In this document: piece after piece, positions 1-64,000 of the stretch | Layout: every line of letters starts with the position of its first letter | Numbering within the stretch: position 1 is the stretch's first letter | Source of the DNA: Streptomyces phaeolivaceus | GTDB lineage: Bacteria > Actinomycetota > Actinomycetes > Streptomycetales > Streptomycetaceae | DNA length: 64,000 nucleotides | Assembly: GCF_009184865.1 (NCBI RefSeq) | Contig: NZ_CP045096.1 | Location: 8,804,001-8,868,000 of the forward strand | Direction of reading: 5' to 3' | Notes under the pieces: generated by a model | What the model was told of the DNA's origin: nothing | Database searches by the model: none | Seen by the model: only the letters and a program-made list of their open reading frames with translations | Position numbers and translations under genes: made by a program

Positions 1-17
1 CCGTTGTGGTTCGTCGA

Positions 18-37
18 CCCGGGTGTCGCACCCCGGG
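18..37 (-). terminator. Short hairpin past the peroxidase gene
   Basis: CCCGGGTG pairs with CACCCCGGG across a 3-nt loop, with one bulged C, about 15 nt beyond the stop of the minus-strand heme-enzyme gene. There is no U-run, which is usual in Streptomyces. It is a plausible but weak terminator. Confidence 0.35.
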
Positions 38-52
38 CCGTGTGTCACGGCG

Positions 53-2974
53 TCACGATGAACCGCCGTCGCTCGTAGGACCGTTGCCGCTCGTCCCGCC
101 GTCGCCGCTCGTCCCGCCGTTGCCCGTGGCCGTAGGCACCGTCCGCCACGGCGCGAACGCGCTCGCGTCGCGCGGCAGCAGGGGTGCCAACTCCGGGCAG
201 TGGCGCAGGAGTACGGAGTTCATGCCGCCCTTCTCGACCCAGTCGATGCCGAGCGGGGTGTACACCTCAGGCCGGTAGTCCACGGTCAGGAACCGGTCGC
301 TCTGCAACCGCCTGCTGGCCATCAGGATGAAGACGCGGAACGCGGTGTCGCTGAACCCGAAGCCCTCCGGCGGGTTCTCCGCGAACAGCCCGACCACCGT
401 GTCGATCTCGTCGACGTCCCGGTAGACGTCCTTCAGCCGCGCCAGCGTCCGCGGGTTCTCGGTCAGCTCCTCGAAGGAACGGATCCGCCCCCGGTGCAGC
501 CCGGCCCGGAAGTCGTTGTAGCGCGGCACCCCGCGCCGGCGTGTACGGACCAGGTCGACCACCGACAGATCGATGATCTCCCCGTCCCGCTCGAAGCGTT
601 GCAGCGCACGCGGGAAGTTGTGCGGGGTGATCGCGCCCGGGTGGGCGATGCCGAACGAGTACAGCGCGTTCGCCAGCCCCGTCTTGCGGATCTGCGCCTC
701 GCCCGCCCCGCCCTGGATGTCCATGAAGCCGACCGTCTCCAGCCGCCGCCCGAACTGGTGCTCCCGCAGCTCGTAGTCGTCCGGGATCAGCGGATGCAGC
801 CGGTAGACGGTCGTGAAGTCCTCGGTCAGCGAGTACGGCGCCGCGTGGTGGTCCGGCAGTGTCTTCGGGATACCGGTCAGCGAGTGTGCCTCGAACAGCC
901 ACAGGCCCAGCTGGTTGAGCCAACTCTTCGGCGGGCCCGACCAGTTGGTGTTGAGCGCCAGGTCGATCGCCTCGGTGGCGAGGATCGCCGGGGTCCACTC
1001 CACGGTGTGGATCTTCGCGATCAGCGCCGACACCACGAGCCGGGCCGTGTGGTAGGTCTTCTCCTCGCTCATCGACGGATACGCGGCCCGCAGCGCGTCG
1101 CACACCGCGTTGTGCTCCCGCGCGAACAGCGTGTGCAGCGCGCTGAGCCCCATCCACCAGCTCTCGTTGAACCCGGTGAGCGGAACACCGCTCGCCCCGC
1201 CCGGCAGATGGCCGTCCTCCAGCCGGAGCTTCGCGCCCCCGCCCGGCTCCCGCAGGAACCGTGCGGTCCGCTCGTTCTCGCCGTACACCTCGGAGCCGTC
1301 CCACCAGTGCGAGGCGGAGTTGGCGAACAGGATCGGCGGGCGGCCGGGCACCTCGACGCCCTCGTTCTCCGCGAACCGCATCACCCGCTCGGTGGGCCCG
1401 CCCGGCACGTTCCGCCAGTTTTCGTCGAAGCCGGGCGGCAGCGGCACCTCCACACTGCGGTCACCGGTCTTGTACCGCCGGTGGTTCACCCAGTCGTGCA
1501 CCTGGAACTGTATCCACGCCGCCGCCAGCACATTGAGCGAGGTCGCCGGCACAAAGCTCTCCCGATACAGGAGTTGCCTGCTGACCGTGACCGGGTTCGG
1601 GGTGTCGAAGGTGTCCGGCCGGTGGTCCGGCTTCAGATTCCGCCCGAACGCGGCGCCCACCGCGCCCATGCCCGGCTCCGAGAGATCGTTGTACGTCCCG
1701 TCGTACGACCGTTCCGTGCGCAGCCGTTCCGGGATCGGCTCGGGTGCGGGCTGGGCCTGCGGCGGGGCCTCGCCTATCTCGGTGTCGATCAGATTCAGCC
1801 TGCGCAGCACCTTCCGCAGGAACACCAGGTTCAGCAGGCTCAGGGACAACGGCAGCCGGTGCCATGGCACGACACGGTTCAGCAGCCCGAAGACGGGGCC
1901 CACGAGACGGCCGAGCAGCCTGTTGCGCACGGGTTCCTCGGTGACGAAGCGCTGCCCGAGACGGTGGGCGCCACTTGCCCGATATCCGGCCTTCCGCGCC
2001 CGGTTGATGTTCCCCAATGGCCGGAACTCATCGGTGGTGTACCAGGGGTTGAAGGTCAGCTCCTCGATCCGCCGCGCCGCCGCCCGTGCCTCGGCGGCGT
2101 CCAACTCCTGTGCGGGAATGGTGAGTCGGGCGATCGGCACCGCCGGGGCCACCGCGTCCCGCCACTCCACCGCCGCGTCCTCGACCGGAGTGCGCCGCTC
2201 GTCCACATACCGCTGCACACACAGATCGAAGGCCACGTCCGCCTGCCCGAGCCGTCGTGCCAGCTCACGGTGGAGGAAGTCCGGGTCCCGGCGGTCGGGT
2301 TCGGCCGCCGTCGGTGTGCCGGGCGCCGGCCGCAGCAGATACCGCACGGGGCCGGCCTCGCCCCACAGAATCGCCCCGCGACTCCAATAGGTCTCGGTGG
2401 CAAGCGAGTTGACGGACCGTCGGGTGGCGGCCCGCACATTGCGCTGCATCCGGGCGGCGGTGCCGAGCCCCACCGCGAGCGGCAGTTTCACGAACAGCGC
2501 GAACGCCTTCGCCAGACGGCCGCGCGCCCCCGCCATGGCCTTGGCGAACGCCACGAACTCCCGCGCGTCGCTCGCGTGCGACACCGGGAAACTGGTGGCC
2601 AGCAGATCGTGGCTCACCCCGTCCGCCACCCGCACCCGCACCGCCGCGCCCCGCAGATCCGGGGAACCGTCGCCCTGCCGGATGCCGCTCGCGTTGGACA
2701 GCCTGACCAGTGCCGGATAGTCGGCGCCGGGCCGCGCGAAACCGACCCGCAGCGCCACCGGAAGGTCGTCGTGGAACCGCAGCCGCGCGTTCTCCACCCC
2801 CAGGGGCGCCTTCGCGTGGAACGCCCGCGCGATCCCGCCGCCCCCGGCCCGCCGGTTCCTGACCTGGACCTTCATCAGCTCCCGCGCCAGCCGCTCGGAC
2901 ACGAGCCGTTCGGCCTCGGGGCTGCCCCCGTCGTACCGTTCGTAGCGCTGATCGTGCCGCCCTGTCTCTGCCAT
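53..2974 (-). CDS. Catalase-related / fatty-acid alpha-dioxygenase fusion protein
   Basis: A 973-residue protein with two heme-enzyme modules. Residues about 25-335 resemble the catalase-related fold: a distal-His segment AFHAKAPLG near residue 53, then PDLRG, LLATSFPV and FRPLGNINRARK. Residues about 420-960 read as an alpha-dioxygenase of the heme peroxidase/cyclooxygenase superfamily: SYDGTYNDLSEPGMG, the distal-His segment QFQVHDW (His about 493), HTLFAREHNAVCDAL, PYSLTEDF, and YRLH (Tyr about 724, His about 727), which matches the catalytic Tyr and proximal heme His of plant alpha-DOX. Such enzymes make 2-hydroperoxy fatty acids. An attached catalase-related domain could convert the hydroperoxide, as in allene-oxide-synthase fusions; that part is inference. 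No signal peptide or membrane segment was seen. The ATG start at 2974 is preferred over an in-frame codon at 3010 because AGGGGG lies just upstream. Both domain assignments come from motifs only. Confidence 0.8.
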   Translation of the reverse strand: MAETGRHDQRYERYDGGSPEAERLVSERLARELMKVQVRNRRAGGGGIARAFHAKAPLGVENARLRFHDDLPVALRVGFARPGADYPALVRLSNASGIRQGDGSPDLRGAAVRVRVADGVSHDLLATSFPVSHASDAREFVAFAKAMAGARGRLAKAFALFVKLPLAVGLGTAARMQRNVRAATRRSVNSLATETYWSRGAILWGEAGPVRYLLRPAPGTPTAAEPDRRDPDFLHRELARRLGQADVAFDLCVQRYVDERRTPVEDAAVEWRDAVAPAVPIARLTIPAQELDAAEARAAARRIEELTFNPWYTTDEFRPLGNINRARKAGYRASGAHRLGQRFVTEEPVRNRLLGRLVGPVFGLLNRVVPWHRLPLSLSLLNLVFLRKVLRRLNLIDTEIGEAPPQAQPAPEPIPERLRTERSYDGTYNDLSEPGMGAVGAAFGRNLKPDHRPDTFDTPNPVTVSRQLLYRESFVPATSLNVLAAAWIQFQVHDWVNHRRYKTGDRSVEVPLPPGFDENWRNVPGGPTERVMRFAENEGVEVPGRPPILFANSASHWWDGSEVYGENERTARFLREPGGGAKLRLEDGHLPGGASGVPLTGFNESWWMGLSALHTLFAREHNAVCDALRAAYPSMSEEKTYHTARLVVSALIAKIHTVEWTPAILATEAIDLALNTNWSGPPKSWLNQLGLWLFEAHSLTGIPKTLPDHHAAPYSLTEDFTTVYRLHPLIPDDYELREHQFGRRLETVGFMDIQGGAGEAQIRKTGLANALYSFGIAHPGAITPHNFPRALQRFERDGEIIDLSVVDLVRTRRRGVPRYNDFRAGLHRGRIRSFEELTENPRTLARLKDVYRDVDEIDTVVGLFAENPPEGFGFSDTAFRVFILMASRRLQSDRFLTVDYRPEVYTPLGIDWVEKGGMNSVLLRHCPELAPLLPRDASAFAPWRTVPTATGNGGTSGDGGTSGNGPTSDGGSS

Positions 2975-3130
2975 CGCCGTTTCCCCCTGACGGACGCGCT
3001 GGGTAAGCACACGCGCTCATGCGCACGCGATGCATACGGGACAGGGGCCGCACGCTACCGGCGGAAGGGTTCCGGCCACAGCGACAGTTCGCGCCATGTG
3101 CGCATCTGACGGGCAATGCGCCGGAACATC

Positions 3131-3165
3131 CGGCTCCCCGCGCCCTCCAGGGACACGGGGAGCCG
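3131..3165 (-). terminator. Terminator hairpin after gnd
   Basis: CGGCTCCCCG and CGGGGAGCCG form a perfect 10-bp stem with a 15-nt loop, about 28 nt past the gnd stop. This would end the zwf-opcA-gnd transcript before the heme-enzyme gene. The rest of the 218-nt gap shows nothing recognisable. Confidence 0.55.
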
Positions 3166-3192
3166 TCCGACCAGCGGTTACCGCTGGTTCTT

Positions 3193-4080
3193 CTACTTCG
3201 TCGACTCGACCGCGTGCCCGCCGAACTGGTTGCGCAGCGCGGCGATCATCTTCATCTGCGGGGAGTCGTCCTGCCGGGAGGCGAACCGGGTGAACAGGGA
3301 CGCGGTGATCGCCGGCAGCGGCACCGCGTGGTCGATGGCGGCCTCCACGGTCCAGCGGCCCTCACCGGAGTCCTCGGCGTAGCCGCGCAGCTTCTCCAGG
3401 TGCTCGTCGTCGTCGAGCGCGTTGACGGCGAGGTCGAGGAGCCAGGACCGGATAACGGTGCCGTCCTGCCAGGACCGGAAGACCTCGCGGACGCTGTCGA
3501 CCGACTCGACCTTCTCCAGCAGCTCCCAGCCCTCGGCGTACGCCTGCATCATGGCGTACTCGATGCCGTTGTGGACCATCTTGGAGAAGTGCCCGGCACC
3601 GACCTTGCCCGCGTGGACATAGCCGTACGGCCCCTCCGGCTTGAGCGCCTCGAAGATCGGCTGGAGCCGCTCCACGTGCGCCTTGTCGCCGCCGACCATC
3701 AGGGCGTAGCCGTTCTCCAGGCCCCACACACCACCGGAGACACCGGCGTCGACGAAGCCGATGCCCTTCGCGCCCAGCTCGGCCGCGTGCTTCTCGTCGT
3801 CCGTCCAGCGGGAGTTGCCGCCGTCGACGACGGTGTCGCCGGGCGAGAGCAGCCCGCCCAGTTCGTCGACCACGGACTGGGTGGCACCGCCGGCGGGGAC
3901 CATCACCCAGACCGTACGCGGCGCGTCGAGGCCCTCGACCAGTTCGGCCAGGCTGCCCACGTCGGAGACGTCGGGGTTGCGGTCGTAGCCGATGACGGTG
4001 TGGCCGGCGCGGCGGATCCGCTCGCGCATGTTGCCGCCCATCTTGCCGAGACCGATCAGGCCCAACTGCATCGCTGTCAT
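3193..4080 (-). CDS. gnd: 6-phosphogluconate dehydrogenase (decarboxylating), short form
   Basis: Oxidises and decarboxylates 6-phosphogluconate to ribulose 5-phosphate in the cytosol, the third oxidative step of the pentose phosphate pathway. The 295 residues fit the short GntZ/YqeC-type family rather than the roughly 470-residue enterobacterial form. Visible are the N-terminal nucleotide-binding GLIGLGKMGGNM, the substrate-loop AGVSGGVWGLENGYAL, and the catalytic KMVHNGIEY segment. The start lies one base after the opcA stop, with AGGAAG upstream, so translation is probably coupled. Short-form enzymes are often NAD-preferring, so cofactor use cannot be assumed to be NADP. Confidence 0.93.
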   Translation of the reverse strand: MTAMQLGLIGLGKMGGNMRERIRRAGHTVIGYDRNPDVSDVGSLAELVEGLDAPRTVWVMVPAGGATQSVVDELGGLLSPGDTVVDGGNSRWTDDEKHAAELGAKGIGFVDAGVSGGVWGLENGYALMVGGDKAHVERLQPIFEALKPEGPYGYVHAGKVGAGHFSKMVHNGIEYAMMQAYAEGWELLEKVESVDSVREVFRSWQDGTVIRSWLLDLAVNALDDDEHLEKLRGYAEDSGEGRWTVEAAIDHAVPLPAITASLFTRFASRQDDSPQMKMIAALRNQFGGHAVESTK

Positions 4081-4081
4081 G

Positions 4082-5032
4082 TCAGTGCGCTTCCTTCTGT
4101 GCGTCAGGGGCAGGGCCCCGCCGGTCGCCGCCGCGCAGGGCGACGGCGTACATCTCGTCGGCGTCGAGGCGCCGCAGCTCCTCGGCGATCAGTTCGGAGG
4201 TGGCGCGCACCTTCAGGGCCAGGGTGCGCGACGGCTGCCCCGGCAGGCTGAGGGTGGCGAGCGGCCCCTCGGGGCGGTCGATGACGACCTCGCCCTTCGC
4301 GGTGCCGAGCCGCACACCGGTCACGACCGGACCGGCGGTCAGGACGCGCTCCACGGAGACACCGAGCCGGGCCTCCAGCCAGCGGGCCAGCAGTTCGGCG
4401 CTCGGGTTGTCGGCCTCGCTCTCCACGGCGGCCGAGACGATGGTCTCCTTGGCCTGGTCGAGGGCGGCGGCCAGCATCGAACGCCACGGCGTCAGCCGGG
4501 TCCAGGCGAGGTCGGTGTCGCCGGGCGTGTAGGAGTCCGCGCGCTGCGCGAGGGCCGCGAGCGGGGTCTCCACGGCGTACATGTCCGTGATCCGGCGCTG
4601 GGCGAGCGCGCCCAGCGGGTCCTTCGCCGGGTTCTCCGGCGCGTCCACCGGCCACCAGACGACGACCGGCGCGTCCGGCAGCAGCAGCGGCAGGACCACC
4701 GAGTCGGCGTGGTCGGACACCTCGCCGTACGTCCGCAGCACGACCGTCTCACCGGTGCCCGCGTCGGCGCCGACCCGTACCTCGGCGTCCAGATGGGACT
4801 TGGTGCGGTCCTTGGGGGTGCGGGCGTGCCGCTTGATGACGACCAGGGTGCGCGAGGGGTGCTCGTGCGAGGCCTCCTCGGCCGCCTTGATCGAGTCGTA
4901 CGCGTTCTCCTCGTCCGTCACGATCACCATCGTGAGGACCATGCCCACGGCGGGTGTGCCGATGGCCCGCCGGCCCTGCACCAGGGCCTTGTTGATCTTG
5001 CTTGCCGTGGTGTCAGTCAGGTCGATCTTCAT
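4082..5032 (-). CDS. opcA: Glucose-6-phosphate dehydrogenase assembly protein OpcA
   Basis: A 316-residue OpcA-family protein, an actinobacterial and cyanobacterial partner that promotes assembly and activation of glucose-6-phosphate dehydrogenase. Its N-terminus MKIDLTDTTASKINKAL and the central LVVIKRHARTP and PVVVWWPVDAPENP segments are typical. The ATG overlaps the zwf stop by four bases (ATGA), and gnd follows after one base, making a strict three-gene operon. The start is fixed by this overlap and by the conserved N-terminus. An upstream in-frame extension exists but is unlikely to be coding. Confidence 0.93.
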   Translation of the reverse strand: MKIDLTDTTASKINKALVQGRRAIGTPAVGMVLTMVIVTDEENAYDSIKAAEEASHEHPSRTLVVIKRHARTPKDRTKSHLDAEVRVGADAGTGETVVLRTYGEVSDHADSVVLPLLLPDAPVVVWWPVDAPENPAKDPLGALAQRRITDMYAVETPLAALAQRADSYTPGDTDLAWTRLTPWRSMLAAALDQAKETIVSAAVESEADNPSAELLARWLEARLGVSVERVLTAGPVVTGVRLGTAKGEVVIDRPEGPLATLSLPGQPSRTLALKVRATSELIAEELRRLDADEMYAVALRGGDRRGPAPDAQKEAH

Positions 5033-6558
5033 GGCCTGCGCCAGCTCCGTCCGTCTCGTGCGAGCATCTCGTCCGCTTCCTCCGGGCCCCAACTCCCCGA
5101 GGCGTACTGCGCGGGCCTGCCGTGCCCCGCCCAGTACTCCTCGATCGGGTCGAGGATCTTCCAGGACTCCTCCACCTCCTGATGGCGGGGGAAGAGGTTG
5201 GCGTCGCCGAGCAGCACATCCAGGATCAGCCGTTCGTACGCCTCCGGGCTGGACTCCGTGAACGACTCGCCGTACGCGAAGTCCATGGTGACGTCCCGGA
5301 TCTCCATCGAGGTACCCGGCACCTTCGAACCGAAGCGCACGGTCATCCCCTCGTCGGGTTGCACCCGGATGACGATCGCGTTCTGCCCCAGTTCCTCGGT
5401 GGCGGTGGAGTCGAACGGGGAGTGCGGGGCGCGCTGGAGGACGACCGCGATCTCCGTGACCCGGCGGCCCAGCCGCTTGCCGGTGCGCAGATAGAACGGG
5501 ACCCCCGCCCAACGGCGGTTGTCGATGCCCAGCTTGACCGCCGCGTAGGTGTCCGTGGTCGAGGACGGGTCGATGCCGTCCTCCTCCAGATAGCCGACCA
5601 CCTGCTCGCCGCCCTGCCAGCCGGCCGCGTACTGCCCGCGCACACTGTGCGGGCCCAGATCCTCCGGCAGCCGTACCGCCCTGAGCGCCTTCAGCTTCTC
5701 GGTCAGCAGCGACCCGGCGTCGAACGCCGCCGGTTCCTCCATCGCGGTCAGCGCCAGCAGCTGGAGCAGATGGTTCTGGATGACGTCACGGGCCGAGCCG
5801 ATGCCGTCGTAGTAGCCCGCCCGGCCGCCGATGCCGATGTCCTCGGCCATCGTGATCTGGACATGGTCGACGTAACTCCGGTTCCAGATGGGCTCGTACA
5901 TCTGGTTGGCGAAGCGGAGCGCCAGGATGTTCTGGACGGTCTCCTTGCCGAGGTAGTGGTCGATACGGAAGACCTGCTCGGGGTCGAACACGTCGTGCAG
6001 GACGGCGTTCAGCTCGCGGGCGCTGGTGAGGTCGTGGCCGAACGGCTTCTCGATCACCGCGCGCCGCCAGGACCCCTCGGGCGGACTGGCCAGCCCGTGC
6101 TTCTTCAGTTGCTTGACGACCTTCGGGAACATCTTCGGCGGCACGGAGAGATAGAACGCGAAGTTGCCGCCCGTGCCCCGGGACCCGTCCAGTTCCTCGA
6201 CGGCCTTGCGGAGCCGCTCGAACGCCTCGTCGTCGCCGAAGTCGCCCGGGATGAACCGCATCCCCTCGGCGAGCTGCTGCCAGACCTCCTCACGGAACTC
6301 GGTACGGGCGTGGTCGCGGACCGCGTCGTGCACGATCTGCGCGAAGTCCTCGTCCTCCCAGTCCCGGCGGGCGAAACCGACGAGGGAGAAACCCGGCGGC
6401 AGCAGACCCCGGTTGGCCAGGTCGTAGACGGCCGGCATCAGCTTCTTGCGGGACAGGTCGCCGGTCACCCCGAAGATGACGAGCCCGGACGGGCCCGCGA
6501 TCCTCGGGAGCCTGCGATCGCCCGCGTCCCGGAGCGGGTTGAGCCACTCGGCGGTCAT
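5029..6558 (-). CDS. zwf: Glucose-6-phosphate 1-dehydrogenase
   Basis: Oxidises glucose 6-phosphate to 6-phosphogluconolactone and supplies NADPH. The 509 residues are family-normal. The coenzyme fingerprint GVTGDLSRKKLMPAVYDL lies near residue 30, and the active-site signature RIDHYLGKE with the catalytic histidine lies near residue 195. First gene of zwf-opcA-gnd. No 6-phosphogluconolactonase or transaldolase gene is present here, and the upstream transketolase is reduced to a stub. Other Streptomyces carry two pentose-phosphate clusters, so this may be the secondary set. A 15-bp palindrome about 86 nt upstream is a candidate control site. Confidence 0.95.
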   Translation of the reverse strand: MTAEWLNPLRDAGDRRLPRIAGPSGLVIFGVTGDLSRKKLMPAVYDLANRGLLPPGFSLVGFARRDWEDEDFAQIVHDAVRDHARTEFREEVWQQLAEGMRFIPGDFGDDEAFERLRKAVEELDGSRGTGGNFAFYLSVPPKMFPKVVKQLKKHGLASPPEGSWRRAVIEKPFGHDLTSARELNAVLHDVFDPEQVFRIDHYLGKETVQNILALRFANQMYEPIWNRSYVDHVQITMAEDIGIGGRAGYYDGIGSARDVIQNHLLQLLALTAMEEPAAFDAGSLLTEKLKALRAVRLPEDLGPHSVRGQYAAGWQGGEQVVGYLEEDGIDPSSTTDTYAAVKLGIDNRRWAGVPFYLRTGKRLGRRVTEIAVVLQRAPHSPFDSTATEELGQNAIVIRVQPDEGMTVRFGSKVPGTSMEIRDVTMDFAYGESFTESSPEAYERLILDVLLGDANLFPRHQEVEESWKILDPIEEYWAGHGRPAQYASGSWGPEEADEMLARDGRSWRRP

Positions 6559-6643
6559 TCCCCATCAACTCCCTTGCTGTTCGCCCCGTCGGAGAGGCGC
6601 GTCAGGGGTTCCACCGTGACGGCGGTCGTCACGGTCGCTTCGG

Positions 6644-6658
6644 TGATCACAGTGATCA
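6644..6658. promoter_or_regulatory. 15-bp palindromic operator candidate upstream of zwf
   Basis: TGATCACAGTGATCA is a perfect inverted repeat (7-bp arms around one base) between the transketolase stub and zwf. It is AT-rich against a GC-rich background, and its place 86 nt before the zwf start suits an operator. The binding protein is unknown. Confidence 0.45.
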
Positions 6659-6678
6659 TCTTCCTTCGGGCGCTCGCG

Positions 6679-7035
6679 TCAACCGCGGACGGCGTGCGGT
6701 GATTCCCTCGCCGCGGCGACGACGTTCTCGGGGGTGAAGCCATACGCGGCGAACAGGGTCCTGTCGTCGGCGGAGGCGCCGAGGTGTTCGAGGGAGACGA
6801 TGCGGCCGTGGTCACCGACGTAGCGGTACCAGGTCGGACCGATCCCCGCCTCGACCGCCACGCGGGCCTTCACGGACGGCGGCAGCGCACGTGTGCGGTA
6901 TTCGTGCGGCTGTTCCTCGAACCACTCCACGGACGGCATCGACACCACCCGTGTCCCGACCCCCTCGGCCTCCAGCCGCTCCCGCGCGGCGACGGCGAGC
7001 CGCTCCTCGGACCCGGTGGCGATCAGGATGGGGAT
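6679..7035 (-). pseudogene. tkt: Transketolase C-terminal remnant
   Basis: About 116 codons match the end of bacterial transketolase. They run from ILIATGSEERLAVAARERL through VVSMPSVEWFEEQP, LPPSVKARVAVEAGIGPTWYRY and IVSLEHLGASADDRTLFAAYGFTPENVVAAARES to a normal stop. The thiamine-diphosphate and pyrimidine-binding domains (about 580 residues) are absent: upstream of about 7035 the frame loses all similarity. The stub sits just upstream of zwf in the same orientation, as expected for a former tkt-tal-zwf operon, and tal is missing as well. The frame stays open for about 90 further codons, but I read these as non-coding. Not functional as a transketolase. Confidence 0.85.
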
Positions 7036-7084
7036 CGAGGAAGGTTGCCGTGTGCCGGCGTTCGGTGAAACCGGGACACGGCGA

Positions 7085-7425
7085 CGCGGCGGCGAGAGCA
7101 TCACGGACAGAGACTTCCCGGACGGCGACCGGATCAAGACCTTTCGGTTCCCCGTCGATCGCGGGCTCTCCGGTGTCGGCATGTGGATCGGCCCGATGGG
7201 CGACCGCGGGCCCTGGCGCGCGGACCTACCCCTGGACGGGGCCACAACAGCGACTTCGACAAGCGGGTCGTCCTGGAGGCGAAACGGCTGCTGGCCCACA
7301 CGGACCCGCCGATCGGCCGGGTCGGCGTGGCCGCCGGCTTCCCCGACTCGGTGAACTTCTCCAAGTTCTTCCAGCTGCGCGCCGGGACGACACCGGTGGC
7401 GTTCCGGGCGGAGCTGCGGTGACCC
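7085..7425 (+). pseudogene. AraC-family regulator remnant with internal deletion
   Basis: The last 57 codons (about 7249-7422) encode a C-terminal AraC helix-turn-helix: DFDKRVVLEAKRLLAHTD, PIGRVGVAAGFPDSVNFSKFF, LRAGTTPVAFRAELR. Just upstream, in a different frame, a short coding-like stretch (FRFPVDRGLSGVGMWIGPMGDRGPWRADLP, about 7124-7240) could be the protein's N-terminus. That would imply loss of roughly 200 residues and a frameshift near 7245. The C-terminal assignment is good; the N-terminal one is inference. The element is divergent from the transketolase stub, and the two broken genes abut near 7040-7085. Confidence 0.65.
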
Positions 7426-7444
7426 TCGGGGGAGCCGGACATGA

Positions 7445-7480
7445 CGGAGGGGCTCCGCGCGTCCGCGCGAAGCCCCTCCG
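7445..7480. terminator. Bidirectional terminator between AraC remnant and GH16 gene
   Basis: CGGAGGGGCT pairs with AGCCCCTCCG, with an inner GCGCG/CGCGC helix, between the converging AraC remnant and glucanase gene. It is a strong GC hairpin. Confidence 0.65.
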
Positions 7481-7498
7481 GAGCCGTGAACCCGCCGC

Positions 7499-8887
7499 TC
7501 AGCGGCCGAAGTTGAACCAGTTCACGTTCACGAAGTCCTGCGCCTGACCACTGGTGAAGGTCAGATAGACGTCATGGGTGCCGGTGACCCCGCTGATGTT
7601 CGCGGGGACGGTCCGCCAGGACTGCCAGCCCCCGGTGTTGGCGATCGAGAAACTGCCGACCGGGGTGCTCGTACGGCTGTCGATCCGCACCTCGACCAGG
7701 CCGCTCACCCCGGTGTTGGCGCCGGAGGCCACCCGGGCGACGAACTGGGTCGCCGCAGTGGAACCGAAGTTGACGCTCTGGAACAGCGCCCAGTCCCCGT
7801 TGGCGAGCGAGCCGATGTTCTGGCCGCCCCCGGTGTCGGTCGTGGTCTCGGTGAGCGTGCCGCTCTGACTGTTGTACGACTCGGCCTGGATCGCGCTGTA
7901 CGCGTCCCGGGTGCCGGTCGGCGGCGGTGTGGTGGTGCCGCCGGTGGCCGACAGCACCTGTACATAGTCGACGACCATCGGGACACCGGACCGGGTGTCG
8001 GCGTCCAGGCCGCCGCCGAACGCGTCCGGGAAGGCGCCGCCCATCGCCACGTTCAGGATGATGAAGAAGCCGTGGTTGGTGGCGTTGGACCAGGTGGTCG
8101 CGTCGACCTGGCCCGCGTTGACCGAGTGGAACTGGGTGCCGTCGACGAGGAACCGGATCGTCTCCGGGGTCACCGAGCGGTCCCACTCCATGGTGTAGGT
8201 GTGGAAGCCGGACTGGCAGGTCGTGTTGGGGCACGCGATGGAGTTGCCGATACCGGTCGTCTCGTTGCACGGGCCGCCGGGGTTGGTGCCGCAGTGCATC
8301 GTCGCCCAGACCTGGTTGCGGCCCTGGACGTTCTCCATGATGTCCAGCTCACCGACGCTCGGCCAGTTCTGGTAGTTGCCCCGGTAGGGCGCGCCCAGCA
8401 TCCAGAACGCGGGCCAGTAGCCCTCGGCGGCCGTCCCGGTGACGTTCGGCATCTGGATCCGGGACTCGACCCGCAGCTTGCCGCCCGCCGGGGGCTGGAA
8501 GTCGGTGCGGTTGGTCTCGATGCGGCCCGAGGTCCATCGGCCCGCCGTGTCGCGGATCGGGGTGATACGGAGATTGCCGTTGCCGTCGAGCGAGACGTTG
8601 CTGGTGCTGTTCGTCATCGTCTCGACCTCGCCGGTACCCCAGTTGGAGGGTCCGCCCGGGTACGAAGTCCCTGTCGCGTACTGCCAGTTGGTGGTGGAGA
8701 CGCCGGTACCGGCGGTGCCGTTGAAGTCGTCGACGAAGACCTGTGTCCAGCCGGCGGGCGGGGTGGGGGCGGCGCCCTGCGCGGTCGTCGCCCACGCCGT
8801 GGCCAGCGCCAGCGCGGCGGCCACGGCCAGGAACGCGCGCCGGAGCGGGCGGCGCCGTCTGATGGGTATGCCGGGGGTTTCACTCAT
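7499..8887 (-). CDS. Secreted GH16 endo-beta-1,3-glucanase with CBM6
   Basis: A 462-residue secreted laminarinase-type enzyme that cleaves beta-1,3 (or mixed) glucans outside the cell. The N-terminus has an Arg-rich region and hydrophobic core (RRAFLAVAAALALATA) with likely cleavage near Ala-40. The GH16 domain spans about 46-312 and carries the signature GELDIMENVQG, giving nucleophile Glu-180, Asp-182 and acid/base Glu-185. A TTPPPTGT linker leads to a CBM6-type carbohydrate-binding domain at about 329-462, with AIQAESY near its start and VNVNWFNFGR at its end. AGAGG precedes the ATG. Two GAGCGCTC palindromes upstream point to LacI-family control by glucan breakdown products. Confidence 0.93.
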   Translation of the reverse strand: MSETPGIPIRRRRPLRRAFLAVAAALALATAWATTAQGAAPTPPAGWTQVFVDDFNGTAGTGVSTTNWQYATGTSYPGGPSNWGTGEVETMTNSTSNVSLDGNGNLRITPIRDTAGRWTSGRIETNRTDFQPPAGGKLRVESRIQMPNVTGTAAEGYWPAFWMLGAPYRGNYQNWPSVGELDIMENVQGRNQVWATMHCGTNPGGPCNETTGIGNSIACPNTTCQSGFHTYTMEWDRSVTPETIRFLVDGTQFHSVNAGQVDATTWSNATNHGFFIILNVAMGGAFPDAFGGGLDADTRSGVPMVVDYVQVLSATGGTTTPPPTGTRDAYSAIQAESYNSQSGTLTETTTDTGGGQNIGSLANGDWALFQSVNFGSTAATQFVARVASGANTGVSGLVEVRIDSRTSTPVGSFSIANTGGWQSWRTVPANISGVTGTHDVYLTFTSGQAQDFVNVNWFNFGR

Positions 8888-8938
8888 GGCGGCCTCTTCG
8901 GGTGTACGGAGTGAAATACGCGGGTGGGGGTGTGCGTG

Positions 8939-8978
8939 GGAGAGCGCTCCGTGGAGTCCCGTCCTGAGAGCGCTCTCA
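8939..8978. promoter_or_regulatory. Paired LacI-type operators upstream of GH16 gene
   Basis: TGAGAGCGCTCTCA (8965-8978) is a perfect 14-bp palindrome. GGAGAGCGCTCC (8939-8950) is an imperfect second copy with the same AGCGCT core. The class matches the CelR/CebR-type operators (consensus TGGGAGCGCTCCCA) known in actinobacteria for LacI repressors of polysaccharide-degrading enzymes. No LacI gene lies in this window, so the regulator acts in trans. Confidence 0.7.
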
Positions 8979-9116
8979 GAGAAGAGCGTGGGGTCAATGT
9001 GCGCTCCGGCGCTGCGGTCGTCAAGAGTTAAAGCGGAGAAAGTCCGTGCGGGAGGGGCGAGTTCACGATGTGAAGATCGGACGTTCTCGGACGGTGGCGG
9101 TCGGTTCTGCGACGGC

Positions 9117-9208
9117 GGACGCGGTCGGTCACCGACAGTGGACGCGGTCGGTCCCCGAGAGCGGACGCGGTCAGTCCCCGACGGCGGGCGTGGTCGGTCG
9201 GGTCGTCG
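9117..9208. repeat. 23-bp imperfect tandem repeat, four units
   Basis: Units begin at 9117, 9140, 9163 and 9186 and share GGACGCGGTCGGTC followed by CCGA. They lie in the gap between the glucanase and kinase genes and run into the last codons of the kinase gene (stop at 9171). A partly similar unit may precede 9117. Function unknown. Confidence 0.7.
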
Positions 9209-11537
9209 GGTCGTCCGGGTTCAGGGAGAACGCCATGGTGCCGGCGGTCGCCACGATCGCGTCGTCCACGAGCAGGACCTGGGGCGGGGTCTCGGTCGCG
9301 GTGTCCCCGGGGTCGTCGAGCGCGTCCGTGCGCCACAACTCGGCGCCCGTGGCGCTGTCCAGGGCCAGCAGCCGGCCGAACCGGTTGGCGAAGTAGATCT
9401 CACCACGGGCCTTCGACACCACCGGCGCGGACAGGTTCTCCATGTCCGTGGTCCGCTCCCACAGCGACTTGCCGCTCGTCGCCGACACGGCGGTGACCGA
9501 CCCGTTGGTCCGCACGAAGTACACCACCCCGTCCACCAGCGTCGCCGCGCCGCGCAGCGCCCGCTTCAGCGGGATCCGGGTGACCTTCCCGGTGTCCGGG
9601 TCCACCCGCAGGAACGCGTTGTACGGCCGCTCGTACCCCGCCTGGTACACCTCCTCGGTGGTCTCCGCCCGGAGGAACAGCGGCCGTCCGCCGACGGCGC
9701 CCAGCGCGAGCGCCTTCTTGGGCATCGGGGTGAGGTTCTGCCGGGTGCCGTCCGCCGGATCGAGCCGGACGAGCCGGAACGGGCGGGTGTCGAGGAACTC
9801 GTCGCCCTGCCAGCACAGCGCGTACGGGTCGTCGCCGAGCACCGAGGGCACGCAGTTGTCGCCGGTCGGCTCGGACACCCGCCACAACTCCTCGCCCGCC
9901 GTGTTGTAGGCGACCATCTCCGCGTGGTCGGGCGTGAGGGTGAGGATCCCGCCGTCGTAGAGCAGCACGGCCTCGCTCGCGCTGATGGGCCGGGTCCACC
10001 GCTGCTTCCCGGTCCCCGTGTCCAGGGCCACCAGGTTCCGCCGGGTGTTGTCGGCCTCCTGGTAGACGTAGACCAGGCCGTCCCGTTCACCGATGGGCCG
10101 GGCGGTCTGGGGCAGGGTGCCGTACCGCCATCCCGTCTTCCCGGTGGCGGCGTCCACCTTCGCGACGACGAAGCCCGCGCCCGCGCAGTACAGGTCCGTC
10201 CCGTCCGTCCGGCAGCCCGATTGGTCGTAGTTGATCGGGATGTACTTGGCGGGCAGCCCGCTGTCGGCCCGCAGCGCCGTGCGCCACGGCCGCCAGCCCT
10301 CGGGGAGCGACACGGCACGGTAGCGGACGGTGGGCCCGGCGTCGGACGCGGTCGAGCTGTCCTCGAACCCCGCGTACCCGAGCAGTCCGGCGCTCAGCGC
10401 GCCGACGGTGAGGGCGGCGCCGAGTCCGACGAGGATCAACTGCCGTTTGGCGGCACGGCGTTTGACGCGGGGGCCGTCCGCCGGGCGCTTGTCGGCGGGG
10501 TGGTTGCTCGGCGTCCCGCCGCCGTGCGGTGCGCTGTCGTTCGCCGTGTCGTCGTACGCCCGCCCGGCGTCCGTGGGACCGGTGTCCGTCGGCCCGGTGT
10601 CCGTGGGACCGGTGTCCGTCGGCCCGGTGTCCGTGGGACCGGTGTCCGTGGGACCGGTGTCCGTCGGGCGGTCGAGTGTCCCGGGGGCCGGCTCGGGCGC
10701 CTGCTCCCCGGTGACGTGGCCCGTTCCGGCCGAGGGCGGCAACTCCAGGAAGAGGCGGTGCAGTTCGACGAGGCCGGGTCGGGCCGTCGGGTCCTTCTCC
10801 AGGCAGCGTTCGGCGATGCGGCGCAACGGCTCGGGGACCGCGTGCAGCTTCGGCGCCTCGAACATGACCTGGTAGCCCGCGAGATAGGGGCTCTCCGCCT
10901 TGAACGGGCTGTGCCCGCTGGCCGCGTACACCAGCAGCGAGCCCAGGGAGAACACGTCCGACGCGGCGGTGACGTCCCTCGGCGAACGCAGCTGCTCCGG
11001 CGACATGAACGGCGGTGTGCCGATCACCCGGCCGGTGACGGTGAGCGGCAGATTGTCACCGGCGCGAGAGATACCGAAGTCGATGACGCGCGGACCGTCC
11101 TCGGCCATCAGCACGTTCGCCGGCTTCAGGTCGCGGTGCACGACCCCCGCCCGGTGGATGTCCCGCAGCGCCTCCACGAGCCCGAGCGCGAGGCCCCGGA
11201 TGCGGGCCACGCTCAACGGCCCCTCGGCGCCCACCAGATCGAAGAGGGTCGGCCCCGGCACGTACAGCGTCGCCATCCACGGCCGTTTCGCCTCCGGGTC
11301 GGCGTCCACCACGGGGGTGGTGAAGGCGCCGCTCACCCGGCGCGCCGCCGCGATCTCCTGACGGAACCGGGAGCGGAACTCGTCGTCGTCGCAGTACTGG
11401 GCGTGCACCAGCTTCAGCGCGACCAGCCGGCCCGAGGCGGACCGGGCGCGATAGACGATGCCCATGCCGCCCGAACCGAGCCGGTCCTCCAGGACGTATT
11501 CGCCCACGGAGGTGGGATCGTCGTCCCTCAGCGGCAT
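9171..11537 (-). CDS. Receptor-type Ser/Thr protein kinase with extracellular PQQ-like beta-propeller
   Basis: A 788-residue PknB/Hanks-type kinase. The cytosolic kinase domain (about 10-270) has glycine loop GSGGMG, Lys-42, HRDLKPAN with catalytic Asp-136, DFG at 153-155 and a GTPPFMSPEQ activation segment, so it should be active. It is followed by six perfect TDTGP units, a basic stretch, one membrane helix (about 366-388) and a roughly 400-residue external region. That region holds WKPW/WTRPI/LWRVSEP-type blades of a PQQ-like propeller that probably senses a ligand or cell-wall fragment. The ATG at 11537 follows GGGTGGG; a GTG four codons upstream is possible. The substrate is unknown. It faces the transpeptidase remnant's stop 112 nt away. 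Confidence 0.9.
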   Translation of the reverse strand: MPLRDDDPTSVGEYVLEDRLGSGGMGIVYRARSASGRLVALKLVHAQYCDDDEFRSRFRQEIAAARRVSGAFTTPVVDADPEAKRPWMATLYVPGPTLFDLVGAEGPLSVARIRGLALGLVEALRDIHRAGVVHRDLKPANVLMAEDGPRVIDFGISRAGDNLPLTVTGRVIGTPPFMSPEQLRSPRDVTAASDVFSLGSLLVYAASGHSPFKAESPYLAGYQVMFEAPKLHAVPEPLRRIAERCLEKDPTARPGLVELHRLFLELPPSAGTGHVTGEQAPEPAPGTLDRPTDTGPTDTGPTDTGPTDTGPTDTGPTDTGPTDAGRAYDDTANDSAPHGGGTPSNHPADKRPADGPRVKRRAAKRQLILVGLGAALTVGALSAGLLGYAGFEDSSTASDAGPTVRYRAVSLPEGWRPWRTALRADSGLPAKYIPINYDQSGCRTDGTDLYCAGAGFVVAKVDAATGKTGWRYGTLPQTARPIGERDGLVYVYQEADNTRRNLVALDTGTGKQRWTRPISASEAVLLYDGGILTLTPDHAEMVAYNTAGEELWRVSEPTGDNCVPSVLGDDPYALCWQGDEFLDTRPFRLVRLDPADGTRQNLTPMPKKALALGAVGGRPLFLRAETTEEVYQAGYERPYNAFLRVDPDTGKVTRIPLKRALRGAATLVDGVVYFVRTNGSVTAVSATSGKSLWERTTDMENLSAPVVSKARGEIYFANRFGRLLALDSATGAELWRTDALDDPGDTATETPPQVLLVDDAIVATAGTMAFSLNPDDPTTRPTTPAVGD
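10575..10664 (-). repeat. Six 15-bp repeats encoding TDTGP in the kinase juxtamembrane linker
   Basis: Six consecutive units encode TDTGP (kinase residues about 292-321), with two alternating synonymous variants (cggtgtccgtgggac and cggtgtccgtcggcc on the plus strand). The Thr-rich Pro linker is a likely autophosphorylation or length-variable spacer. The unit number probably varies between strains. Confidence 0.85.
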
Positions 11538-11648
11538 TGCCCACCCCACCCCGCTCTTGTCCGTAGGCCGTGTCCGTCGCTCTTGTCCGTACGACAGCTG
11601 CGGCGGATCAGCCTAGGCGATGCGGGTGGGAGTGCCCGACCAGGGGCG

Positions 11649-12000
11649 TCAGAGAGCGCTCCCGGCCTTCCAGTCCGACCAGGAAAGATTCCAGCCGTTC
11701 AGGCCGTTGGACGCGTCGACGGTCCGCTCGCCCGAGTTCTTCACGAGCACCACGTCGCCGAGCATCGAGCTGTCGTAGAACCGGTAGCCGGGCACCGAGC
11801 TGTCGTCCGCGCCCTTGGTGTCGCGCAGACCGACGCAGCCGTGGCTGACGTTGCCGCCGCCGAAGACGGACTCGGCGGCCCAGTAGTTGCCGTGGATGAA
11901 CGTGCCCGAGGTGGTGAGCCGTTGGGCGTGCGGGACGTCCTTGATGTCGTACTCGTCGCCGAGCCCGACCGTGGAGGACTCCATCCGCGTCTCCTTGAAC
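11649..12000 (-). pseudogene. L,D-transpeptidase (YkuD) C-terminal remnant
   Basis: About 117 codons encode the catalytic end of a YkuD-fold L,D-transpeptidase: YDIKDVPHAQRLTTSGTFIHGNYW, then SHGCVGLRD with the catalytic cysteine, and the typical tail NGLNGWNLSWSDWKAG. The lipoprotein signal, Ig-like domains and first half of the YkuD domain (about 280 residues) are missing. Similarity stops sharply at about 12000, where sequence on the other strand becomes an MFS gene body. Any ATG-initiated product (from 11984) would lack the substrate-binding half and a signal peptide and have no ribosome site. Not functional as an enzyme. Confidence 0.82.
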
Positions 12001-12770
12001 CGCTCGCCTACCTGGCCTCCGCGCTCGGCCTCCTGGGCATCGGCCGACGACGCGCACCCACGGCGGACGCGGAGACGGGCGCGAAGGCGGCGCCGACCGG
12101 CCCGAGACGCCTGTCGGCCGAGATCGCGGAAGGGCTGCGGCACGTCCTCGGCAGCCCCGAGCTGCGCGCGCTGGCCCTCACCGCCACCCTCACCAACCTC
12201 GGCGCACAGATGATCAACGCCGTACTGCCGGTGCTGTTCACTCGTGATCCCCAGCTGTCCGCAGGGGCGCTCGGCGCGTACTGGGCGGCCGGTGGCGCGG
12301 GCATCCTGCTCGGCGCCGGGCTCGCGCGCCGCTTCGCCGCCCGCCTCGGCCACGGCCGCGCCCTGGGACTGGCCGGGCTCTGGTTCGCGCCCGGCGCACT
12401 CGCCGTCGCGCTGATCGGGGACGGGCCCTGGCTGTGGGTGGCGGGCGCCGGATGGCTCGCGGTGATGACGAAGACGGGCATCGACAACGTCCTCGGTGTC
12501 ACCCTGCGCCAGCATCTGACCCCGGACCCGCTCCTCGGCCGGATGAACGCCACCTTCCGGTTCCTGCTCACCGGTGCGCTGGCCGTCGGCTCCGTACTCG
12601 GTGGTCTCGTCGGCGAGGTGGCGGGGGTCAGCGCGGCGGTCTGGGCGGGCGCGCTCTGCCTGGCCGGTGCCTTCCTGCCGGTCTTCCACTCCCCGGTCCG
12701 CCGACTGCGCGAGCTGCCGACGGCCGCCCCGCCGCACCGCCCGGCGGCACCCTCCGGCACCGGGGCGTGA
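12000..12770 (+). pseudogene. MFS exporter C-terminal remnant
   Basis: About 256 codons encode the second half of a 12-helix major facilitator permease of the MFS_3/EntS-like type. It starts inside a helix (LAYLASALGLLGIGRRR), continues through a cytoplasmic loop (AEIAEGLRHVLGSPELRALAL) and about six helices (VLPVLFTRDPQLSAGALGAYWAAGG..., LGRMNATFRFLLTGALAVGS), and ends at a normal stop. The N-terminal half and start are absent. The 5' edge coincides with the 5' edge of the transpeptidase remnant, so one deletion probably removed both starts. Although the frame is open far upstream, that extension is antisense to real genes. Confidence 0.82.
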
Positions 12771-12828
12771 CACCGTTCCGGCGACTTAATCGATGGAACG
12801 GCCCGGTGCGACCCGTTACCTTCCCCTC

Positions 12829-13926
12829 ATGGCGTTGACTCACGGCACGTGCACGGATCGGTTCGCCGCGGTGCGCGAGGCGCTCGCGGCCTCGCTGGAC
12901 GGCAAGGACGTGGGGGCGTCGGTCGCCGTGTACGTGGACGGTGAGCCGGTGGTCGACCTCTGGGGCGGACACACCGACGCGGCCCGCACCACACCGTGGC
13001 AGCGGGACACCCTCACCCCTGTGTGGTCCACCACGAAGACGATGACGGCCCTGTGCGTGCTGATGCTCGCCGACCGGGGCGAGGTGGACCTGGACGCGCC
13101 GGTGGCGACGTACTGGCCCGAGTTCGCGGCGGCGGGCAAGGAAGGCGTACGCGTACGGCATGTGCTGTCGCACACGGCCGGACTGCCCCGTTTCGAGGTG
13201 CCCACGACGCTGGAGGACCTCTACGACTGGCCGACGGTCACCTCGCGGCTCGCCGCCCAGGCACCGGCCTGGGAGCCCGGCACCGAGGCCGGGTACCACG
13301 CGGTCACCCAGGGGTATCTGCTCGGCGAGATCGTCCGCCGGGTCACCGGCCGCAGCCTGGGCACCTTCCTCGCCGAGGAGGTCACCGGCCCGCTGGGCGC
13401 CGACTTCCACATCGGGCTCGCCGCCGAGCACGACCACCGGGTGGCGCCGATCATCCCGCCGCCCTCCTCCCCGCCCCGGGGCGGTCCGCGGCCCAACCCG
13501 ATCATCCCGGAAGGAACCGCCAACACGACCGCGTGGCGCCGCGCCGAGATCCCGGCCGCGAACGGTCACGGCAACGCCCGCTCCGTCGCCGCCGTCCAGT
13601 CGCTGCTGGCCTGCGGGGGCGCGGCGCGCGGTGTACGGCTGCTGTCGGAGAAGGGATGCGAGCGGATCTTCGAGGAGCAGTTCGACGGCACGGACAGCGT
13701 GCTGCGGGTCCCGATGCGCTACGGTATGGGCTACGGCCTGAACCGCGGCCAACTGCCCAACCCCCGCACCTGCTTCTGGGCCGGTTGGGGCGGCTCGATC
13801 GTCCTGGTCGACCTCGACGCCCGGATGAGCGTGGCGTATGTGATGAACCAGATGATCGACGAGGGCCTCGGCGACGACCGCGGCTTCATGATCCTCGCGG
13901 CCGTCTACGAGGGCCTGTCGGCCTGA
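12829..13926 (+). CDS. Serine hydrolase of the beta-lactamase/esterase (class C) family
   Basis: A 365-residue cytosolic EstB/beta-lactamase-fold protein. Nucleophile motif STTK (Ser-67, Lys-70) lies in the segment VWSTTKTMTAL, the second-motif tyrosine is in GYHAVTQGYLLGE (Tyr-156), and WAGWGGS near the C-terminus is the KTG-box equivalent. These enzymes hydrolyse carboxylic esters and sometimes D-amino-acid amides. There is no signal peptide, so a resistance beta-lactamase role is unlikely. The ATG at 12829 fits family N-termini, but no clear Shine-Dalgarno precedes it, so the transcript may be nearly leaderless. Monocistronic, with a terminator just downstream. Confidence 0.85.
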   Translation: MALTHGTCTDRFAAVREALAASLDGKDVGASVAVYVDGEPVVDLWGGHTDAARTTPWQRDTLTPVWSTTKTMTALCVLMLADRGEVDLDAPVATYWPEFAAAGKEGVRVRHVLSHTAGLPRFEVPTTLEDLYDWPTVTSRLAAQAPAWEPGTEAGYHAVTQGYLLGEIVRRVTGRSLGTFLAEEVTGPLGADFHIGLAAEHDHRVAPIIPPPSSPPRGGPRPNPIIPEGTANTTAWRRAEIPAANGHGNARSVAAVQSLLACGGAARGVRLLSEKGCERIFEEQFDGTDSVLRVPMRYGMGYGLNRGQLPNPRTCFWAGWGGSIVLVDLDARMSVAYVMNQMIDEGLGDDRGFMILAAVYEGLSA

Positions 13927-13942
13927 ACGACCCGGTCCGAAC

Positions 13943-13975
13943 GCACCGGCCCAGGGAAGCCCCCGGGGCCGGTGC
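13943..13975 (+). terminator. Terminator after the serine hydrolase
   Basis: GCACCGGCCC and GGGCCGGTGC form a perfect 10-bp stem with a 13-nt loop, 17 nt past the stop. The remaining sequence up to 14214 is the sulfatase leader and shows no other clear feature. Confidence 0.65.
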
Positions 13976-14214
13976 GCGGCGTGCCACGGCCGTCTGGAAA
14001 GATCATCCGCATCCGGTGGAACCAGAACCCCGCATTCCCCCTCTCCAGGGGCGGGGGACGCGCACCACAGCACCGCGGCCTCCGCTGACCTGCGGCGACA
14101 AGGCACCGCAACAAGGTGTTCATGCCCTGTGCATGGTGTTGCTCCGAGCGTCCCGTCCACCATCGGATCACGACCACCCACCGATCGTCACCCAGTCATC
14201 ACCCAGGAGTTCGC

Positions 14215-16014
14215 ATGTCCAGCCGCCGCCGTTTCCTCGCCGGGACCGCCGCCGTCGGCGCGACCGGGGCGGCGGCCGGCTGTGTCGCGCACGAGGGACG
14301 CAAGGCCGGGCCCCGAGAGGTCGCCGCCCCTGAGGTGAACCGGCCCTCCGCGCCGGTGGTGCCCGCCGCACGGACCCCGTCGCAGCGGCTCAACTTCGTG
14401 GTCGTCCTCGCCGACGACCTCGGCCACGGCGAACTCGGCTCCTACGGCCAGAAACTCATCGACACCCCCCGCCTGGACGCCCTCGCCGCCGAGGGACTGC
14501 GCTTCACCGACGCCTACGCCGCCGCCCCCGTCTGCGCCCCCTCCCGCTGCTCCCTCCTCACCGGCCTGCACAGCGGCCACGCCACCGTCCGCGAGAACCC
14601 GTGGGGTCCGGGCGGCCAAGGCGCGCTCACCGAGCGGGACTTCACCTTCGCCGACGCCCTGCGCGCCCTCGGCTACCGCACCGCCCTCATCGGCAAGTGG
14701 GGCTTCGGCCCCGAGCGGCCGAACCAGCCGAGCCACCCCAACTCCCGTGGTTTCGAGCAGTTCTACGGCTATCTCACCCACAAGCACGCGCACGAGTACT
14801 ACCCGACGTACCTCTGGGACAACGACGAGAAGCAGGACATCCCCGAGAACCGGGACGGCGCCCGCAAGGTCTACGCCCCGCACCTCATCGAGGACCGGGC
14901 GCTCGGCTTCCTCGACGCCCACAAGGACGAGCCGTTCCTGCTGTTCCTCGCCCCGACCGTGCCGCACGCCCCGAGCCTCGCCCCGGAACTCGGCCGTTAC
15001 GCCGACGAGCCCTGGACCCGGCCGAACAAGGCCCACGCCGCCCAGGTCACCGGCCTGGACACACTCGTCGGCACCCTCGTCGACCGGCTCAAGGCGCACG
15101 GCATCGACCGCCGTACCGTCGTCCTCGTCACCAGCGACAACGGCCCCCACGAGGAGGGCGGCACCGACCCCGACCTCTTCGACGGCAACGGCCCGCTGCG
15201 CGGCTACAAACGCAACCTGTACGAGGGCGGCATCCGCGTCCCCCTCATCGCCTGGTCCCCGCAGCGGGTCCCCGTCGGCACCACCGACCGGCCGACCCCG
15301 CTGATCGACCTGCTGCCGACCCTCGCCGAACTCGCGGGCGCGCCCGCCCCGACGGACATCGACGGCCTCTCCGCCGCCCCGCTGCTGCGCCCCGGCGGCG
15401 CCGAGGCCGCCCGCCACGACCATCTGTACTTCTACCGCAACCACAGCGGTGTCACCCCGCGCGCCGACCGGGTCGACGGCGGCCGGGCCCGGCGGCTGGC
15501 CGAGGCGGTGCGGCGCGGCGACCTCAAGGCGGTCCGCTTCGCCCCCGGCCAGGACCGGAGGGCGCCCGACGACCGCTGGCAGGTCGAGCTGTACGACCTC
15601 GCCCGCGACCCCGGTGAGCGCGACGACCTGGCGGCGGCGCGACCCGCCCAGGCCGACGCGCTGGTCCGGCTGATGCGGTCCTCCTGGGTGGACGACTACC
15701 GGCGCCGGCCCTACGGCGTCACCCTCCAAGTGACCCCGAGGGGCGGGAAGTTCCTCGTCACCGCGAGCCTCGCCAACGGCTCCGCCCGGTCCTGGACCGC
15801 CGCCCGGCTCGCCCTCACCGCGCCGAACAGCTGGCGGGTGGTGAGCCTCGGCACGGTCACCGCGGACCGTATCCGTCCCAGCGGCCGGTTCACCGCCCGC
15901 TGGGAGGTCACCCCGGCCGCGGACACCGCGCAGGGATGGCTCACGGCCCGGGGCACCGCCACCCACGCGGGCGCCGCGGTGACGTACACGGCCCGCGCGT
16001 CGGCCGGGAAGTAG
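14215..16014 (+). CDS. Tat-exported lipoprotein sulfatase
   Basis: A 599-residue arylsulfatase/alkaline-phosphatase superfamily enzyme that removes sulfate esters from an external substrate. The N-terminus MSSRRRFLAGTAAVGATG is a twin-arginine signal ending in a lipobox (GAAAGC, Cys-23), so it should be anchored outside the membrane. The sulfatase signature CAPSR (Cys-107) provides the cysteine that becomes formylglycine. Metal ligands are suggested by LADDLGHG (Asp-67/68) and TSDNGPHEEGG. A C-terminal domain of roughly 115 residues (about 485-599) resembles an added DUF4976/immunoglobulin-like module. AGGAG sits 6 nt before the ATG. The gene ends 4 nt from the converging IclR gene. Confidence 0.92.
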   Translation: MSSRRRFLAGTAAVGATGAAAGCVAHEGRKAGPREVAAPEVNRPSAPVVPAARTPSQRLNFVVVLADDLGHGELGSYGQKLIDTPRLDALAAEGLRFTDAYAAAPVCAPSRCSLLTGLHSGHATVRENPWGPGGQGALTERDFTFADALRALGYRTALIGKWGFGPERPNQPSHPNSRGFEQFYGYLTHKHAHEYYPTYLWDNDEKQDIPENRDGARKVYAPHLIEDRALGFLDAHKDEPFLLFLAPTVPHAPSLAPELGRYADEPWTRPNKAHAAQVTGLDTLVGTLVDRLKAHGIDRRTVVLVTSDNGPHEEGGTDPDLFDGNGPLRGYKRNLYEGGIRVPLIAWSPQRVPVGTTDRPTPLIDLLPTLAELAGAPAPTDIDGLSAAPLLRPGGAEAARHDHLYFYRNHSGVTPRADRVDGGRARRLAEAVRRGDLKAVRFAPGQDRRAPDDRWQVELYDLARDPGERDDLAAARPAQADALVRLMRSSWVDDYRRRPYGVTLQVTPRGGKFLVTASLANGSARSWTAARLALTAPNSWRVVSLGTVTADRIRPSGRFTARWEVTPAADTAQGWLTARGTATHAGAAVTYTARASAGK

Positions 16015-16018
16015 ACCG

Positions 16019-16873
16019 TCAGGGCGTGGTCGTGCCCCGGCCCGGGATCAGCGACCCCCGGCGGGGCTCGTCCGGCTGCCAGCCCAGAGCGCGGGAGATC
16101 CCGCGTGCCGCCACCCGTACCGCGGGCGTCAGCACCGGCACCTGCGCGCCTGCCTGGGGCACGACGACCGACACGGCGGCCACCACCGCCCCGCCCGGCC
16201 CGCGCACCGGGGCGGCCACCGACAGCGCGTCCTCGGTGACCTGACGGCTGCTCACCGCCACACCCGTGCGCCGGACTTCGGCGAGCACCCGCCGCAACCG
16301 GGGCGCGTCGGCGATGGTGTACGGGGTGAAGGGCGTCAACGGGCTCTGGCAGTAGACCTCTTGGGAGGCGGGGTCGTCATGGGCGAGGAGCGCCAGGCCG
16401 ACGCCCGTGGCGTGCAGGGGCCAGCGTCCGCCGACCCGGATGTGCACACCGACCGCCGAGCGCCCGGAGAGCCACTCGATGTAGACGACCTCGTCGCCGT
16501 CGCGGACCGCGAGCTGTACGTTCTCGTGGGTCGCCTCGTACAGGTCCTCCAGGTAGGGCAGCGCGATCTGGCGCAGCGCGAGGCCGCGCGGGGCGAGCGC
16601 CGCCAGTTCCCAGAGCCGCAGCCCGACGTGGTAGATCCCGGACGCGTCCCGCTCCAGGGCGCCCCACTCGGTGAGCGCGCCCACCAGCCGGTGGGCCGTG
16701 GTGAGGGTGAGTCCGGCGCGGCGGCCGATGTCGGTCAGGGTGAGCGCCGGGTGGTCGTGGTCGAAGGCGGCCAGCACGGCGAGCAGCCGGTCGGGCGCGG
16801 AGCGGGCGGACCCGGAGCCGGACCCGGGCGGCACGGTCTCCCGCGCCGCGCGCCCGTCGGTCGTCCTCGTCAT
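16019..16873 (-). CDS. IclR-family transcriptional regulator
   Basis: A 284-residue regulator. The N-terminal winged helix (about 25-85: DRLLAVLAAFDHDHPALTLTDIGRRAGLTLTTAHRLVGAL) is followed by an IclR effector domain with RQIALPYLEDLYEATHENVQLAV and a C-terminal GGAVVAAVSVVVP region. It follows the MarR gene by 7 nt on the same strand, so the two regulators are co-transcribed, divergent from the SDR/amidohydrolase/acyl-CoA ligase/MaoC operon. This layout suggests joint control of that catabolic operon. The start is the ATG preceded by GGTGATGGGG; an upstream ATG inside the MarR gene is less likely. Confidence 0.88.
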   Translation of the reverse strand: MTRTTDGRAARETVPPGSGSGSARSAPDRLLAVLAAFDHDHPALTLTDIGRRAGLTLTTAHRLVGALTEWGALERDASGIYHVGLRLWELAALAPRGLALRQIALPYLEDLYEATHENVQLAVRDGDEVVYIEWLSGRSAVGVHIRVGGRWPLHATGVGLALLAHDDPASQEVYCQSPLTPFTPYTIADAPRLRRVLAEVRRTGVAVSSRQVTEDALSVAAPVRGPGGAVVAAVSVVVPQAGAQVPVLTPAVRVAARGISRALGWQPDEPRRGSLIPGRGTTTP

Positions 16874-16880
16874 GGCCCCA

Positions 16881-17306
16881 TCACCCCAGTCCGGCCTCGG
16901 CGATCTTCTGCAGCAGTACATGGAGGGTCTCGCGCTCGTCGGCGTCGAGGGGCTCCATCAGTTCGTTCGTGACGCGCTGCCCGGCCTCGTCGGTGTCGCG
17001 CAGGAACGACCGGCCGTCCCCGGTGAGCAGGACGATCCGGCTGCGCCGGTCGTCGGGGGAGGGCCGCCGCTCGGCGAAACCGAGCTTCTCCAGGTCGTCC
17101 ACCAGCCCGACGATCGCGCTCGGGTCGTAGCCGAGCGACGCGCTCAGCTCGCGCTGGAGCGCGCCCGGGGAGGTGGCGAGGAAACGCAGCAGCGCGTAGT
17201 GCCGCAGCCGGAGGCCCGACTCCTGGAGGGAGGAGTTGAACAGCTGCCCGGACCGCAGCCCCAGGCGGTACAGCAGATAGCCGGTGTCCGCGTGCAGCCC
17301 GCGCAT
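16881..17306 (-). CDS. MarR-family transcriptional regulator
   Basis: Winged-helix MarR/SlyA regulator: LRLRHYALLRFLATSPGALQRELSASLGYDPSAIVGLVDDLEKLGFAERRPSPDDRRSRIVLLT covers the DNA-recognition helices and wing. The first in-frame ATG is at 17306 and gives 141 residues, but it has only a weak ribosome site. Coding-like sequence continues upstream, where a perfect AGGGAG lies six bases before an in-frame ATC codon at 17360, which would give 159 residues. Either a rare ATC start or a mutated start is possible. A palindrome and direct repeats in the divergent promoter are its probable operator. Confidence 0.85.
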   Translation of the reverse strand: MRGLHADTGYLLYRLGLRSGQLFNSSLQESGLRLRHYALLRFLATSPGALQRELSASLGYDPSAIVGLVDDLEKLGFAERRPSPDDRRSRIVLLTGDGRSFLRDTDEAGQRVTNELMEPLDADERETLHVLLQKIAEAGLG

Positions 17307-17462
17307 CCACGGCTCGTGCGCGTCGATCGAGGCGGCGTCCTGCGTCTGCTGGCGGGCGATGGCGGGCTCCCTGGTCCGGGGCCTGTCCCGGGGATCAGGC
17401 CTGCGCCCCGGTCGGGGCGGCGCGTACGTACCGCCCCAGCATGACGCAACGCCCGGGGAACG

Positions 17463-17498
17463 ACAACTATTGACGTCAACAACTATTGCTCTTAACTT
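17463..17498 (+). promoter_or_regulatory. Promoter and MarR-type operator of the SDR operon
   Basis: ACAACTATTG occurs twice (17463-17472 and 17479-17488), 16 bp apart, flanking the palindrome TTGACGTCAA (17470-17479). TTGACG (17470-17475), a 17-bp spacer and TAACTT (17493-17498) form a plausible plus-strand -35/-10 pair. A regulator bound here would block the promoter. The marked AT-richness in this genome supports a regulatory role. The assignment to the adjacent MarR protein is inference. Confidence 0.6.
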
Positions 17499-17537
17499 CG
17501 ATTTCGTAGCCGCACCGCCACTCGAAGGGACCCCCTC

Positions 17538-18455
17538 GTGCCCAGCATCGATCTCACCGGCAAGGTCGCCGTCGTCACGGGCAGTGGCCGTGGCCTCGGC
17601 CTGGCCTACGCACAGGCCCTCGCCGCCGCCGGCGCCTCCGTCGTCGTCAACGACATCGACGAGGCCGTGGCGGAGGCGGCCGTGAAGTCCCTCACCGAGG
17701 CGGGCGGCAAGGCCGTCGCCGAGGTGGTCCCGGTCGGGACGACCGAGGCCGCGGACCGGCTGGTGGGCCGCGCGGTGGAGGAGTTCGGGCGCCTCGACAT
17801 CCTGGTCACCAACGCGGGCATCCTGCGCGACAAGGTGCTCTGGAAGATGTCCGACGACGACTTCGACGCGGTGATCACCACCCACCTCAAGGGCACCTTC
17901 ACCTGCGCCCGCGCCGCCGCGATCCGCATGCGCGAGCAGGGCGAGGGCGGCTCGCTGATCCTGGTCGGCTCCCCGGCCGGACAGCGCGGCAACTTCGGCC
18001 AGACGAACTACGCCGCCGCCAAGGCCGGCATCGCCGCCTTCGCCCGCACCTGGGCGATGGAGCTGGGCCGCGCGGGCATCACCGTCAACGCGATCGTCCC
18101 CGTGGCCGCCACCGCGATGACCGAGACCATCCCGGTCTTCGCCCCGTACGTGGAGGCCCTGCGCGAGGGCAAGCCCTTCCCGGACTTCCTGCGCAAGGGC
18201 GAGGGCTTCGGCACCCCCGAGGACTGCGCGGCCCTGGTCCCCTTCCTCGCCTCCGAGGCCGCACGCGGTGTCACCGGCCAGGCCATCGGCATCGGCGGCG
18301 ACAAGGTGGCACTCTGGTCGCACCCGCAGGAGATCAAGACGGCGTACGCGAACGGCGGCTGGACCCCCGAGGCCCTCGCCGACGTCTGGCCGACCTCGCT
18401 GGGCGCCGAGCCGCAGACCGTGGGCATCCCCGCCCCGAAGATCCCGGAGGCGTGA
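17538..18455 (+). CDS. Short-chain dehydrogenase/reductase
   Basis: A 305-residue classical SDR: cofactor motif TGSGRGLG (14-21), NNAG-equivalent TNAG (91-94), catalytic Ser-145 (VGSPAG), Tyr-158 and Lys-162 (YAAAK). A C-terminal extension of about 45 residues (WSHPQEIKTAYANGGWTPEALAD...) resembles the SDRs related to the dehydrogenase part of peroxisomal multifunctional enzyme 2, which act on 3-hydroxyacyl-CoA. That fits the MaoC hydratase and acyl-CoA ligase in the same operon. The GTG start is preceded by GAAGGGA. The stop overlaps the next start by one base (TGATG). Confidence 0.88.
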   Translation: MPSIDLTGKVAVVTGSGRGLGLAYAQALAAAGASVVVNDIDEAVAEAAVKSLTEAGGKAVAEVVPVGTTEAADRLVGRAVEEFGRLDILVTNAGILRDKVLWKMSDDDFDAVITTHLKGTFTCARAAAIRMREQGEGGSLILVGSPAGQRGNFGQTNYAAAKAGIAAFARTWAMELGRAGITVNAIVPVAATAMTETIPVFAPYVEALREGKPFPDFLRKGEGFGTPEDCAALVPFLASEAARGVTGQAIGIGGDKVALWSHPQEIKTAYANGGWTPEALADVWPTSLGAEPQTVGIPAPKIPEA

Positions 18456-19363
18456 TGAGCTCCGCAACCCCCGAGACTCCCGCCATGAACGTGGACGAGC
18501 TGGTCGCGATCGACGTCCACACCCACGCGGAGGTGTCGTCGAAGAAGGGCACGTCGTCGCTGGACGACGAACTGCACGACGCCTCGTCCGCGTACTTCAA
18601 GGTCGAGGGGAAGCGGAAGCCCACCCTGGAGGAGACGGCCGCCTACTACCGGGAGCGGAGGATGGCCGCCGTGATCTTCACGGTGGACGCCGAGTCCGCG
18701 ACCGGCACCGAGCCCGTCCCCAACGAGGAGGTCGCCGAGGCCGCCGCCGCCAACGCGGACGTGCTGATCCCCTTCGCCTCCATCGACCCCTTCCGCGGCA
18801 AGGCAGGCGTCAGGCAGGCCCGCCGTCTGGTCGAGGAGTACGGGGTGAAGGGCTTCAAGTTCCACCCCAGCGTCCAGGGCTTCTTCCCCAACGACCGCGC
18901 GGTGGCGTACGCCCTGTACGAGGTCATCGAGGAGACCGGCACGATCGCCCTCTTCCACACCGGCCAGACGGGCATCGGCGCGGGCGTCCCCGGCGGCGGA
19001 GGCATCCGCCTGAAGTACTCCAACCCGCTGCACGTGGACGACGTGGCCGCCGACTTCCCGCACCTCAAGATCATCCTGGCGCACCCGTCCTTCCCCTGGC
19101 AGGACGAGGCGCTGGCGGTCGCCACCCACAAGCCGGGCGTGCACATCGACCTCTCCGGCTGGTCGCCGAAGTACTTCCCGCCGCAGCTCGTGCAGTACGC
19201 GAACACCCTGCTCAGGGACAAGGTCCTCTTCGGCTCCGACTACCCCGTCCTCACCCCCGACCGCTGGCTCGCCGACTTCGAGAAGCTGTCGATCAAGGAC
19301 GAGGTCAAGCCGAAGATCCTCAAGGAGAACGCCGCCCGCCTGCTCGGCCTGACGAAACCGTAG
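18455..19363 (+). CDS. Amidohydrolase-2 family metal hydrolase/decarboxylase (ACMSD-like)
   Basis: A 302-residue TIM-barrel metalloenzyme of the amidohydrolase_2 (ACMSD/gamma-resorcylate decarboxylase) family. Metal ligands are visible in IDVHTHAEV (His-22, His-24), FKFHPSVQGFFP, LAHPSFPW and GSDYPVL. Family members decarboxylate or hydrolyse ring-derived carboxylic acids, so with its neighbours it likely trims a catabolic intermediate. The exact reaction cannot be read from sequence. The ATG at 18455 overlaps the SDR stop. Confidence 0.85.
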   Translation: MSSATPETPAMNVDELVAIDVHTHAEVSSKKGTSSLDDELHDASSAYFKVEGKRKPTLEETAAYYRERRMAAVIFTVDAESATGTEPVPNEEVAEAAAANADVLIPFASIDPFRGKAGVRQARRLVEEYGVKGFKFHPSVQGFFPNDRAVAYALYEVIEETGTIALFHTGQTGIGAGVPGGGGIRLKYSNPLHVDDVAADFPHLKIILAHPSFPWQDEALAVATHKPGVHIDLSGWSPKYFPPQLVQYANTLLRDKVLFGSDYPVLTPDRWLADFEKLSIKDEVKPKILKENAARLLGLTKP

Positions 19364-19412
19364 AGGACGCAGATGGACCTCCCCATGTGCAATGACGGAC
19401 AGGGGCACAGAC

Positions 19413-20918
19413 ATGCGCAATGAGGGACTGGGGTCGTGGCCCGCCCGCCGGGCCCGCAAGACCCCCCAGCGCGTCGCGCTGATCCACGGCGACACCAGCC
19501 TCACCTACGGGCAGCTGTACGAGCGCACCACGCGCCTCGCCCACGCCCTGCGCGCCTCCGGCGTACGCCGCGGCGATCGCATCGCCCATCTGGGGCCCAA
19601 CCACCCCTCGTATCTGGAGACTCTGTTCGCCGCGGGCACCCTCGGCGCGGTCTTCGTCCCGCTCAACACCCGCCTCGCGGGCCCCGAGATCGCCTACCAG
19701 CTGGCGGACTCCGGGGCCAAGGCGCTGGTGTACGGACCCTCGTTCACCGGGCTCGTCGCGGGACTGCCGGGCGGCACCGACGTCCGTACGTACGTCGAGA
19801 CCGGCCCGGAGTACGAGGCGCTGCTCGCCGGGGCCGAGGCGGAGCCCATCGACCAGCCCGTCACCGCCGACGACACCTGCATCATCATGTACACCTCGGG
19901 GACGACGGGCCGCCCCAAGGGCGCGATGCTGACGCACGGCAACATCGTCTGGAACGCCGTCAACGTGCTCGTCGACCAGGACGTCATCACCGACGAACGC
20001 GCCCTGGTCTCCGCCCCGTTGTTCCACACGGCCGGGCTGAACATGCTCACCCTGCCCGTCCTCCTCAAGGGCGGCACCTGCGTCCTGGTGGAGGCCTTCG
20101 TCCCGGAGGCCACCTTCGATCTGATCGAACGCCACCGGATCACCTTCATGTTCGGTGTGCCGACGATGTTCGACCAGATCGCCCGGCACCCGCGCTGGGC
20201 CGACGCCGACCTGTCCTCGCTGCGGATGCTGTCCTGCGGCGGCTCCCCGGTGCCGACCCCGCTCATCGCCAGGTTCCAGGAGCGCGGCCTCACCTTCCTC
20301 CAGGGCTACGGCATGACGGAGGCGGCCCCCGGCACGCTCTTCCTCGACGCCGAGCACGCCGTGAGCAAGGCGGGCTCGGCGGGCGTCCCGCACTTCTTCA
20401 GCGACGTACGGGTCGTACGGCCCGACATGACCCCGGTCGACGTCGACGAGCCCGGCGAGGTCGTGGTCCGGGGACCGCATGTCATGCCCGGCTACTGGGG
20501 GTTGCCCGAGGAAACGGCCGCGGTCTTCGCCGACGGCTGGTTCCGCAGCGGGGACGCCGCCCGGATCGACGAGGACGGCTATGTCTTCATCGTCGACCGC
20601 ATCAAGGACATGATCATCTCCGGGGGCGAGAACATCTACCCCGCCGAGATCGAGGACCAGCTCCTCGCCCACCCCGACATCGTCGAGTGCGCGGTCATCG
20701 GCATCTCCGACGACAAGTGGGGCGAGGTTCCGCGAGCCGTGGTCGTGCCCCGGGAGGGCGCCGCCCTCGACGCCGACGAGGTGCTGGCCTCGCTGGCCGG
20801 GCGGCTCGCCAAGTACAAGATCCCGAAGTCGGTGGTGATCGCGGACGAACTGCCGCGCACCGCCTCCGGAAAGCTCCTCAAGGCCCGGGTGCGCAAGCGC
20901 TACGGCGCCGACTCCTAG
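19413..20918 (+). CDS. Acyl-CoA synthetase (AMP-forming)
   Basis: A 501-residue ANL-superfamily ligase that activates a carboxylic acid to its CoA thioester through an acyl-adenylate. P-loop MYTSGTTGRPKG (about 159-170), GYGMTEAAPG, DGWFRSGDAARIDEDGY and the hinge/C-terminal KDMIISGGENIYPAEIE are all present, and the catalytic lysine lies in RTASGKLLKARVR near the end. It resembles medium/long-chain FadD-type enzymes. The ATG at 19413 has AGGGG seven bases upstream; an ATG seven codons earlier lacks a site. Third gene of the operon and presumably its entry step. Confidence 0.9.
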   Translation: MRNEGLGSWPARRARKTPQRVALIHGDTSLTYGQLYERTTRLAHALRASGVRRGDRIAHLGPNHPSYLETLFAAGTLGAVFVPLNTRLAGPEIAYQLADSGAKALVYGPSFTGLVAGLPGGTDVRTYVETGPEYEALLAGAEAEPIDQPVTADDTCIIMYTSGTTGRPKGAMLTHGNIVWNAVNVLVDQDVITDERALVSAPLFHTAGLNMLTLPVLLKGGTCVLVEAFVPEATFDLIERHRITFMFGVPTMFDQIARHPRWADADLSSLRMLSCGGSPVPTPLIARFQERGLTFLQGYGMTEAAPGTLFLDAEHAVSKAGSAGVPHFFSDVRVVRPDMTPVDVDEPGEVVVRGPHVMPGYWGLPEETAAVFADGWFRSGDAARIDEDGYVFIVDRIKDMIISGGENIYPAEIEDQLLAHPDIVECAVIGISDDKWGEVPRAVVVPREGAALDADEVLASLAGRLAKYKIPKSVVIADELPRTASGKLLKARVRKRYGADS

Positions 20919-20963
20919 GGCCGTAGTCCCCAGGCCCCCCAACTCTCAGCTAAGGAACCTCAT

Positions 20964-21419
20964 ATGGGCATCACCGTCAACGGCATCGACGAGCTGAAGA
21001 AGCTTGCCGGCAGCGACCTCGGGGCCAGCGAGTGGATCGAGGTCACCCAGGAGCGCATCGACACGTTCGCCGACGCGACCGGGGACCACCAGTGGATCCA
21101 CGTCGACCCCGAGAAGGCGGCCGAGGGCCCCTTCGGCGCGCCGATCGCCCACGGTTACCTCACCCTGTCGCTGTTCATCCCGCTCTTCACCGAGCTGCTG
21201 GATGTCGAGGGCGTGTCCACGAAGGTCAACTACGGCCTGAACAAGGTGCGTTTCCCCTCCCCGGTGAAGGTCGGCTCCAAGATCCGCCTGGTCGGCACAC
21301 TGGCCTCCGTGGAGGACGTACCGGGCGGGGTGCAGATCACCGTCGACGGCACGATCGAGATCGAGGGCGCCCCGAAGCCGGCGGCCGTGCTGCGGAGCCT
21401 GTCCCGGTTCTACGCCTGA
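20964..21419 (+). CDS. MaoC-like (R)-specific enoyl-CoA hydratase
   Basis: A 151-residue single hot-dog-fold hydratase. The catalytic dyad lies in FADATGDHQWIHVDPEKA (Asp and His), followed by APIAHGYLTLSLF, both hallmarks of the NodN/MaoC family. It would hydrate an enoyl-CoA made from the acyl-CoA ligase product and pass the 3-hydroxyacyl-CoA to the SDR. AAGGA lies well placed before the ATG. Last gene of the operon, followed by a strong terminator. Confidence 0.9.
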   Translation: MGITVNGIDELKKLAGSDLGASEWIEVTQERIDTFADATGDHQWIHVDPEKAAEGPFGAPIAHGYLTLSLFIPLFTELLDVEGVSTKVNYGLNKVRFPSPVKVGSKIRLVGTLASVEDVPGGVQITVDGTIEIEGAPKPAAVLRSLSRFYA

Positions 21420-21434
21420 GAGTCGAGTCGAGCC

Positions 21435-21470
21435 GTGGGGCGGAACACCTTCCGGGGTGCTCCGCCCCAC
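21435..21470 (+). terminator. Strong terminator after the MaoC gene
   Basis: GTGGGGCGGAACACC and GGTGCTCCGCCCCAC form a 15-bp stem with a single internal mismatch pair and a 6-nt loop, 16 nt past the stop. It closes the SDR-amidohydrolase-ligase-MaoC operon. Confidence 0.8.
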
Positions 21471-21571
21471 AGTCGTCTGCTCGGCGCGCCGCGGCGACGG
21501 TCGTCAGCAATCCGTTATGGAAGTGGCTGGAGTTGACGGGGTTACCAGCGGTCTGTTTCTGGCACAGTGTG

Positions 21572-21714
21572 CTCGGGCCTGTCGTCACATTCCCGTCTGC
21601 CCCGCGACGCCCGGCACGCTCCCCCGGTCTCGGCTTCGCTCGACCGGGAGGTACCCCCACGACGCCGCGGGGCCGCCCTCCGGGCGACGACGGGAAGGTG
21701 ACGACAGGCCCGAG
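21572..21714. mobile_element. 143-bp MITE-like inverted-repeat element
   Basis: The ends are a 26-bp inverted repeat with one mismatch (21572-21597 with 21689-21714, containing CGGGCCTGTCGTC at the left edge). Inside is a second hairpin, CCCGGTC (21623-21629) with GACCGGG (21642-21648), around TCGGCTTCGCTC. Sequences of this inner type recur in many Streptomyces intergenic regions, to my knowledge. There is no coding capacity and no obvious target-site duplication. It lies in the 411-nt gene-free gap (21420-21830) between the MaoC terminator and the HTH-lysozyme gene. It could be a non-autonomous element or an extended transcript structure. Confidence 0.6.
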
Positions 21715-21830
21715 GGCGCGGGGATCGGGGGATCCAGGGGGCGCCCTCTCATCTACGTACACACACCGCCGTCTGACCCACGCGCGGCGCCGTGCTGAGC
21801 GCGGCAGCAAGTGAAAAAGGGGGGACGCCC

Positions 21831-23063
21831 ATGTCCGCGTCCACGGAGTCCGAGCGGTTCGCCGCCTGTCTGCGCTCGCTCAAGGAGCGATCGGGCCTCA
21901 GCTACGCCGCGCTCGCCGCGAAGGCGGGAACGAGCGGGTCCAGCGTGCACCGCTACTGCCTGGGCGGTTCCATACCGCAGGACTACGGCACCGTCCACCG
22001 TCTCGCGGTGGCCTGCGGAGCCACCCCGGAGGAACTACGGACGCTGCACCGCCTGTGGGCCGTGGCGGACGCCGCGCGGGAACAGGAGGCGACGGAGGCC
22101 GAGCCGGAGGCCACGGAAGCGGGGTCCGAGGGGGCCGCGCCCCAGGGGCCGGAATCCGCGGAGTCCGAGAACACGAAGCCCGGGACCACGAAGCCCGGGA
22201 CCACGAAGCCCGGGACCACGAAGCCCGTTCCCGCGCAGGCCGAGTCCACGGTCTCGGCGGCCCCGGCGGTGTCGCCCGACGCGAAGGTCGTCCGGCTGGA
22301 GCCGGTCGTCGGGCAGCCGGAGCCCCCGGACCGCCCCGGGCCCGAGGGGCATGGGCGGCGGTGGTTGCGCGTCGCCGTGGCCGCCGGGCTGGCCGTGCTG
22401 TTCCTCGGCGGGGTGGCCTGGACCCTTCCGTCGCTGCGGTCGGCCGGGGGGAGCGAGGCAGGTCCCGCCAAGGGCGCCGACGCCCGGCAGCTCAAGGACA
22501 GCCGACCGCTCTTCACGTCCGCCTGCCGCGAGGTGGTCGCCATGGGTCAGCACGACACCTGCGTACGGGAGGTGCAGCAACTGCTGCACGACAGGGGCGC
22601 GGAGATCGGCGTGGACGGCGACTTCGGACCGCAGACACTGCGCCGTGTGACCGCCTTCCAGGTGATCGCCGGGATCGAACCGCCCAACGGCGTGGTCGGC
22701 GACACCACCAAGAAGGCGCTGTACGAGTCCAAGAAGCGCATGGACACCTGGACGCCGGACCAGGCGCGGCGGCGCATCCGCGAGGTGTTCACCGAGGCAC
22801 CGGACCGCGCGGTCGCCATCGCCGACTGCCAGTCCTTCCTCGACCCGCTGCACATCCTCCCCAACACCAACGGCACCCGGAACTGGGGCCTGTTCCAGAT
22901 CTCCGACGCGCGGCTGCGGGAGCTGGGCGGCACGCCTCGCCAGGCGCTCGACCCGGAGTGGAACATCCGCGCGGCGAAGCGGCTGTGGAGCGAAGGGCGG
23001 GACTTCAGCGACTGGCCGCACTGCGACCGGGCGTTCAGCCCGAGCCCGTCCCCCTCGCCGTAG
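21831..23063 (+). CDS. HTH-transmembrane-peptidoglycan-binding-lysozyme-like protein
   Basis: A 410-residue protein with an unusual order of parts. A cytosolic XRE-type helix-turn-helix (about 8-75: SYAALAAKAGTSGSSVHRYCLGGSIPQDYGTVHRL) is followed by an acidic linker with four perfect GTTKP units (118-137) and one membrane helix (about 184-204). Outside is a peptidoglycan-binding domain (about 232-300: VREVQQLLHDRG...VDGDFGPQTLRRVTAFQ) and a lysozyme/transglycosylase-like domain (about 310-400) containing NWGLFQISDARL. GGGGGGA precedes the ATG at 21831. It could link cell-wall status to DNA binding. The enzymatic glutamate is not clear, so the outer domain may only bind. Confidence 0.85.
   Translation: MSASTESERFAACLRSLKERSGLSYAALAAKAGTSGSSVHRYCLGGSIPQDYGTVHRLAVACGATPEELRTLHRLWAVADAAREQEATEAEPEATEAGSEGAAPQGPESAESENTKPGTTKPGTTKPGTTKPVPAQAESTVSAAPAVSPDAKVVRLEPVVGQPEPPDRPGPEGHGRRWLRVAVAAGLAVLFLGGVAWTLPSLRSAGGSEAGPAKGADARQLKDSRPLFTSACREVVAMGQHDTCVREVQQLLHDRGAEIGVDGDFGPQTLRRVTAFQVIAGIEPPNGVVGDTTKKALYESKKRMDTWTPDQARRRIREVFTEAPDRAVAIADCQSFLDPLHILPNTNGTRNWGLFQISDARLRELGGTPRQALDPEWNIRAAKRLWSEGRDFSDWPHCDRAFSPSPSPSP
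22182..22241 (+). repeat. Four 15-bp repeats encoding GTTKP
   Basis: The unit (gggaccacgaagccc) is repeated almost perfectly four times within the linker between the HTH and the membrane helix. Likely length-variable between strains. Confidence 0.85.
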
Positions 23064-23082
23064 GAACTGAGCACGCTGATGC

Positions 23083-24771
23083 TCAACTCACTTCCACGAA
23101 CACCGGGTTGGAGTAGAACCAGGTGTCCTCCCACGGGTCCCCGTTGCCCGGGGCGTGCGGGATCGGGCCGTGCGGGTCGATGGACGCGCCCAGATAGCCG
23201 GCCCCGTTCCGCTTGCCGTCGCTGCCCCGCAGCCGGAGGTAGAAGGACTCGTCCCCGGCCGTGATCGGGACGCGCAGGGTGTACGTGCCCCTGCGGCCGG
23301 CGACGTCCTTGGTGTGGACGACCTTGGTGGCGGGGGCCTGCCAGCCGTCCCGGTCGGCCACCGGGCCGCGCACCGCGCCCCGGATGACGTCGACATGGGC
23401 CAACTCCGGCAGTATTCCCTGGGGGTTGGCGCGGGAGGCGGTCGTCACCGTCACGTTCAGGGTGAGCCTCTCGCCCTTGCGGACCCGCAGCCGCCCGCCC
23501 AGGGTGACCCCGCGCCCGTGGTCGCGGTCGCGCCGCACCCGGACGTCTAGGCCGTCCAGCAGATGCCCGTGGTCGACCCAGACCCGGCCCGCGCGCAGCC
23601 CCGCCATCACCGAGCGGTAGCCGTGGCGGGTGACACCGACATGGGTGCGGCTGAACTGGCCGGGCCAGAAGTCGCTGCCGGGCTGCGGGGTGTCCGTGTT
23701 CACCGGGTCGGGCAGCTTGCCGGTGGTGTCGAAGTTCTGCCCGGCCGGCCAGTCACCGTTCTTCCAGGTGTCGAAGACGATCCGGTGCGCGTCCGAGTTG
23801 GTGGTGATCGAGAACAGCTTCCCCTCGGCCAGCATCGCGTCCCACAGGCCGCCCACGGTCGCCGTCGACCAGTCGAAACCGCCGTACGTGAGGAACGCCT
23901 CCGCCGGATAGCCGGGCCAGGACTGCGCCGACGGCTTGTTCTCGTACTCGCCGCGCATCGAGGTCGCGCCCCGCCGGCCGGGGATCGCCGCGCCCTGGGC
24001 GCCGGGCGCGCCCTCCATCCCGATCATGATCTCGGGGGCCGCGTCCCGCCAGTTGCGCATCTCGTGCGGGGAGTCGATTCCGAGCCGCAGGGGGTGGTTG
24101 GCGAGGACGAGGACATCGTCGACGTAACCCGAACGCCGTTGCTTCGCCAGCCACTTGATGGCGTCGACGGCGTGCGCCTCGTTGCGGGCGGTGTCCGCGC
24201 CGCCCACCGAGCCGTCCGTGTAGTTGAGGAGCTTGCCGTCGTAGGCGCGCTCGAAGCGGGTGAGGAGGTCGACCTCGTGGCGGCCGGGGGTGGTGAAGAC
24301 CGTGCAGTGCTCGGCGGCCGGGATGTACCACTCCAGGCCCTGGAAGATCAGCTGCCGGGGGTTCTCGGCGCGGGCCTTCAGGATCTCCTTGTGCTCCAGC
24401 GAGGCCCCGAAGTCGGCGTGCCCGAAGTTGGAGTGCTCGGTGAACACCATCCAGTCGAGACCGTACTCGGCGCCCGCCGCGGCCAGTTGGGAGAACGTGT
24501 ACTTGGCGTCGTGGCTGTAGACGGTGTGGATGTGGTGGTCGCCGACGAGGTAGGCGAGCCGGGGGTCCTCACCGCCGTAGTGACGGGAGGCGGCGGAGGC
24601 CGGTGCGGCGAGGGCGCCCGTGGCACCCATCGCGAAGGCGGCGCCGAACAGGCCCGCGCCACGGATGAGGCCGCGCCGCGACACACCCTGCGGGTCGAGA
24701 TCGGCGGGGGAGACGGACGGATCGGCCCAGGCGGGCAGCTGCTGCTCGGGAGTGCCGGACAGGTCGGACAT
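23083..24771 (-). CDS. Tat-secreted PHP-domain phosphoesterase
   Basis: A 562-residue exported metal-dependent hydrolase. The Tat signal is at about 31-60 (SRRGLIRGAGLFGAAFAMG). The PHP domain (about 70-390) shows GDHHIHTVYSHDAKY, FTEHSNFGHAD, a distal ANHPLRLG and NSDAHR, the histidine/aspartate set for a trinuclear metal site. The C-terminal about 150 residues form beta-rich accessory domains. PHP enzymes cleave phosphomono- or diesters, here from an external substrate. It lies at the distal end of the glycan locus, 88 nt after the metallophosphoesterase gene, and converges on the HTH-lysozyme gene with 19 nt between stops. Confidence 0.86.
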   Translation of the reverse strand: MSDLSGTPEQQLPAWADPSVSPADLDPQGVSRRGLIRGAGLFGAAFAMGATGALAAPASAASRHYGGEDPRLAYLVGDHHIHTVYSHDAKYTFSQLAAAGAEYGLDWMVFTEHSNFGHADFGASLEHKEILKARAENPRQLIFQGLEWYIPAAEHCTVFTTPGRHEVDLLTRFERAYDGKLLNYTDGSVGGADTARNEAHAVDAIKWLAKQRRSGYVDDVLVLANHPLRLGIDSPHEMRNWRDAAPEIMIGMEGAPGAQGAAIPGRRGATSMRGEYENKPSAQSWPGYPAEAFLTYGGFDWSTATVGGLWDAMLAEGKLFSITTNSDAHRIVFDTWKNGDWPAGQNFDTTGKLPDPVNTDTPQPGSDFWPGQFSRTHVGVTRHGYRSVMAGLRAGRVWVDHGHLLDGLDVRVRRDRDHGRGVTLGGRLRVRKGERLTLNVTVTTASRANPQGILPELAHVDVIRGAVRGPVADRDGWQAPATKVVHTKDVAGRRGTYTLRVPITAGDESFYLRLRGSDGKRNGAGYLGASIDPHGPIPHAPGNGDPWEDTWFYSNPVFVEVS

Positions 24772-24796
24772 GGTCTGTGGGATTCCTTCGCGTCTG

Positions 24797-24869
24797 AGTG
24801 GAACAGCTCAGTGGTTCGGCCCAGTGATACGGCCCAGTGATACGGCCCAGTGGAACGGCTCAGTGGTTC
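24797..24869. repeat. 13-bp tandem repeat, six units
   Basis: Units start at 24797, 24810, 24823, 24836, 24849 and 24862 (partial). Each begins AGTG and ends GGCCC or GGCTC (AGTGGTTCGGCCC, AGTGATACGGCCC twice, AGTGGAACGGCTC). The units alternate among GGAAC, GGTTC and GATAC cores. The array fills the gap between the PHP and metallophosphoesterase genes and runs into the stop codon of the latter. It could modulate transcript processing or arise by slippage. Confidence 0.85.
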
Positions 24870-26689
24870 ATGAACGACTTGACGGGCAGCGCCCGTTCGA
24901 CGACGCGGACGTCACCGAGCCGCCCGTGCAGGATCTGGTCGATCTTCCCGGCGTACTCGTAGCCGCCGAGGACCCAGGGGAGCCCGACGGAGGCCAGCCC
25001 GACGGCGGTGGCCTTCGGGTTGCGCACGACCGGGCAGCCCTGGACGTAGAGCGTGGTGTGCTTGCCGTCGTTGACGACCGCCAGGTGCCACCAGGTCTCC
25101 AACGGGGTCTCCTGGCCCCAGTTGGTGGCGATGCCCTGCCGGTTGAGCGGACGCACCGCCCACTGCGGCTCCCGGTCGTTCGACAGCGACAGCGTGGCCA
25201 GCGGCTCGTCCGGGTCGTCGGCGGTCTTGCCCGCCGCGCCGCCCGTGCCGGTCCGGCCGAGGATGCCGGCCCAGGCGTGGTTCGAGGGGTTCCAGTCGGC
25301 GGGCAGCCGGTAGAACGCCTCGATGGTGTAACCGTCCTTGAACGTCGCCGAGTTGAGCGGCGCCCCGTCGACCGTCCGCAGATACGCGCCCTTCAGCGGG
25401 GGCTTGCCGCCGTGGAACTCCAGGCTGCCGTGGCCGGGCTGGTCCGGGTGGTGGTCGGCGGACCAGGTGAGCGTGCCGCCGCCGACCGTGACCAGGCCGA
25501 GGTCGTTGCCGCGCCCCGAGCGGTCCCGGATCGTGCCGCCGACGGCCGACCCGTCCTGCTGACCGTCGAACCGCCAGTACGCGACCGTACCGGGTATCAG
25601 CATCGTCGAGACCGGCCGCGCGGCCCGCGCGGGCACCGGCGCGAACCCGGCGAACCGCTTCTCGAAGTCGATGTCGACCGTGAACCGGTCGGCGTCGCCC
25701 GAGAGTTCGCCCTCCTGCCGCTCCAGCTCGTTGAGGCCCTTCGCGGCCCGGCCCAGGATCCACGGGGAGACCGTCTCCACGTCGATGGTGTTCCGGTCGA
25801 GGTCGAAGCGGTAGAGGCGGATCATCGCGGCGCCGCCGAAGTACCGGTTCTGGTAGTTGGTGAGATGCAGATGGACATCGTTGTCAGCGGTGTTCCTCCG
25901 CGTCGCGCGCGCCGCCGGCCAGTAGTGCCCGTTGAGGGTCAGGAAGATCTGGTCGTGGTCCTTGATCAGCCGGTCCCACAGCGTCTGCCCGTACGACGAG
26001 AGGGAGTCGTCCCCGTCCACCAGCTCATGTGTCGTGAGGACGACCGGTGTCCTCGGGTGCCGGGCCAGGACGTCCTTCGCCCAGGCGAAACCCTTCGCGG
26101 AGAGCCGCCAGTCCAGGGCGAGCACCATCCACTGCCGGCCCGCCGCCTCGAAGAGGTGGAAGGAGTTGTAGCCGTCCGGGGAGGCGCCCCCGAAGGTCGG
26201 GCCGTCCTCGAAACGGGCGGGTCCGAAGACATCCAGGTAGGGGGTCGGGCCCCGCTGGTCGTCGGTGGACGAACGCACGTCGTGGTTGCCGGCGAGGACG
26301 CTGTGGCCGACACCCTTGCGGTCCAGGATCCGGAACGCGTCACCGATCGCCGCGCACTCCTCCTTGGCGCCGTTCTGGGTGAGGTCGCCCAGATGGGAGA
26401 GGAAGACGATGTTCTCCTCCCGCCCCTGCTCCAGCAGATAGCGCAGCGACGCCTCGACGGGCTCCCTGTCGATGCTGGGCCCGTCGAACAGGTACTGGGT
26501 GTCGGGCATGACGGCGAGCGTGAAGCGGCGGCTCATGGTGTCGGGCCTCCAGCGTGCGGGGGCCGCCTGCGCGACGGCGGGCAGCGACACGGTCGCCGCC
26601 GCGCCGAGCAGGGCCGTGGCACGGAGGAAGTTGCGTCTGCCCGAGTGGGCCTGGGCAGACTCCTGCCCCGGTTCGTGCGAGGTGCACAC
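24860..26689 (-). CDS. Tat-secreted calcineurin-like metallophosphoesterase with LamG domain
   Basis: A 609-residue exported enzyme. The Tat signal GRRNFLRATALLGAAATVSL lies at about 17-42. The metallophosphoesterase core (about 55-330) shows VMPDTQYL, LSHLGDLTQNG, LAGNHDVR and TTHELVDGD motifs with the expected metal ligands. A LamG/concanavalin-like domain (about 370-600) begins VAYWRFDGQ, has GYTIEAFYRLPADW, and probably binds carbohydrate. The GTG start has GGAG five bases upstream. Part of the minus-strand glycan locus, downstream of GH2 with only 24 nt between. It would release phosphate from a glycan-linked phosphoester outside the cell. Confidence 0.86.
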   Translation of the reverse strand: MCTSHEPGQESAQAHSGRRNFLRATALLGAAATVSLPAVAQAAPARWRPDTMSRRFTLAVMPDTQYLFDGPSIDREPVEASLRYLLEQGREENIVFLSHLGDLTQNGAKEECAAIGDAFRILDRKGVGHSVLAGNHDVRSSTDDQRGPTPYLDVFGPARFEDGPTFGGASPDGYNSFHLFEAAGRQWMVLALDWRLSAKGFAWAKDVLARHPRTPVVLTTHELVDGDDSLSSYGQTLWDRLIKDHDQIFLTLNGHYWPAARATRRNTADNDVHLHLTNYQNRYFGGAAMIRLYRFDLDRNTIDVETVSPWILGRAAKGLNELERQEGELSGDADRFTVDIDFEKRFAGFAPVPARAARPVSTMLIPGTVAYWRFDGQQDGSAVGGTIRDRSGRGNDLGLVTVGGGTLTWSADHHPDQPGHGSLEFHGGKPPLKGAYLRTVDGAPLNSATFKDGYTIEAFYRLPADWNPSNHAWAGILGRTGTGGAAGKTADDPDEPLATLSLSNDREPQWAVRPLNRQGIATNWGQETPLETWWHLAVVNDGKHTTLYVQGCPVVRNPKATAVGLASVGLPWVLGGYEYAGKIDQILHGRLGDVRVVERALPVKSFMNH

Positions 26690-26713
26690 AGTGACTCCGT
26701 AGGGGTTCGTGGT

Positions 26714-29682
<2,969 letters not shown>

Positions 29683-29686
<4 letters not shown>

Positions 29687-30681
29687 GACCATTCCGAAGT
29701 CGGGAGCGGGAAGCAGGAGGTGACCGGCCGGGGCAACACCCGACCCGCCAGACCCCACACGGGATCGACGGGAACACCGAGCCGGTCCAGGACGGTGGGG
29801 GCGATGTCGATGAGGGCGGGGGAGTCGAGGAGGGTGGTGCGGGAGGGGGCGAGATCTCCTGTCGTTCCGAGTTCGGCCAGGACCACGAAGACCTCCCGCT
29901 CGGCGCGCGTGTCGCCGCCGTGGCCGCCCGTGTCGAGGTGGCCGTGGTCCGTGGTGATCAGGATCGTCCAGTGTTCGTCGGCGCGGGCGGTGAGGGCGTG
30001 CAGGAGGCGGCCCAGGTGGGCGTCCTGGGCGAGGAGGGCCCGGTCGTAGGCGGGGCTGAGGGGGCCCGTGGCGTGGCCGGCCTCGTCGGTGGCGCCGAAG
30101 TAGACGAACAGGAGGTCCGGGTCGTCCTCGGTGAGCCGGCGCACGGCGGCGTCGGCGACGAGCCGGTCCGCACTCGCGTAGCCGTCGGACTCGCCGTCGT
30201 ACCGCACGCGTTCACCGATGCCGGGCCCCAGCGCGCCGCGGTCGATCAGCTCCGGCCAGGACACCACGGCCACCGTGCGCAGACCGGGCCGCGCGGCGGC
30301 GGCGCGGCTGAGGAAGTCGGGGTGGGCGGCGTAGTCGGCGCCCACGAAGTCGTTGCCGGTCACCCCGTGCCGGTCCGGCCACACCCCGGTCAGCACGCTC
30401 GACCAGCCGGGCCCGGAATCGGTGTAGGCCATGCTGGTGGACGGCCCGCCCTCGGCCTGACCGTCCATCTCGCCGTAGGGCAGCAGACCGCTGCCGTACG
30501 CGCCCGCCGCCATCAGGCCGCGCAGCACGGGCGCCGGGGACGAGGGAGGCAGAGGGGGCGGGGCGGGGGTGCCTTCGGCCGGAGGACGGGAGCGGGTCAG
30601 CAGGTCGAAGCGCACCCCGTCCATTCCCACCACCAGCACCTTGCCGCGCCCCGGCCGCCCCGCCTCGCCGTTGTCGGTCAC
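29683..30681 (-). CDS. Alkaline-phosphatase-superfamily phosphodiesterase (type I PDE/NPP-like)
   Basis: A 332-residue cytosolic metalloenzyme: LVVGMDGVRFDLL with the first metal Asp, VTGNDF, FGATDEAGHATGP and TTDHGHLDTGGHG carry the ligands of the nucleotide pyrophosphatase/phosphodiesterase fold. Nucleophile Thr or Ser lies in SGPGWSSVLTG. It sits between the sugar importer and GH2, overlapping GH2 by four bases, so it probably hydrolyses a phosphodiester or phosphosugar brought in with the glycan. A phosphoglycerate-mutase-like or phosphonoacetate-hydrolase activity is also possible. Confidence 0.83.
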
Positions 30682-30706
30682 CGCGCACCCCTCTCCGGCA
30701 GGCCGT

Positions 30707-31612
30707 TCAACTGCCCTGGACCGCGCCCTCGGTGGCGCCCGCGATGAAGCCGCGCGCGAAGATCGCGAAGACGATGACCAGCGGGAGGGACGCCATCAGC
30801 ACACCGGCCATGACCATGCTGTAGTCGGTGTTGTGGCCGACGTTGAGCTGGGCCAGCTCCACCTGGAGCGTGACGTGGTCGGGGTTGGTGAGCACGATGA
30901 GCGGCCAGACGTAGTCGTTCCAGGCGCCGACGAAGGCGTAGATGGCGAGGAAGGACATCGCGGGCCTGATCATCGGCAGCGCGATGTTCCAGTACTGCCG
31001 GAAGAACCCGGCGCCGTCGATACGGGCCGCGTCCAGCAGTTCGTCGGGCACCCCGTTCTCGATGTACTGGCGCAGCCAGAAGATGCCGAACGCGTTGGAC
31101 AGGGCGGGCCAGACCAGCGCCTTGAGCATGCCGACCCAGCCGACCTCGGACATCAGGATGAACTGCGGCAGCACGGCCAGCTGCAGCGGCAGCATCATGA
31201 ACACCAGCAGCGTGCCGAAGAGGATCTTGCGCCCGGGGAACTCGAACTTGGCGAAGGCGAAGGCCGCCAGGGAGTCCACGAACAGCACCAGGACCGTGGT
31301 GACGGACGCGATGACGATCGTGTTGAGCATCGACCCGAAGAAGTCGATGGTGTCGAGCACACCCCGGATGTTCTCCAGCAGATGGGAGCCGAAGATCAGT
31401 TTGGGCGGGCTCTTGTAGATGTCCCGGGTGGTGTTGGTCGCCATCACGATCGTCCACACGAACGGGAAGACCGAGATCAGTACGGCGATGATCAGGAAGA
31501 CGTGCGCGGACAGGCCCTTGGGGCGGCGCGACCGCTTGGCGCCCGTGGTCGGCCCTGCGCCCCTGCTCGGCTTCGCGCCCGTGGTCGGCCGTGGCGTGGC
31601 GGCGGTCGTCAT
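30707..31612 (-). CDS. Sugar ABC transporter permease (MalG type)
   Basis: A 301-residue inner-membrane permease with six predicted helices and the binding-protein-dependent EAA loop (ELLDAARIDGAGFFRQYWNIALP), the docking site for an MsiK-type ATPase encoded elsewhere. The N-terminal about 35 residues are Thr/Arg-rich with two TTGAK-like copies. Its ATG overlaps the stop of the partner permease (ATGA). Together with that permease and the binding protein it forms a CUT1-family importer for oligosaccharides. Confidence 0.92.
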   Translation of the reverse strand: MTTAATPRPTTGAKPSRGAGPTTGAKRSRRPKGLSAHVFLIIAVLISVFPFVWTIVMATNTTRDIYKSPPKLIFGSHLLENIRGVLDTIDFFGSMLNTIVIASVTTVLVLFVDSLAAFAFAKFEFPGRKILFGTLLVFMMLPLQLAVLPQFILMSEVGWVGMLKALVWPALSNAFGIFWLRQYIENGVPDELLDAARIDGAGFFRQYWNIALPMIRPAMSFLAIYAFVGAWNDYVWPLIVLTNPDHVTLQVELAQLNVGHNTDYSMVMAGVLMASLPLVIVFAIFARGFIAGATEGAVQGS

Positions 31613-32616
31613 GACTTCCTCCCTCGTTGCACGATGCGCCAGTTGATGACGACGAGCACGATGATCAGTACGAAGAAGGCCCACACGATGGCCGCGCCGT
31701 AGCCGTAGTCGTTGTCGAGGAAGGCCGACTGGTAGAAGTACAGCAGCGTGGTCAGACCCGCCTGTCCCGGTCCGCCGAGGTTCTGGTTGGCGGCGTTGCT
31801 GGCGAAGAGCACCTGGGGTTCGCTGAAGCTCTGCAGACCGTTGATCGTGGAGACGACGACGGTGAACAGGATGATCGGCCGCATGATCGGAATGGTGATC
31901 TGGAAGAACGTGCGGATCGGACCGGCGCCGTCCATCTTGGCCGCCTCGTAGACCGACTGCGGGATGGCCTGGAGGCCGGCCAGATAGATGATCATGTTGT
32001 AGCCGGTCCACATCCAGGTCATCAGCAGCGCGATGACCACCTTGATCAGCCACGGGTTGCTCAGCCACGGCACGGGCGAGATGCCGACCGTGCCCAGGAT
32101 CGCGTTGACCAGACCGAAGTCGTTGCTGAACACTGCGCCGAAGAAGATCGCGACGGCGACGATCGACGTCACGTTCGGGACGTAGAGGGCGATGCGGTAG
32201 AAGCCCTTGAAGCGGCGCACCGAGTGCAGCAGCGTGGCCAGGACCAGGGCGCCGAAGAGCGTGGGCACGGTGGACAGGACCCAGATCAGCAGGGTGTTGC
32301 GGATCGACAGCCAGAAGACCGGATCGCTCCACAGGAACTCGAACTGCTGGAGGCCCACGAACTGCTTGGTGCCCAGGCCGTCGTAGCGCTGGAAGGACAG
32401 ATACAGCGAGTAGAAGACGGGGACGAACGAGAAGACCAGGAAGACCAGATAGAACGGCGAGATCGCCAGGTACTGCCGCCAGTACGACAGCACCCCGCGA
32501 CGTGTGGGCCGCACGGCGCCCGCGGGCGGGGTGCGCCGCGGGCGGAAGCGGGCCGGGCCCGGCCCGCCACGGTGCTCTGGCACCGTGGCGGAGCCGGTGA
32601 CCGGAGGTGACGACAC
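31609..32616 (-). CDS. Sugar ABC transporter permease (MalF type)
   Basis: A 335-residue six-helix permease with EAA loop (YEAAKMDGAGPIRTFFQITIP). It starts one base after the binding-protein stop and overlaps the MalG-type partner at its 3' end. CUT1-family importer subunit. The locus encodes no ATPase, as is usual in Streptomyces where one MsiK serves several systems. Confidence 0.92.
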   Translation of the reverse strand: MSSPPVTGSATVPEHRGGPGPARFRPRRTPPAGAVRPTRRGVLSYWRQYLAISPFYLVFLVFSFVPVFYSLYLSFQRYDGLGTKQFVGLQQFEFLWSDPVFWLSIRNTLLIWVLSTVPTLFGALVLATLLHSVRRFKGFYRIALYVPNVTSIVAVAIFFGAVFSNDFGLVNAILGTVGISPVPWLSNPWLIKVVIALLMTWMWTGYNMIIYLAGLQAIPQSVYEAAKMDGAGPIRTFFQITIPIMRPIILFTVVVSTINGLQSFSEPQVLFASNAANQNLGGPGQAGLTTLLYFYQSAFLDNDYGYGAAIVWAFFVLIIVLVVINWRIVQRGRKS

Positions 32617-32617
32617 C

Positions 32618-33898
32618 TCAGTTCACCCCCTGCCGCCTGGCGATCTGCTTGGCCTGGGAGACCGCGTCCTTCCAGGCGTCGTCGGGCTTCTTGCCCTTGG
32701 CCTCGATGCTGGTCAGCTCGGCCATGAAGGGAGCCATCACCGCGGAGTCGGCGGGCGCCTCGTAGCTGATCGGGATCGCCTCGGCGGCCGGGCCGAAGAC
32801 CTCGATGATCTTCTGTCCGCCGAAGAAGGCGTCGGGGCCCGTCATGGCCGGCATCGCGTACGTCTCCGGCGAGGCGGGGAAGATCGCGGCGTCGGTGAAG
32901 CTCTTGGCGTTGTTGTCGGGGCTCAGGATCCAGTTGATGATCTTGAATGCCTCTTCGGGGTTCCGGCACTGCTTGGGCAGCGTCAGATAGGAGCCGCCCT
33001 GGTTGGCCGGCCCGCCCGGGGTCGCGGTGACCCGCCACTTGCCCTTGGTGGCCGGGGCCGCCGACTCGATGTCCAGCGCGTGCCAGGCGGCGCCGACCTC
33101 GGTGGTCAGGCTCTTGCCGACGGCCGCGTTCCAGCTCTGGTCGTTGATCTTGGCGTCGAGGCCGAGCGTGTAGGCGCGTATCGCGTGGTCCCACGCGGCG
33201 CGGATGTGGTCCTGGTCGCCGATGAAGTGGTTGTCCTTGTCGATGAACCGTGTGGTGCCCTGGCCGACCGCGATGCTGAAGACCGAGCCCATGTTGTTGA
33301 TGAGGAAGGTGCCGGGCAGCGCCTTCTTCAGCTCGCTGCCGAGCGCGAAGTAGTCGTCCCAGGTCTTGGCCTCGGCGGCGACCTTCGCCGGGTCGCTGGG
33401 CAGGCCCGCCTTCTCGAACTGGTCGGCGCGGTAGAAGAGCGCGGTGGGGCCGATGTCGATCGGGAAGCCGATCTGCTTGCCGTCCTCGGTCTGGGCGAGC
33501 TTGGTCTTCCACTCCAGGTACTGCGAGGAGATCTTCTTGAAGCCCAGGTCGTTCAGGTCGAGGAAGCGGTCGGCGTTGGGCAGGAAGGAGGCGATGTCCT
33601 CGCCCTTGATGCCGGTGATGTCCGGCACGGAGGAGCCGCCGGCCGCGAGGGTGGTGGTGAGCTTCTGCTTGAAGTCGCCGCCGATGGAGGAACTGGTCAG
33701 CTTGATCTGGCTCTTGAAGTGCGTCTTGGCCTCGGCGACCACCTTGTCGCTGAGGGCGCCGCCCCAGTACCACAGGGTGAGGTTCTTGCCGTTCTTGGTG
33801 CCGCCGGAATCCGAGCCGCCGCCACAGGCGACGGTCAGTCCGGAGGCCGCCGCGGTGAACACGGCAGCCTGGAGGAAGCCTCTACGAGAAAGGTCCAC
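32618..33898 (-). CDS. Sugar-binding lipoprotein of the ABC importer
   Basis: A 426-residue solute-binding protein of the CUT1 family. The N-terminus SRRGFLQAAVFTAAASGLTVAC has a Tat-like SRRGFL and a lipobox ending at Cys-25. The mature domain begins NLTLWYWGGALSDKVV and contains the GGGSSVPDITGI-type region of sugar-binding proteins. A lipid-anchored receptor that defines importer specificity, probably an oligosaccharide released from a mannose- or galactose-containing glycan (inference from neighbours). The GTG start has CAGGAG upstream. Confidence 0.9.
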   Translation of the reverse strand: MDLSRRGFLQAAVFTAAASGLTVACGGGSDSGGTKNGKNLTLWYWGGALSDKVVAEAKTHFKSQIKLTSSSIGGDFKQKLTTTLAAGGSSVPDITGIKGEDIASFLPNADRFLDLNDLGFKKISSQYLEWKTKLAQTEDGKQIGFPIDIGPTALFYRADQFEKAGLPSDPAKVAAEAKTWDDYFALGSELKKALPGTFLINNMGSVFSIAVGQGTTRFIDKDNHFIGDQDHIRAAWDHAIRAYTLGLDAKINDQSWNAAVGKSLTTEVGAAWHALDIESAAPATKGKWRVTATPGGPANQGGSYLTLPKQCRNPEEAFKIINWILSPDNNAKSFTDAAIFPASPETYAMPAMTGPDAFFGGQKIIEVFGPAAEAIPISYEAPADSAVMAPFMAELTSIEAKGKKPDDAWKDAVSQAKQIARRQGVN

Positions 33899-33904
33899 GG
33901 GTCA

Positions 33905-33924
33905 CTCCTGTTTGTTCCTGTTCG
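33905..33924. promoter_or_regulatory. 10-bp direct repeat at the binding-protein gene start
   Basis: CTCCTGTTTG and TTCCTGTTCG are consecutive and differ at two of ten positions. The spacing of one helical turn suits a DeoR-type operator, but the proximal copy contains the Shine-Dalgarno, so chance duplication is possible. Confidence 0.3.
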
Positions 33925-33951
33925 TGGTACTTCGGGGCTTTGGTGCGGAGG

Positions 33952-33987
33952 TGCAGGGGGTGCAGGGGGTGCAGGGGGTGCAGGGGA
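33952..33987. repeat. 9-bp tandem repeat, four units
   Basis: TGCAGGGGG occurs three times, followed by TGCAGGGGA, in the 99-nt gap between the PfkB kinase and the binding-protein gene. Simple slippage-type repeat with no evident function. Confidence 0.8.
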
Positions 33988-33997
33988 ACGCGGGGGG

Positions 33998-35017
33998 TCA
34001 GTGGGGCCGCGCGGGCGGGGTGACCGGGGCGAGGCGCGCCGGTGGGCCGACGTCGGCGGGGATGCGGTCCGTGAGGAAGCCGTAGGCCTTCCTCAGGCCG
34101 GGGTCGGTCAGGGAGCGCCACCAGCGGTCGACGCCGTACCAGCCGGGCGCGGCCAGGCCGCCGCCGTGCCGGCCGACCGACAGTCCGGCGGACAGTACGG
34201 CGAACCGCAGGCGTTCCGTCAGGGGCCAGCCGCCGAGGGAGGCGGCGACGAAGCTCGCGCCGAAGACGTCGCCGGCGCCCGTCGCGTCGAGCACGTCGAC
34301 GTCCAGGGCCGGGACCTCGGCGTACTCACCGGTCGTCTGGTCCACCGCGACCGCGCCCTCGCCGCCGCGGGTGACCACGGCCACCGGCACCAGCTCGCTC
34401 AGCGTGCCGAGCGCGGCGACCGCGCTGTCGGTGCGGGTGTACGCCATCGCCTCGGTCTCGTTGGGGAGGAAGGCGTGACACAGGGCGAGTTGGTCGAGCA
34501 GGTCGCGGGACCACCGCTGGGTGGGGTCCCAGCCGACGTCCGCGTAGATGCGGGTGCCGTTGGCGGCGGCCTTGGCGAGCCACTCGCGCGGCTCGGCCTC
34601 GATGTGCACGAGCGCCGTGCGCGACTCGGGCGGGTCGCCCATGAGGACGTCCTGCGAGTACGGCGGCTCCTGGCCGTGGGTGACCAGGGCACGGTCGTGG
34701 CCGTGCGCCAGGGAGACGGTGACGGGGGTGTGCCAGCCGTCCGCGGTGCGCGAGAGGGAGAGGTCGACGCCCTCCTGCCCGGCGAGGACCTCACGGCAGT
34801 ACTCGCCGTAGTAGTCGTCGCCGAAGACCGTGGCCAGGGAGGTCCTGAGGCCGAAACGGGCGGCGGCGACCGCCAGGTTGGCGATGCCGCCCGGACCACA
34901 GCCCATGCCGTCGGTCCAGATCTCCTCGCCGGGGGTGGGCGGCTTTCCCAGCCCCGTCAGCACGAGGTCGTAGAAGAGCAGCCCGGTCAGCAGCACATCG
35001 GGCCGGTCGTCGTCCAC
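33998..35017 (-). CDS. PfkB-family sugar kinase
   Basis: A 339-residue ribokinase/PfkB-fold kinase: GCGPGGIANLAVAAARFG near residue 40 (substrate side) and DATGAGDVFGASFV near 255 (anion hole and catalytic Asp). It phosphorylates a monosaccharide or nucleoside made inside the cell by the GH2/GH38 enzymes. First gene of the minus-strand arm of the glycan locus. The GTG start is preceded by GAGAGG. The exact sugar cannot be read from sequence. Confidence 0.87.
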   Translation of the reverse strand: MDDDRPDVLLTGLLFYDLVLTGLGKPPTPGEEIWTDGMGCGPGGIANLAVAAARFGLRTSLATVFGDDYYGEYCREVLAGQEGVDLSLSRTADGWHTPVTVSLAHGHDRALVTHGQEPPYSQDVLMGDPPESRTALVHIEAEPREWLAKAAANGTRIYADVGWDPTQRWSRDLLDQLALCHAFLPNETEAMAYTRTDSAVAALGTLSELVPVAVVTRGGEGAVAVDQTTGEYAEVPALDVDVLDATGAGDVFGASFVAASLGGWPLTERLRFAVLSAGLSVGRHGGGLAAPGWYGVDRWWRSLTDPGLRKAYGFLTDRIPADVGPPARLAPVTPPARPH

Positions 35018-35059
35018 GTGTGCACCTCTCGTCAGAACTCTTCAAATTCGATGCCGGGA

Positions 35060-35088
35060 ATCGTGCGCCGATCCGAGAGATTGGTCAA
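35060..35088 (-). promoter_or_regulatory. Candidate promoter of the kinase-importer operon
   Basis: On the minus strand TTGACC (35088-35083), a 17-nt spacer and CACGAT (35065-35060) give a weak -35/-10 pair about 45 nt before the kinase start, in the AT-enriched gap shared with the DeoR gene. Confidence 0.3.
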
Positions 35089-35123
35089 TACCCGAGCAGA
35101 AGTGAGCATGGATTTGATTGGGG

Positions 35124-35894
35124 ATGACGAGTACTGTTCAGCGCGTGCTGGCAGAGCGACGACACCAACTCATCCTGCGGGCCCTGAGATCAGGGGGCCC
35201 GGCGGCAGTCACCGACCTGTCCGAACAGCTCGGTGTGAGCCCCGCCACCATTCGGCGAGACCTCGTCCGGCTGGAGGAGGAGGGGCTGCTCACCCGTGTG
35301 CACGGCGGTGCCGTCGTGGACGAGGGCGATCAGCCCTTCGCCGAGGTCGCCGAGGTCCGGGTGGCCGAGAAGGACGCGATAGCGGCGAAGGCCGCCTCGA
35401 TGCTCCACGACGGTCAGTCCGTGCTCCTCGACATCGGGACCACCGCCTACCGGCTGGCCCGGCAGCTGCACGGCCGCCGGCTCACCGTGATCACCAGCAA
35501 TCTGGTGGTCTACGAGGAGCTGGCCGACGACGAGGGCATCGAACTGGTGCTGCTCGGCGGCATGGTCCGCCGCGAGTACCGTTCCCTCGTCGGCTTCCTC
35601 ACCGAGGACAACCTGCGGCAACTCCACGCCGACTGGCTGTTCCTGGGCACGAGCGGAGTGCGGCCCGGCGGACAGGTGATGGACACGACCGTCGTCGAGG
35701 TCCCCGTCAAACGCGCGATGATCAGGGCGAGCGACAAGGTCGTCCTGCTCGCGGACTCCGCCAAGTTCCCCGGCACGGGGATGGCGAAGGTCTGCGGACC
35801 CGGGGAACTCGACGTGGTCGTGACCAACGGGTCGGTGGATCCGGGCACCCGGTCGTCCTTCGAGGACGCGGGGGTCGAAGTGGTCACCGCATGA
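35124..35894 (+). CDS. DeoR-family transcriptional regulator
   Basis: A 256-residue DeoR/GlpR-type regulator. N-terminal helix-turn-helix (VTDLSEQLGVSPATIRRDLVRLEEEGLLTRVHGGAV) is followed by a DeoR sensor domain that binds phosphorylated sugars (DIGTTAYRLARQL, ITSNLVVYEEL, LGGMVRREYRSLVG, DSAKF). It stands between the two arms of the glycan locus and probably controls both, responding to a sugar phosphate. The ATG at 35124 is used; GTG at 35145 would give the common start VLAERRHQL, so the true start is uncertain by seven codons. Confidence 0.87.
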   Translation: MTSTVQRVLAERRHQLILRALRSGGPAAVTDLSEQLGVSPATIRRDLVRLEEEGLLTRVHGGAVVDEGDQPFAEVAEVRVAEKDAIAAKAASMLHDGQSVLLDIGTTAYRLARQLHGRRLTVITSNLVVYEELADDEGIELVLLGGMVRREYRSLVGFLTEDNLRQLHADWLFLGTSGVRPGGQVMDTTVVEVPVKRAMIRASDKVVLLADSAKFPGTGMAKVCGPGELDVVVTNGSVDPGTRSSFEDAGVEVVTA

Positions 35895-35976
35895 CCGCCC
35901 CCGGGAGGGGAGGGCTGACACGTGTCGGACGATCCGCACGGCCCGCACAAGCACGATCGGCAAAGGTGGTAGTTGC

Positions 35977-37317
35977 GTGAAGCTGACGATTCTGGGCGGC
36001 GGAGGATTCCGGGTGCCCCTCGTGTACGGGGCGCTCCTCGGGGACCGCGCCGAGGGCCGGGTCACCCATGTCGTCCTGCACGACCTGGACGCCGAGCGGC
36101 TCTCCGCCGTCACCCGCGTCCTCGCCGAGCAGGCCGCCGACGTCCCGGGCGCCCCCGAGGTGACCGCCACCACCGACCTCGACGAGGCCCTCACCGGCGC
36201 CGACTTCATCTTCTCCGCGATCCGAGTCGGCGGTCTTCAGGGCCGCGCGAACGACGAGCGGGTCGCCCTCGACGAGGGTGTCCTCGGCCAGGAGACCGTC
36301 GGCGCCGGCGGTATCGCCTACGGCCTGCGCACGGTCCCGGTCGCCGTGGACATCGCCCGGCGCGTGGCCCGGCTCGCCCCCGACGCCTGGGTCATCAACT
36401 TCACCAACCCGGCCGGCCTGGTCACCGAGGCCATGTCCCGCCACCTCGGCGACCGCGTCATCGGCATCTGCGACTCACCCGTCGGCCTAGGCCGCCGCAT
36501 CGCCCGCGTCCTCGGGGCCGCCAACCCGGCCGAGGCCTGGATCGACTACGTCGGCCTCAACCACCTCGGCTGGGTACGCGGTCTGCACATCGCCGGCCGC
36601 GACGAACTCCCGCGCCTGCTCGCCGACCGCGACCTCCTCGGCTCCTTCGAGGAGGGCAAGCTCTTCGGCGTCGACTGGCTCCGGTCCCTCGGCGCGATCC
36701 CCAACGAGTATCTGCACTACTACTACTTCAACCGCGAGGCCGTCCGCGCCTACCAGGCGGTCGAGAAGACCCGAGGCGCCTTCCTCAAGGACCAGCAGGC
36801 CCAGTTCTACGAGGAGATGCGCCGCCCGGACGCCCACGCCCTCAAGGCCTGGGACCGCACCCGCGCCGAGCGCGAGGCCACCTACATGGCGGAGAACCGG
36901 GAGACGGCCGGCGCCGGCGAACGCGACGCCGACGACCTGTCCGGCGGCTACGAGAAGGTCGCCCTCGCCCTGATGCGGGCCATCGCCCGCGACGAGCGCA
37001 CCACCCTCATCCTCAACGTCCGCAACAAGGGCACCCTCGCCGCCCTCGACACCGAGGCGGTCATCGAGGTGCCCTGCCTGGTCGACGCCAACGGCGCCCA
37101 CCCGGTCTCCGTCGCCCCCCTGCCCGACCACGCCACCGGCCTGGTCTGCGCGGTCAAGGCCGTCGAACGCGAAGTCCTGTCCGCCGCCGAGGCGGGCTCC
37201 CGTACCACCGCGGTGAAGGCCTTCGCCCTGCACCCGCTGGTCGACTCGGTCAATGTGGCGCGCAGGCTGGTGGAGGGGTACACCGAGGTCCACCCTGGCC
37301 TGGCGTACCTTAAGTAG
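35977..37317 (+). CDS. Glycoside hydrolase family 4 (6-phospho-glucosidase-like)
   Basis: A 446-residue NAD- and Mn-dependent GH4 enzyme. N-terminal Rossmann motif LTILGGGGFRVP is present. The metal-binding cysteine in GICDSPVGLGRR, NFTNPAGLV and NHLGWVRG are characteristic. GH4 enzymes cleave 6-phospho-alpha or -beta-glucosides by an oxidation-elimination route; some act on non-phosphorylated substrates. The locus has no PTS, so the substrate would have to be phosphorylated internally or imported as a phosphosugar. The GTG start has AAAGGTGG upstream. Transcribed with GH38. Confidence 0.9.
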   Translation: MKLTILGGGGFRVPLVYGALLGDRAEGRVTHVVLHDLDAERLSAVTRVLAEQAADVPGAPEVTATTDLDEALTGADFIFSAIRVGGLQGRANDERVALDEGVLGQETVGAGGIAYGLRTVPVAVDIARRVARLAPDAWVINFTNPAGLVTEAMSRHLGDRVIGICDSPVGLGRRIARVLGAANPAEAWIDYVGLNHLGWVRGLHIAGRDELPRLLADRDLLGSFEEGKLFGVDWLRSLGAIPNEYLHYYYFNREAVRAYQAVEKTRGAFLKDQQAQFYEEMRRPDAHALKAWDRTRAEREATYMAENRETAGAGERDADDLSGGYEKVALALMRAIARDERTTLILNVRNKGTLAALDTEAVIEVPCLVDANGAHPVSVAPLPDHATGLVCAVKAVEREVLSAAEAGSRTTAVKAFALHPLVDSVNVARRLVEGYTEVHPGLAYLK

Positions 37318-37327
37318 GCCCCCCGTC

Positions 37328-37341
37328 GGAAAGCGCTTTCC
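37328..37341. promoter_or_regulatory. 14-bp LacI-type palindrome before GH38
   Basis: GGAAAGCGCTTTCC is a perfect palindrome with the AGCGCT core, placed between GH4 and GH38 (30 nt before the GH38 start). It suggests a second layer of control by a LacI-family regulator encoded elsewhere. Confidence 0.55.
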
Positions 37342-37370
37342 CCCGCTCGCTCCCTCTCTGGAGACCCGTC

Positions 37371-40300
37371 ATGCACGACGAACGCCGCCGCATCGAGGAA
37401 CGCGTCGAGCGCGTCCACACCCAGCGCGTCAAGCCCGCCGTCTACGCCGCCTCCGTGCCCTTCGAGGTGGAGGCCTGGCAGGCGCCGGGCGAGCCCGTCC
37501 CCTTCGAGGAGGCCGCGGGCGCCTCGTACACCCCGTTCGCGATGGACACCCCCTGGGGCCCGCCGTGGGGCACCACCTGGTTCCGGATGCGCGGACAGGT
37601 CCCCGCCGAGTGGGCGGGCCGCCGCGTCGAGGCCGTCATCGACCTCGGCTTCGTCGGCGACTGGCCCGGCAACCAGGCCGAGGCCCTGGTCCACCTCGCC
37701 GACGGCACCCCGCTGAAGGCGGTCAACCCGCTCAACCAGTACGTGCCGATCGGCAACCCCGTACGCGGCGGCGAGACCATCGACTACCTCGTCGAGGCGG
37801 CCTCCAACCCGGACATCCTCGCCGACAACTTCTCGAAGATCACCCCGCTCGGCGACATCCTGACCGCCGGTGACAAGCCCCTCTACACCTTCCAGCGCGC
37901 CGACATCGCCGTCCTCGACGAGGAGGTCTGGCATCTCGACCTGGACCTCCAGGTGCTGCGCGAGCTGATGGTCCACCTCGCCGAGCACGAGCCCCGCCGC
38001 CACGAGATCCTGCACGCCCTGGACCGGGCCATGGACGCCGTCGACCTCGACGACGTCTCCGGCAGCGCCACGGCCGTCCGCGAGATCCTCGCCCCCGTCC
38101 TCGCCAAGCCCGCCCACGCGAGCGCCCACACCATCTCCGGCGTCGGCCACGCCCACATCGACTCCGCCTGGCTCTGGCCCATCCGCGAGACCAAGCGCAA
38201 GACGTCCCGCACCTTCTCCAACGTCACCGCGCTGGCCGACGAGTACGAGGACTTCATCTTCGCCTGCTCCCAGGCCGTGCAGTACGAGTGGGTGCGCGAC
38301 AACTACCCGCAGGTGTGGGAGCGGATCAAGAAGGCCGTCGACAAGGGCCAGTGGGTCCCGGTCGGCGGCATGTGGGTCGAGTCCGACGGCAATCTGCCCG
38401 GCGGCGAGGCCATCGCCCGCCAGCTCGTCCACGGCAAGCGGTTCTTCATCGAGCACTTCGGCATCGAGACCAAGGGCGTCTGGCTGCCGGACTCCTTCGG
38501 CTACAACGCCTCCTACCCGCAGCTCGCCAAGCTCGCCGGCAACGACTGGTTCCTCACCCAGAAGATCTCCTGGAACCAGACCAACAGGTTCCCCCACCAC
38601 ACGTTCTGGTGGGAGGGCATCGACGGCACCCGTATCTTCACCCACTTCCCGCCGGTCGACACCTACAACGCCCGCTTCAGCGGCGAGGAGATGGACCGCG
38701 CCGTCCGCAACTACCAGGAGAAGGGCGCCGGTACACGCTCCCTGGCCCCCTTCGGCTGGGGCGACGGCGGTGGCGGCCCCACCCGCGAGATCATGGAACG
38801 CGCCCGCCGCCTCGCGGACCTGGAGGGCTCCCCGAAGGTCGTCGTCGAACACCCCGACGAGTTCTTCGCCAAGGCCCGCGCCGAGTACGAGGACGCCCCC
38901 GTCTGGAACGGCGAGCTGTACCTCGAACTCCACCGCGCCACCTACACCTCCCAGGCCCGCACCAAGCAGGGCAACCGCCGCAGCGAGCACAAGCTGCGCG
39001 AGGCGGAGCTGTGGGCGACCACCGCCGCGCTCCACGCGCCGGAGTACACCTACCCCCACGAGAAGCTCGACCGCCTCTGGAAGACGGTCCTCCTCCACCA
39101 GTTCCACGACATCCTGCCGGGCTCCTCGATCGCCTGGGTCCACCGCGAGGCGGAGGCCGAGTACGCGCGGGTGGCGAAGGAACTGGAGGAGCTGACGACG
39201 GAGGCGGTGGCGGCCCTGGGCGGCGGCGACGCGCGCGTCTTCAACACCAGCCCGCGCGACCGCGCCGAAGTGGTCCGTACGTCCGAGGGCGCGCCGGCCT
39301 ACGTCACGGTCCCCGCGAACGGCAGCGCGCCCCTGACCCCCGCCGAAACCCCGCACCCCGTCACCGTCACCGGCCGCGTCCTCGACAACGGCCTGGTCCG
39401 CGTCGAACTCGCCGAGGACGGAACCCTCGCCTCGGTCCGCGACCTCGTCGCCGACCGCGAGGTGCTCGGCGACAAGGGCAACCTGCTCCGCCTGCACACC
39501 GACCTCCCGAACTACTGGGACGCCTGGGACGTCGACAAGCACTACAGGAACCGCTACACGGACCTGCTGGACGCCGACTCGATCACCGTCGTCGAGGAGG
39601 ACCCCCTCCTCGGCGCGATCCGCGTGGAGCGCTCGTTCGGCAAGGGCTCCCGCATCACGCAGACGATCACCCTGCGCGCAGGCAGCCCCCGGATCGACTT
39701 CGAGACGGACATCGACTGGCACGAGGCCGAGAAGTTCCTCAAGGCCGGCTTCCCGATCGACGTCCGCGCCGCCCACTCCTCCGCCGAGATCCAGTTCGGC
39801 CACATCCAGCGCCCCACCCACACCAACACCAGCTGGGAAGCGGCCCGCTTCGAGGTCTCCGGCCACCGCTGGGTGCACGTCGGCGAGCCCGGCTACGGCG
39901 TCGCGGTGATCAACGACTCGACGTACGGCCACGACGTCTCCCGCACGGTTCGCGAGGACGGCGGTACGACCACCACGGTCCGCCTCAGCCTGGTCCGCGC
40001 CCCGCGCATCCCGGACCCCGAGGCCGACCAGGGCAAGCACCGCATCACCTACTCGCTCCTCCCCGGCGCGACCATCGAGGACGCGGTCGCCGAGGGCTAC
40101 GCCCTCAACCTGCCGCTGCGCGTCGCGGACGCGGCGGGCGCCCCCGAGCCGGTCGTCTCCGTTGACGGCGAGGGCGTGACCGTCGAGGCGGTCAAGCTCG
40201 CCGACGACGCCTCCGGCGATGTCGTGGTCAGGATCTACGAGTCGAGCGGCGGCCGGGCCCGCGGCGTCCTGCGCACCGGCTTCCCGCTCGCCGGCGCCCG

Positions 40301-40418
40301 GATCACCGACCTGCTGGAGCGCCCGCTGTCGGAGACGGCCACGGACGGGAACGGCGTCCCGGTGACGCTGCGCCCCTTCGAGGTGCAGACGCTGCGGCTG
40401 GCGGTGGGGGAGCGGTGA
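37371..40418 (+). CDS. Alpha-mannosidase, glycoside hydrolase family 38
   Basis: A 1015-residue GH38 enzyme of the bacterial/vacuolar type, removing alpha-linked mannose. The zinc site and nucleophile are visible: GHAHIDSAWLWP (about 257-268) and LPDSFGYNASYP with nucleophile Asp-374. HQFHDILPGSS in the helical region and the C-terminal beta domains are also typical. There is no signal peptide, so it acts on imported oligomannosides. GGAG sits before the ATG. It points to a mannose-containing glycan as the target of the whole locus. Confidence 0.93.
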   Translation: MHDERRRIEERVERVHTQRVKPAVYAASVPFEVEAWQAPGEPVPFEEAAGASYTPFAMDTPWGPPWGTTWFRMRGQVPAEWAGRRVEAVIDLGFVGDWPGNQAEALVHLADGTPLKAVNPLNQYVPIGNPVRGGETIDYLVEAASNPDILADNFSKITPLGDILTAGDKPLYTFQRADIAVLDEEVWHLDLDLQVLRELMVHLAEHEPRRHEILHALDRAMDAVDLDDVSGSATAVREILAPVLAKPAHASAHTISGVGHAHIDSAWLWPIRETKRKTSRTFSNVTALADEYEDFIFACSQAVQYEWVRDNYPQVWERIKKAVDKGQWVPVGGMWVESDGNLPGGEAIARQLVHGKRFFIEHFGIETKGVWLPDSFGYNASYPQLAKLAGNDWFLTQKISWNQTNRFPHHTFWWEGIDGTRIFTHFPPVDTYNARFSGEEMDRAVRNYQEKGAGTRSLAPFGWGDGGGGPTREIMERARRLADLEGSPKVVVEHPDEFFAKARAEYEDAPVWNGELYLELHRATYTSQARTKQGNRRSEHKLREAELWATTAALHAPEYTYPHEKLDRLWKTVLLHQFHDILPGSSIAWVHREAEAEYARVAKELEELTTEAVAALGGGDARVFNTSPRDRAEVVRTSEGAPAYVTVPANGSAPLTPAETPHPVTVTGRVLDNGLVRVELAEDGTLASVRDLVADREVLGDKGNLLRLHTDLPNYWDAWDVDKHYRNRYTDLLDADSITVVEEDPLLGAIRVERSFGKGSRITQTITLRAGSPRIDFETDIDWHEAEKFLKAGFPIDVRAAHSSAEIQFGHIQRPTHTNTSWEAARFEVSGHRWVHVGEPGYGVAVINDSTYGHDVSRTVREDGGTTTTVRLSLVRAPRIPDPEADQGKHRITYSLLPGATIEDAVAEGYALNLPLRVADAAGAPEPVVSVDGEGVTVEAVKLADDASGDVVVRIYESSGGRARGVLRTGFPLAGARITDLLERPLSETATDGNGVPVTLRPFEVQTLRLAVGER

Positions 40419-40583
40419 CCGGGGTTCCCATCAGAAATTGAGGGAGCGTAAAACAGCTGGTCGCGGCGGGTGTGTCGCCCGCCGCGACCACTGCCCTTCC
40501 CCTCCCCGACACCTGGAATTCGCCCGCTACCCCTGTGATACGGGGCAACGCGACAGTGCGAAGAAAAGTTGTGAGGTGTCATC

Positions 40584-41465
40584 GTGCGAGATCCGCGCAA
40601 GTCCGCGATCGGCAAGGGGCTCAGGCGCCGGGGCAGGCTGATCGCCGAGGCGGTGAGCCCGCCGCGCAAGCAGCTCGACGCCGTGCCCGCGCCCCGCACC
40701 GACACCGCGCCCGTGGAACCGCCGTACGTGGCACCGCGCGCGTCCCGGCTGGTGGACGCGCCGGTGTTCGTGCTCTCCTCGGTGCGTTCCGGCTCGACGC
40801 TGCTGCGGGTGATCCTCAACAGCCACAGCCAGATCCGGGCCCCGCACGAGATGCACCTGCGGACCGTGCACGTGCATCTCTCCCGGGACTTCACCGGGGA
40901 CGCGATGAAGGCGCTCGAACTCGACAAGTGCGAGCTGGAGCACATCCTGTGGGACCGGATCCTCCACCATGAGCTGACCCGTAGCGGCAAGCGGGTCATC
41001 GTCGACAAGACGCCGCCCAACACGCTCATCTGGCCTCGGCTGCACCGATGTTGGCCGAACGCGCGGTACATCCTGCTGTTGCGTCACCCCGGTGCGGTCG
41101 CGCAGTCCCTCACGAGCCGTCGCACCGACCCGGACCATGAGGCGATCCGGGCCGAAGTCCTCTCCTACAGCGAGAAGTTGGAGGAGGCGCGGCAGAATCT
41201 TCCCGTCCATGTGATCCGCTACGAGGAGCTGACCGCCGAGCCGGAGAAGGTCACGCGGGGTATCTGTGACCACCTCGGGCTTGCCTGGGAGCCCGGGATG
41301 CTCGACTACGGCACCAAGGATCACGGGACGTTCCGTCCCCAGCTCGGCGACTGGTCCACCACCATCAAGTCCGGCCGAATCCAACCGGCCCGCGCGGCGG
41401 ACCCCACCGCCGAACTCCCGCCCCGCCTCCACGAGCTGGCCGAAGCCTGGGGCTATCCCACCTGA
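40584..41465 (+). CDS. Sulfotransferase family protein
   Basis: A 293-residue PAPS-dependent sulfotransferase fold. The 5'-phosphosulfate loop VLSSVRSGSTLLRV lies near residue 66, and the 3'-phosphate-binding segment ILLLRHPGAVAQSL with conserved Arg near 155. EEL TAEP and TIKSGRI follow. It transfers sulfate to an unknown lipid, carbohydrate or small molecule. The GTG start has GAGG upstream. It appears monocistronic, and its stop abuts a large inverted-repeat element that probably also terminates transcription. Confidence 0.85.
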   Translation: MRDPRKSAIGKGLRRRGRLIAEAVSPPRKQLDAVPAPRTDTAPVEPPYVAPRASRLVDAPVFVLSSVRSGSTLLRVILNSHSQIRAPHEMHLRTVHVHLSRDFTGDAMKALELDKCELEHILWDRILHHELTRSGKRVIVDKTPPNTLIWPRLHRCWPNARYILLLRHPGAVAQSLTSRRTDPDHEAIRAEVLSYSEKLEEARQNLPVHVIRYEELTAEPEKVTRGICDHLGLAWEPGMLDYGTKDHGTFRPQLGDWSTTIKSGRIQPARAADPTAELPPRLHELAEAWGYPT

Positions 41466-41467
41466 CT

Positions 41468-41706
41468 TTTCCTCGCCCCCGCCGCCCCTACCCGTCCCAT
41501 CCCCAGGGGCGCTGCCCCTTCGACCCCGAGGGTGCGTGGTCGGGTGCGGGTGGGTGGGGCTTCTCGCGCAGTTCCCCGCGCCCCTGAAAGGGCGCGGGGA
41601 ACTGCGCGAACGGGGTCCGGGGCGGAGCCCCGAAGGCTTTGACGGGGGTCGAAGGGGCGCGCAGCCCCTGGGGATGGGACGGGTAGGGGCGGCGGGGGCG
41701 AGGAAA
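41468..41706. mobile_element. 239-bp palindromic MITE-like element
   Basis: The outer arms are a near-perfect inverted repeat of about 60 bp (41468-41528 with about 41647-41706) carrying CCTCGCCCCCGCCGCCCC at the left edge, with only a small difference around GGGGCGCTG. At the centre is a perfect 19-bp hairpin, CGCGCAGTTCCCCGCGCCC (41565-41583) and its complement (41590-41608). A 25-nt piece of this centre recurs at 60065-60089. It fills the gap between the converging sulfotransferase and ATP-grasp genes. There is no coding capacity; it could be a mobile MITE and a bidirectional terminator. Confidence 0.7.
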
Positions 41707-41717
41707 GGCTGGGTGGG

Positions 41718-42875
41718 TCAGACCGCGAGGGGCCGGTCGGCGGCAGGCTTGCACACCGTGCCGGGCGCGACAGCCAGCGCTCGCGCCTCCACCGGCCCCG
41801 CGGCAACCGGCTCCACCGGAACCGCCACCTCGGCCACCTGCTGAGGCAACGTCACCCCCCGCACCGGCCGAGTCCCCGACACCACGGTGTAGTCCTCCCC
41901 CAGCCGCGTCGGCACCACGTCCCCGGTCTCCTCCCCGAGCGCCAACCGCACAGCGGCCCAGGGCGCGTTGACCCCGCACAGCGCCAGCTGGTGCAGCCCA
42001 CCCGCCGGCCGCGTGTTGACATCCATGAGCACCGGCTCGTCGCCGTACATCCGGAACTGGATGTTCGTCAGATAGTGCAGCCCGAACCGCTGCGCGATCA
42101 GCCGCGCCGGCTCGATCCACGCCGGGTTCAGCGTGAAGCCCCGCCGCCGCCCGTTCTTGGTGCGGCCCACGGCCATCCGGACCCGCCCGTCGGGACCGGT
42201 GAGGCAGTCGACGGACACCTCCGGCTGCTCCAGCCGGGGCATCACCATCCAGTCGACGGGCTCCTCGGCCGCCCGCACCGCCTCCACGACCATGTCGAGC
42301 TGCACATACGGGCTCGGGAATCCGCTGAGGTGCGAGAGCGAGAAGGGGGCGCGCGTGACGACACGGAAGCCCACACCACCCGCCCCGGAGGCAGGCTTGA
42401 AGCACGCCTTGTGCCCGGCGTCCTCCAACTCCTCGACGGCGGCGATCAGTTCGTCGGCGTTGGTGACCCGGAACCACGGCGGCACCGGAACCCCGTACTC
42501 CTGGACCGCCTCGTACGCGGTCACCTTGTCCTCGAAGACCTCGATGCCCGCGACGGGCGGCGCCAGCAGCGCCGTACCCACCGCCGCGAACTCCTCGCGG
42601 TGCGCGGCCAGCGCGGCCTGGTGCAGCCGGGGCACGAACACGTCGATGGAGCGCTTGGCGCACTGGTCGAGCGCGTACTCGACGTACGCGGCGGGGGAGA
42701 GGCCCTCGGGCTCCAGGTCGGCGGTGTCGGCGGCGGCCAGTACGGGGGAGTCGGCGTCACCGTGCGTGGCATGGATGTCCACCGGACGAGCGTGCGGATT
42801 ATGCCGCAGCTGATCCATGAAGAAGACGTTCTCCGCGTACGTGCGGTTGAGCCAGACGCGTACGCGAGAGACCAT
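41718..42875 (-). CDS. ATP-grasp family ligase
   Basis: A 385-residue ATP-grasp protein of the carbamoyl-phosphate-synthetase-like group. EDKVTAYEAVQEYGVPVPPWFRV begins the central domain, the ATP-binding loop is KPASGAGGVGFRVV (about 183-196), and the Mg-binding end is FRMYGDEPVLMDVNTRPAGG. It joins a carboxylate to an amine or thiol through an acyl-phosphate. The substrates are unknown, and no biosynthetic partner is adjacent. The start is the ATG/GTG at 42875. The 290-nt gap upstream (42876-43165) shows no further feature. Confidence 0.83.
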   Translation of the reverse strand: MVSRVRVWLNRTYAENVFFMDQLRHNPHARPVDIHATHGDADSPVLAAADTADLEPEGLSPAAYVEYALDQCAKRSIDVFVPRLHQAALAAHREEFAAVGTALLAPPVAGIEVFEDKVTAYEAVQEYGVPVPPWFRVTNADELIAAVEELEDAGHKACFKPASGAGGVGFRVVTRAPFSLSHLSGFPSPYVQLDMVVEAVRAAEEPVDWMVMPRLEQPEVSVDCLTGPDGRVRMAVGRTKNGRRRGFTLNPAWIEPARLIAQRFGLHYLTNIQFRMYGDEPVLMDVNTRPAGGLHQLALCGVNAPWAAVRLALGEETGDVVPTRLGEDYTVVSGTRPVRGVTLPQQVAEVAVPVEPVAAGPVEARALAVAPGTVCKPAADRPLAV

Positions 42876-43165
42876 GCAGGCCGCCTTTCAAGGGTTCGCG
42901 GGCACAGCGGAGCAGGCCGTGCCCGGCCAGGGGGGATGGAGGTACACCGAACCGCCGTACGCGAAAGAGAGGCGTGGCGGTGGTGTAGGACGGATCATAC
43001 GGCCACTGAGGCCCATGTTTCTGTCACGCGCGTGTTAATCCTTGCGCGGCGGGGTCACCGGGGGGCTCACCGGGGCACGGGTGCGACGGTCCGGCAGGTC
43101 GGTCTTGTCCACCGGCGTGCCCGTGTGTTCTCGTGTTGATGTTCGGCGTTCAGAAGGGAGTGCGG

Positions 43166-44077
43166 GTGGAGTCGAGGGCAGGCCGGCACGGAAATCTGCT
43201 GGCCATCAGTGATCTGCACATCGGCTATCCCGAGAACCGCGCCCTCGTCGAACGGATGCGACCGGAGACCGACGACGACTGGCTCCTGGTGGCCGGCGAC
43301 GTCTCCGAGACGGTCGCCGACATCCGCTGGGCCCTGGAGACTCTCGCGAACCGCTTCGCCAAGGTCGTCTGGGCGCCGGGCAACCACGAACTGTGGACCC
43401 ACCCCAGCGAGACCGTCCCGTACAAGGGCGTCGAGCGCTACGAACACCTCGTCTCCGTCTGCCGCGAACTGGATGTCGTCACCCCCGAGGACCCGTACCC
43501 CCTCTGGGAGGGTCCCGGCGGCCCGGCGGTGATCGCTCCGCTTTTCCTGCTGTACGACTACTCGTTCCTGCCCAAGGGCTGCGCCACGAAGGAAGAGGGC
43601 CTGGAGTACGCGCACGGCACCGGTGTGGTCTGCACCGACGAGCACGTGCTGTACCCCGACCCGTATCCGAGCCGCGACGACTGGTGCCGCGCCCGGGTCG
43701 CCGAGACCGAGCGCAGGCTCGCCGAACTGCCGCCCGATCTGCCCACGGTGCTGGTCAACCACTACCCCCTGGACCGGCACCCGACGGACGTCCTGCGCTA
43801 CCCCGAGTTCGCCATGTGGTGCGGCACGGAACTGACGGCCGACTGGCACCGGCGCTTCCGCGTCGAGGTCATGGTCTACGGCCATCTGCACATCCCGCGG
43901 ACCACCTGGCTGGACGGGGTCCGCTTCGAAGAGGTGTCCGTGGGTTACCCCCGCGAGTGGCGGCCCCGTCCGGAACCGCCGGGCAGGCTGCGCCGCATTC
44001 TGCCGATGGAGGTCCAAGCCGGTGATCGAGGAACTGCTTCCGGGAGCGGTCGTGGTCGTGGAGGCGCACGGCCCTGA
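43166..44077 (+). CDS. pptH: Metallophosphoesterase, PptH-like phosphopantetheinyl hydrolase
   Basis: A 303-residue calcineurin-like enzyme: ISDLHIGYPENR, VAGDVSE, WAPGNHELW, NHYPLD and YGHLHIPR supply the two-metal site. Its 3' end overlaps the PptT-type phosphopantetheinyl transferase gene by 56 nt. The same pair is adjacent in Mycobacterium tuberculosis, where the metallophosphoesterase (PptH) strips phosphopantetheine from carrier proteins and opposes PptT. By order, overlap and partner type I assign this as the PptH homologue. The start is the GTG at 43166 after AAGGGAG; upstream in-frame starts lack such a site. Confidence 0.8.
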   Translation: MESRAGRHGNLLAISDLHIGYPENRALVERMRPETDDDWLLVAGDVSETVADIRWALETLANRFAKVVWAPGNHELWTHPSETVPYKGVERYEHLVSVCRELDVVTPEDPYPLWEGPGGPAVIAPLFLLYDYSFLPKGCATKEEGLEYAHGTGVVCTDEHVLYPDPYPSRDDWCRARVAETERRLAELPPDLPTVLVNHYPLDRHPTDVLRYPEFAMWCGTELTADWHRRFRVEVMVYGHLHIPRTTWLDGVRFEEVSVGYPREWRPRPEPPGRLRRILPMEVQAGDRGTASGSGRGRGGARP

Positions 44078-44726
44078 CACGGCCGCCGTCGAGGGGATCG
44101 AGCTGTACCCCGAGGAGGAGGCGGTCGTGGCACGGGCGGTGGCCAAGCGGCGCCGTGAGTTCACCGTCGTCCGCGCCTGCGCGCGCCGGGCGATGGAGAA
44201 GCTCGGCGTGGCGCCGCGCGCGATCGTGCCCGGTGACCGCGGCGCCCCCGGCTGGCCGGACGGACTGACCGGCAGCATGACCCACTGCGAGGGGTTCGCC
44301 GCCGCAGCGCTGGTCCGCGTCGGTGACCTCGCCTCCCTCGGCGTGGACGCCGAACCCCACGACGCCCTGCCCGAGGGCGTCCTGACGGCGATCGCCCTCC
44401 CGGCGGAGGAGATCCGACTGCGCCGTCTGACCGCCGACCACCCCTCGGTCCACTGGGACCGGCTGCTCTTCAGTGCCAAGGAGTCCGTGTACAAGGCATG
44501 GTTCCCGCTCACCGGGCGGTGGCTGGACTTCTCGGAGGCCGACATCGAGGTGACCGTCGACCCCGGCGGTCGCTCCGGCGCCCTGCGCGCCGAACTCCTC
44601 GTACCAGGACCGGTGGTGGACGGTCGTCGTATCGACGCCTTCGACGGACGCTGGACCGTCCGGCAGGGGCTGGTGGCGACGGCGGTTTCGGTTCCCTTCC
44701 CGACGGAGGACGAGGACACCAGATGA
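44022..44726 (+). CDS. pptT: 4'-phosphopantetheinyl transferase, PptT/Sfp type
   Basis: A 234-residue Sfp-superfamily enzyme that converts apo to holo carrier proteins of fatty-acid, polyketide or peptide synthases. GSMTHCEGFAAAALVR, LGVDAEPHDALPEGVL and HWDRLLFSAKESVYKAWFPLTGRWLDF contain the CoA-binding and Mg-binding residues (Asp/Glu of VDAE, Glu of AKES, Lys of YKAW) and match the PptT subgroup closely. The GTG start has GGAGG nine bases upstream inside the PptH gene. The stop overlaps the isoprenyl synthase start (ATGA). It probably serves secondary-metabolite carrier proteins elsewhere in the genome. Confidence 0.93.
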   Translation: MIEELLPGAVVVVEAHGPDTAAVEGIELYPEEEAVVARAVAKRRREFTVVRACARRAMEKLGVAPRAIVPGDRGAPGWPDGLTGSMTHCEGFAAAALVRVGDLASLGVDAEPHDALPEGVLTAIALPAEEIRLRRLTADHPSVHWDRLLFSAKESVYKAWFPLTGRWLDFSEADIEVTVDPGGRSGALRAELLVPGPVVDGRRIDAFDGRWTVRQGLVATAVSVPFPTEDEDTR

Positions 44727-45694
44727 ACCCGCTCGCCTATGTGGAGCTGCACAGACGGATATCGCCCGACATCGACGCGGAGATAGCGACCGCCCTGGAG
44801 AGCCTCGGGCCCTCGTCCGGCGCGGTACGGAGATCCATCACCGGGCTGCTCGGCCATCAGCGGATGAGATACCCGCTGTCCGTGCTCCCCCTGCTCGTGC
44901 ACGCCGCCGAGACGGGCGCCCCCGGACCGGCCGTCCCCCTGTCGGCCGTCCATGTGCTGTGGTGGACCTCCGCCTGCTACCTCGACGACCTCGCCGACGG
45001 CCACGGCAGACACACCCCCGCCGGACTCGGCCCGGACGAGGCGCTCCTGGCGTCCTTCCTCAGCGCCCAGGCCCTGCCCATCAGGATCGTCCAGGCCCAA
45101 CCGGTCCCGGACGCCGTGCGCAACGCCCTCACCGTCGAGATCGTCAACTGCTGCATCGACGCCGTGGAAGGCCAGTTGCGGGATCTGCGCGGCGACGGGC
45201 GCGACACCTCGCCCGCCGCGGCCGTCGCCACCTACCACGGAAAATCCGGTGTCCCGTTCGGGATGATCACGGCGATGGCCGGGATACTGGCCGACGCCGG
45301 AACCGAACGCGTCGCACTGTGGCGGGAGTTCGGGGAGGTGTTCGGGATTCTCTGGCAGCTCTTCAACGACCAGGAGGACCTGCTCACCGGCCGCGACGAG
45401 GATCTGCGCAACGGCACGGCCACCTATCTCCTCGCCTGCGCCCTGGAGGAGACCCCACTCCGATCACGGGGGCGGATCGTGGAACTCGCGGTCGAGGCAC
45501 GCGGTTCCGGGCGCGCCCGCACGGAACTCCGCACGCTGCTCCTCACCCCCGCGGTGCTCCGTCGCTTCGAGAAGGGCCTGACGAAGTTCCGTGACGACGC
45601 GCACCAGGTGCTCGACGAACTGGGCGGCGACGAGGCCTACTTGCCGGCCCTGCGGCAGATGGTGGACCAGGCCGCCGGAATGCACCTGACCTAG
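44723..45694 (+). CDS. Polyprenyl synthetase family protein (isoprenyl diphosphate synthase-like)
   Basis: A 323-residue all-alpha class I isoprenoid synthase. The first Asp-rich motif is DDLAD (88-92), close to the usual DDxxD. The second is NDQED (215-219), where the first Asp is Asn. YHGKSGVPF (about 171-179) matches the conserved Lys-Thr/Ser region. The canonical FARM arginine pair after the first motif is not evident, so it could make a short allylic diphosphate or act as a terpene-synthase-like enzyme. The start overlaps the PptT stop by four bases (ATGA), so the three genes are one transcript. It converges on the FAD oxidoreductase module. Confidence 0.82.
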   Translation: MNPLAYVELHRRISPDIDAEIATALESLGPSSGAVRRSITGLLGHQRMRYPLSVLPLLVHAAETGAPGPAVPLSAVHVLWWTSACYLDDLADGHGRHTPAGLGPDEALLASFLSAQALPIRIVQAQPVPDAVRNALTVEIVNCCIDAVEGQLRDLRGDGRDTSPAAAVATYHGKSGVPFGMITAMAGILADAGTERVALWREFGEVFGILWQLFNDQEDLLTGRDEDLRNGTATYLLACALEETPLRSRGRIVELAVEARGSGRARTELRTLLLTPAVLRRFEKGLTKFRDDAHQVLDELGGDEAYLPALRQMVDQAAGMHLT

Positions 45695-45718
45695 CACCGA
45701 GGCCGCCGAGGCGCCGAC

Positions 45719-45758
45719 GGTCCGCCGGGACCACGGGAACCCACGCGTCCGGCGGACC
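45719..45758. terminator. Bidirectional terminator between isoprenyl synthase and small protein
   Basis: GGTCCGCCGG pairs perfectly with CCGGCGGACC across a 20-nt loop between two converging genes. Confidence 0.6.
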
Positions 45759-45772
45759 TTCGGCGAAGCGGC

Positions 45773-46000
45773 TCACCGCTCCGGGCACCAGCTCCGCAGC
45801 AGCCGGAAGAACTCCTCCTCGTTGCCCGCCAGTCCGGCCGCCGCCAGCGCCCGCTCCGCCTCGGCGAGCGCGGCGGGTGGCACCACGGGTGGTCGGCGGG
45901 ACTCCGGCGGCCCGTCGAAGGCTGCTCGTACGGTCCCCAGCAGCCGCAGATAGGCCTGGACGGCGGCACGCTCGCGGTCGGTCAGTACGGCGGTCGGCAT
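45773..46000 (-). CDS. Small conserved-looking protein, 75 residues
   Basis: I do not recognise a family. The 75 residues are mostly helical (LTDRERAAVQAYLRLLG, AALAEAERALAAAGL, NEEEFFRLLRSWCPER) with a Pro-rich middle. An ATG preceded by GGGGAGAG, good codon bias and a clean stop support a real gene. It lies 150 nt downstream of the FAD oxidoreductase on the same strand and so may be its last co-transcribed gene. Confidence 0.65.
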   Translation of the reverse strand: MPTAVLTDRERAAVQAYLRLLGTVRAAFDGPPESRRPPVVPPAALAEAERALAAAGLAGNEEEFFRLLRSWCPER

Positions 46001-46150
46001 CGAACGGCTCTCCCCTGGTCGGATCGGCGAAACTCCGTGCCGCCCCGACGGACGGGGGGCACCCTCCCAGCTTGCCGTCCACCACTGACAATCCCGCTCT
46101 CCCGCACGCCGATGTCGCCCGGCGCTCGAGGCGCGGGGGAGGCTGCCCCC

Positions 46151-47575
46151 TCAGGTGGTCGCGCCCAGCACCGTCTCCCGCTCATGGTCCGTCAGGGGCG
46201 GTTCCGGGAGCGGCGGTTTGACCGGGCCCCGCAGCACCGCCAGGACCACCTCCGGCCGGACGAGGGCGCCGACGGGCTCGGTGAGGGTGACCACGCCGAG
46301 ATACGCCTTGAAGACCAGGGGCCGGCCCAGCGCGGTAAGGATCAGCCGCTCCAGATAACGGCCGAAGAGCTTCCGTGCCGCGTTCGGCCGCTTGCCGATC
46401 GCCTCCGGGTAGCGGATGTCCGCGTTGGTCGCCAGCTCCCAGGCGAGCGCCACCGGCACCGCCACGGCCTTCTGCACCCGGCGCGCGAGCCCCGGCGCCG
46501 ACAGACCGTGCGCGGCGACCCGGTCGCGCAGCACCACGGCGCCCTGCGCGGCGACGGACATGCCGTGGCCGTAGATCGGGTTGTACGTGGCGACCGAGTC
46601 GCCGAGCGCGACGAACCCCTCGGGCCAGCCGGACACCTTCTCGAAGTAGCGCCGCCGGTTGATCGTGCTGCGGGTGACCACCACGTCCGTCAGGGGCTCG
46701 GCACGCGCGATCAGCTCACCCACCAGCGGGTGCCTGATGTCGCGCGCGAACGTCTCGAACTCCTCGGCGAGGGCGGTCGGCTGGCCTCCCCGGGTGCCCG
46801 ACAGCGTCACCAGCCAGCGCCCGCCCTCGATCGGCACCAGGGTCGCGCTGCGCCCCGGCACCGGCCGCGACCCGTCCGGCTGCACATTGACCACCGGGTA
46901 CTCCTCGGTGCCCGCGGGCGCCCGGAAGACCCGGGTGGCGTACACGAGCCCGGAGTCGACCTCCTCCATCGGCGCGGGCGCCACCCCGAGCGCGTCCAGC
47001 CACGCGGTGCCCCGCGAACCGCGCCCGGCGCAGTCCACCACCAGATCGGCGCCGAGCACCCGCTCCTCGCCGTCGACGGAACGCACCCGCAGCCCCGTCA
47101 CCCGGGAGGCGTCGCCCGCCAGGCCGAGGATCTCGGTGCGGTCGAGGACGGTGACCCGGGGCCCGGCGAGGAGGTGGGCGCGGACGACCGACTCCAGCAG
47201 CTCACGGCTGCACGCGATCATGAACTCCATCTCGGGCCAGCGCCGCACCCAGCCCTGGGCCGACAGGGAGACCAGCCCGGTCGGCAGCGGGATCCGCCGG
47301 GCACCGGCCGCCAGCCAGGCGTCCGTGACCCCCGGCAGCAGCTCCTCCATCGCGCGCGCCCCGCCGGACCACAGCAGATGGGCGTGCCGGGCCTGGGGCA
47401 CGCCCTTGCGGGGCGCGGGCCCCTCGGGCAGCGCGTCGCGTTCGACGACGGTGACCTCGGCGTGCTCGCGCAGCGCGGCGGCGGCCAGCAGACCGGCCAG
47501 GCCCGCGCCGACGACGACGGCCCGCCGGGGAGCCGTGGCCTCGGTGTCGCTCGGGCCGCTAACGGGTTCTTTCAT
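46151..47575 (-). CDS. FAD-dependent oxidoreductase/monooxygenase
   Basis: A 474-residue flavoprotein of the aromatic hydroxylase / geranylgeranyl-reductase-like group. The N-terminal dinucleotide motif is AVVVGAGLAGLLAA (about 18-31), and the second FAD motif is ALGDSVATYNPIYGHGMSVAAQGA (about 310-333). VPQARHAHLLWSGG is the segment often seen in squalene-epoxidase-like and halogenase-like flavoenzymes. It overlaps the membrane-protein gene by 17 nt and is the enzymatic output of the XRE-ImmA-MAB_1171c set. With an isoprenyl synthase across the terminator it may oxidise an isoprenoid; that is inference. Confidence 0.85.
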   Translation of the reverse strand: MKEPVSGPSDTEATAPRRAVVVGAGLAGLLAAAALREHAEVTVVERDALPEGPAPRKGVPQARHAHLLWSGGARAMEELLPGVTDAWLAAGARRIPLPTGLVSLSAQGWVRRWPEMEFMIACSRELLESVVRAHLLAGPRVTVLDRTEILGLAGDASRVTGLRVRSVDGEERVLGADLVVDCAGRGSRGTAWLDALGVAPAPMEEVDSGLVYATRVFRAPAGTEEYPVVNVQPDGSRPVPGRSATLVPIEGGRWLVTLSGTRGGQPTALAEEFETFARDIRHPLVGELIARAEPLTDVVVTRSTINRRRYFEKVSGWPEGFVALGDSVATYNPIYGHGMSVAAQGAVVLRDRVAAHGLSAPGLARRVQKAVAVPVALAWELATNADIRYPEAIGKRPNAARKLFGRYLERLILTALGRPLVFKAYLGVVTLTEPVGALVRPEVVLAVLRGPVKPPLPEPPLTDHERETVLGATT

Positions 47576-48767
47576 GGAAGTCGCTCTCTGACCTGGTCGC
47601 GGCGGCCCATTCACGGGCGGCCGCTACGACGGGTGACTGACGCAGGGCGATGGACATCCGTACGAGGTCACGGGGGTTCTCGGTGGGCGTGGCGGGGGCG
47701 TCGGCCGTGGCCGAGCTGATGACCCGGCCCTCCGGATCGTCCTCCCTGGCCCGTACCGCCGCCGTCACCATCGCCGCGTCGGCCTCGGCCCGCGCCTGCA
47801 CGGGCTCGGAGCCCGCCGCGACGGCCGCGTCGTACGCCTTGGCCCGTACCTCGGAGTCGAAGTACGGGTACAGACTGAGCATGCCGTCGTGGATGTCGGA
47901 CTCCCGCTGTGTCATCTGGAGCCTCGCCGGGGCCCACCAGGAGATCCGCACCTCGTGGCTCGCCTGGGCCCATACGGGGCGCAACTCCCGCCACAGCGGG
48001 CCGAGTCGACGGTACATGGACCAGATGGTCCAGGAGTCGCCGAGGCGCTCCCCGGCCAGCGGCAGACAGAAGCCGACCGCGCAGACCTGGGCGCCGACGG
48101 ACGACAGCACGGGGGCGACATAGGTGCTCAGATGGTCCAGGTCGCCGCCCTGCCAGCGGGTGACCACGGCGACCAGTTTGACCGCCGCGAACGGCACGTT
48201 GAGCAGGAAGCCGAACGCGATGATCAGCAGCCCGGCGCGCAGCCAGCCGCGGACCTGGAGCGCCCAGCGCCAGCACATGACGTTCATGGCGACGCCCGCG
48301 ACGGTGAACCCGATCAGATAGAGCACGATCATCTCGCGCAGGAACGGGGTGTTGGCGTAGTACGTGTCGAAGTCCCGCACCCGCTCCACGGGCGCCTCGC
48401 CGAGCACGAACAGCACCACGATCGCCGCGCACACCGCGCCGTACCCGGCGATCCAGCGGCGGGAGAGCCGGCGGGTCGTCTCGGGCGGGCCGCCCCGCCA
48501 GTTGGTGATCAGCACCAGACAGGAGCCGCTGAAGGCGCTCAGCAGGAGGTAGACGACGGCCGCCGAGATGTTGGTGACACCGGTGGCGCGGTTGACCTCG
48601 GTGATCGTCGGCGGCGCGGCGAAGCAGAAGACCAGGGCGGCCAGTGTCATCAGCGCGCACACGGATCTGATCAGCGGGTCGCGCCGGTTCCGCAGCAGCG
48701 CGGGCGTCTTCGAGGCGAGCGCGATCGTCATCGCGACGCCCGGGAGGTAGTAGCTGGGCCCGTCCAT
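47559..48767 (-). CDS. MAB_1171c-family membrane protein
   Basis: A 402-residue protein with about seven membrane helices in the first 230 residues (VAMTIALASKTPALL, ICALMTLAALVFCFA-like segments, NISAAVVYLLLSAFSGSCLVL, MIVLYLIGFTVAGVAM, GLLIIAFGFLLNVPFAAVKLV, VGAQVCAVGFCLPLAG). A cytosolic C-terminal domain follows (LWRELRPVWAQASHEVRISWWAPAR...DGMLSLYPYFDS). This is the layout of the putative transporter family named after MAB_1171c, usually found beside XRE and ImmA/IrrE genes. The role is unknown; it may be a sensor for the protease-repressor pair. It overlaps the FAD gene by 17 nt and starts 45 nt after the protease stop. Confidence 0.8.
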   Translation of the reverse strand: MDGPSYYLPGVAMTIALASKTPALLRNRRDPLIRSVCALMTLAALVFCFAAPPTITEVNRATGVTNISAAVVYLLLSAFSGSCLVLITNWRGGPPETTRRLSRRWIAGYGAVCAAIVVLFVLGEAPVERVRDFDTYYANTPFLREMIVLYLIGFTVAGVAMNVMCWRWALQVRGWLRAGLLIIAFGFLLNVPFAAVKLVAVVTRWQGGDLDHLSTYVAPVLSSVGAQVCAVGFCLPLAGERLGDSWTIWSMYRRLGPLWRELRPVWAQASHEVRISWWAPARLQMTQRESDIHDGMLSLYPYFDSEVRAKAYDAAVAAGSEPVQARAEADAAMVTAAVRAREDDPEGRVISSATADAPATPTENPRDLVRMSIALRQSPVVAAAREWAAATRSESDFHERTR

Positions 48768-48812
48768 GTCCGCTGCGTCTCTGCGTCTCTCGCGTCTCGG
48801 CGTTCCGGCCGC

Positions 48813-49361
48813 TCAGCCCTGCGGGCCGCGGTAGCCCAGCGAGGCACCGATACGGCCCGCCAGGTGGTCGCGGCGCACTGGCCCGCGCAGTGCCGAACCG
48901 GCGAGCCAGGTACGGCACTTGCTGGCCAGCAGCAGTCCGAAGCTCTCGGCGTCCTGCTCGTCCGTGAGATCGAAACGGGTACGGGCGGCGACCTTCAGCA
49001 CGGTCGCCGGCAGATCGGCGTCCTCGCTCAATAAACGCGCGGCGACGGCGGCGCCGTCCACCTGCCGGCCGCAGTGCCCGGCCTGCATGTGCCACAGCTC
49101 GTGGCCGAGGATCACCAGCTGGTGGTCGGGTGCGGTGCGTTCCTCGATGACGACGAGATCCTGTTCGGCCATGTCCAGCCACAGCCCACTGGCCGTACCC
49201 GGCGGGAACGCGGCCGTACGGTAGTGGACGGGGCGGCCACGGCGTCTGCTCATGGCGTCGCACAGGGCGCCGTACAGGTCGGCGGGGTCCGCCGGTGCCG
49301 GCAGGTCGATCTCGCCGACCAACTCGCCGCACAGACGGCGCATTTCCTTTCCGATGCCCAC
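48813..49361 (-). CDS. ImmA/IrrE-type metallopeptidase with a TTA codon
   Basis: A 182-residue zinc protease of the ImmA/IrrE (COG2856) family: zinc site LGHELWHMQAGH with His-87, Glu-88 and His-91, followed by an acidic third ligand region (EQDAESFGLLLASKC, Glu about 139). Family members cleave a partner XRE repressor in response to a signal, as ImmA cleaves ImmR. Codon 110 (49034-49032) is TTA, the only one I found in an intact gene here, so translation should depend on the developmental bldA tRNA. The GTG start follows GGGGGAG; it lies 13 nt after the XRE stop, so the two are co-translated. Confidence 0.87.
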   Translation of the reverse strand: MGIGKEMRRLCGELVGEIDLPAPADPADLYGALCDAMSRRRGRPVHYRTAAFPPGTASGLWLDMAEQDLVVIEERTAPDHQLVILGHELWHMQAGHCGRQVDGAAVAARLLSEDADLPATVLKVAARTRFDLTDEQDAESFGLLLASKCRTWLAGSALRGPVRRDHLAGRIGASLGYRGPQG

Positions 49362-49374
49362 AGATCTCCCCCGG

Positions 49375-50031
49375 TCAGGACTCGGGCCGCTTGACGCTCT
49401 CCAGCAGCATGTCCAGCCACTCCGCGACCTTGTCGCGGTGCTGGTCGGTGGGCAGCTGGGCCGCCCGCCAGGCGATGGAGCGCACACCGTGGTTCTGCAG
49501 CAGCCGCCGCAGCGGGTCGTCCGCGGCCTCGGCCGCCGCCCGCTCACGGTCGGCGAGCTGCTGGAGGAGCTCCTGTTCGGTCCGCATCAGGGCGCTCGCC
49601 AGCGCCTCGGGATCCTCGGCGGTGAGGAAGCCGGCGTGCACTCTGAAGAAGCGCTGGATCGCGTCGCAGTGCTCCATCGTGGGGCGCCGGTCGCCGTTGA
49701 TCAGGGCACCCGCCTGCTGGCGCGACATCCCGGCGCCGTCGGCGATCTCCTGCTGGGTGTACTTCCGGCCGCCCGGCTTGAGCCGGGTGCGCCGCAGCAG
49801 GCCCAGACGCTGCAGAAAGCGGGCCTGGATGTCCGGTTCCCCGGCGGGCTGCCCGCTGAGCAGGGCCTTCACCACCGTCTCCGGCACACCCGAGGCGACC
49901 GAGAGCCGACGGACGTCGAAGACCTCCGAGTGCCGTACGCGCAGCTTGTCCGCGAGCGCGGTGACACGGGCCACGACGGCCGGCAGCAGAACCGTCGCCG
50001 CGGCGTCCGGAACCTCGAAGCCATCCGTCAC
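49375..50031 (-). CDS. XRE-family repressor, probable ImmA/IrrE partner
   Basis: A 218-residue regulator. The N-terminal about 75 residues (VVARVTALADKLRVRHSEVFDVRRLSVASGVPETVVKALLSG) already look like one helical DNA-binding unit. A second XRE helix-turn-helix follows (KYTQQEIADGAGMSRQQAGALINGDRRPTMEHCDAIQRFF), and the C-terminus is a long acidic coiled region (LASALMRTEQELLQQLADRERAAAEAADDPLRRLL). The GTG start has TAGGAGA seven bases upstream. First gene of the XRE-ImmA-membrane-FAD operon. A 22-bp palindrome about 145 nt upstream is its likely operator, and the C-terminal region the likely protease target. Confidence 0.86.
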   Translation of the reverse strand: MTDGFEVPDAAATVLLPAVVARVTALADKLRVRHSEVFDVRRLSVASGVPETVVKALLSGQPAGEPDIQARFLQRLGLLRRTRLKPGGRKYTQQEIADGAGMSRQQAGALINGDRRPTMEHCDAIQRFFRVHAGFLTAEDPEALASALMRTEQELLQQLADRERAAAEAADDPLRRLLQNHGVRSIAWRAAQLPTDQHRDKVAEWLDMLLESVKRPES

Positions 50032-50173
50032 CGACAGGTCTCCTACGTCTCTCTCAGGCCAATTTCGCGGTACTGCGGAATCCGTGGATCCAAGCCTGGC
50101 GCGAGACCCTGGTCCCGGCAAGTACACCGTGAACTGCGGGGAGACTAGCGGTTGTGTCGAACTCACATCCAGG

Positions 50174-50195
50174 TCTCGCCACAACTGTGGCGAGA
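50174..50195. promoter_or_regulatory. 22-bp perfect inverted repeat, operator candidate
   Basis: TCTCGCCACA and TGTGGCGAGA are perfect 10-bp arms separated by AC, in the divergent gap between the XRE and MmyB-like genes. It is placed to block both promoters and is the best candidate operator for the XRE protein. Confidence 0.7.
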
Positions 50196-50229
50196 TTCAG
50201 CCGTCAACCGCCGCCAAATGCCACGATAG

Positions 50230-50259
50230 TTGACACGCCTCCGGCCGGGGCAGCAGGAT
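50230..50259 (+). promoter_or_regulatory. Candidate promoter of the MmyB-like gene
   Basis: TTGACA (50230-50235), an 18-bp spacer and CAGGAT (50254-50259) resemble a housekeeping streptomycete promoter about 45 nt before the start codon and 35 nt from the 22-bp palindrome. Confidence 0.5.
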
Positions 50260-50305
50260 CAAGGCGCCGCGAGAAGGCCGCATAGGCAAGAGGGGTGACC
50301 TCCCG

Positions 50306-50989
50306 ATGGCATATCAGGCAGGTGGGCGGCGGTCGGTACCGCGGTCCGTCCCCGACAGTCTCGAAACCCGGGACGCGCAGGCGTATCTCCAGGACTACGC
50401 CGTGCTGCTGGATTCCGTCCTGTTCCCGTCCGTCGTCCTCGACCACCGCTGGGACGTCGTCGTCGCCAACGCCGCGTTCCGTTCGCTCTTCGGCAATGTG
50501 GGCCCGCATCCGACGGCCATGCCCGACGACAACTTCCTCCGCTTCGTGCTCTTCCACCCGGACGCCGCCACCGTCCTCGGCGACCACGAGGCCGGCTGGT
50601 GCCTGCCGATGCTGGCCCACTTCGCCGCCGCGGTGGAGCACCACCCCCAGGACCGGGGTCTGCAGTCCATCCGCCGGGACATCGCCCAGGACCCGATCAT
50701 GGACGCCGCCTACCGCCACGGCCTCCCGCACTGGCTCCGCACGGTCGGCCCCGCGGCCGGCCGGCACGACGGCGCCGTCCGCCCCGTGGTCCACCCGGAC
50801 CCCCGCTGGGGCGCCACCGACTGCCGGGTCGTCGGCGAGACCCCCGACACCCTCCGCGAGCTGGGCTACCACCGTATGACCCTCGTCCTGCGCGAGGTCG
50901 ACCGCCCGTCCCACCCCGTACGCAGACCGCGCCGCCCCCGGCACGCCGCGATCGGCCATCTCAGCGTGGTGCCCTCCCCCGAGCGGTGA
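50306..50989 (+). CDS. Stand-alone MmyB-type ligand-binding domain protein
   Basis: A 227-residue protein matching the C-terminal PAS-like ligand-binding domain of MmyB-family XRE regulators: DYAVLLDSVLFPSVVLDHRWDVVVANAAFRSLFG, NFLRFVLFHPDA, and a terminal LRELGYHRMTLVLREVD. The usual N-terminal helix-turn-helix of about 80 residues is absent. The start ATG has GAGGGGTGACC upstream, and the preceding DNA holds a promoter, not a lost domain, so this looks like a native half-protein. It may bind the same ligand as a full regulator, or act with the divergent XRE protein. Confidence 0.8.
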   Translation: MAYQAGGRRSVPRSVPDSLETRDAQAYLQDYAVLLDSVLFPSVVLDHRWDVVVANAAFRSLFGNVGPHPTAMPDDNFLRFVLFHPDAATVLGDHEAGWCLPMLAHFAAAVEHHPQDRGLQSIRRDIAQDPIMDAAYRHGLPHWLRTVGPAAGRHDGAVRPVVHPDPRWGATDCRVVGETPDTLRELGYHRMTLVLREVDRPSHPVRRPRRPRHAAIGHLSVVPSPER

Positions 50990-51041
50990 GCCGCACCCCC
51001 TCCGGCGCCGCCGGCGTTCAGGTCGCTGACGGCGCCGGAGG

Positions 51042-51851
51042 TCAATCCTTGTCCAGGGGAACGCCCCGCTCCTTGTCCCGGGGAACCCCCCGTTTGGCCG
51101 CCTGTATCTGCTCGTACACATGCGTCCGCAGCTCCGCGAAGCGCGGGGACACCCGGGTGTGCAACTGATCGCGCCCGGCGGGCAGATCGATCTTCAGCTG
51201 CTCCCGTACGACGGTGGGGGAGGCGGAGAGCACCAGGACCCGTTCGCCGAGGTAGACGGCCTCGTCGATGTCATGGGTGACGAAGAGGACCGTCATGCCC
51301 CGCTCCCGCCACAGGCCCCGCACCAGATCCTCCAGATCGGCGCGGGTCTGCGCGTCCACCGCCGCGAACGGCTCGTCCATCAGCAGCACCTCCGGCTCGT
51401 ACGCCAGCGCGCGGGCGATGGCGACCCGCTGCTGCATCCCGCCGGACAGCTGCCACGGGTACGCGCCCGCCGCGTCGGACAGTCCGACCGAGGCGAGCGC
51501 GTCGTCCACCAGGGCGCGCCGCCGGTCCCTGCTCGACTTCTTCTGTTTCAGCGGGAGTTCGACGTTGTCGCGGACCCGCATCCAGGGGAACAGACTGCGC
51601 CCGTACTCCTGGAAGACGACGGCCATGCCCGGCGGCGGCCCGTCCACCGGCCGCCCCCCGAGCAGGACTTGGCCCGCCGTCGGCCTCAGCAGCCCGGCCA
51701 CGCACTTCAGCAGGGTCGTCTTGCCGCAGCCCGACGGGCCGACCAGACAGACCAGTTCACCCGGGTCGACGGTGAAGGTGAGGTCCCGCACCGCCTCCAC
51801 CCGCCGCCCGGAACCCTCGTAGACCTTCTTCAGACCCTGTACGTCCAGCAT
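51042..51851 (-). CDS. ABC transporter ATPase (SsuB/TauB/NrtD type)
   Basis: A 269-residue nucleotide-binding subunit: Walker A GPSGCGKTT (38-46), signature LSGGMQQRVAIARAL, Walker B LLMDEPFAAVDAQTR and a switch His in VTHDIDEA. It powers import by the two adjacent permeases. The extreme C-terminus repeats a motif (RGVPRDKERGVPLDK), reflecting a short DNA duplication near the stop. Fourth gene of the binding-protein/permease/permease/ATPase operon. Confidence 0.93.
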   Translation of the reverse strand: MLDVQGLKKVYEGSGRRVEAVRDLTFTVDPGELVCLVGPSGCGKTTLLKCVAGLLRPTAGQVLLGGRPVDGPPPGMAVVFQEYGRSLFPWMRVRDNVELPLKQKKSSRDRRRALVDDALASVGLSDAAGAYPWQLSGGMQQRVAIARALAYEPEVLLMDEPFAAVDAQTRADLEDLVRGLWRERGMTVLFVTHDIDEAVYLGERVLVLSASPTVVREQLKIDLPAGRDQLHTRVSPRFAELRTHVYEQIQAAKRGVPRDKERGVPLDKD

Positions 51852-51874
51852 GGTCCGCCGTTCCTTGTCGAGTC

Positions 51875-52654
51875 TCACGACGACCGCCGGGAGGATGCGC
51901 GCAGCCCGTGGTACCAGCCGAGCACGCGCCGCTCGACCAGCCGGAAGACGACCGACAGCAGGAACCCGAGCAGCCCGAGGACGAGGATGCCGGTCCACAT
52001 GTCGGGGATCGCGAAACCGCGCTGGAACTGGACGATGGTGTACCCCAGTCCGTTGCTGGACGCCGTCATCTCGCTGATGACCATGAGGATGATGCCGATG
52101 GACAGCGCCTGCCGCAGCCCCGCGAAGATCTGCGGGCTCGCCGAGCGCAGCACCACGTTCCGCAGCCGGGCCGCCCCCGTGATGCCGTACGACCGGGCCG
52201 TCTCCGACAGCACGGAGTCCACCGCGCGGACGCCCTCCACGGTGTTGAGCAGGATCGGCCAGACGCAGCCGCTCGCGATGACGGCGATCTTCATCGTGTC
52301 GCCGATGCCCGCGAAGAGCATGATGACCGGGACGAGCACCGGTGGCGGGACGGCCCGCAGGAACTCCAGGACCGGTTCGCAGACCGCGCGCACCCGCCGG
52401 TAGGAGCCGATCACCGTGCCGAGCGCCACACCGACCACGGCCGCCAGCGCGTAACCGGCGGACAGCCGCAGCAGGCTGGGCAGGACGTCGCCGCGCAGCC
52501 GCTCGGCCGTCCAGACGTCCGGGAAGGCGCCGAGGATCGTCCGCAGCGGCGGCCAGTACACATCGGTGCTGTCGTCCGACGCGAGCCACCACACGACGAC
52601 CAGCAGCAGGGGGAGCGCGACCACGAACAGCGGCCGGAGCGGCAGACGGCTCAC
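51875..52654 (-). CDS. ABC transporter permease (SsuC/TauC type)
   Basis: A 259-residue six-helix permease with a conserved cytoplasmic loop (SVLSETARSYGITGAARLRNVVLRSASPQIFAGLR), typical of nitrate/sulfonate/taurine-type importers. The GTG start overlaps the preceding permease stop (GTGA). It pairs with the upstream permease as a heterodimer. Confidence 0.9.
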   Translation of the reverse strand: MSRLPLRPLFVVALPLLLVVVWWLASDDSTDVYWPPLRTILGAFPDVWTAERLRGDVLPSLLRLSAGYALAAVVGVALGTVIGSYRRVRAVCEPVLEFLRAVPPPVLVPVIMLFAGIGDTMKIAVIASGCVWPILLNTVEGVRAVDSVLSETARSYGITGAARLRNVVLRSASPQIFAGLRQALSIGIILMVISEMTASSNGLGYTIVQFQRGFAIPDMWTGILVLGLLGFLLSVVFRLVERRVLGWYHGLRASSRRSS

Positions 52655-53424
52655 ACCGCCACCTCCCCGCGCACCGACTGGTGCCAGGCCAGCGCCCGCC
52701 GCTCCACCGTGCGGGCGCCCACATTGATCAGCAGCCCCAGCAGCCCGGTGACCACCACCAGCGCGTACATCTCCGGCACCGCCTGCGAGGTCTGCGCGAC
52801 CGCGATCCGCTGGCCCAACCCCGGTGCCCCGATGACCAGTTCGGCGGTCACGGCCAGGATGAGGGCCACGGCGGCGGCCAGCCGGACACCCGTCATGACG
52901 TACGGCAGGGCGGTCGGCCACAGCACGTGCCGGACCCTGGCCCAGGTGCCCAGACCGTAGGAGCGGGCGGTCTCCTCGGCGACCGGGTCGACGTCCTGGA
53001 CGCCGTAGAGGGTCTGGATCAGGATCTGCCAGAACGACGCGTAGACCACCAGCAGCAGCACCGACCGCAGTTCGCTGCCGTAGAGGAGGACGGCGAGCGG
53101 GATCAGGGCGACCGAGGGGATCGGGCGCAGGAACTCGATCGTGGAGGCCGTCGCCTCGCGCAGATATGGTACGACGGCGAGGACGACCCCCGTCGCGATC
53201 CCGGCCGTCACGGCGATCAGCAGGCCCACCGCCCAGCCGGTGAGGGTGTCGCCGAGCGCCGTCCAGAACGTCTCGTCGGCGAGTTCGGCCGCGAGGGCGT
53301 CGGCGACCCCGCTGACCGGCGGGAGGTAGGCGTCCTCGACGAGGCCGAGTCGCGGCACCGCCTCCCACAGAGCGAGGAAGCCCGCGAGCCCGGCCGCCCC
53401 CAGGACGGCGTCGGAACCCCTCAC
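52651..53424 (-). CDS. ABC transporter permease (SsuC/TauC type)
   Basis: A 257-residue six-helix permease with EAA-type loop (DPVAEETARSYGLGTWARVRHVLWPTALPYVMTG). The GTG start overlaps the binding-protein stop (GTGA), and its own stop overlaps the next permease. Two distinct permeases instead of one homodimer is common for aromatic or nitrile-type substrates in actinobacteria. Confidence 0.9.
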   Translation of the reverse strand: MRGSDAVLGAAGLAGFLALWEAVPRLGLVEDAYLPPVSGVADALAAELADETFWTALGDTLTGWAVGLLIAVTAGIATGVVLAVVPYLREATASTIEFLRPIPSVALIPLAVLLYGSELRSVLLLVVYASFWQILIQTLYGVQDVDPVAEETARSYGLGTWARVRHVLWPTALPYVMTGVRLAAAVALILAVTAELVIGAPGLGQRIAVAQTSQAVPEMYALVVVTGLLGLLINVGARTVERRALAWHQSVRGEVAV

Positions 53425-54389
53425 GGCAGCAGCTTGTCCAGGTCGGGGGCCTTCTCGAACAGGCCGTCCTGCTGCCCGAGTTCGGCCAGCCGCTCGATGG
53501 AGGCGCGGTCCGGCTCCGCGGGCCAGCGGGGCAGGAAGACCGTCTTCAGCAGACTCTCCGGGATCTTCGTGTACGTGGTGATGATCTCCCGTACCTCGTC
53601 GGGGTGTTCATCGGCGTACGCCAGCGACTCGGCCGTGGCCTCCTGGAACTTCTTCACCAACTCCGGGTTCTTCGCGGCGTATTGCTCGGAGGTGAAGTAC
53701 ATGGCCACGGTCAGGTCCGGGGACACGTCCACGAAGTTCGACGCGAGGACCGTGCCGCCCTGCGACTTGATGGTGGCGAGCGCGGGCTCCACCACGCAGG
53801 CCGCGTCGACCTGGCCCTTGGCGAGCGCGGCCGGCATCTGGTCGAACGGCATCTCCACGTACTCGACCTTCGACGGGTCGCCGCCGTCCTTGCGGACCGA
53901 CTCGTTGACCGAGGTGTCGCAGATGTTGCCGAGGGTGTTGACCGCGACCTTCTTGCCCCCCAGCTCCTTGGCGGACTTCAGCGCGCTGCCCTTCGGCACG
54001 GCGATCTCCGCGAAGTCGGCGCCCGGCTTCCCGGTGGAGGCGACCCCGTTGACCACGGCCTTGACCGGCACGTTCTTGGACCGGGCGACCAGCAGCGAGG
54101 TCATGTTGCTGAAGCCGAAGTCGAACTGCCCGGAGACGACACCGGGCACGATCGCCGCCCCGCCCTGCGCGAGCGTCGGCTCCAGCTTCAGCCCGCGCTC
54201 GCCGTAGAAGCCCTTCTTCTCGCCCAGGTACATCGGGGCGACGTCGATGATGGGGATCACGCCCAGCTTGAGCGTGGTGGTGCCGCCGGAGGCCGAGCCC
54301 CCGCCGTCCGACCCGGAGTCGGACGAACCGCAGGCGGTCGCGGCGGTGAACAAGGTGCCGGCCGCGAGGCCGATGAGCAGACGACGCAT
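53421..54389 (-). CDS. NMT1/SsuA-like solute-binding lipoprotein
   Basis: A 322-residue lipoprotein with a signal ending TAATAC (Cys about 20), then a Gly/Ser-rich spacer and the SsuA/THI5-like fold: LKLGVIPIIDVAPMYLGEKKGFY, GQFDFGFSNMTSLLVA, KVAVNTLGNICDTSVNESV. The receptor for a small organic acid, sulfonate or similar compound. With the VanA/VanB oxygenase nearby it likely binds that enzyme's substrate. GGGGGAGTC precedes the ATG. Two IclR-type operators lie upstream. Confidence 0.9.
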   Translation of the reverse strand: MRRLLIGLAAGTLFTAATACGSSDSGSDGGGSASGGTTTLKLGVIPIIDVAPMYLGEKKGFYGERGLKLEPTLAQGGAAIVPGVVSGQFDFGFSNMTSLLVARSKNVPVKAVVNGVASTGKPGADFAEIAVPKGSALKSAKELGGKKVAVNTLGNICDTSVNESVRKDGGDPSKVEYVEMPFDQMPAALAKGQVDAACVVEPALATIKSQGGTVLASNFVDVSPDLTVAMYFTSEQYAAKNPELVKKFQEATAESLAYADEHPDEVREIITTYTKIPESLLKTVFLPRWPAEPDRASIERLAELGQQDGLFEKAPDLDKLLP

Positions 54390-54436
54390 GACTCCCCCAG
54401 ACGGGAACGCGCTTCGACGGATGTCCTCGACAGGCT

Positions 54437-54560
54437 GTGCGCAGACCGCACAGAAGTGCTCAGCCGGAAGGTAGAACGCCGTTGGGTGTGGGTCAATGGC
54501 CTTGCTGTGCAAGCGCGTTGACAGTTGCCGAAGTGTGCTCCTAGCGTGCGCAGAGCGCAC
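54437..54560. promoter_or_regulatory. Two matching 15-bp IclR-type operators
   Basis: GTGCGCAGACCGCAC (54437-54451) and GTGCGCAGAGCGCAC (54546-54560) differ at one base. The second is a perfect palindrome with 6-bp arms. They lie 109 bp apart between the divergent importer and IclR genes, and the second overlaps the IclR gene's -10. The 15-bp palindromic form suits IclR-family regulators, so autoregulation plus importer control is likely. Confidence 0.7.
54518..54547 (+). promoter_or_regulatory. Promoter of the IclR gene
   Basis: TTGACA (54518-54523), an 18-bp spacer and TAGCGT (54542-54547) form a good streptomycete housekeeping promoter 55 nt before the start, overlapping the second operator. 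Confidence 0.6.
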
Positions 54561-54601
54561 CGGCGTACGACCAGCGTCCGAGCGGCCTTCTGGAGGCGAC
54601 G

Positions 54602-55465
54602 ATGCCCGAGCGAGACCGGTTCGGCGGAGCCCGCGCACCGCACTTCGTCCGGTCCTTCGAGCGGGGCCTCGCGGTCGTCCGCGCCTTCGACGCCGAGCAC
54701 CCCGCGCTGACCCTGAGCGAGGTCGCCCGCACCTGTGAGCTGACCCGGGCCGCCGCCCGCCGCTTCCTGCTCACCCTCGTCGATCTCGGATACGTCCACA
54801 CCGACGGCCGGCTGTTCCGGCCGACCCCGCGGGTGCTCGAACTCGGCTACGCCTATCTGTCGAGCTTCACCCTCCCCGACCTCGCCCTGCCGCATCTGGA
54901 GCGGCTGGTCGCGCAGGTGGGGGAGTCGTCCTCGCTGTGCGTCCTCGACGGCGACGACATCGTGTACGTGGCGAGGGTGCCCACGAGCCGCATCATGACG
55001 GCCACGATCACCGTCGGCACCCGCTTCCCCGCCCAGGTCACCTCGGTCGGCCGGGTGATCCTCGCGCAGTTGCCGGACGAGGAGATCGACGCCCGGCTCG
55101 CCCGCGCCGACCCCGAGCCGTTCACCCGGCACACCCTCACCTCCGCCGACCGGCTCAGGGCAGAGCTGCGGCGGGTCCGGCGGCAGGGGTACGCCGTCGT
55201 CGACCAGGAACTGGAGGAGGGGCTGCGCTCGGTCGCCGCCCCGGTCCGGGACCGGGGCGGCGAGGTGGTGGCCGCCGTGAACATCCCCGTCCACGCCGGC
55301 CGCACCTCGGTCGAGTCGGTACGCCGGGATCTGCTGCCCCATCTGCTGGCCACGGTCGCCCGGATCGAGGCGGACCTGTGTGTGCCGGGGACGGCGGCGG
55401 GCCGCACCCGGGCGGCGCCGCCACCGGCCGGGCCGGGGCCCCTACAGGTCGAGCACCAGCCGTGA
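54602..55465 (+). CDS. IclR-family regulator of the importer/oxygenase locus
   Basis: A 287-residue PcaR/PobR-like IclR protein: winged helix at about 18-80 (FERGLAVVRAFDAEHPALTLSEVARTCELTRAAARRFLLTL) and an effector domain with DGDDIVYVARVPTSRI, RVILAQLPDEEI and VDQELEEGLRSVAAPVRDRGGEVVAAVN. PcaR/PobR-type members respond to protocatechuate- or hydroxybenzoate-like acids, in keeping with the Rieske oxygenase genes. GGAGG precedes the ATG. The last 24 nt overlap the 3' end of the converging vanB-like gene. Confidence 0.9.
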   Translation: MPERDRFGGARAPHFVRSFERGLAVVRAFDAEHPALTLSEVARTCELTRAAARRFLLTLVDLGYVHTDGRLFRPTPRVLELGYAYLSSFTLPDLALPHLERLVAQVGESSSLCVLDGDDIVYVARVPTSRIMTATITVGTRFPAQVTSVGRVILAQLPDEEIDARLARADPEPFTRHTLTSADRLRAELRRVRRQGYAVVDQELEEGLRSVAAPVRDRGGEVVAAVNIPVHAGRTSVESVRRDLLPHLLATVARIEADLCVPGTAAGRTRAAPPPAGPGPLQVEHQP

Positions 55466-56383
55466 CCCCCGGCAGCGGGACACACAGATGAGCATGGTCT
55501 CGCCGGCCGCGCGCTCGTCCTCGCTGAGCACCGAGTCACGGTGGTCGGGGGTGCCCTCCAGGACATCCGTCTCACAGGTCCCGCAGGTGCCCTCGGCGCA
55601 GGAGAACAGCACCTCGACGCCGGCGGCCCGCACGGTGTCGAGCACGGACACCCCGACCGGCACGGTGACGGTCCTCCCCGTCCGCTCCAGCACGACCTCG
55701 AACTCGCTGTCCGGGCCGGTCTCCTGCTCCTTGGGCCGGAACCGCTCGACCCTGAGCGCCTTCCCCGGGCACCGCTCCTCCACCGCGTCGAGCAGGGCGC
55801 CGGGCCCGCAGCAGTAGACGAGGGCGTCCTCGGGCAGCCCGTCCAGCACGGACCCGAGGTCGAGCAACCCGCTCTCGTCCTGCGGGGCCACGGTCACCCG
55901 GTCCCCGTACGCGCCCAACTCCGCCCGGAACGCCATGGATTCGCGGCTGCGCCCGCCGTACAGCAGCGACCACTCCGCGCCCGCCGCCTCGGCCGCGGCC
56001 AGCATCGGCAGGATGGGGGTGATGCCGATGCCGCCGGCCACGAACCGGTAGCGGGGCACCGGCTCCAGCGCGAAGTTGTTGCGCGGCCCGCGCACCCGGA
56101 CCTTGTCGCCCGCCGCCAACTCCGTGTGCACATACGCCGATCCGCCGCGCCCGTCGGGCTCCCGCAGGACCCCGATCCGCCACACCGAACGGTCCGCAGG
56201 GTCGCCGCACAGCGAGTACTGCCGCTCCAGCTCCGGCCCCAGCAGTACATCGATGTGCGCGCCCGGCTCCCAGGCCGGAAGTTCCTCGCCGAGCGGATGC
56301 CGGAGGGTGAGGGCGAGCACGCCGTCGGCCGCGAACTCCCGGCTGTCGACGACGAGGTCGGCCTCGTAGACGGTCGAGGTCAT
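55442..56383 (-). CDS. Ferredoxin-reductase component of Rieske oxygenase (VanB-like)
   Basis: A 313-residue reductase of the phthalate-dioxygenase-reductase/VanB class. N-terminal FMN-binding ferredoxin-reductase domain (RQYSLCGDP), NAD domain (VAGGIGITPILPM, YCCGPGALLDAV), and C-terminal plant-type [2Fe-2S] domain (FSCAEGTCGTCETDV...LICVSRC, four cysteines). It passes electrons from NAD(P)H to the VanA-like oxygenase. The ATG overlaps the stop of the 68-residue protein (ATGA), so VanA, small protein and VanB are one translational unit. Confidence 0.92.
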   Translation of the reverse strand: MTSTVYEADLVVDSREFAADGVLALTLRHPLGEELPAWEPGAHIDVLLGPELERQYSLCGDPADRSVWRIGVLREPDGRGGSAYVHTELAAGDKVRVRGPRNNFALEPVPRYRFVAGGIGITPILPMLAAAEAAGAEWSLLYGGRSRESMAFRAELGAYGDRVTVAPQDESGLLDLGSVLDGLPEDALVYCCGPGALLDAVEERCPGKALRVERFRPKEQETGPDSEFEVVLERTGRTVTVPVGVSVLDTVRAAGVEVLFSCAEGTCGTCETDVLEGTPDHRDSVLSEDERAAGETMLICVSRCRGSRLVLDL

Positions 56384-56586
56384 GAGCTGTTCCCTTGCGG
56401 CTCGTGTCCTTGAGGATCATGTCCCTGGGGGTGGGCGAGCATCCACTCCCACATCTCGATCGGGTCCTGGGCGCTGTGCTCGCGCCCGCAGTGACAGGTG
56501 CCGTGCAGGATGTCCGTACCGGGCAGCCAGTCGATGCGGTAGACCTCTCCGGTCCCTCCGGTCCGGAACGTGGGCGGTGTGCTCAC
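56380..56586 (-). CDS. 68-residue Cys/His-containing protein between VanA and VanB
   Basis: I do not recognise the family. The GTG start overlaps the vanA-like stop (GTGA), and its stop overlaps the vanB-like start (ATGA), strong evidence for a translated gene. The 68 residues include YRIDWLPGTDILHGTCHCG and REHSAQDPIEMWEWMLAH, with a CHC motif plus nearby His that might bind metal, and a HDPQGHEPQG tail. It may be an accessory subunit or chaperone for the oxygenase. Confidence 0.7.
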   Translation of the reverse strand: MSTPPTFRTGGTGEVYRIDWLPGTDILHGTCHCGREHSAQDPIEMWEWMLAHPQGHDPQGHEPQGNSS

Positions 56587-57647
56587 TGGACCTTCTCCAC
56601 CGGCTTCTCGCCCTGCTCGACCAGCCGGGCGAGGATCCGGCGGGCGGCCAGACCACCGGTGTCGATGTTGATGCTCAGCTCCTGGTAGCCGGTGCGCTCG
56701 GTGCCCAGCGTCTCCTGGAGCAGGTTCAGCGCGACGACGTCCTGCATGACGACCGTGTGGTTGTTGCCCTTGAGGAACTCGGTGACCTCGTCGCTGTCGG
56801 TCGCCCAGTCCCGGGAGACCATCCAGAAGTCGTACACCTTGCCGTCCGTGGACGGGGTGATCGCGTACGTGATCTCGGTGTGGAAACCGTTCGGGTCGCT
56901 GCCGTCCGCCTCCGGGACCACGCCCACCGGGGCGATCCGGCTGTGCAGCAGATACAGGCACGGGGCGAAGTACTCGATGTCCTGCCATCGGGTGATCCGG
57001 CCCTCGATACCGGTCGACTTCGCGTAGAACGGCGGGCACTCGGCGTCGTCCATGTGCCGGCTCACCCGCACGACCCCCGCGCCCTCGTCGACCTCGGTGG
57101 TGATCGGCGTCTCGGCGACCTCGGGGGTGCCGATGTAGCCGCCGTGCAGATAGGTCTCGTGGGAGAGGTCGAGCAGATTGTCGACGAGGAGCCCGTAGTC
57201 GGCGTCGATCGGCTCCATACCGCGCACGGTGGTCCAGCCCGGGGAGGCCAGGTGCTTCGCGCGGGGGATGCCCTGCGGGTCGGCGAGCGCCGGGTCGCCT
57301 ATCCAGACCCAGATCAGCGAGTCCTGCTCCACCACCGGGTACGAGGCCACCCGCGCCGTGCGCGGTATCCGCTTCTGCCCCGGCACGTACACACAGGCGC
57401 CGGTCGTGTCGTACGTGAACCCGTGGTACCCGCACACGATCCGGTCCCCGTCCAGCCCGCTCTCCGACAGCGGGTACCGGCGGTGCACACACCGGTCGTG
57501 CAGCGCGACCGGCGTCCCCTCCGCCTCGGTCCGGTAGAAGACGAGCGGCTCTCCGAGGATCGTCCGGCCGAGCAGCTCCCGCCCCACCTCTTCGGCGTAG
57601 GCGGCGACGTACCACTGATTCCTGGCGAAGGCGGTCATGTGAGGCAT
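56583..57647 (-). CDS. Rieske oxygenase alpha subunit (VanA-like O-demethylase type)
   Basis: A 354-residue ring-hydroxylating/demethylating oxygenase. The Rieske [2Fe-2S] motif is C-V-H at about 46-48 and CGYH about 20 residues later (DRIVCGYHGFTYD). The mononuclear iron site is DNLLDLSHETYLH (about 160-172), and NQWYVAAYAEEV is the typical start. VanA-type enzymes O-demethylate vanillate or hydroxylate related acids; the exact substrate is not readable. The ATG at 57647 has GGGA five bases upstream, with a second ATG three codons in. The 295-nt gap to the phospholipase gene holds divergent leaders with no clear PHO box. Confidence 0.9.
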   Translation of the reverse strand: MPHMTAFARNQWYVAAYAEEVGRELLGRTILGEPLVFYRTEAEGTPVALHDRCVHRRYPLSESGLDGDRIVCGYHGFTYDTTGACVYVPGQKRIPRTARVASYPVVEQDSLIWVWIGDPALADPQGIPRAKHLASPGWTTVRGMEPIDADYGLLVDNLLDLSHETYLHGGYIGTPEVAETPITTEVDEGAGVVRVSRHMDDAECPPFYAKSTGIEGRITRWQDIEYFAPCLYLLHSRIAPVGVVPEADGSDPNGFHTEITYAITPSTDGKVYDFWMVSRDWATDSDEVTEFLKGNNHTVVMQDVVALNLLQETLGTERTGYQELSINIDTGGLAARRILARLVEQGEKPVEKVQ

Positions 57648-57942
57648 GGAGATCCCGTCCCTGAGAACCCTCAGAACCCTGAGAGCGGAGCCGCGTCGCC
57701 CCGCGTGCCACCACATTCCTGACCGTGCGAGGCACCGGGCAATACCGCTTCCGCCAGACGGAAGGACCGCTTTGCCCGGCCGTGGCGCGCCCGCCCGGCG
57801 CTGTTCGCGCGGCGGACCCCGACGTGTCACATCCACGCCACGGACCCTTCCCCGGCGTTCGTTCCTCTTGGACCATTCCCTTTCGTTCCTTGCTCGCAGG
57901 TCACATCCGACGCACCACGTCAGGACAAGAGGTCATCCACCC

Positions 57943-59988
57943 ATGCCTGAAGTCAACCGGCGGCGATTTCTTCAGGTCGCGGGCGCCACAACGGCGTTCA
58001 GCGCTCTGTCGGCCAGTATTCAGCGGGCCGCGGCGCTGCCCGCGCACCACCGTTCCGGGACGATCGAGGATGTCGAGCACATCGTCGTCCTCATGCAGGA
58101 GAACCGGTCCTTCGACCACTACTTCGGCGCGCTCAGAGGCGTACGCGGGTTCGGCGACCCGCACCCGGTGACGCTGGACAACGGCAGGAGCGTGTGGCAC
58201 CAGTCGGACGGCACGAAGGACGTGCTGCCGTTCCACCCCGAGGCCGACGATCTCGGGATGCAGTTCCTGGAGGGCCTGCCGCACAGCTGGCCGGACGGGC
58301 ACGCCGCCTACAACGGCGGCAAGTACGACAAGTGGGTGCCGGCCAAGGGCACCACGACGATGGCGTATCTGACCCGCGAGGACATCCCGTTCCACTACGC
58401 CCTCGCCGACACCTTCACCGTCTGCGACGCCTACCACTGCTCGTTCATCGGCTCCACCGACCCCAACCGCTACTACATGTGGACCGGGTACACGGGCAAC
58501 GACGGCAAGGGCGGCGGCCCCGTCCTCGGCAACGACGAACTCGGCTACGACTGGACGACCTACCCCGAGCGCCTCGAAGCGGCCGGGATCTCCTGGAAGA
58601 TCTACCAGGACATCGGCGACGGCCTGGACGCCGCCGGATCCTGGGGCTGGATACAGGACGCCTACCGGGGCAACTACGGCGACAACTCGCTGCTCTACTT
58701 CAACAAGTACCGGAACGCCAAGCCCGGCGACCCCTGGTACGACAAGGCCCGCACCGGGACGAACGCCAAGGCCGGCGACGGCTACTTCGATCTGCTGAAG
58801 GCCGACGTCAAGGCCGGGAAGCTGCCGCAGGTCTCCTGGATCGCCGCGCCCGAGGCCTTCTCCGAGCACTCCAACTGGCCCTCGAACTACGGCGCCTGGT
58901 ACATCTCCCAGGTCCTCGACGCGCTCACCGCCAACCCGGCGGTCTGGGCGAAGACGGCCCTGTTCATCACCTACGACGAGAACGACGGCTTCTTCGACCA
59001 CCTCCTGCCGCCGCTGCCGCCGCGCGACGCGTCCCACGGCAAGTCCACGGTCGACGTCTCCCTCGACCTCTACCAGGGCGACGCCAACCGTGTCGCCGGC
59101 CCCTACGGGCTCGGCCCGCGCGTGCCGATGCTGGTCGTCTCGCCCTGGAGCAAGGGCGGTTACGTCTGCTCCGAGACCCTCGACCACACCTCGATCGCGC
59201 GGTTCATGGAACGCCGCTTCGGGGTGCGGGAGCCGAACATCTCACCGTGGCGGCGGGCCGTCTGCGGTGACCTCACCGCCGCGTTCGACTTCTCCCGCAA
59301 GGACAGCCGGCCCGCCGCGCTGCCGGACACCGACGAGTACGAGCCGCAGGACCGGGAGCGGCACCCCGACTACAGGCCGGCCGTGCCGGCGGACCCGAGC
59401 ATGCCCAGGCAGGAGCGCGGCCTGCGGCCCGCCCGGCCGCTCAAGTACGCGCCCAGGGTGGACGGTTCGGCCGATCCGAAGGCCGGGACCCTCACCCTCA
59501 CGTTCGCCTCCGGCGGCAAGGCCGGGGCGGCGTTCCTGGTCACCTCCGGGAACCGTACGGACGGGCCCTGGACGTACACGACCGAGGCGGGCAAGGCCGT
59601 GTCGGACACCTGGAACTCCGCGTACTCCGGCGGCTCGTACGACCTCACGGTGCACGGCCCGAACGGCTTCCTGCGGGTCTTCGAGGGCCGGGGGACGGTG
59701 CGTGGGCCCGAGGTCACCGCGCGGCACGTCGGCGACGACGTGGAGCTGACCTTCACCAACAAGGGGTCCGCCGCGGTGAGTCTGAAGGTCGCGAGCGCGT
59801 ACGGGGGGCGGGCGCGCACGGTCGGGGTGCGGGCCGGGGCGAGTGTGCGCGAGGTCTTCGAGCTGCGCTCCAGCCGCCGGTGGTACGACCTGACCGCCAC
59901 CGGCGACGGGGGGTTCCTCCGGAGGTTCGCCGGGCACGTGGAGAACGGGCGGGCGGGGGTGAGTGATCCGGCGTTGGGGGTGCGGTAG
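57943..59988 (+). CDS. plcN: Tat-secreted phosphocholine-type phospholipase C
   Basis: A 681-residue PLC of the non-hemolytic/AcpA phosphoesterase family. The Tat signal NRRRFLQVAGATTAFSAL is at the start. EDVEHIVVLMQENRSFDHYFG, TYDENDGFFDHLLPP and LDHTSIARFMERRFG are hallmark motifs with the metal and nucleophile residues. Two C-terminal DUF756-type beta domains (about 490-580 and 585-665) follow. It cleaves phosphatidylcholine or related lipids outside the cell to release phosphate and choline. AAGAGG precedes the ATG. Confidence 0.93.
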   Translation: MPEVNRRRFLQVAGATTAFSALSASIQRAAALPAHHRSGTIEDVEHIVVLMQENRSFDHYFGALRGVRGFGDPHPVTLDNGRSVWHQSDGTKDVLPFHPEADDLGMQFLEGLPHSWPDGHAAYNGGKYDKWVPAKGTTTMAYLTREDIPFHYALADTFTVCDAYHCSFIGSTDPNRYYMWTGYTGNDGKGGGPVLGNDELGYDWTTYPERLEAAGISWKIYQDIGDGLDAAGSWGWIQDAYRGNYGDNSLLYFNKYRNAKPGDPWYDKARTGTNAKAGDGYFDLLKADVKAGKLPQVSWIAAPEAFSEHSNWPSNYGAWYISQVLDALTANPAVWAKTALFITYDENDGFFDHLLPPLPPRDASHGKSTVDVSLDLYQGDANRVAGPYGLGPRVPMLVVSPWSKGGYVCSETLDHTSIARFMERRFGVREPNISPWRRAVCGDLTAAFDFSRKDSRPAALPDTDEYEPQDRERHPDYRPAVPADPSMPRQERGLRPARPLKYAPRVDGSADPKAGTLTLTFASGGKAGAAFLVTSGNRTDGPWTYTTEAGKAVSDTWNSAYSGGSYDLTVHGPNGFLRVFEGRGTVRGPEVTARHVGDDVELTFTNKGSAAVSLKVASAYGGRARTVGVRAGASVREVFELRSSRRWYDLTATGDGGFLRRFAGHVENGRAGVSDPALGVR

Positions 59989-60064
59989 GGCGCGTGAGGG
60001 GGGTGCGGTGCCTGAGAGCTCGGCGGGACCTGTGATCGGGCGGCCACCGGCCGTACGTGGCTGA

Positions 60065-60125
60065 TCGCGCAGTTCCCCGCGCCCCTGAAGGCCCGCGCCC
60101 CTGAAGGCCCGCGGCCCCAGGGGCG
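60065..60125. repeat. Partial copy of the GCGCAGTTCCCCGCGCCC palindromic element
   Basis: A 25-nt stretch is identical to the centre of the element at 41468-41706. It is followed by two tandem copies of GCGCCCCTGAAGGCCCGCG-like sequence, then CCCCAGGGGCGCG. It looks like a broken or single-arm copy in the gap between the phospholipase and DMT permease genes. Confidence 0.6.
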
Positions 60126-60142
60126 CGTCCGCCCCCACCTGC

Positions 60143-61090
60143 TCAGAGGGGGGTGAGGTGTCCGGGTGAGGGGGAGCTCGGGCGACGCGGTCGCAACGAC
60201 GGTTCCGTGGGGGCGTGGTGGGGCTCCAGGGCCAGGACGGCCGCCACCGGGTGGTCCTCGTCCACCGGGGTGGGAGCCGTCACCCGGGTCAGCAGCACCA
60301 CACCCCGCGCCGCCACCACCGCTCCCGCAACCGCGAGCGCCACTCCCGCCACCCCGCCCCGCAGGCCCTCCCCGAGGAGGGTGAGGCCGATCACGGCGGC
60401 GGTCAGCGGGTTCGACAGGGTCACGACCGCGAGGGGCGCGCCCAGCCCCCCTCGGTACGCCGTCTGGGAGAGCAGCAGCCCGCCCACGGCGAACGCGGCG
60501 ACCAGCAGGGCCACCACGACGACCTCGACGTCGAGCAGGGAACCCGAGCGGTCGGTCGCGGCGACCGTGACGGTCTGGGTGAGCGCGGAGGCGACACCCG
60601 AGGCCATGCCGGAGGCCCCGGCGTGCCGCAGTCCGGGCTTCGCCCCGGGCCGGGAGAGCAGGCCGACCAGGGCGACGGTCACCCCGGCCACGGCGACGGC
60701 CTCCGGAAGGCTCAGCACGTCGTCCGGGGCGGGCCCCGACGCGGCGACCAGGATCGCGGCGAGCCCGGCCAGCGTCAGCGCGGTGCCCCGCCACTCCGTC
60801 GCGGTGACACGCCGCCCGGCCACCCGCGCCCCGAGCGGCACCGCCGCCACCAGGGTGAGCGCGCCGAGCGGCTGGACGACGGTGAGGGGACCGTACTTGA
60901 GCGCCACGACATGCAGCAGCGCGGCGCCCGCGTTCAGCGCGACCGAGCTCCACCAGGCGGCGCTGGCGAGCATCCGCCGCACACCGGTGTCGGTACTGCG
61001 GGCGGCCAGCCGCTCCTGGGCCACCGCGGCGGCGGCGTAGGCGACGGCGGAGACCAGGGACAGGGCGACGGCGACGAGGGTGGCGTTCAT
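60143..61090 (-). CDS. DMT-superfamily (EamA-like) membrane protein
   Basis: A 315-residue protein with about ten hydrophobic helices (LVAVALSLVSAVAYAAAAVAQ, LTLVAAVPLGA, GTALTLAGLAAILVA, VVVALLVAAFAVGGLLL, LAVAGAVVAARGVVLL) in the two-repeat pattern of drug/metabolite transporters, with a cytosolic Pro-rich tail. The start overlaps the PAP2 stop (ATGA). It may move a lipid precursor or small metabolite related to the PAP2 enzyme. Confidence 0.83.
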   Translation of the reverse strand: MNATLVAVALSLVSAVAYAAAAVAQERLAARSTDTGVRRMLASAAWWSSVALNAGAALLHVVALKYGPLTVVQPLGALTLVAAVPLGARVAGRRVTATEWRGTALTLAGLAAILVAASGPAPDDVLSLPEAVAVAGVTVALVGLLSRPGAKPGLRHAGASGMASGVASALTQTVTVAATDRSGSLLDVEVVVVALLVAAFAVGGLLLSQTAYRGGLGAPLAVVTLSNPLTAAVIGLTLLGEGLRGGVAGVALAVAGAVVAARGVVLLTRVTAPTPVDEDHPVAAVLALEPHHAPTEPSLRPRRPSSPSPGHLTPL

Positions 61091-61887
61091 CGGCCCGCTC
61101 CCACCAAGGCGGGCTCCTCGGCCGGCACGAGGGCCTTGGAGTGCTGACCGGCGGTGGTGGCCGTCCGGTGCGGGAGCTGGATCACGGCGAGGGCGACGGC
61201 CAGCAGGGTGCCCGCCACGATCGCGTCCAGCCAGTAGTGGTTCGCGGTGCCGACGATCACGACCAGGGTCACCAGCGGATGCAGCAGCCACAGCCACCGC
61301 CGGCGCGAGCGGGTCGCGGCGATCAGCCCGATCGCGACCATCAGGGCCCAGCCGAAGTGCAGCGAGGGCATCGCCGCGAACTGGTTCGCCATGGTGTCGG
61401 TCGTCGGCGCCGCCGAGTAGACCGTCGGCCCGTACACCTGACCGGTGTCGACCAGGCCCGCGACCTCCAGCATCCGCGGCGGGGCCAGCGGGAACGCGAG
61501 GTGCAGCAGCAGGGCGGCGGCGGTGAGGGCGGCGAGGACCCGGCGCGCCCAGACGTAGTGCGCGGGGCGCCGGAGATACAGCCAGACCAGGAAGGCCGCG
61601 GTGGCCGGGAAGTGGACGGTCGCGTAGTAGACGTTCGCGAGGTGGACCAGCGTGTCGCCGTGCAGCAGCGCCGACTGCACGGACCCCTCGCCGGGCAGCC
61701 GCAGCGCCCGCTCCCAGTCCCAGACGTGCTGGGCGTTGCGGAAGGCCTCGGCGGTGTGGCCGTCGGCCAGCATCCGGCCGAACTTGTAGACGAGGAAGAG
61801 CCCTGCGACGAGCAGGAACTCACGGATGAGAGGCGGCCGTGCTATCGCGGCGGCCGGCTCTTTCACAGGCTCGGTGCGGCATTCCAT
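61087..61887 (-). CDS. PAP2-superfamily membrane phosphatase / lipid transferase (AUR1-like)
   Basis: A 266-residue integral membrane protein with about six helices. Active-site motifs AMPSLHFGWAL (His) and ANHYWLDAIVA (His and Asp) are of the PAP2/inositol-phosphorylceramide-synthase type, where a lipid phosphate is hydrolysed or a phospho-head group is transferred. The first motif KxxxxxxRP is not obvious, as in the AUR1 group. It is translationally coupled to the DMT protein and divergent from a TetR regulator across the 16-bp repeat array. Confidence 0.85.
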   Translation of the reverse strand: MECRTEPVKEPAAAIARPPLIREFLLVAGLFLVYKFGRMLADGHTAEAFRNAQHVWDWERALRLPGEGSVQSALLHGDTLVHLANVYYATVHFPATAAFLVWLYLRRPAHYVWARRVLAALTAAALLLHLAFPLAPPRMLEVAGLVDTGQVYGPTVYSAAPTTDTMANQFAAMPSLHFGWALMVAIGLIAATRSRRRWLWLLHPLVTLVVIVGTANHYWLDAIVAGTLLAVALAVIQLPHRTATTAGQHSKALVPAEEPALVGAGR

Positions 61888-61942
61888 CCCCCGGCCCTTT
61901 CACTGACGGCGCTGGTGGCGCTGGTTCCCTTGGCGGCACAGA

Positions 61943-62080
61943 CGATCGATACGCGGTAGTACCGATACGAGCTAGTACCGATACGAGAGTGTACCGATAC
62001 GCCACTGTACCGAAACGATGGGGTATCGATACGCCACTGTACCGATACGGTGGCGTTCCGGTACAGTGGCGTATCGACAG
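61943..62080. promoter_or_regulatory. Nine-unit 16-bp operator-like repeat array
   Basis: Units start at 61943, 61959, 61975, 61991, 62007, 62023, 62039, 62055 and 62071, exactly 16 bp apart, with consensus GTACCGATACG plus five variable bases. The core GTACCGATAC is itself near-palindromic (GTAYCGRTAC), and unit six is a perfect palindrome (GTATCGATAC). GATACGCCACTGTACCG occurs at 61996 and 62028 and inverted at 62059-62075. The array spans the gap between the PAP2 and TetR genes and is the probable binding region of that TetR protein. Its AT content is unusual here. Confidence 0.85.
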
Positions 62081-62118
62081 GCCTTTCGGCATGGGGACGA
62101 CCGAAGGAGACACGAGTC

Positions 62119-62733
62119 ATGACGTCGCAGGCAGCGGACGGGCCGGAGACGGCCGTCGCCTCGCGCCGCTCCAAACTCACGCCCGAGCGTGAGCAGGAGT
62201 TCTTCGACGCTGTGCTCGAACAGATCCGTGAGTGCGGGTACGACTCGGTCACCATGGAGGGCGTCGCCGCGACCACGCGGTGCAGCAAGTCGACGCTCTA
62301 CCGGCAGTGGAGGACGAAACCGCAGTTCGTGGCGGCGGCGCTGCGCGCCCGCCGCAGTGTCCGCTTCGCGGGGATCGACACCGGCACCCTCGCCGGTGAT
62401 CTGCGCGAGGTCGCCCGGCACGCGGGCGAGGGCCACGTTCTGGAGGGCCGGCTGTTCCAGGCCCTCGGCCATGCCGTCGTGCAGGACGAGGAGTTGCAGG
62501 CGGCGCTGCGGGACGCGCTGGTGGAGCCCGAGATCGAGGCGCTCAGGACGATGATCGACCGGGGGGTGGCCCGGGGCGAGGTGCCCGCCGACCATCCGGC
62601 GCTGGAGTTCATCCCGGCGCAGATCTTCGGCGTCCTGCGGGCCCGCCCGGTCCTGGAGGGCCAGGACGCGGACGAGACGTACATCATCAAGTTCATCGAG
62701 GCGGCCGTGCTACCGACGCTCGGCCTCGCGTGA
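62119..62733 (+). CDS. TetR-family transcriptional regulator
   Basis: A 204-residue regulator. N-terminal helix-turn-helix at about 18-65 (LTPEREQEFFDAVLEQIRECGYDSVTMEGVAATTRCSKSTLYRQWRTKPQFV) and a TetR_C_11-like ligand domain (EGRLFQALGHAVVQDEELQAALRDALVEPEIEAL). AAGGAGA precedes the ATG. Divergent from the PAP2-DMT operon, with the 16-bp repeat array between, so it probably represses both itself and that operon. The inducer is unknown, perhaps a membrane lipid or drug. Confidence 0.92.
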   Translation: MTSQAADGPETAVASRRSKLTPEREQEFFDAVLEQIRECGYDSVTMEGVAATTRCSKSTLYRQWRTKPQFVAAALRARRSVRFAGIDTGTLAGDLREVARHAGEGHVLEGRLFQALGHAVVQDEELQAALRDALVEPEIEALRTMIDRGVARGEVPADHPALEFIPAQIFGVLRARPVLEGQDADETYIIKFIEAAVLPTLGLA

Positions 62734-62813
62734 GACTCAGGCCGCCGTCCGCGGGTTGGATCCGGACGACGACCTGATCGCGCCGCACCGTGGGGACGGG
62801 GGCGGCGCGACCC

Positions 62814-62860
62814 CGGCCGGGTGGGATTCCTCTGGAGCGGAGAGGAATCCCACCCGGCCG
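62814..62860. terminator. Perfect 20-bp-stem bidirectional terminator
   Basis: CGGCCGGGTGGGATTCCTCT and its exact complement enclose the 7-nt loop GGAGCGG between the converging TetR and DUF2510 genes. It is the strongest hairpin in the window. Confidence 0.85.
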
Positions 62861-62927
62861 ACTTATGTCGGTGCGGGGATGCAGGGGTGCGGGGGCGCGG
62901 GGGACGCGCGCTCGGGCGTGGGAAGGA

Positions 62928-63974
62928 TCACACGTCCTGACCGCTGCCGCCGCCGGTGACCGACGCCTTCTTGATGCCCTTGGTGATCTCGTCGATCACT
63001 GTCTGCTTGGGCGCCTGGTCGCTCACGTCGATGCCGAAGCGGACGACGACGAGCTGCGAGGAGTCGGCGGGGGAGGGAAAGGCCAGCGACTCGACATAGC
63101 CGTCGTCGCCCTTGCCCGTGATCACCTTCCAGCGGACGTAGTAGCCCTTCTGACCGGCCACGGTCACCGCCTTGGAGGCCAGCTCCTCGTGCGAGGTGAT
63201 CTTCCCGTAGCCCTCGGAGCCGTAGGCGTCCTCGGCGGCCTGGGAGATGTCCTCCTTGGCTGCGGCCTCGGCGGTGGTGGCCTTCAGCTTCAGCAGCTCG
63301 GCGGGCGACGAGTAGGCGCCGCCCCGGGTGCAGGTCTTCGTGGCGTCGGCCGGGCACTCGTACGAGGCCTCCGTCGTCACCTGCGCGCCGGCCTGGAGGG
63401 GCGAGCCCAGCCAGCCGTCCGGCACCGGGATGCTGATACCGCTGGTCGTGTCGGTGGCGTACCCCTCCTCGATCTGCGGCGGCTGCCCGGACCCGTCCGG
63501 CGCCGGGGTCTGACCGCCGGAGCCACCGGACCCGCCCGAGTCGCCGGGGCCGCCCTGGCCGCCCGAGCTGCCGCCCGGCCCGCCGTCGGTGCCGCCCGTG
63601 CCGTTCTGGCCGCCGGGGCCCTGGGACGTCGCACTGCCCCCGCCGCCCCCGTCGTCGCCGGCCAGGGCGTACACGCCCACCCCGATGCTCGCCAGCACGG
63701 CCGCCGCCACGGCCACGGCTATCCCGGTGCGCAGACCGCGCTTCGGAGGCGCGGTCGGGTACCCGGGATAGCCCGGGTACCCGGGGTGGATCCCGGGCCC
63801 CGGCGGATAGGGTGCGGCGCCCGGCGGATATGCCGGGGGCCCGAACCCCGCGGCCGAGCCCACGGGCCGGATCTGGTCCGTCCACGCGTCGCCGTCCCAC
63901 CAGCGCTCGGTGGCGGGAGCGTCACTTGTCTGCCCGGGATCGGGGTACCAGCCGGGAGGAGTCACCTGCGTCAT
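62928..63974 (-). CDS. DUF2510-domain membrane-anchored protein
   Basis: A 348-residue protein of unknown function. The N-terminal DUF2510 module (PPGWYPDPGQ...ERWWDGDAWTDQIRP) is followed by a Pro/Gly/Tyr-rich stretch (IHPGYPGYPGYPTAPP), one membrane helix (about 83-104), a Gly-rich spacer and an external domain (about 175-340) with two cysteines in YECPADATKTCTRGG likely to be disulfide-linked. The outer part resembles small Streptomyces surface domains. The start is the ATG at 63974. The last 26 nt of the window hold nothing identifiable. Confidence 0.85.
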   Translation of the reverse strand: MTQVTPPGWYPDPGQTSDAPATERWWDGDAWTDQIRPVGSAAGFGPPAYPPGAAPYPPGPGIHPGYPGYPGYPTAPPKRGLRTGIAVAVAAAVLASIGVGVYALAGDDGGGGGSATSQGPGGQNGTGGTDGGPGGSSGGQGGPGDSGGSGGSGGQTPAPDGSGQPPQIEEGYATDTTSGISIPVPDGWLGSPLQAGAQVTTEASYECPADATKTCTRGGAYSSPAELLKLKATTAEAAAKEDISQAAEDAYGSEGYGKITSHEELASKAVTVAGQKGYYVRWKVITGKGDDGYVESLAFPSPADSSQLVVVRFGIDVSDQAPKQTVIDEITKGIKKASVTGGGSGQDV

Positions 63975-64000
63975 GGGGCAACCGTATGAGGCCGGAGTGA

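What the first reader, a model, noticed from the sequence alone, without database searches (positions are those of the whole stretch)
45773..50989. XRE repressor / ImmA-type protease / MAB_1171c membrane protein / FAD oxidoreductase module with bldA-type TTA codon
Five minus-strand genes (XRE at 50031, protease, membrane protein, flavoenzyme, 75-residue protein) have 13-45 nt gaps or a 17-nt overlap between most members. ImmA/IrrE proteases are known to cleave XRE repressors. Here such a pair leads into a polytopic membrane protein and an oxidative enzyme, with an isoprenyl synthase facing them and a free MmyB ligand domain on the other side of a 22-bp palindrome. My hypothesis is a signal-sensing circuit in which the protease lifts repression of a small metabolite pathway, timed by development.
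Basis: partly seen in the sequence, partly recalled or inferred. Interest (0 to 1): 0.8.

Follow-up and report, generated by a model that had tools for sequence, protein, structure and literature searches.

The report
Candidate membrane receptor, protease, repressor relay
A soil bacterium carries a gene set that looks like a signalling chain, in which a seven-helix membrane protein would switch on a zinc protease that cuts a gene repressor; the same three partners recur across the actinobacteria, sometimes beside the regulator EspR.

The parts
49375..50031 (-). XRE regulator, 218 aa; HTH_3 at residues 89-134, EspR-related from about residue 71, N-terminal extension before it
   Evidence: profile comparison with EspR-like family prob 96.8, E 3e-10 over 103 columns, shallow profiles
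48813..49361 (-). ImmA/IrrE-like zinc protease, 182 aa; HELWH at 87-91, invariant E139; TTA at codon 110
47559..48767 (-). MAB_1171c family (DUF6545) seven-helix membrane protein with a C-terminal tail of roughly 130-170 aa
   Evidence: NF042915 132.6 bits; model with seven long helices, pLDDT 82
46151..47575 (-). FAD-dependent oxidoreductase (PF01494), optional cargo
45773..46000 (-). 75-aa protein of unknown family, conserved at the locus
   Evidence: 59 of 76 loci
50174..50195 (.). 22-bp palindrome, probable operator; core GCCACAnnTGTGGC
   Evidence: 74 of 76 loci; once in the own genome with up to 3 mismatches
50306..50989 (+). free-standing MmyB-like ligand-binding domain protein, divergent from XRE
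   Evidence: 76 of 76 loci
50202..50207 (-). conserved TTGACG box 6 nt before the palindrome (possible -35 of the XRE promoter)
   Evidence: alignment of 19 rows; the consensus scan found no promoter
50230..50259 (+). TTGACA, 18 nt, CAGGAT: possible promoter of the MmyB-domain gene
   Evidence: inference; not found by the consensus scan

Best explanation
The core is an ImmA/ImmR-type derepression switch to which a membrane sensor has been added. SHOWN by sequence, fold and comparison: an EspR-related XRE protein divergent from an MmyB-domain gene over a conserved palindrome; a protease of the IrrE/CapP fold with conserved zinc-ligand residues directly behind it; and a seven-helix membrane protein directly behind the protease, found mostly where the protease is. 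INFERRED: the XRE protein represses its own operon and the MmyB-domain gene through the palindrome. The membrane protein senses something at the membrane and holds or releases the protease through its cytoplasmic tail. The freed or activated protease cuts the XRE protein. The operon and the MmyB-domain gene come on, and the optional flavoenzyme (a P450 or NUDIX gene in sister modules of this genome) is cargo that makes or modifies the signal or the output. TTA codons in the protease add a developmental gate: without the bldA tRNA no protease is made and the switch stays shut.
Confidence: 0.5

Rival explanations
1. The protease answers an internal cue (single-stranded DNA or other stress, as PprI and CapP do). 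The membrane protein is an effector or exporter under its control, not a sensor.
For: PprI and CapP, its nearest folds, are activated by single-stranded DNA (PMC10904395 abstract; PMC10233336 passage). NCBI calls the membrane protein a putative transporter, and a M. abscessus MAB_1171c mutant made about half the biofilm (PMC8707978, passages).
Against: The seven-helix model resembles receptors, with no row titled a transporter among those shown, which is weak evidence; at this locus the membrane protein is never found without the protease.
Confidence: 0.25
2. It is a type II toxin-antitoxin pair (COG2856-Xre kind): the protease is the toxin and XRE the antitoxin, the rest is passenger.
For: NCBI names many of the proteases 'toxin-antitoxin system, toxin component'; Makarova 2009 proposed the class (PMC2701414, passages). 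The protease is never found without XRE here while XRE occurs alone, as a toxin-antitoxin pair would show.
Against: The same chromosomal neighbourhood beside the PPTase gene in 56 of 76 loci and a highly conserved XRE (82-88% in most rows). In TnSmu1, ImmA overproduction had only a minor effect on E. coli growth (PMC10233336, passage).
Confidence: 0.12
3. XRE is an EspR-like chromosome-binding global regulator, and the protease and membrane protein only tune its amount; the local operon is not the point.
For: EspR is an autoregulating nucleoid-associated protein (PMC3315491 passages); XRE is related to it and is kept without the other genes.
Against: The strict palindrome occurs once in the own genome; but degenerate sites would escape this search.
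Confidence: 0.13

Closest known systems
ImmA/ImmR (ICEBs1, TnSmu1)
   Same: XRE repressor gene beside an HExxH anti-repressor protease of the same family
   Different: At a conserved chromosomal place rather than on an integrative element; a seven-helix membrane protein is encoded directly behind the protease
IrrE(PprI)/DdrO and CapP/CapH
   Different: A shorter protease (182 aa); a separate membrane protein; no CBASS genes seen in the operon
BlaR1/MecR1 with BlaI/MecI
   Same: Works alike in outline: membrane sensor, cytoplasmic zinc protease, repressor (abstract of PMC6925264)
EspR of mycobacteria
   Same: Related regulator; EspR-like genes sit beside the same protease and membrane-protein families in 29 of 38 cases
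   Different: The window protein has an N-terminal extension and is only distantly related (PDB phmmer E 0.025)
XRE-DUF397 pairs of Streptomyces (search listing and abstract starts only)
   Same: Streptomyces XRE gene with a companion once called toxin-antitoxin
   Different: Companion is a zinc protease; no DUF397 hit
MAB_1171c family putative transporter (NF042915, PF20182)
   Same: Member by model score
   Different: Transport was not shown in what I read; the model points to a receptor-like bundle, weakly

Membership tests
ImmA/IrrE-type anti-repressor protease | HExxH plus third acidic zinc ligand | tested here: met
   H87 E88 H91 and E139 invariant in 48 rows; E139 as ligand is inferred
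ImmA/IrrE-type anti-repressor protease | IrrE/M78 fold | tested here: met
ImmA/IrrE-type anti-repressor protease | sequence match to Pfam Peptidase_M78 above cut-off | tested here: not met
   weak hits in 18 of 48 relatives, best E 0.024; none for the window protein
ImmA/IrrE-type anti-repressor protease | adjacent XRE gene | tested here: met
   62 of 62 orthologues
ImmA/IrrE-type anti-repressor protease | cleaves the XRE repressor | not testable with these tools
   needs protein assay
MAB_1171c family | NF042915 score over cut-off | tested here: met
   132.6 vs 100 bits
MAB_1171c family | transport activity (implied by the name) | not testable with these tools
   no transporter among listed fold matches, which proves nothing
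GPCR-like seven-helix receptor | seven transmembrane helices | tested here: met
   seven long helices in the model; hydropathy peaks number 7 in 6 of 10 sequences, range 6 to 9, and 6 for the window protein alone at that threshold
GPCR-like seven-helix receptor | homology to GPCRs | tested here: inconclusive
EspR family | EspR-type HTH and C-terminal part | tested here: met
   hhalign prob 96.8 over 103 columns; distant
EspR family | genome-wide binding | not testable with these tools
   needs ChIP-seq
BlaR1/MecR1 | protease fused to the membrane sensor | tested here: not met
   separate genes
Type II toxin-antitoxin | toxicity of the protease | not testable with these tools
   no assay
Type II toxin-antitoxin | mobile, patchy distribution | tested here: inconclusive
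   XRE in synteny with PPTase in 56 of 76, protease absent or decayed in 14

The most novel reading that the evidence does not exclude
Actinobacteria have a widespread one-way relay in which a seven-helix, GPCR-like membrane receptor directly gates an IrrE-type zinc protease that destroys an EspR-like repressor. It would be a receptor-protease-repressor system distinct from two-component and BlaR-type signalling, and in Streptomyces it is additionally gated by TTA codons in the protease. EspR of those mycobacteria that keep the two partner genes would be under the same control.
Probability: 0.33. Interest if true: 0.92.

Novelty: new variant of a known kind. Interest (0 to 1): 0.74.

Why it matters
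Repressor-cutting zinc proteases are known to answer DNA damage or mobile-element signals; how membrane events could reach such a protease is open outside the BlaR1 case. A conserved gene triad with an unassigned seven-helix protein gives a directly testable candidate receptor. It also offers a partner protease for EspR-like regulators, and a clear example of a regulatory gene in which the bldA codon appeared at several different sites.

Tried and rejected
Rejected: the isoprenyl synthase as a module part (3 of 76 loci). Position-specific conservation of the TTA codon (13 of 62 at codon 110); replaced by gene-level enrichment. Phage defence: PADLOC rows for XRE are CapH (E 6.8e-5) and RmrA, one for the flavoenzyme (C3a186, E 0.0014), nothing for protease or membrane protein. 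A regulon from the strict palindrome: only the local site. Sequence search of solved structures for protease and membrane protein: nothing meaningful. Consensus promoter scan: 0 found. In the VIA lists a family not shown is not excluded; transporters were not among the rows shown.

Not found in print in these searches: (open-licence PMC only). Papers seen: passages of PMC8707978, PMC2701414, PMC3315491, PMC10468300, PMC10233336; abstracts and outlines of PMC10904395, PMC6925264; other papers as listings only.

Dropped or limited rows: of 78 genomes with an XRE match I used 76; G062 and G099 (E 1.8e-21, 8.5e-25) were left out as distant paralogues. An orthologous protease means at least 66% identity, a line I drew. 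L097 counts as protease-less in the trees (43% remnant). Three of the 76 loci are short (L052 3.5 kb, L107 5.0 kb, L152 4.9 kb), so distant neighbours could be missed. L061 and L070 were left out of the 19-row operator alignment for length. The 80 named loci are the best 80 of 440. The 37 membrane-protein genes were de-duplicated by hand from 45 rows (35 rows with the protease); L273 and L275 fell below that script's threshold.

Full report
WHAT IS THERE. The window lies in a 10.18-Mb genome; its relatives are Streptomyces. The four genes XRE, protease, MAB_1171c protein and flavoenzyme are packed like one transcription unit; the 75-aa gene follows after 150 nt. Pfam and NCBIfam give HTH_3 for XRE, MAB_1171c/DUF6545 for the membrane protein, FAD_binding_3 for the flavoenzyme and MLTR_LBD for the divergent gene; the protease has no direct match.

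THE LOCUS IN OTHER STREPTOMYCES. A search of 150 genomes of the genus, own genome included, found the XRE orthologue in 76 (two further weak matches dropped) and an orthologous protease (at least 66% identity) in 62 (one of these, G089, is reported with an in-frame stop). I read the neighbourhood of all 76. Contents: protease, membrane protein and flavoenzyme 8; protease and membrane protein 17; protease only 38, one of these a remnant; none 13. No other combination occurs. The MmyB-domain gene is divergent in 76 of 76, the 75-aa gene present in 59, the PPTase gene in 56, the isoprenyl synthase in 3. On a tree of XRE plus MmyB-domain proteins the protease changes state 9 times, the membrane protein 5, the flavoenzyme 6. 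So protease and cargo have come or gone several times, and no row has the membrane protein without the protease. This is suggestive, not significant: the independent-pairs test had too few informative pairs.

NAMED GENOMES. A scan of GTDB species genomes returned the best 80 of 440 relatives of the membrane protein, Streptomyces but for one record titled only Actinobacteria; the closest include S. europaeiscabiei, S. caniscabiei and S. scabiei. In 79 of 80 the protease and XRE lie directly upstream; the exception begins at a contig end. The flavoenzyme is near in 39.

OPERATOR. Nineteen aligned XRE-MmyB intergenic rows, the window and 18 of the first 20 loci, keep GCCACAnnTGTGGC and two further blocks. 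The core is upstream of XRE in 74 of 76 loci. With up to 3 mismatches the 22-bp palindrome occurs once in the own genome, while the reversed control pattern occurs 3 times. In a sample of 61 genomes the 14-bp core occurs in 39, mostly once, including some genomes without the locus. It lies 6 nt behind a conserved TTGACG on the XRE strand, where a repressor could block a promoter; the promoter itself is inferred, and a consensus scan found none.

BEYOND THE GENUS. Profiles of EspR-like regulators (E<=1e-15), of the distant proteases (E<=1e-4) and of NF042915 (E<=1e-3) were run over 196 genomes of the class, and places compared. EspR-like: 38 rows in 31 genomes; protease within 3 kb in 32 rows (28 genomes), protease and membrane protein in 29, protease only in 3, neither in 6, membrane protein without protease in 0. 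The protease follows EspR on the same strand in 22 and lies on the opposite strand in 10. Membrane protein: 75 rows, protease within 3 kb in 63. Protease: 87 rows, membrane protein within 3 kb in 60. Membrane-protein rows outside the genus: 31, of which 27 with protease and 24 with both partners. The regulator and protease profiles were seeded from four of these genomes (G000, G186, G219, G401); without them the EspR counts are 34, 28 and 25. In the own genome the XRE of the P450-bearing module matches EspR in the PDB at 4.7e-24, and the window XRE family is related to it by profile comparison. Of 37 membrane-protein genes read earlier, from the own genome and the phylum-wide sample, 29 have the family protease just upstream on the same strand, 32 after a wider look.

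TTA CODONS. TTA is, from general knowledge, read in Streptomyces by the developmentally regulated bldA tRNA. In the 76 loci it is in 24 of 62 proteases, at codons 110 (13), 143 (8), 158 (2) and 82 (1), with 9 changes on the tree. It is in 2 of 416 copies of nine neighbouring genes (Fisher p 1.5e-21 by gene, not corrected for descent). In the named loci: protease 36 of 79, membrane protein 6 of 80, MmyB-domain gene 4 of 78, the other seven genes 0. Other A-ending codons are not raised in the protease (share 0.044 against 0.023-0.070 in the neighbours; CTA 4 against TTA 24), so general base drift does not explain it. The majority of proteases, 38 of 62, have no TTA.

MECHANISM. Known relatives of the protease cut XRE repressors when stimulated by DNA damage signals (PMC10904395 abstract; PMC10233336 passages; PMC2701414 passages). 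The added and conserved element here is the seven-helix protein. The most economical reading is sensor, protease, repressor, as in BlaR1/MecR1 but with separate proteins. Shown: parts, order, protease fold, co-occurrence, operator conservation, codon enrichment. Inferred: cleavage, gating, ligand, the direction of control, and the role of the MmyB-domain protein.

VERDICT. New variant of a known kind, with a bolder reading (GPCR-like receptor gating an anti-repressor protease, EspR included) that the evidence does not exclude.

Noticed in passing
window 50306-50989: A free MmyB-like ligand-binding domain without HTH is divergent from the XRE gene in 76 of 76 loci, more constant than the protease.
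   Followed up: partly
window 45773-46000: A 75-aa protein without family match stays at the locus in 59 of 76 cases, also where protease and membrane protein are gone.
   Followed up: partly
L274, L275, L123 (unnamed same-class genomes of group f3 g3): An EspR gene (PDB match E 1.5e-67 for the L274 copy) is convergent with a protease plus DUF6545-like membrane-protein pair. Of 11 genomes of this group with canonical EspR, 6 have the protease there and 5 have both.
   Followed up: yes
L273 3729-5669: In another family an EspR-like gene, protease and membrane protein overlap head to tail.
   Followed up: yes
L054, L055, L059, L060, L062, L065, L072: An opposite-strand ORF of about 340-370 aa with a hydrolase-like motif (label recalled) sits between the module and the 75-aa gene in 7 of 13 loci inspected.
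   Followed up: no
L009, L010, L021, L022, L023: The own genome has five more MAB_1171c genes; enzymes beside some of them differ: flavoenzyme, P450, NUDIX.
   Followed up: partly
window 44022-45694: The isoprenyl synthase start overlaps the PPTase stop and is found here in only 3 of 76 loci.
   Followed up: partly
L097: A short protease-like match (43% over about 107 aa) overlaps the XRE gene: perhaps a decaying copy.
   Followed up: no
window 51042-54638: A gene set that looks like a taurine/nitrate-type ABC transporter (label recalled, not scanned) lies next to the MmyB-domain gene.
   Followed up: no
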